Shown here in pieces: positions 1-11,060 of a stretch of DNA of 11,060 bases (position 1 is the stretch's first letter; the number at the start of each line of letters is the position of its first letter). The notes under the pieces were generated by a model, which had not been told where the DNA came from, did no database searches, and saw only the letters and a list, made by a program, of their open reading frames with translations. Source of the DNA: Planctomycetota bacterium (GTDB taxonomy: Bacteria; Planctomycetota; UBA1135; UBA2386); assembly GCA_003235605.1 (NCBI GenBank), contig QJVU01000391.1, positions 1 to 11,060 on the forward strand. Direction: 5' to 3'. The translations under genes and the position numbers were made by a program.

Positions 1-786
1 GGGCATCGCACCGCGGACCGCCGTGCGGTCCACAAGGCCGCGGATCCACCGGCGCTCGCGCACCAAGACCTGCCAGTGGGGAATCCATGCGGTCCCTTGA
101 TCCCCCGTCCTGACACCCACCATGTCATCGGTCCTGGCCCTGCTTGCTGCGCTGACAGGCAGAACCTCGACGGGCATGTCGACAGCGGGTGCTCCGTCGT
201 GGTCCAAGACCTTGATGCGCAGCGTGAGGTCCCGCTCCAGGCGCAGTGGATGCTGCCGGTCCGGCTGTTCAGGCAGCTGGTCCGGGTCCCGACTCAACGT
301 CGCCTCGCCGTACAGCTCCCCGCTGCGCCCCGAGATCCGGACGGACCGGCGGACGGGAACGGAGACCAGCCCCTGGGCGTCGGCGATGACAGTCTGGCCG
401 TGGCGCTCCGCCACGGCCTCCAAGTCCACCACCATCCCGCTGTCGAGGCCATGCTCGAGGAACGCCTCGAGATCCGCGCTGTCCAAGTAGCAGACCCGGG
501 CGCCCGGCAGCGACTCACCGCTCACCTTCTCCTCCACGCGCACTCGCAGCAGGACACAGCCCTCCGCCTGCAGCCTTTCTCTCCTGCCGGTGTCCTGAGC
601 GCGGGATGAGGCTTCCCCCGGCGCTGCTTGCACACCCTCGAGCAGGGATGGTGTCGGGATCTGCCCTGACGCCTCGGCCGGGGACGGCTGAGGCTCGACA
701 TCCTCCCCGCCCGACACCAACATTGCCCAGGCCAGGCCGAGCAGGGCGGTGGCAGCCACCAGCAGGACGGGGGTTCTCGATCTCAT
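1..786 (-). CDS. Membrane-anchored or exported protein with carboxypeptidase-regulatory-like segments (C-terminus beyond window)
   Basis: The reading frame is open from an ATG at 786 to the left edge, 262 codons, with no stop inside the window. It begins with a short basic stretch and a hydrophobic segment (about residues 7-25, PVLLVAATALLGLAWAML), so it is a signal peptide or an N-terminal anchor. A low-complexity Pro/Ser/Ala/Glu linker follows to about residue 70. Then come two stretches with the beta-sandwich pattern of carboxypeptidase-regulatory-like domains: one around LRVRVEEKVSGESLPGARV and one around LRIKVLDHDGAPAVDMPVEV. Such domains are usually extracellular adhesion or structural modules with no catalysis. 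The ATG at 786 is the first usable start after the in-frame stop at 976-978, although no strong Shine-Dalgarno sequence precedes it. It lies 222 bases behind the MauE-like gene on the same strand and may be co-transcribed. The domain call rests on pattern; the export call is firmer. Confidence 0.72.
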   Translation of the reverse strand, partial: MRSRTPVLLVAATALLGLAWAMLVSGGEDVEPQPSPAEASGQIPTPSLLEGVQAAPGEASSRAQDTGRRERLQAEGCVLLRVRVEEKVSGESLPGARVCYLDSADLEAFLEHGLDSGMVVDLEAVAERHGQTVIADAQGLVSVPVRRSVRISGRSGELYGEATLSRDPDQLPEQPDRQHPLRLERDLTLRIKVLDHDGAPAVDMPVEVLPVSAASRARTDDMVGVRTGDQGTAWIPHWQVLVRERRWIRGLVDRTAVRGAMP

Positions 787-1008
787 GGGACTTGCTGTTG
801 CGGAAACCTGGTGGGCAAGATGCCCTTCCGCGTGGCGTGACCAGGCTCCTGCGGTCAGGGACCCCGGGAGTGTCCCGTCATGGAAGACGCGTTCCGGGGA
901 ATGTGGGATCTCATTGGCGCCGACGTAACACCGTTGTCCGAGGGGACGGCACCACGTGCCAATGCCGCCACAAGCCTACCTCGATTCCAGGCCCATTGGC
1001 GCCCTGTC
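787..1008. other. Intergenic spacer, no gene seen
   Basis: The 222 bases between the MauE-like gene and the anchored protein hold no convincing gene. Short ORFs here are shadows. The spacer contains two copies of the ten-base word CATTGGCGCC (912-921 and 994-1003, 82 bases apart) and a small perfect hairpin GGCAC-CAC-GTGCC at 948-960. No T-tract follows, so it is not an intrinsic terminator. A minus-strand promoter for the downstream gene could lie here but I cannot point to clear -35/-10 boxes. Confidence 0.45.
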
Positions 1009-1434
1009 CTATGAGAGCGCCGGCTCCCTGGACCCTGGGGGTGGCAGCGACCCTGACCTTGCATCCGTCATGGCCATGAAACAGGCCAAGGCGCCGACGG
1101 CGCCCGACACCAGGACGTGGTACTTGCCCTCGAGGCGGACAAGGCTCCCGAAGCAGCCGCACAGCTCGCCGGGGACTGCGACTCCAAGGGAGATCCCGAA
1201 CACGGCAAGGACAATGGCGGTGGCAATCGCCCAAGTCCGATGCCGCATGTGCAAGAGAACCGCTGCGACGAGCTCGACGATGGCTCCGAGGTAGTACAGG
1301 GCTTCCGGAACAACGTACGCCTCCTCGTAGGGGGTCAGGAGCTTCCCCGCCGCTGAGATGGCGAGAACGGCACACAGAGCCCATCGGCTGACATGGTGTA
1401 CCCCTGTACACAAACGCTTCTGGTCCCAGGCCAT
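1009..1434 (-). CDS. MauE/DoxX-like redox-associated integral membrane protein
   Basis: This is a 141-residue integral membrane protein with four hydrophobic segments. They lie at about residues 16-30, 42-60, 65-85 and 105-120, and match the size and layout of MauE/DoxX-type proteins. After the third segment comes GELCGCFG, the CGCFG-type cysteine motif common in MauE/DoxX redox-associated proteins. Members of that family are thought to help disulfide or electron transfer at the membrane, often with thioredoxin-like partners; no such partner is visible here. The start at 1434 is chosen because AGGAAGGA ends four bases before the ATG. The frame stays open upstream to 1608, but that extension reads like non-coding sequence and overlaps the neighbouring gene. 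The C-terminus is a short polar tail rich in Pro, Ser and Gly. The family call is good; the exact partner and role are unknown. Confidence 0.82.
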   Translation of the reverse strand: MAWDQKRLCTGVHHVSRWALCAVLAISAAGKLLTPYEEAYVVPEALYYLGAIVELVAAVLLHMRHRTWAIATAIVLAVFGISLGVAVPGELCGCFGSLVRLEGKYHVLVSGAVGALACFMAMTDARSGSLPPPGSREPALS

Positions 1435-1438
1435 TTGT

Positions 1439-1446
1439 TCCTTCCT
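1439..1446 (-). promoter_or_regulatory. Strong ribosome binding site of the MauE-like gene
   Basis: On the minus strand AGGAAGGA lies four bases before the ATG at 1434. It is the only strong Shine-Dalgarno sequence in the window and decides the start against the longer upstream frame. Confidence 0.75.
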
Positions 1447-1465
1447 CAACCGTGGTGCCGGCATA

Positions 1466-1531
1466 GGGGAGCTCCACGCCGAGCGGAGAGGGCTCCCCCC
1501 ACGGAAGGATATTCCGTCTGCCTGGCAGACG
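1466..1531. repeat. Cluster of inverted repeats behind the 393-residue secreted protein gene
   Basis: Three inverted repeats sit in the 109-base spacer between the secreted protein and the MauE-like gene. The best is CGTCTGCC-T-GGCAGACG at 1515-1531, with eight paired bases each side of one central base. Next to it is CGGAA-GGATA-TTCCG (1503-1517, sharing CG). Further on, GGGGAGC near 1466-1472 can pair with GCTCCCC near 1493-1499. On the minus strand the first repeat begins about a dozen bases after the stop codon at 1544, which suits a transcription stop or an RNA processing or stability element. No run of T follows, so it is not a canonical intrinsic terminator. The 17-base palindrome could instead be an operator for the MauE-like gene. 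Confidence 0.5.
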
Positions 1532-1543
1532 CCGAGAAAACGC

Positions 1544-2725
1544 CTACTTGGTGCGGTAGAAGACCGCGGGCAAGACCCTGAACAGGGTGGTCGGCGCAAT
1601 GTCGGCAACAGGGGCGTTGTGGGTCACCGCCACGGTGGCCAGTCGCTTGGGCAGGGTCGGGATCGGTTGTCGAGCCGGCACGATCATTCGGCCGGCCTGG
1701 CTCAGACTGAAGTTGCCGGTGACACTGTTCGTCCAGGCTGATTGGCCCCAGATCTCCATGCTGGCCAACGATGGACTCCAGGGCACGAGCACCTGCGTCG
1801 AAGGGGACAACGCCACGCCGCGCTTGACCGTCGTTGTCAGGTAGTAGGGTGTCCAGGGCTTGCTGAGCTCCACGTGCAGCCGGTTGCAGTCGGCCAGGAC
1901 GTTGTAGCCGGTAACGCTGCCGGCAACGCCGATCGCGTGGATCACCGGTGCGTTCGGAGCGGTGTACAGGCTGCCGAATGAAACAACCAGCCGACCAGCC
2001 CAGGGGGCATAGCTGTAGTTGGCAGCGAATACGATGCCCGTGAACGTCAGACGGGCACCTTGACCCGGGGATGCCGGCGAGCCCGGGTCCACACAGCTGC
2101 TGGTTGGCGGCACCAGCGTGCTGATGGCCTGGTGCAGGTCCGTCGTCATGGCGTCCCCGTCCAGGTGGTAGTCCGAGGGTGTGAGGCTGTTCCACGTGGC
2201 ATTGTTGGCGAGTGCGCCGCCCTCGAACACGAAATCCGTGAGGAAGTCCTGCTTGCCGGTGTGCTGCCAGGGGTTTTGGAACGGGTAGCGCAGCTTGCCA
2301 CTGATGTCGCCCCAGATGGTCGGGTTGTAGATCCGGGGGAAGCCCACCACCGCTGGCCAATCCACCTTGCCCTGGAACACCGTGGTGAACCCGCCGATGG
2401 CGTTCGTGCTGAAGGTGCCGGTGACCTTGTTGATGTCGGCCGCAGCCATGGAGATCGTGACCCTGGTCCAGCTCCGGGCGCCGACGTTCAGCTCCCGGGT
2501 ATCCAGACGCAAGGACAGCTCGCGGATGGCGAAGCTCTGGTTCCGGAACTCGCCCTCGATGATCTGGTGGCGCATGTTGGGATGCCGCCCCAGCCACTCG
2601 GAGGCACCGGTGCCTTCTTGCTTGTCGATATAGATGGGCGCGGACACGCCGGTCTGCGCCGTAAGGGAGAGTCCGGTACAGAGCACTGCACCGGCCAGCA
2701 GCTTGATCGAGTCAGTCTTTCTCAT
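1544..2725 (-). CDS. Secreted protein of unknown family (393 aa)
   Basis: I do not recognise the family. The protein begins with a clear signal peptide: MRK, then a hydrophobic core (about residues 8-22), then a probable cleavage site near GVSA (residues 26-29). The mature part is rich in Thr, Ser, Asn, Gly, Trp and Tyr and alternates in a beta-strand-like way, as expected of an all-beta extracellular protein. It has only two cysteines after the signal peptide (about residues 211 and 280), which could form one disulfide. There is no C-terminal transmembrane helix, LPXTG or PEP-CTERM-like signal, so it is probably released or held by other means. The ATG at 2725 is the natural start because the signal peptide follows at once, though the ribosome binding site is weak. 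It is divergent from the dioxygenase-cupin gene, and the spacer between them may control both. Confidence 0.8.
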   Translation of the reverse strand: MRKTDSIKLLAGAVLCTGLSLTAQTGVSAPIYIDKQEGTGASEWLGRHPNMRHQIIEGEFRNQSFAIRELSLRLDTRELNVGARSWTRVTISMAAADINKVTGTFSTNAIGGFTTVFQGKVDWPAVVGFPRIYNPTIWGDISGKLRYPFQNPWQHTGKQDFLTDFVFEGGALANNATWNSLTPSDYHLDGDAMTTDLHQAISTLVPPTSSCVDPGSPASPGQGARLTFTGIVFAANYSYAPWAGRLVVSFGSLYTAPNAPVIHAIGVAGSVTGYNVLADCNRLHVELSKPWTPYYLTTTVKRGVALSPSTQVLVPWSPSLASMEIWGQSAWTNSVTGNFSLSQAGRMIVPARQPIPTLPKRLATVAVTHNAPVADIAPTTLFRVLPAVFYRTK

Positions 2726-3038
2726 GAGTTTCGTGCTTGCTTCAGCGCGTGGCTATGGCGGCGACCGGCCACGGGGACCCGGCGCGTTGCCGGATCCACC
2801 GACTCTCATAGACCCGGCCCCCGTTGCCAGTAACACCGGCGAGAGACCCCACGAGGGAGCGAAACTGCTCACGTCCCCGCTGCTGCTTCCCTGAACACGG
2901 AAACTCGCCGGGCTCGCCTCCCTGTTACGCAATCCTGGATACGCAATCCTGCGTAGGGTCTGCCCGCATCACCGCGGGTGCCGGGGGGAAACCAATGCTC
3001 GTCTCCAGCCCCTGAGGCCCTTGGTAGGGCGGGCAACA
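2726..3038. other. Divergent intergenic region, probably holding promoters for both flanking genes
   Basis: These roughly 310 bases separate two genes that point away from each other, so promoters for both must lie here or just inside the genes. I see no convincing gene; the 76-codon minus-strand frame (2869-3099) and short plus frames have no recognisable protein character. No clear -35/-10 pair can be picked out in this GC-rich sequence. The main structure is a tandem direct repeat with an overlapping inverted repeat at 2926-2955, annotated separately. If the plus-strand gene really starts at the internal ATG at 3144, the spacer would extend about 100 bases further. Confidence 0.6.
2926..2955. 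repeat. Tandem 12-base direct repeat with overlapping hairpin-type inverted repeat; candidate operator
   Basis: TACGCAATCCTG occurs at 2926-2937 and again at 2940-2951, a 14-base period. The second copy runs into CGTA, so that TACGCA-ATCC-TGCGTA (2940-2955) is a six-base inverted repeat with a four-base centre. It lies about 85-110 bases before the proposed ATG of the dioxygenase-cupin gene, in a region that must contain promoters. This suits a repressor or activator site, but no regulator gene is in the window, and chance duplication is possible. Confidence 0.4.
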
Positions 3039-5114
3039 ATGTTAGTATTCGTTCACCCTTACCTCGTCGACTCCCTTCGTGAGTTCGCTGTGTGCTCATC
3101 GCGGCGGGGTCACGACAGTGTTGCTCCAGTCCTCATCTTGCTCATGACAGCCGGGAACCACTCACACAACACGTCCGCGGGAGTCAGCCTTCGCGCAGAG
3201 TTCGAGACACAGGGGCTTATTGGACCCATCAAGGTCTTCGAACCGGCGGAATGTCGACAGATCCTCCAGGGCACACGCAGGAGTCCACCTCCGGACGTCT
3301 GGTTCAAGGGACACGCGGCTTCCTCCCGCGCGTTCTACGAACTGGCGACACGCACCGACATCCTCCACCGGGTTGCGCAGCTGCTCGGGGAGGACATCAT
3401 GCTCTGGGGGGCCTCCCTCATCGCCAAGCGTCCAGGGGAGGTTCATCAGTGGCATACCGACCTCGAGAGCTCCACGGCGACGAGCGCGGTCACTGTGTGG
3501 ATCGGTCTTGACAACACGAGCCGTCACTCGTCCTTGCATTTCATGGCACGCTCCCACCGGTTCGGCATCAGCGTTCAGCAGGTCGCCCACGAGGCCGGCA
3601 AGCGACGTGACGAGTTGCAGACCGAGGACCTGCTTCGTTGGGCGCGGGCACGTGATCCGCTCTGTCAGGTGGTGAGCTTCGACGTTGGCGATGGAGAGGC
3701 CGTCATGTTCGACGGCCGGCTCTGGCACGGGTCCAGAAACACCAGATCACGCGACACCAGAACCGCGCTGCTGCTGCAGTACGCGACTCCCGACACCGTG
3801 ATACGCATACCTGATCCGCGAAGCCACTATGAGTGGCCCTTCAGGTTCCTGGAACACCGCAAAGCACCATGCATCATGGTTCGGGGAACTGACCATCACG
3901 GCGTGAACAGAATCGTGGCGCCTCCGGATCCGGAGGGGACTCTGCAATCAACGAAGCGATCCATGAACACCCCGAATACCAATGCAATCTGGCCTTGCTG
4001 GATCAGCACATTGGAGCAAGCACCGGAAGAGATCAAGGCTACCGGCTGGAGCATCCATCCCGTTTTCGGCGGGTCGACCTCTTCCATGCAGGAGCTGCGC
4101 AGCCACTTCTCGGTTCTGAGTGCCGGGACGACTCCGCACCTTCCCCACACGCACGAGGACGAGGAGCTGATCGTCGTGCTGTCCGGCGAAGTCGACATCG
4201 TGACAGTCTCGGACACTCCCTCGCGGACCGTGGCCACCAAGCGAATCGCCTCGGGCTCGGTGGTGTACCATTCCTCGAACCAGTGTCACACGATTCGCAG
4301 CGTCGGGCCCGGAGCCGCGACCTATCTGATCTTCAAGTGGAAGAGCGAGGCCAGGCCAGACCGTGGCTCAGTGTTGCAGTCCTCGGTGTTCGACGCCCGG
4401 GCGACTGCAATGGCCCCGAAGTCCCAGCTCGCAAGAGGGTTCAGCTGCGTTCCAGTCCTTGACTCGCCGACTCTCTACCTCACGAAGCTGCACTGCCATA
4501 TCAGCACGTTGCAGCCGGGGGCCGGCTACGCGCCGCACCGCGACCCTTACGATGTGGCAATCGTCGTCCTCAGCGGCGCAGTCGAAACCCTCGGCCAACG
4601 CGTGGGTCGGAATGGTGTCATCTTCTATCCCGCCGGTGAGTTGCATGGCATGCAGAACAGTGGGACCAGTCCGGCTACCTATCTTGTCTTCGAATTCCAC
4701 GGCGACCCGGACCGCGCGCCAGGCCGATCAGAGACCAGTCCGGAAACAATCCAGTGGCAGGAGCAATGCGCCTCCGCTGCGAAGGAACTTGCCACACTGG
4801 CGCCCGACCAGGCCACGTTCATCCTGGTGGACGACGGTCGACTGCGGGGATGTGGCCCCTTTCAGGGCTTCCAGGCGATTCCTTTTCTCGAGCGTGGCGG
4901 TCAGTACTGGGGTCGGCCCAGCGACGACGAAACGGCGAATCGAGAGCTGGAACGCTTGCGCGACGATGGCGCGCGTCTCATCGTCTTTGCCTGGCCCGCA
5001 TTCTGGTGGCTCGATCACTACGCGGGCTTCGAACGGTACCTGCGATCTCACTTCGCCTGCGTGTGCGAGAGCGACAACCTGGTCGCTTTCGACCTCGAGA
5101 AACCGCCCAGCTAG
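3039..5114 (+). CDS. PhyH-like Fe(II)/2-oxoglutarate dioxygenase fused to two cupins and a module shared with the neighbouring glycosyltransferase
   Basis: With the ATG at 3039 the protein has 691 residues and four parts. (1) About residues 50-290 are a phytanoyl-CoA-dioxygenase-like hydroxylase: HTD (His139, Asp141) and WHGS (His230) supply the iron triad, and Arg241 is placed to bind 2-oxoglutarate. (2) A first cupin (about 320-440) has an intact metal motif: HTH (370, 372), Glu376, and a later His417. (3) A second cupin (about 450-555) has HRD instead of HxH and lacks the Glu in motif 1, but keeps motif 2 as PAGELHGMQN. (4) Residues 594-686 repeat the N-terminal module of the convergent glycosyltransferase. 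The protein looks cytosolic. Its substrate is unknown; hydroxylation of a sugar or glycan precursor is an inference from the neighbour. GGTAGGGCGGG lies five bases before the ATG; the first 50 residues look atypical, so the start could be the ATG at 3144. Confidence 0.85.
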   Translation: MLVFVHPYLVDSLREFAVCSSRRGHDSVAPVLILLMTAGNHSHNTSAGVSLRAEFETQGLIGPIKVFEPAECRQILQGTRRSPPPDVWFKGHAASSRAFYELATRTDILHRVAQLLGEDIMLWGASLIAKRPGEVHQWHTDLESSTATSAVTVWIGLDNTSRHSSLHFMARSHRFGISVQQVAHEAGKRRDELQTEDLLRWARARDPLCQVVSFDVGDGEAVMFDGRLWHGSRNTRSRDTRTALLLQYATPDTVIRIPDPRSHYEWPFRFLEHRKAPCIMVRGTDHHGVNRIVAPPDPEGTLQSTKRSMNTPNTNAIWPCWISTLEQAPEEIKATGWSIHPVFGGSTSSMQELRSHFSVLSAGTTPHLPHTHEDEELIVVLSGEVDIVTVSDTPSRTVATKRIASGSVVYHSSNQCHTIRSVGPGAATYLIFKWKSEARPDRGSVLQSSVFDARATAMAPKSQLARGFSCVPVLDSPTLYLTKLHCHISTLQPGAGYAPHRDPYDVAIVVLSGAVETLGQRVGRNGVIFYPAGELHGMQNSGTSPATYLVFEFHGDPDRAPGRSETSPETIQWQEQCASAAKELATLAPDQATFILVDDGRLRGCGPFQGFQAIPFLERGGQYWGRPSDDETANRELERLRDDGARLIVFAWPAFWWLDHYAGFERYLRSHFACVCESDNLVAFDLEKPPS
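5111..5114. other. Overlapping stop codons of convergent genes (shared CTAG)
   Basis: The plus-strand dioxygenase-cupin gene ends with TAG at 5112-5114 and the minus-strand glycosyltransferase ends with TAG at 5113-5111. Both stops are read from the palindrome CTAG. There is no intergenic DNA, so any terminator for either gene must lie inside the other gene's coding sequence. Confidence 0.9.
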
Positions 5115-6487
5115 GTCCGCGGCTGATCTGGTTTCGGCCCCCGCATCAAGCCAAGGTCAACCAGAACCTGGCTGCCCGTGTATTCCCTCGATCGTTCGGA
5201 GTATGGGTTCAGCTCCGGACACTCCCCCAGCCGCTTCAGATACGCGCGCGGCTCCTCGGATCTCCTGAACTTGTTCCCCGTTCTGACCTCTTGCCCGACC
5301 TTCTCTACGAAATCCGAGAAGAACCTGAAGTGTAGGAGCGCACCCTGGAAGCCCGACAGCCTGATTTCCGGCTTCAGGGAGTGATTGCTGCACCAGAAGC
5401 GCATCCCCGGCTTCCATCGCACCAGCGCTATCTTGCTGAGCACCGGAGGCAGGCCCCCTCCGTTCTCGTAGAAGACCCGCTTCCTCATGCCACCCCTGAC
5501 CATTTGCCTCGGGCTCGCGTCGTTGATCCGTACGCTGGCGGTCTCGTAGCCTTCACCATCGAAGAACCGACAGCTGCTCAGGAACGGGTCGCCGCGGCGA
5601 TACTCCACGTCGGAAATCGAACTGTTCGCGTACATGTCGATGAGTATCGAGAGCACGCCATCGACACCCGCGGCATCCAGTCTTGCTCCGTATGCATCGA
5701 GCCGCAGTGACTCGCACTCTGGATAGACGAACAGCTCGTCAGCATCGATGACCAGACACCACCGCCCCTCCCCGTACCTGTCGAGGAGCACATTGTACCA
5801 CTTCGCGCCTGCATCGCATTTTGCCAGCGGCAGATCCGAAAAGAAGCAGGTCACATCCCGCTGTTTCAGGAGCCACTCCCTGGTGCCGTCATTGGAGTCG
5901 TTGTCGACTACGAAGAAATGATGCACGCCCAGCTGTCTATGGTACTCGAGGCAGTAAGGCAGGCGCAACATCTCGTTCCTCACCTTCATGAAGGCCGCGA
6001 CCAAACCCGGTCGGAGGTCCTTCGGCTCCTCGTTCAGGCGCGTGAGTCTCAGCGATGCAAGATCATCGCGCGACTTGTCTCGCCACCGTGAACGGTCCTC
6101 AGCGCTCGCCAACAGATCAAAAAGGACAAGCGTGTCGTCGTCGAGGACGCACCGGTAGTGTGATCTCAAGTGCTCCCTCAGCCCCGAGTAGTAGTCGAGC
6201 CACCAGAACGCTGGCTGGCAAAACACCACATGCGAGGCTCCTCGAGCCCGCAACCGCTCCACCTCACGTATCGCAGTCTCGTCGTCGGGCGGAGGTCCCC
6301 AGTAGCTGCCGCCGCGCTCCATGAACGGGTAGAAGCTGCGGGTTCGCAACTTTGCATGTGAATGTAGCCGAGCCTCGTCCACCAGGACGAACCTGCAGCC
6401 GGGAGGAATCCGCTCGCAGACAGCAGCAGCGATAGCGTCGTAGACGCGCAGTGCTTCCGACCCGGCCCCTTCCATGTCGAGGACCAT
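5111..6487 (-). CDS. Glycosyltransferase (GT-A fold, Glyco_tranf_2_4 type) with an N-terminal module shared with the convergent gene
   Basis: From the ATG at 6487 the protein has 458 residues. Residues 33-125 form the shared module, with ERGGSYWG, PDDETA and PAFWWLDYY as its signature. Residues from about 160 to the end are a GT-A glycosyltransferase of the kind matched by Glyco_tranf_2_4. It shows the early VRNEMLRLPYCLEYHR segment, then VDNDSNDGTREWL and the metal/nucleotide-sugar motif IDADELFVYP (Asp248, Asp250). A DMYAN segment and a C-terminal LVDLGLM complete it. These enzymes move a sugar from a nucleotide sugar to a glycan, lipid or protein acceptor. No signal peptide or membrane helix is seen, so it should act in the cytoplasm. 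It lies 96 bases behind the 7TM/ATP-grasp gene on the same strand. The start is uncertain: GTG at 6508 or ATG at 6475 are possible, and none has a good ribosome binding site. Confidence 0.88.
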   Translation of the reverse strand: MVLDMEGAGSEALRVYDAIAAAVCERIPPGCRFVLVDEARLHSHAKLRTRSFYPFMERGGSYWGPPPDDETAIREVERLRARGASHVVFCQPAFWWLDYYSGLREHLRSHYRCVLDDDTLVLFDLLASAEDRSRWRDKSRDDLASLRLTRLNEEPKDLRPGLVAAFMKVRNEMLRLPYCLEYHRQLGVHHFFVVDNDSNDGTREWLLKQRDVTCFFSDLPLAKCDAGAKWYNVLLDRYGEGRWCLVIDADELFVYPECESLRLDAYGARLDAAGVDGVLSILIDMYANSSISDVEYRRGDPFLSSCRFFDGEGYETASVRINDASPRQMVRGGMRKRVFYENGGGLPPVLSKIALVRWKPGMRFWCSNHSLKPEIRLSGFQGALLHFRFFSDFVEKVGQEVRTGNKFRRSEEPRAYLKRLGECPELNPYSERSREYTGSQVLVDLGLMRGPKPDQPRT

Positions 6488-6583
6488 CGTAGCCCGCACA
6501 CCGTACACCGCGCGTCCGTCATGGACAAGGGCTCCGGCCGTCGCAGGCCACGCAGAGGCCAGGCTTCCGCAGAGGCGGATGAA

Positions 6584-8512
6584 CTACACGACCATCTCTA
6601 CTGGCAGTGCACGAGAAGGGCCATCCGCGACCCGCTCCGTCTGGGACCAGTACCTCGCTCCAGCGACATCCAGGATGCGGCACATCAATGACTGGAAGGA
6701 GTAGCCGGCATGCTCCGCAGAGTACACGTAGGACCCGCCGGCGCCGAGTGAGGCCATCGAGTTGATCTCGAGGACGTAAGGGGTCCCTTCCGCGTCGACG
6801 CGGAAGTCGACCCTCGCGTAGTCACGGCAGTGGCAGGCACGAAAGCACGCAATGGCCAGCTCTTCCAGCCGCTTCTTCAAGGCCGGCTCCAGTGTAGGAA
6901 CGAGCTTCTGCGGCTCGTTGGACGTCTTGTGGTACTTGTCCTCCAACGTGAAGGCCTTGACCCGCTGGTCCGGGTACGCCAACTCGACGATAGGCAACAC
7001 CTCGACGGGATCATTGCCCAGCAAGGACACCGCAAATTCACGCCCATCGATGAACTCTTCCACCAGCGCGCCCTGCTCGAACTTCTCGGTGACGGACTTG
7101 ACCGCAACGGCAAGCTCATGCGGGTTGTTGACGACGTGCAGTCCATGGCTCGTCGACTCGTGGCGCGGCTTGACGATCAGAGGATAGCGCAGGTCGCCGG
7201 CATCGTCGTCCGGACTGTGCATCACCTTGAACGCCGGGGTCGGGATGCCTGCGTCACGGATGAGGATCTTGGTCACGACCTTGTCCAGCGCAAGGGCATG
7301 CCCGAAGGGATCCGAGCCGGTGTACGGCACCCCGGCCATTTCCAGCATTCCGGGAACATGCGTGTAGCGCGCGTTGCCCTGGATGCCATATGCCATGTTG
7401 AAGACGATGACGGGAGAACGGCTCTTGTCCTCGGCCTCGACGTACGCTTTCAGCTCGGGCAACATGCTCATGTCCCCCTCGAAGAGGCGGGTCTCTACCC
7501 CTGCTTTCTCGAAAGCCTCGACAACCCGCTGGACCGATCGCTTGCCGTAGGTCTCGGGGCACTGCCGCCCGACCTGATCGATGACACCGTGCCGACTCTG
7601 GTTCCTTACCACTGCTACACGCGGAGCGAAGCCAGCTGGCGCGCTGGGGGCTCCTCCGTTCGTGTGGGAACCGACCAGTCGCAGCGGCCAGACGCGCTCG
7701 GATACACTGTTTCCGCCGGCGTGCGCCGCTTGCTCAGGCTGCTGCGTTTCCTGCGCCTGCTGGGGAGATACGGGTTCCGGGTTGAATCTCTCGAGCAGTC
7801 GCAGATCCAGGTACTTGGCCAGCACGACGATGCAGGCAAGCTGCAGGACCACGAGCTCCGGTGCGTTTCTCAGAGTCTCTTTCAGGCCAGGAGTGCGCGC
7901 GATCAGCGCAATGAGCACGGCCAGCACTGTTGTCGTGGCGCCACGCCATAGAGCCGAACGCATCCCCTCCCGGGAGATCTTGTTCAGGATCCCATCTGCC
8001 AGCAGGCAGAGCGCGATGATCGGGAAGTACGCAACCTTCCGGATCGAGTGGATCTCCAAGAGCGACGCAAAGAGGACCGAGAAGGCAATCGTCCCGGAGA
8101 TGACACCGAGGATGAACGAGACGCGAGCGAAGTAGGGCAGGCGTACCTGCTTCAACCACGGACGGACTGCCGCCACGACTCCGAGCACCACCACCAGGAA
8201 CACCAGGCCCAAGCCAATGCCCGCGACCTGGAAGGCGACAGCCAGCAGGATCGAGCGGAACGGACCGAGCAGCCGGATTCCGAAGGTCAGCCGCGCCATC
8301 ACGACGAGCAAGGCTCCAAAAGGAAGGAACATGGCGTGATAGAGGGCGCGCTGCACGTCCTTGGGTGCCCCGTTCAGGGAGAAGTGCTGCTCCAGGAAGT
8401 CGGCAGTCGGCGCGCCGGGCAACCGGCCCAGCAGCATGAGAAGAGGAAGTCCGGCCAGCAGGCCGAGGATCCAAAGATGAGAAGACGAGAGTCGGTGGGT
8501 CGGTTGGGTCAT
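6584..8512 (-). CDS. Seven-helix membrane domain fused to a D-Ala-D-Ala-ligase-like ATP-grasp enzyme
   Basis: A 642-residue two-part protein. Residues 12-245 hold about seven hydrophobic helices in a pattern like the 7TM_transglut domain, which elsewhere is attached to inactive transglutaminases beside ATP-grasp ligases. A Gln/Ala/Pro-rich linker (about 246-295) follows. Residues 297-620 are an ATP-grasp domain close in layout to D-alanine-D-alanine ligase: VFNMAYGIQG (369-379), GVPYTGSDPFGHALALDK, the ATP lysine in VKPR (448), the loop STSHG, EEFIDG (485-490), and the metal-binding residues Asp569, Glu582 and Asn584 in DYARVDFR and VLEINSMAS. The active site looks intact, so it should join a carboxylate to an amine with ATP, at the membrane. 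The substrate is unknown, and it is probably not the housekeeping peptidoglycan ligase. The ATG at 8512 is chosen because the helices begin just after it; the 73 codons upstream look non-coding. Confidence 0.85.
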   Translation of the reverse strand: MTQPTHRLSSSHLWILGLLAGLPLLMLLGRLPGAPTADFLEQHFSLNGAPKDVQRALYHAMFLPFGALLVVMARLTFGIRLLGPFRSILLAVAFQVAGIGLGLVFLVVVLGVVAAVRPWLKQVRLPYFARVSFILGVISGTIAFSVLFASLLEIHSIRKVAYFPIIALCLLADGILNKISREGMRSALWRGATTTVLAVLIALIARTPGLKETLRNAPELVVLQLACIVVLAKYLDLRLLERFNPEPVSPQQAQETQQPEQAAHAGGNSVSERVWPLRLVGSHTNGGAPSAPAGFAPRVAVVRNQSRHGVIDQVGRQCPETYGKRSVQRVVEAFEKAGVETRLFEGDMSMLPELKAYVEAEDKSRSPVIVFNMAYGIQGNARYTHVPGMLEMAGVPYTGSDPFGHALALDKVVTKILIRDAGIPTPAFKVMHSPDDDAGDLRYPLIVKPRHESTSHGLHVVNNPHELAVAVKSVTEKFEQGALVEEFIDGREFAVSLLGNDPVEVLPIVELAYPDQRVKAFTLEDKYHKTSNEPQKLVPTLEPALKKRLEELAIACFRACHCRDYARVDFRVDAEGTPYVLEINSMASLGAGGSYVYSAEHAGYSFQSLMCRILDVAGARYWSQTERVADGPSRALPVEMVV

Positions 8513-8754
8513 GAGTCGGTTTCCGGTTGCATGGATGGGCCACTGACGTCGGACCGTAACAACCGTATCACCCGTCTCCGGGCCGGCAGGTTTTTTTGGG
8601 TCTGGCCTCCCGGCCCTCTGGTCTGCGACTCCCACCGGCCCACGGCATGGCAATCTTGCTCGCAGGATGCCAGGCTCAAAACGCGAAACCTGCTGCAATG
8701 TCCCGGGGCGAGCGCCGCCGCCGGAGCCCATGGCCCGTCAGGACGCCGCAGCAG
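8513..8754. other. Intergenic spacer between the CotH-like and 7TM/ATP-grasp genes
   Basis: The 242 bases hold no convincing gene. The main structure is an inverted repeat: GGGCCGG at 8580-8586 pairs with CCGGCCC at 8610-8616. After a one-base mismatch AGG (8588-8590) pairs with CCT (8606-8608), leaving a loop that contains seven T on the plus strand. The T-run is in the loop and not after the stem, so it is not a standard terminator for either strand. The spacer is long enough for a separate promoter for the 7TM/ATP-grasp gene. Confidence 0.45.
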
Positions 8755-11060
8755 TCACCGGGCCTGCTGGGCCGGCCGTCGTGCCCGTCGCATGGTCGTC
8801 GCGTAGAGCGCTCGCACGTCGAGGTCGATCGGCTCGATCGGCACGTCGCCAAGTCGCAGCATGCTCCCCTTCTGGACCACAGCGAGCTCGGGGACGTCCT
8901 TTTGCGTGATGTGTTCGGCTTCCAGCAGCGCGCCGCCGAACTCGGGCTTCTTGGTGTAGGCCATGAGGGCTGCCAGGTGCACCCCGGTCAGCTTCGCAGA
9001 CTCGATTCTCAAGTACGAACGGTCCTTGCTGACTGCACCCACCTGGGCGTCCTCCACCTCGATTCCGGTCACGTGGATCATGCTGCGCTCACCGACCGAG
9101 ATCGCCTTGTCTCCGATCCCGAAGAACCGCGTTCCCGAGATCGTTGCGCGCGCTCCGGAGAAGTCCAGCCCGTCGCCACCGCCAGCCTTGCCGATGTTGG
9201 TGAGCGTACCACCGCGAACTGTCCCGTGCCCGAAGTCGACATCGATCCCGTCGGAGGACGCACCGCTCACGTCCACGTCGACGAGCTCGAACGCGGTTCG
9301 GATGAGGTTCAAGGCGTCTTCGGCGGTGTTGTCCGCGAACTGGCAGTTCTGGATCGTGACCTTGCCTTCGTAGAGGCTGACCCCGCCGGTCAGATGCCAG
9401 TCCGGGAAGTCGACGCCGCTCGTTCCACACACCTGGACGTGTGACCAATTCGCCCTGTTGTCCGAGTTGAACACGGCGACACCCCGCCAGGGGAGCGACC
9501 GCTGATCACCACGGCCGCGCAGCACCACCGGCTTGGCTGCTGTGCCCAGGAACGACGAGGGGCCTCGCAGAATCAGTGCAGCGTCGGACTCGAAGCGCAG
9601 CTCGGTACCCGGCCGAAGCACGAGACGGATACCTGCCGGCAGCGAGATCGTCCCGGAGACATCCCAGACACCGGGTTTTGCGCTGACTGTCTTGGTCCGC
9701 GGATCGAAGTCGAGGAAGTCGTGGGCCGCTGCCGCATCCAGGGACCCGGGTGGGATCGGAATCTGCCGGCGCGGCGGGAAGTACCTCCTGGGCCGCACCC
9801 AGGCGCCTCCGTGGACACCTTCCGCCGACAGATGCACGCGCTCGACCCCGTCGGACTCCCCGACGCTGATCTTCACCGTTGCCGGCAACGCACCCAACGC
9901 AGTGGGTGGAAGCACCGCCAGGACCCGGAATCCTCCCCCGGCTGTCCGTTCCTTGCTGGCCGCCCTCACGGTCACCGGGAAGTTGACGAGGTTCTGCATC
10001 TCCAGATGACGTTCCCCGCCCTCGGCAACCACGTGCACCAGGGCCAGGTCTCGTGCCTTGAACAGGTGCGCCGGCAGCTCTGGGCGAGGCTGGGAGGCAT
10101 CGATGTGTGGATCGAACCGGACCCGCTGAATCGGGTCGTCGCCGATGGACTGCCGCGCCTTCTCTGCAAGAGCGGGGAGATCAATCGGTTTCAGGAACGG
10201 CCACGAGCGGTGCAGGACACCCAGGTACTGTCGCTGCCGCTCGGACAGCAGCTGCCCGGGGAGATTCTCCGGCACGGATTCCGCGATTGCCGTGAGGGTC
10301 GTCGTGTAGTGCCTGCGGATGTCCCTGTCTGCCAGAAGCCTGGCATGAAGCGGCTCCGGAGTATGCGCGTCGACATAGAGCAACTCGGCGTCATAGGCGA
10401 TGGGCTCCAATCGGGCCGTGATGGGGTTGTAGTAGAAACGGATGTTCCGCCAGCTCGCCGCATGCCATGCGCCCCACACCTGGGCCAGCGCCATGAACTG
10501 GCCCATCCGCTTCGCATCGAAGACTTCCGACGGCCTCAGGAGCCCCTCCAGGAAGCCCCTGTACAGGCCCATCGCCACCCGGAGGTCGCCCTGCAGGACG
10601 GGGTTCTTGAGGACACGACTGGAGCGGAACGGCATCAGCTCGCTCGCCATGAAGTTGTTGAACGGGCTTGCGAACCGATCCTCCCTTTCTCCGAGAGCGA
10701 AGAAGCGTGACTCGTCGAGCTTCAGGATGACGCCATCGCGTCGGTTCTGAGACTCGAGCAGCTCCCTCGAGAAATGCTCCTCGATGGCCATGATCCCGAG
10801 ATCGTCGCCGTTCAGGCTCACCCGCACGAACATGTACCGGGGCGCGAGGATGCCAAGATGGCGCACGTGGTCCAGGAACAACGGTTCCGCGTGGAAGTTG
10901 CGCGCCACAGGCGGATGGAGATTGAAACGCCGCATGCCAAAGACATGGTCATCACCCTTGACGTGCACGCGGAACGACCAGCTCTCCGTAGTGAACTGGC
11001 CAGCCGGCAGGTCACCCTTCAGCCGCAGCTCCACGCGCACCGCGCGATCCTGGAGCCTGA
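8755..11060 (-). CDS. CotH-like kinase fused to a right-handed beta-helix (N-terminus beyond window)
   Basis: The frame is open to the right edge, at least 767 residues, and the true start is outside the window. The first 300 residues resemble CotH-family atypical kinases: RRFNLHPP, the LGILAPRYMFVRVSLNGDDLG stretch (split here: LGILAPRYMF, then VSLNGDDLGIMAIEEH), GVILKLDE, and the metal/catalytic region WRNIRFYYNP and LEPIAYDAE, where the Asn and Asp fit the CotH metal ligands. CotH enzymes phosphorylate proteins; some relatives may act on other polymers. Residues about 440-740 are a parallel beta-helix: short strands with the recurring G-x-x-L/I/V and N-x-x-F patterns (TIQNCQFADNTAEDALNL, ISGTRFFGIGDKAISVG), ending in a basic tail. 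Beta-helices of this kind usually bind or cleave polysaccharide; no lyase motif is clear. It precedes the 7TM/ATP-grasp gene by 242 bases on the same strand. Export is likely but the signal region is not visible. Confidence 0.85.
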   Translation of the reverse strand, partial: RLQDRAVRVELRLKGDLPAGQFTTESWSFRVHVKGDDHVFGMRRFNLHPPVARNFHAEPLFLDHVRHLGILAPRYMFVRVSLNGDDLGIMAIEEHFSRELLESQNRRDGVILKLDESRFFALGEREDRFASPFNNFMASELMPFRSSRVLKNPVLQGDLRVAMGLYRGFLEGLLRPSEVFDAKRMGQFMALAQVWGAWHAASWRNIRFYYNPITARLEPIAYDAELLYVDAHTPEPLHARLLADRDIRRHYTTTLTAIAESVPENLPGQLLSERQRQYLGVLHRSWPFLKPIDLPALAEKARQSIGDDPIQRVRFDPHIDASQPRPELPAHLFKARDLALVHVVAEGGERHLEMQNLVNFPVTVRAASKERTAGGGFRVLAVLPPTALGALPATVKISVGESDGVERVHLSAEGVHGGAWVRPRRYFPPRRQIPIPPGSLDAAAAHDFLDFDPRTKTVSAKPGVWDVSGTISLPAGIRLVLRPGTELRFESDAALILRGPSSFLGTAAKPVVLRGRGDQRSLPWRGVAVFNSDNRANWSHVQVCGTSGVDFPDWHLTGGVSLYEGKVTIQNCQFADNTAEDALNLIRTAFELVDVDVSGASSDGIDVDFGHGTVRGGTLTNIGKAGGGDGLDFSGARATISGTRFFGIGDKAISVGERSMIHVTGIEVEDAQVGAVSKDRSYLRIESAKLTGVHLAALMAYTKKPEFGGALLEAEHITQKDVPELAVVQKGSMLRLGDVPIEPIDLDVRALYATTMRRARRPAQQAR

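Follow-up and report, generated by a model that had tools for sequence, protein, structure and literature searches.

A module resembling GT-C domes recurs on unrelated enzymes in clustered bacterial genes

One domain of about 120 residues is carried by two convergent genes for unrelated enzyme types in an 11,060-nucleotide stretch of DNA from a Planctomycetota bacterium (contig QJVU01000391.1; the whole stretch is hereafter called the window). The shared domain, its spread over many enzyme types, the clustering of its genes, its predicted fold and its profile match to GT-C domes are directly supported by the data presented here. We propose, at a probability of roughly 0.5, that this module is a GT-C-type dome that became detached and now serves as a shared tag, which would recruit soluble enzymes to one substrate or complex.

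The two module copies of the window

The module genes of the window and their parts are as follows (coordinates, strand, feature).

3021..5114, plus: open reading frame for a PhyH (2-oxoglutarate) dioxygenase with two cupin stretches and a C-terminal module (Pfam PF05721 at 61-249, Cupin_2 in two stretches)
4743..5108, plus: module copy 1, about 122 aa, C-terminal (profile match E 2.5e-37)
4884..4925, plus: beta2-alpha3 loop of copy 1 (FLERGGQYWGRPSD), one of the best-conserved stretches (placed by means of the model and alignment A2)
4992..5021, plus: WPAFWWLDHY segment of copy 1 (beta3-alpha4)
5111..6508, minus: open reading frame for an N-terminal module and a family 2 glycosyltransferase (PF13704, E 3.3e-27 at 177-270)
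6101..6466, minus: module copy 2, about 122 aa, N-terminal (profile match E 1.9e-37; AlphaFold2 mean pLDDT 95.2, pTM 0.88)
6284..6325, minus: beta2-alpha3 loop of copy 2 (FMERGGSYWGPPPD)
6188..6217, minus: QPAFWWLDYY segment of copy 2 (beta3-alpha4)

The two genes are convergent and their stop codons overlap at 5111-5114. The first-pass annotation had described an ungapped match of 93 residues between 4818-5096 (plus strand) and 6391-6113 (minus strand), and both translation and alignment agree with it (52/93 residues identical; 169/279 nucleotides at the DNA level). The shared blocks that it listed are present, and Pfam assigns the two partners to unrelated enzyme types, a PhyH-cupin protein and a PF13704 glycosyltransferase. 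The unit itself reaches about 25 residues further upstream than the 93-residue stretch, including a helix and the motif 'IPPG', and the folded domain measures about 120 aa. Its elements follow each other in the order helix, strand FILVD, PFLERDGQYWGPPPDDETAIRELERLR, FIVFAWPAFWWLDYY and two strands. Elsewhere in the window, all on the minus strand, one open reading frame (6584-8731) joins a 7TM_transglut-type membrane domain to a D-Ala-D-Ala ligase-like ATP-grasp domain, and another (8755-11040), the frame of which reaches the window edge, encodes a CotH kinase domain and, after it, a right-handed beta-helix region that stays under the Pfam cut-off. A 393-aa frame (1544-2725) is without a Pfam match up to E 1, and a small one (1009-1608) has a sub-threshold MauE match.

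A recent local duplication with inversion, one of the two origins suggested in the first-pass annotation, would mean that one gene gave its module to its neighbour. The copies lie only 1 kb apart and their 52 shared residues would suit such an event, yet over 110 alignment columns they are 49% identical, which places them at ranks 200/232 and 141/232 of each other's relatives by identity. Their median identity to modules elsewhere (54% and 51%) exceeds this mutual value, and the most similar modules elsewhere reach 63% and 58%. Since these ranks put modules of other genomes closer to each copy, a recent duplication is very unlikely. The module tree that had been suggested as a check (50 rows) is poorly resolved, with 5/47 inner branches starred and no well-supported set that includes either window copy, and when the copies were forced together in it a sister relation was not rejected (AU test, p-AU 0.348). 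An old duplication is conceivable and has nothing in its favour. We consider local duplication with inversion highly improbable.

A promiscuous module on many enzyme types

Two protein searches with the module region gave 238 and 353 matches, and the best 120 of each were taken. The resulting sample comprises 223 distinct proteins, among them both window proteins, and in addition the two window open reading frames; the proteins were chosen by shared 5-residue words, which biases the sample to close relatives. An iterated profile built from the two window copies finds the module in 225/225 sequences of this sample, and as judged from sequence the sharing exceeds chance. Among the 235 modules detected, 216 end at most 40 residues from the C-terminus, 17 are internal and two start at most 40 residues from the N-terminus. 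The window glycosyltransferase, in which the module starts at residue 40, was tallied among the internal ones, while the two N-terminal cases are its database copy, which has a later start, and protein P0122. The N-terminal module of this glycosyltransferase is an unusual exception to the C-terminal norm, which the first-pass annotation had not anticipated. Two modules are present in each of ten proteins. A second subfamily, for which one search contributed the best 120 of 312 matches, contains double modules in tandem as well as short predicted proteins that consist of the module alone (L039, L041, L045; P0224, P0280, P0282). Of the short ones, P0280 and P0282 (138 and 144 aa) come from contigs 1.49 Mb and 0.86 Mb long.

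The range of partners is wide. Pfam annotation labels them as GT2, GT4 and GT8 glycosyltransferases, WbsX, class I methyltransferases, FkbM, sulfotransferases, pyruvyltransferases, PF13480 acetyltransferases, FAD monooxygenases, kinase-fold proteins and others, and direct scans of selected module genes added PIG-L deacetylase, exostosin GT47, GT34, short-chain dehydrogenase and more sulfotransferases. The impression recorded at first pass that similar modules occur at the ends of glycosyltransferases in polysaccharide-type clusters was correct. Neither PhyH nor cupin is annotated among the other 221 sample proteins, and the window therefore contributes an extra partner type within the sample of 223. 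Transmembrane-like segments are missing from 118/133 module open reading frames and none of the 133 has three or more; the module proteins look soluble. Six of them are without another domain at E 1e-5 (L022:1036-2034, L026:1467-3910, L041:9503-10699, L045:8996-10366, L053:9707-10825, L081:5026-5997), and such proteins are possible new enzyme families.

The module does not correspond to an annotated family in Pfam or NCBIfam at their cut-offs. The best match of the window copies was DUF3493 (E 0.0055; 17.3 bits against a cut-off of 27.1), and only weak single-member matches were obtained when 114 members were compared with Pfam and 55 with NCBIfam. Alignment A2 contains 114/121 non-redundant modules (seven removed by hand) from 139/140 found, and alignment A3 has 55 chosen rows. 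Sequence matches in the PDB (designed TIM barrels aligning to one helix, beta-mannanase and others) had weak E-values and were judged coincidence. No description of such fusions or of the motif strings was found in the open-licence literature searched, and among 21 pattern-matching stretches of viral contigs none encodes a relative.

Clustering, rarity and lineages of module genes

A genome scan with alignment A1 yielded 53 loci from Cyanobacteria, Chloroflexi, Verrucomicrobia, Acidobacteria, Nitrospirae, Proteobacteria, Gemmatimonadetes, Planctomycetes, Actinobacteria, Armatimonadetes and others, and a profile search located 140 modules in 52/53 of these loci and the window. At least two module genes occur in 41/52 loci. 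Adjoining module genes share a strand in 77/80 pairs (window included), the opposite-strand pairs being those of the window, L024 and L026, and no more than 50 nt separate a stop codon from the next first ATG in 49 of the 77 same-strand pairs, no more than 200 nt in 62 of them. Whole-genome searches, covering the genomes of 36 of the 53 loci, gave 1 to 11 copies per genome. In 26/29 multi-copy genomes, some of which (Nostoc-type) have one common cluster and do not count as independent, all copies lie on one contig within 21 kb, even in cyanobacterial assemblies of 8 to 11 Mb. The module is nevertheless rare within phyla: strong matches were obtained in 1/244 Cyanobacteria (the seed), 3/201 Chloroflexi and 4/199 Acidobacteria (both with the seed) and 1/199 Planctomycetes (the seed). 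Each of the five non-seed carriers has at least two copies, at least two of them sharing one contig. Ten weak matches (E 0.001 to 0.1) emerged in the cyanobacterial survey, and the six examined were judged to be chance.

Cluster-mates are mostly not each other's closest kin. Outside Nostoc-type loci, the nearest relative is a cluster-mate for 8/77 modules (shuffled mean 1.6, maximum 7 in 1000) and resides elsewhere for 69/77; for the closer subfamily, modules of one locus have a median identity of 0.42 and those of different loci 0.39. The nearest neighbour has the same partner type in 124/202 modules against 76 by shuffling (double-module and unlabelled proteins excluded). By these counts, the lineages of tagged enzymes are partly stable, and the enzymes were mostly gathered into clusters and not copied on the spot. 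One locus (L080, 10553-16689 and 1362-2720) has six module-tagged sulfotransferases on one contig, five of them in a row, and looks like a case of duplication.

The commonest neighbour among 320 adjacent open reading frames of at least 150 aa is an untagged family of about 390 aa (87 members in 36 loci). A PF13524 (GT-B-like) match was present in 3/7 members scanned, one of them above the cut-off, and the family looks like an unannotated glycosyltransferase family. In several cyanobacterial loci, 2-4 consecutive copies of it precede the module genes (e.g. L004:1990-6759, with relatives in the 36 loci). Other recurrent neighbours, annotated from one representative each, are an ABC exporter, HlyD, MacB/FtsX proteins, a hexapeptide transferase, GT4 and GT2. 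These families would fit an exported glycan or glycoconjugate as the product of module clusters. In the window, the recurrent families are absent from the eight scanned open reading frames, which do not include the frame at 1-786, except for the family 2 glycosyltransferase itself.

Predicted fold and relation to GT-C domes

AlphaFold predicts a confident alpha/beta fold for the module (pLDDT 95), and in structure comparison the DPY19 dome is the best VIA match for both models. HHalign of the module against the C-termini of PMT_2 proteins gave 97.0% and 97.6%, survey matches to GT-C proteins had E-values of 4.4e-7, 1.8e-4 and 1.6e-6 (all in one subfamily), and six remoter relatives ranged from 95.4 to 1.0%, with a control maximum of 6.8% in 80. 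By sequence profile, the module is thus related to the domain that ends PMT_2-type GT-C proteins. Structure comparison, the weak profile matches and the HHalign values of 97% together point to the GT-C dome (PMT_2, DPY19, AglB/STT3, ArnT), a relation not expected at first pass, and it is fairly well supported that the module is homologous to this soluble dome at the C-terminus of the membrane enzymes.

Conservation within the module is concentrated. Several positions are 99% identical across 233 modules, and the highest mean conservation (2.60 bits) is common to the beta2-alpha3 loop and the AFWWL region, both of which would lie at one edge of the sheet. Read from the element order, the loop probably corresponds to that of DPY19, in which a conserved loop likewise links strand 2 to the helix after it. 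According to the CeDPY19 study (PMC10154233), the dome forms a lid above the active site and has a core that GT-C enzymes conserve in common, the acceptor sits in a groove against it, and the beta2-alpha3 loop touches the acceptor and stabilises the donor.

Unlike GT-C enzymes, the module is without a membrane GT-C part and is joined to soluble enzymes of unrelated folds; a multi-spanning membrane catalytic domain preceding the dome was not found in module proteins, the partners being soluble families. The motifs PFxERxGxYWG and AFWWL are absent by eye from the three GT-C matches, and the module is probably cytoplasmic, unlike the luminal or periplasmic GT-C dome. WWDYG is a motif of oligosaccharyltransferases, and we do not claim a likeness of FWWLDYY to it, as the WW of the module comes after strand 3. 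The idea that the module provides a dome in trans for a membrane enzyme lacking its own is not supported, as only 5/320 neighbouring open reading frames have at least six transmembrane-like segments by simple hydropathy.

Proposed function and alternatives

The recruiting role proposed here is based on the dome of CeDPY19, together with the conserved loops and the apparently soluble nature of the module proteins. The module would be a portable alpha/beta domain homologous to the GT-C dome, devoid of the membrane part and fused to soluble enzymes. Its conserved face, formed by the beta2-alpha3 loop P-F-x-E-R-x-G-x-Y-W-G-x-P-x-D-D and the A-F-W-W-L segment, would bind one ligand common to the gene cluster; the simplest candidates are the growing glycan and its carrier. 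The tag would thereby keep transferases and tailoring enzymes of different kinds together on one molecule, and in the window it would bring the dioxygenase-cupin protein and the glycosyltransferase to one substrate. This was the other suggestion of the first-pass annotation, and the recurrence of tags on unrelated enzymes in single clusters is consistent with it. A bolder version, which we put forward tentatively and hold to be less probable than the recruiting role as such, is that an acceptor-handling dome was cut from membrane GT-C enzymes and became a cytoplasmic, cluster-specific address tag by which every tagged enzyme grips the same glycan or carrier, i.e. a tag-addressed assembly line.

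Pure protein docking is the most likely alternative to a recruiting tag. Modules would then bind each other or one scaffold protein without glycan binding, as homotypic or heterotypic docking domains. The clustering of module genes agrees with this, as do the tandem pairs of modules and the short predicted proteins made up of a module only, whereas the most conserved residues lie on loops, one of which touches substrate in the DPY19 dome, and no scaffold-like family occurs among the annotated recurrent neighbours (one representative each), the commonest being the untagged GT-B-like family. We regard docking as a serious but doubtful option. If the module only stabilised or folded its partners, clusters might have arisen as genes that had the tag beforehand were duplicated and transferred. 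Module sequence is indeed partly co-inherited with partner type and some clusters consist of one enzyme type, but the very high conservation of the loops and the mostly different module lineages of cluster-mates, often on unrelated enzymes, render this explanation unlikely. Still less probable is a small enzyme domain (Rossmann-like, e.g. a transferase) working with each partner, given the weak single-member database matches and the differing chemistry of the many enzymes to which the module is joined.

Two known kinds of accessory domain offer parallels. Docking or carrier-type domains are common to the enzymes of one assembly line, and as in the module one domain is repeated on many enzymes per cluster, usually at the C-terminus; however, fold and size differ, and the module has no known partner domain. 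Carbohydrate-binding modules are appended to carbohydrate-active enzymes and share with our module the promiscuity of an accessory domain, conserved aromatic residues and a location on sugar-active enzymes, but the module sits on biosynthetic transferases and has no Pfam family match above cut-off. As an unannotated promiscuous domain the module is real and unusual, and the origin proposed for it is plausible and can be tested. If the proposed role holds true, the domain would mark the enzymes of one glycan pathway, so that the borders of clusters with unknown products could be defined, and it would show how unrelated enzymes can cooperate on one glycan. A GT-C dome would then work away from the membrane, making its acceptor-handling role testable on a small soluble protein, and the tag would point to new enzymes, since in several module proteins no further domain is recognised.
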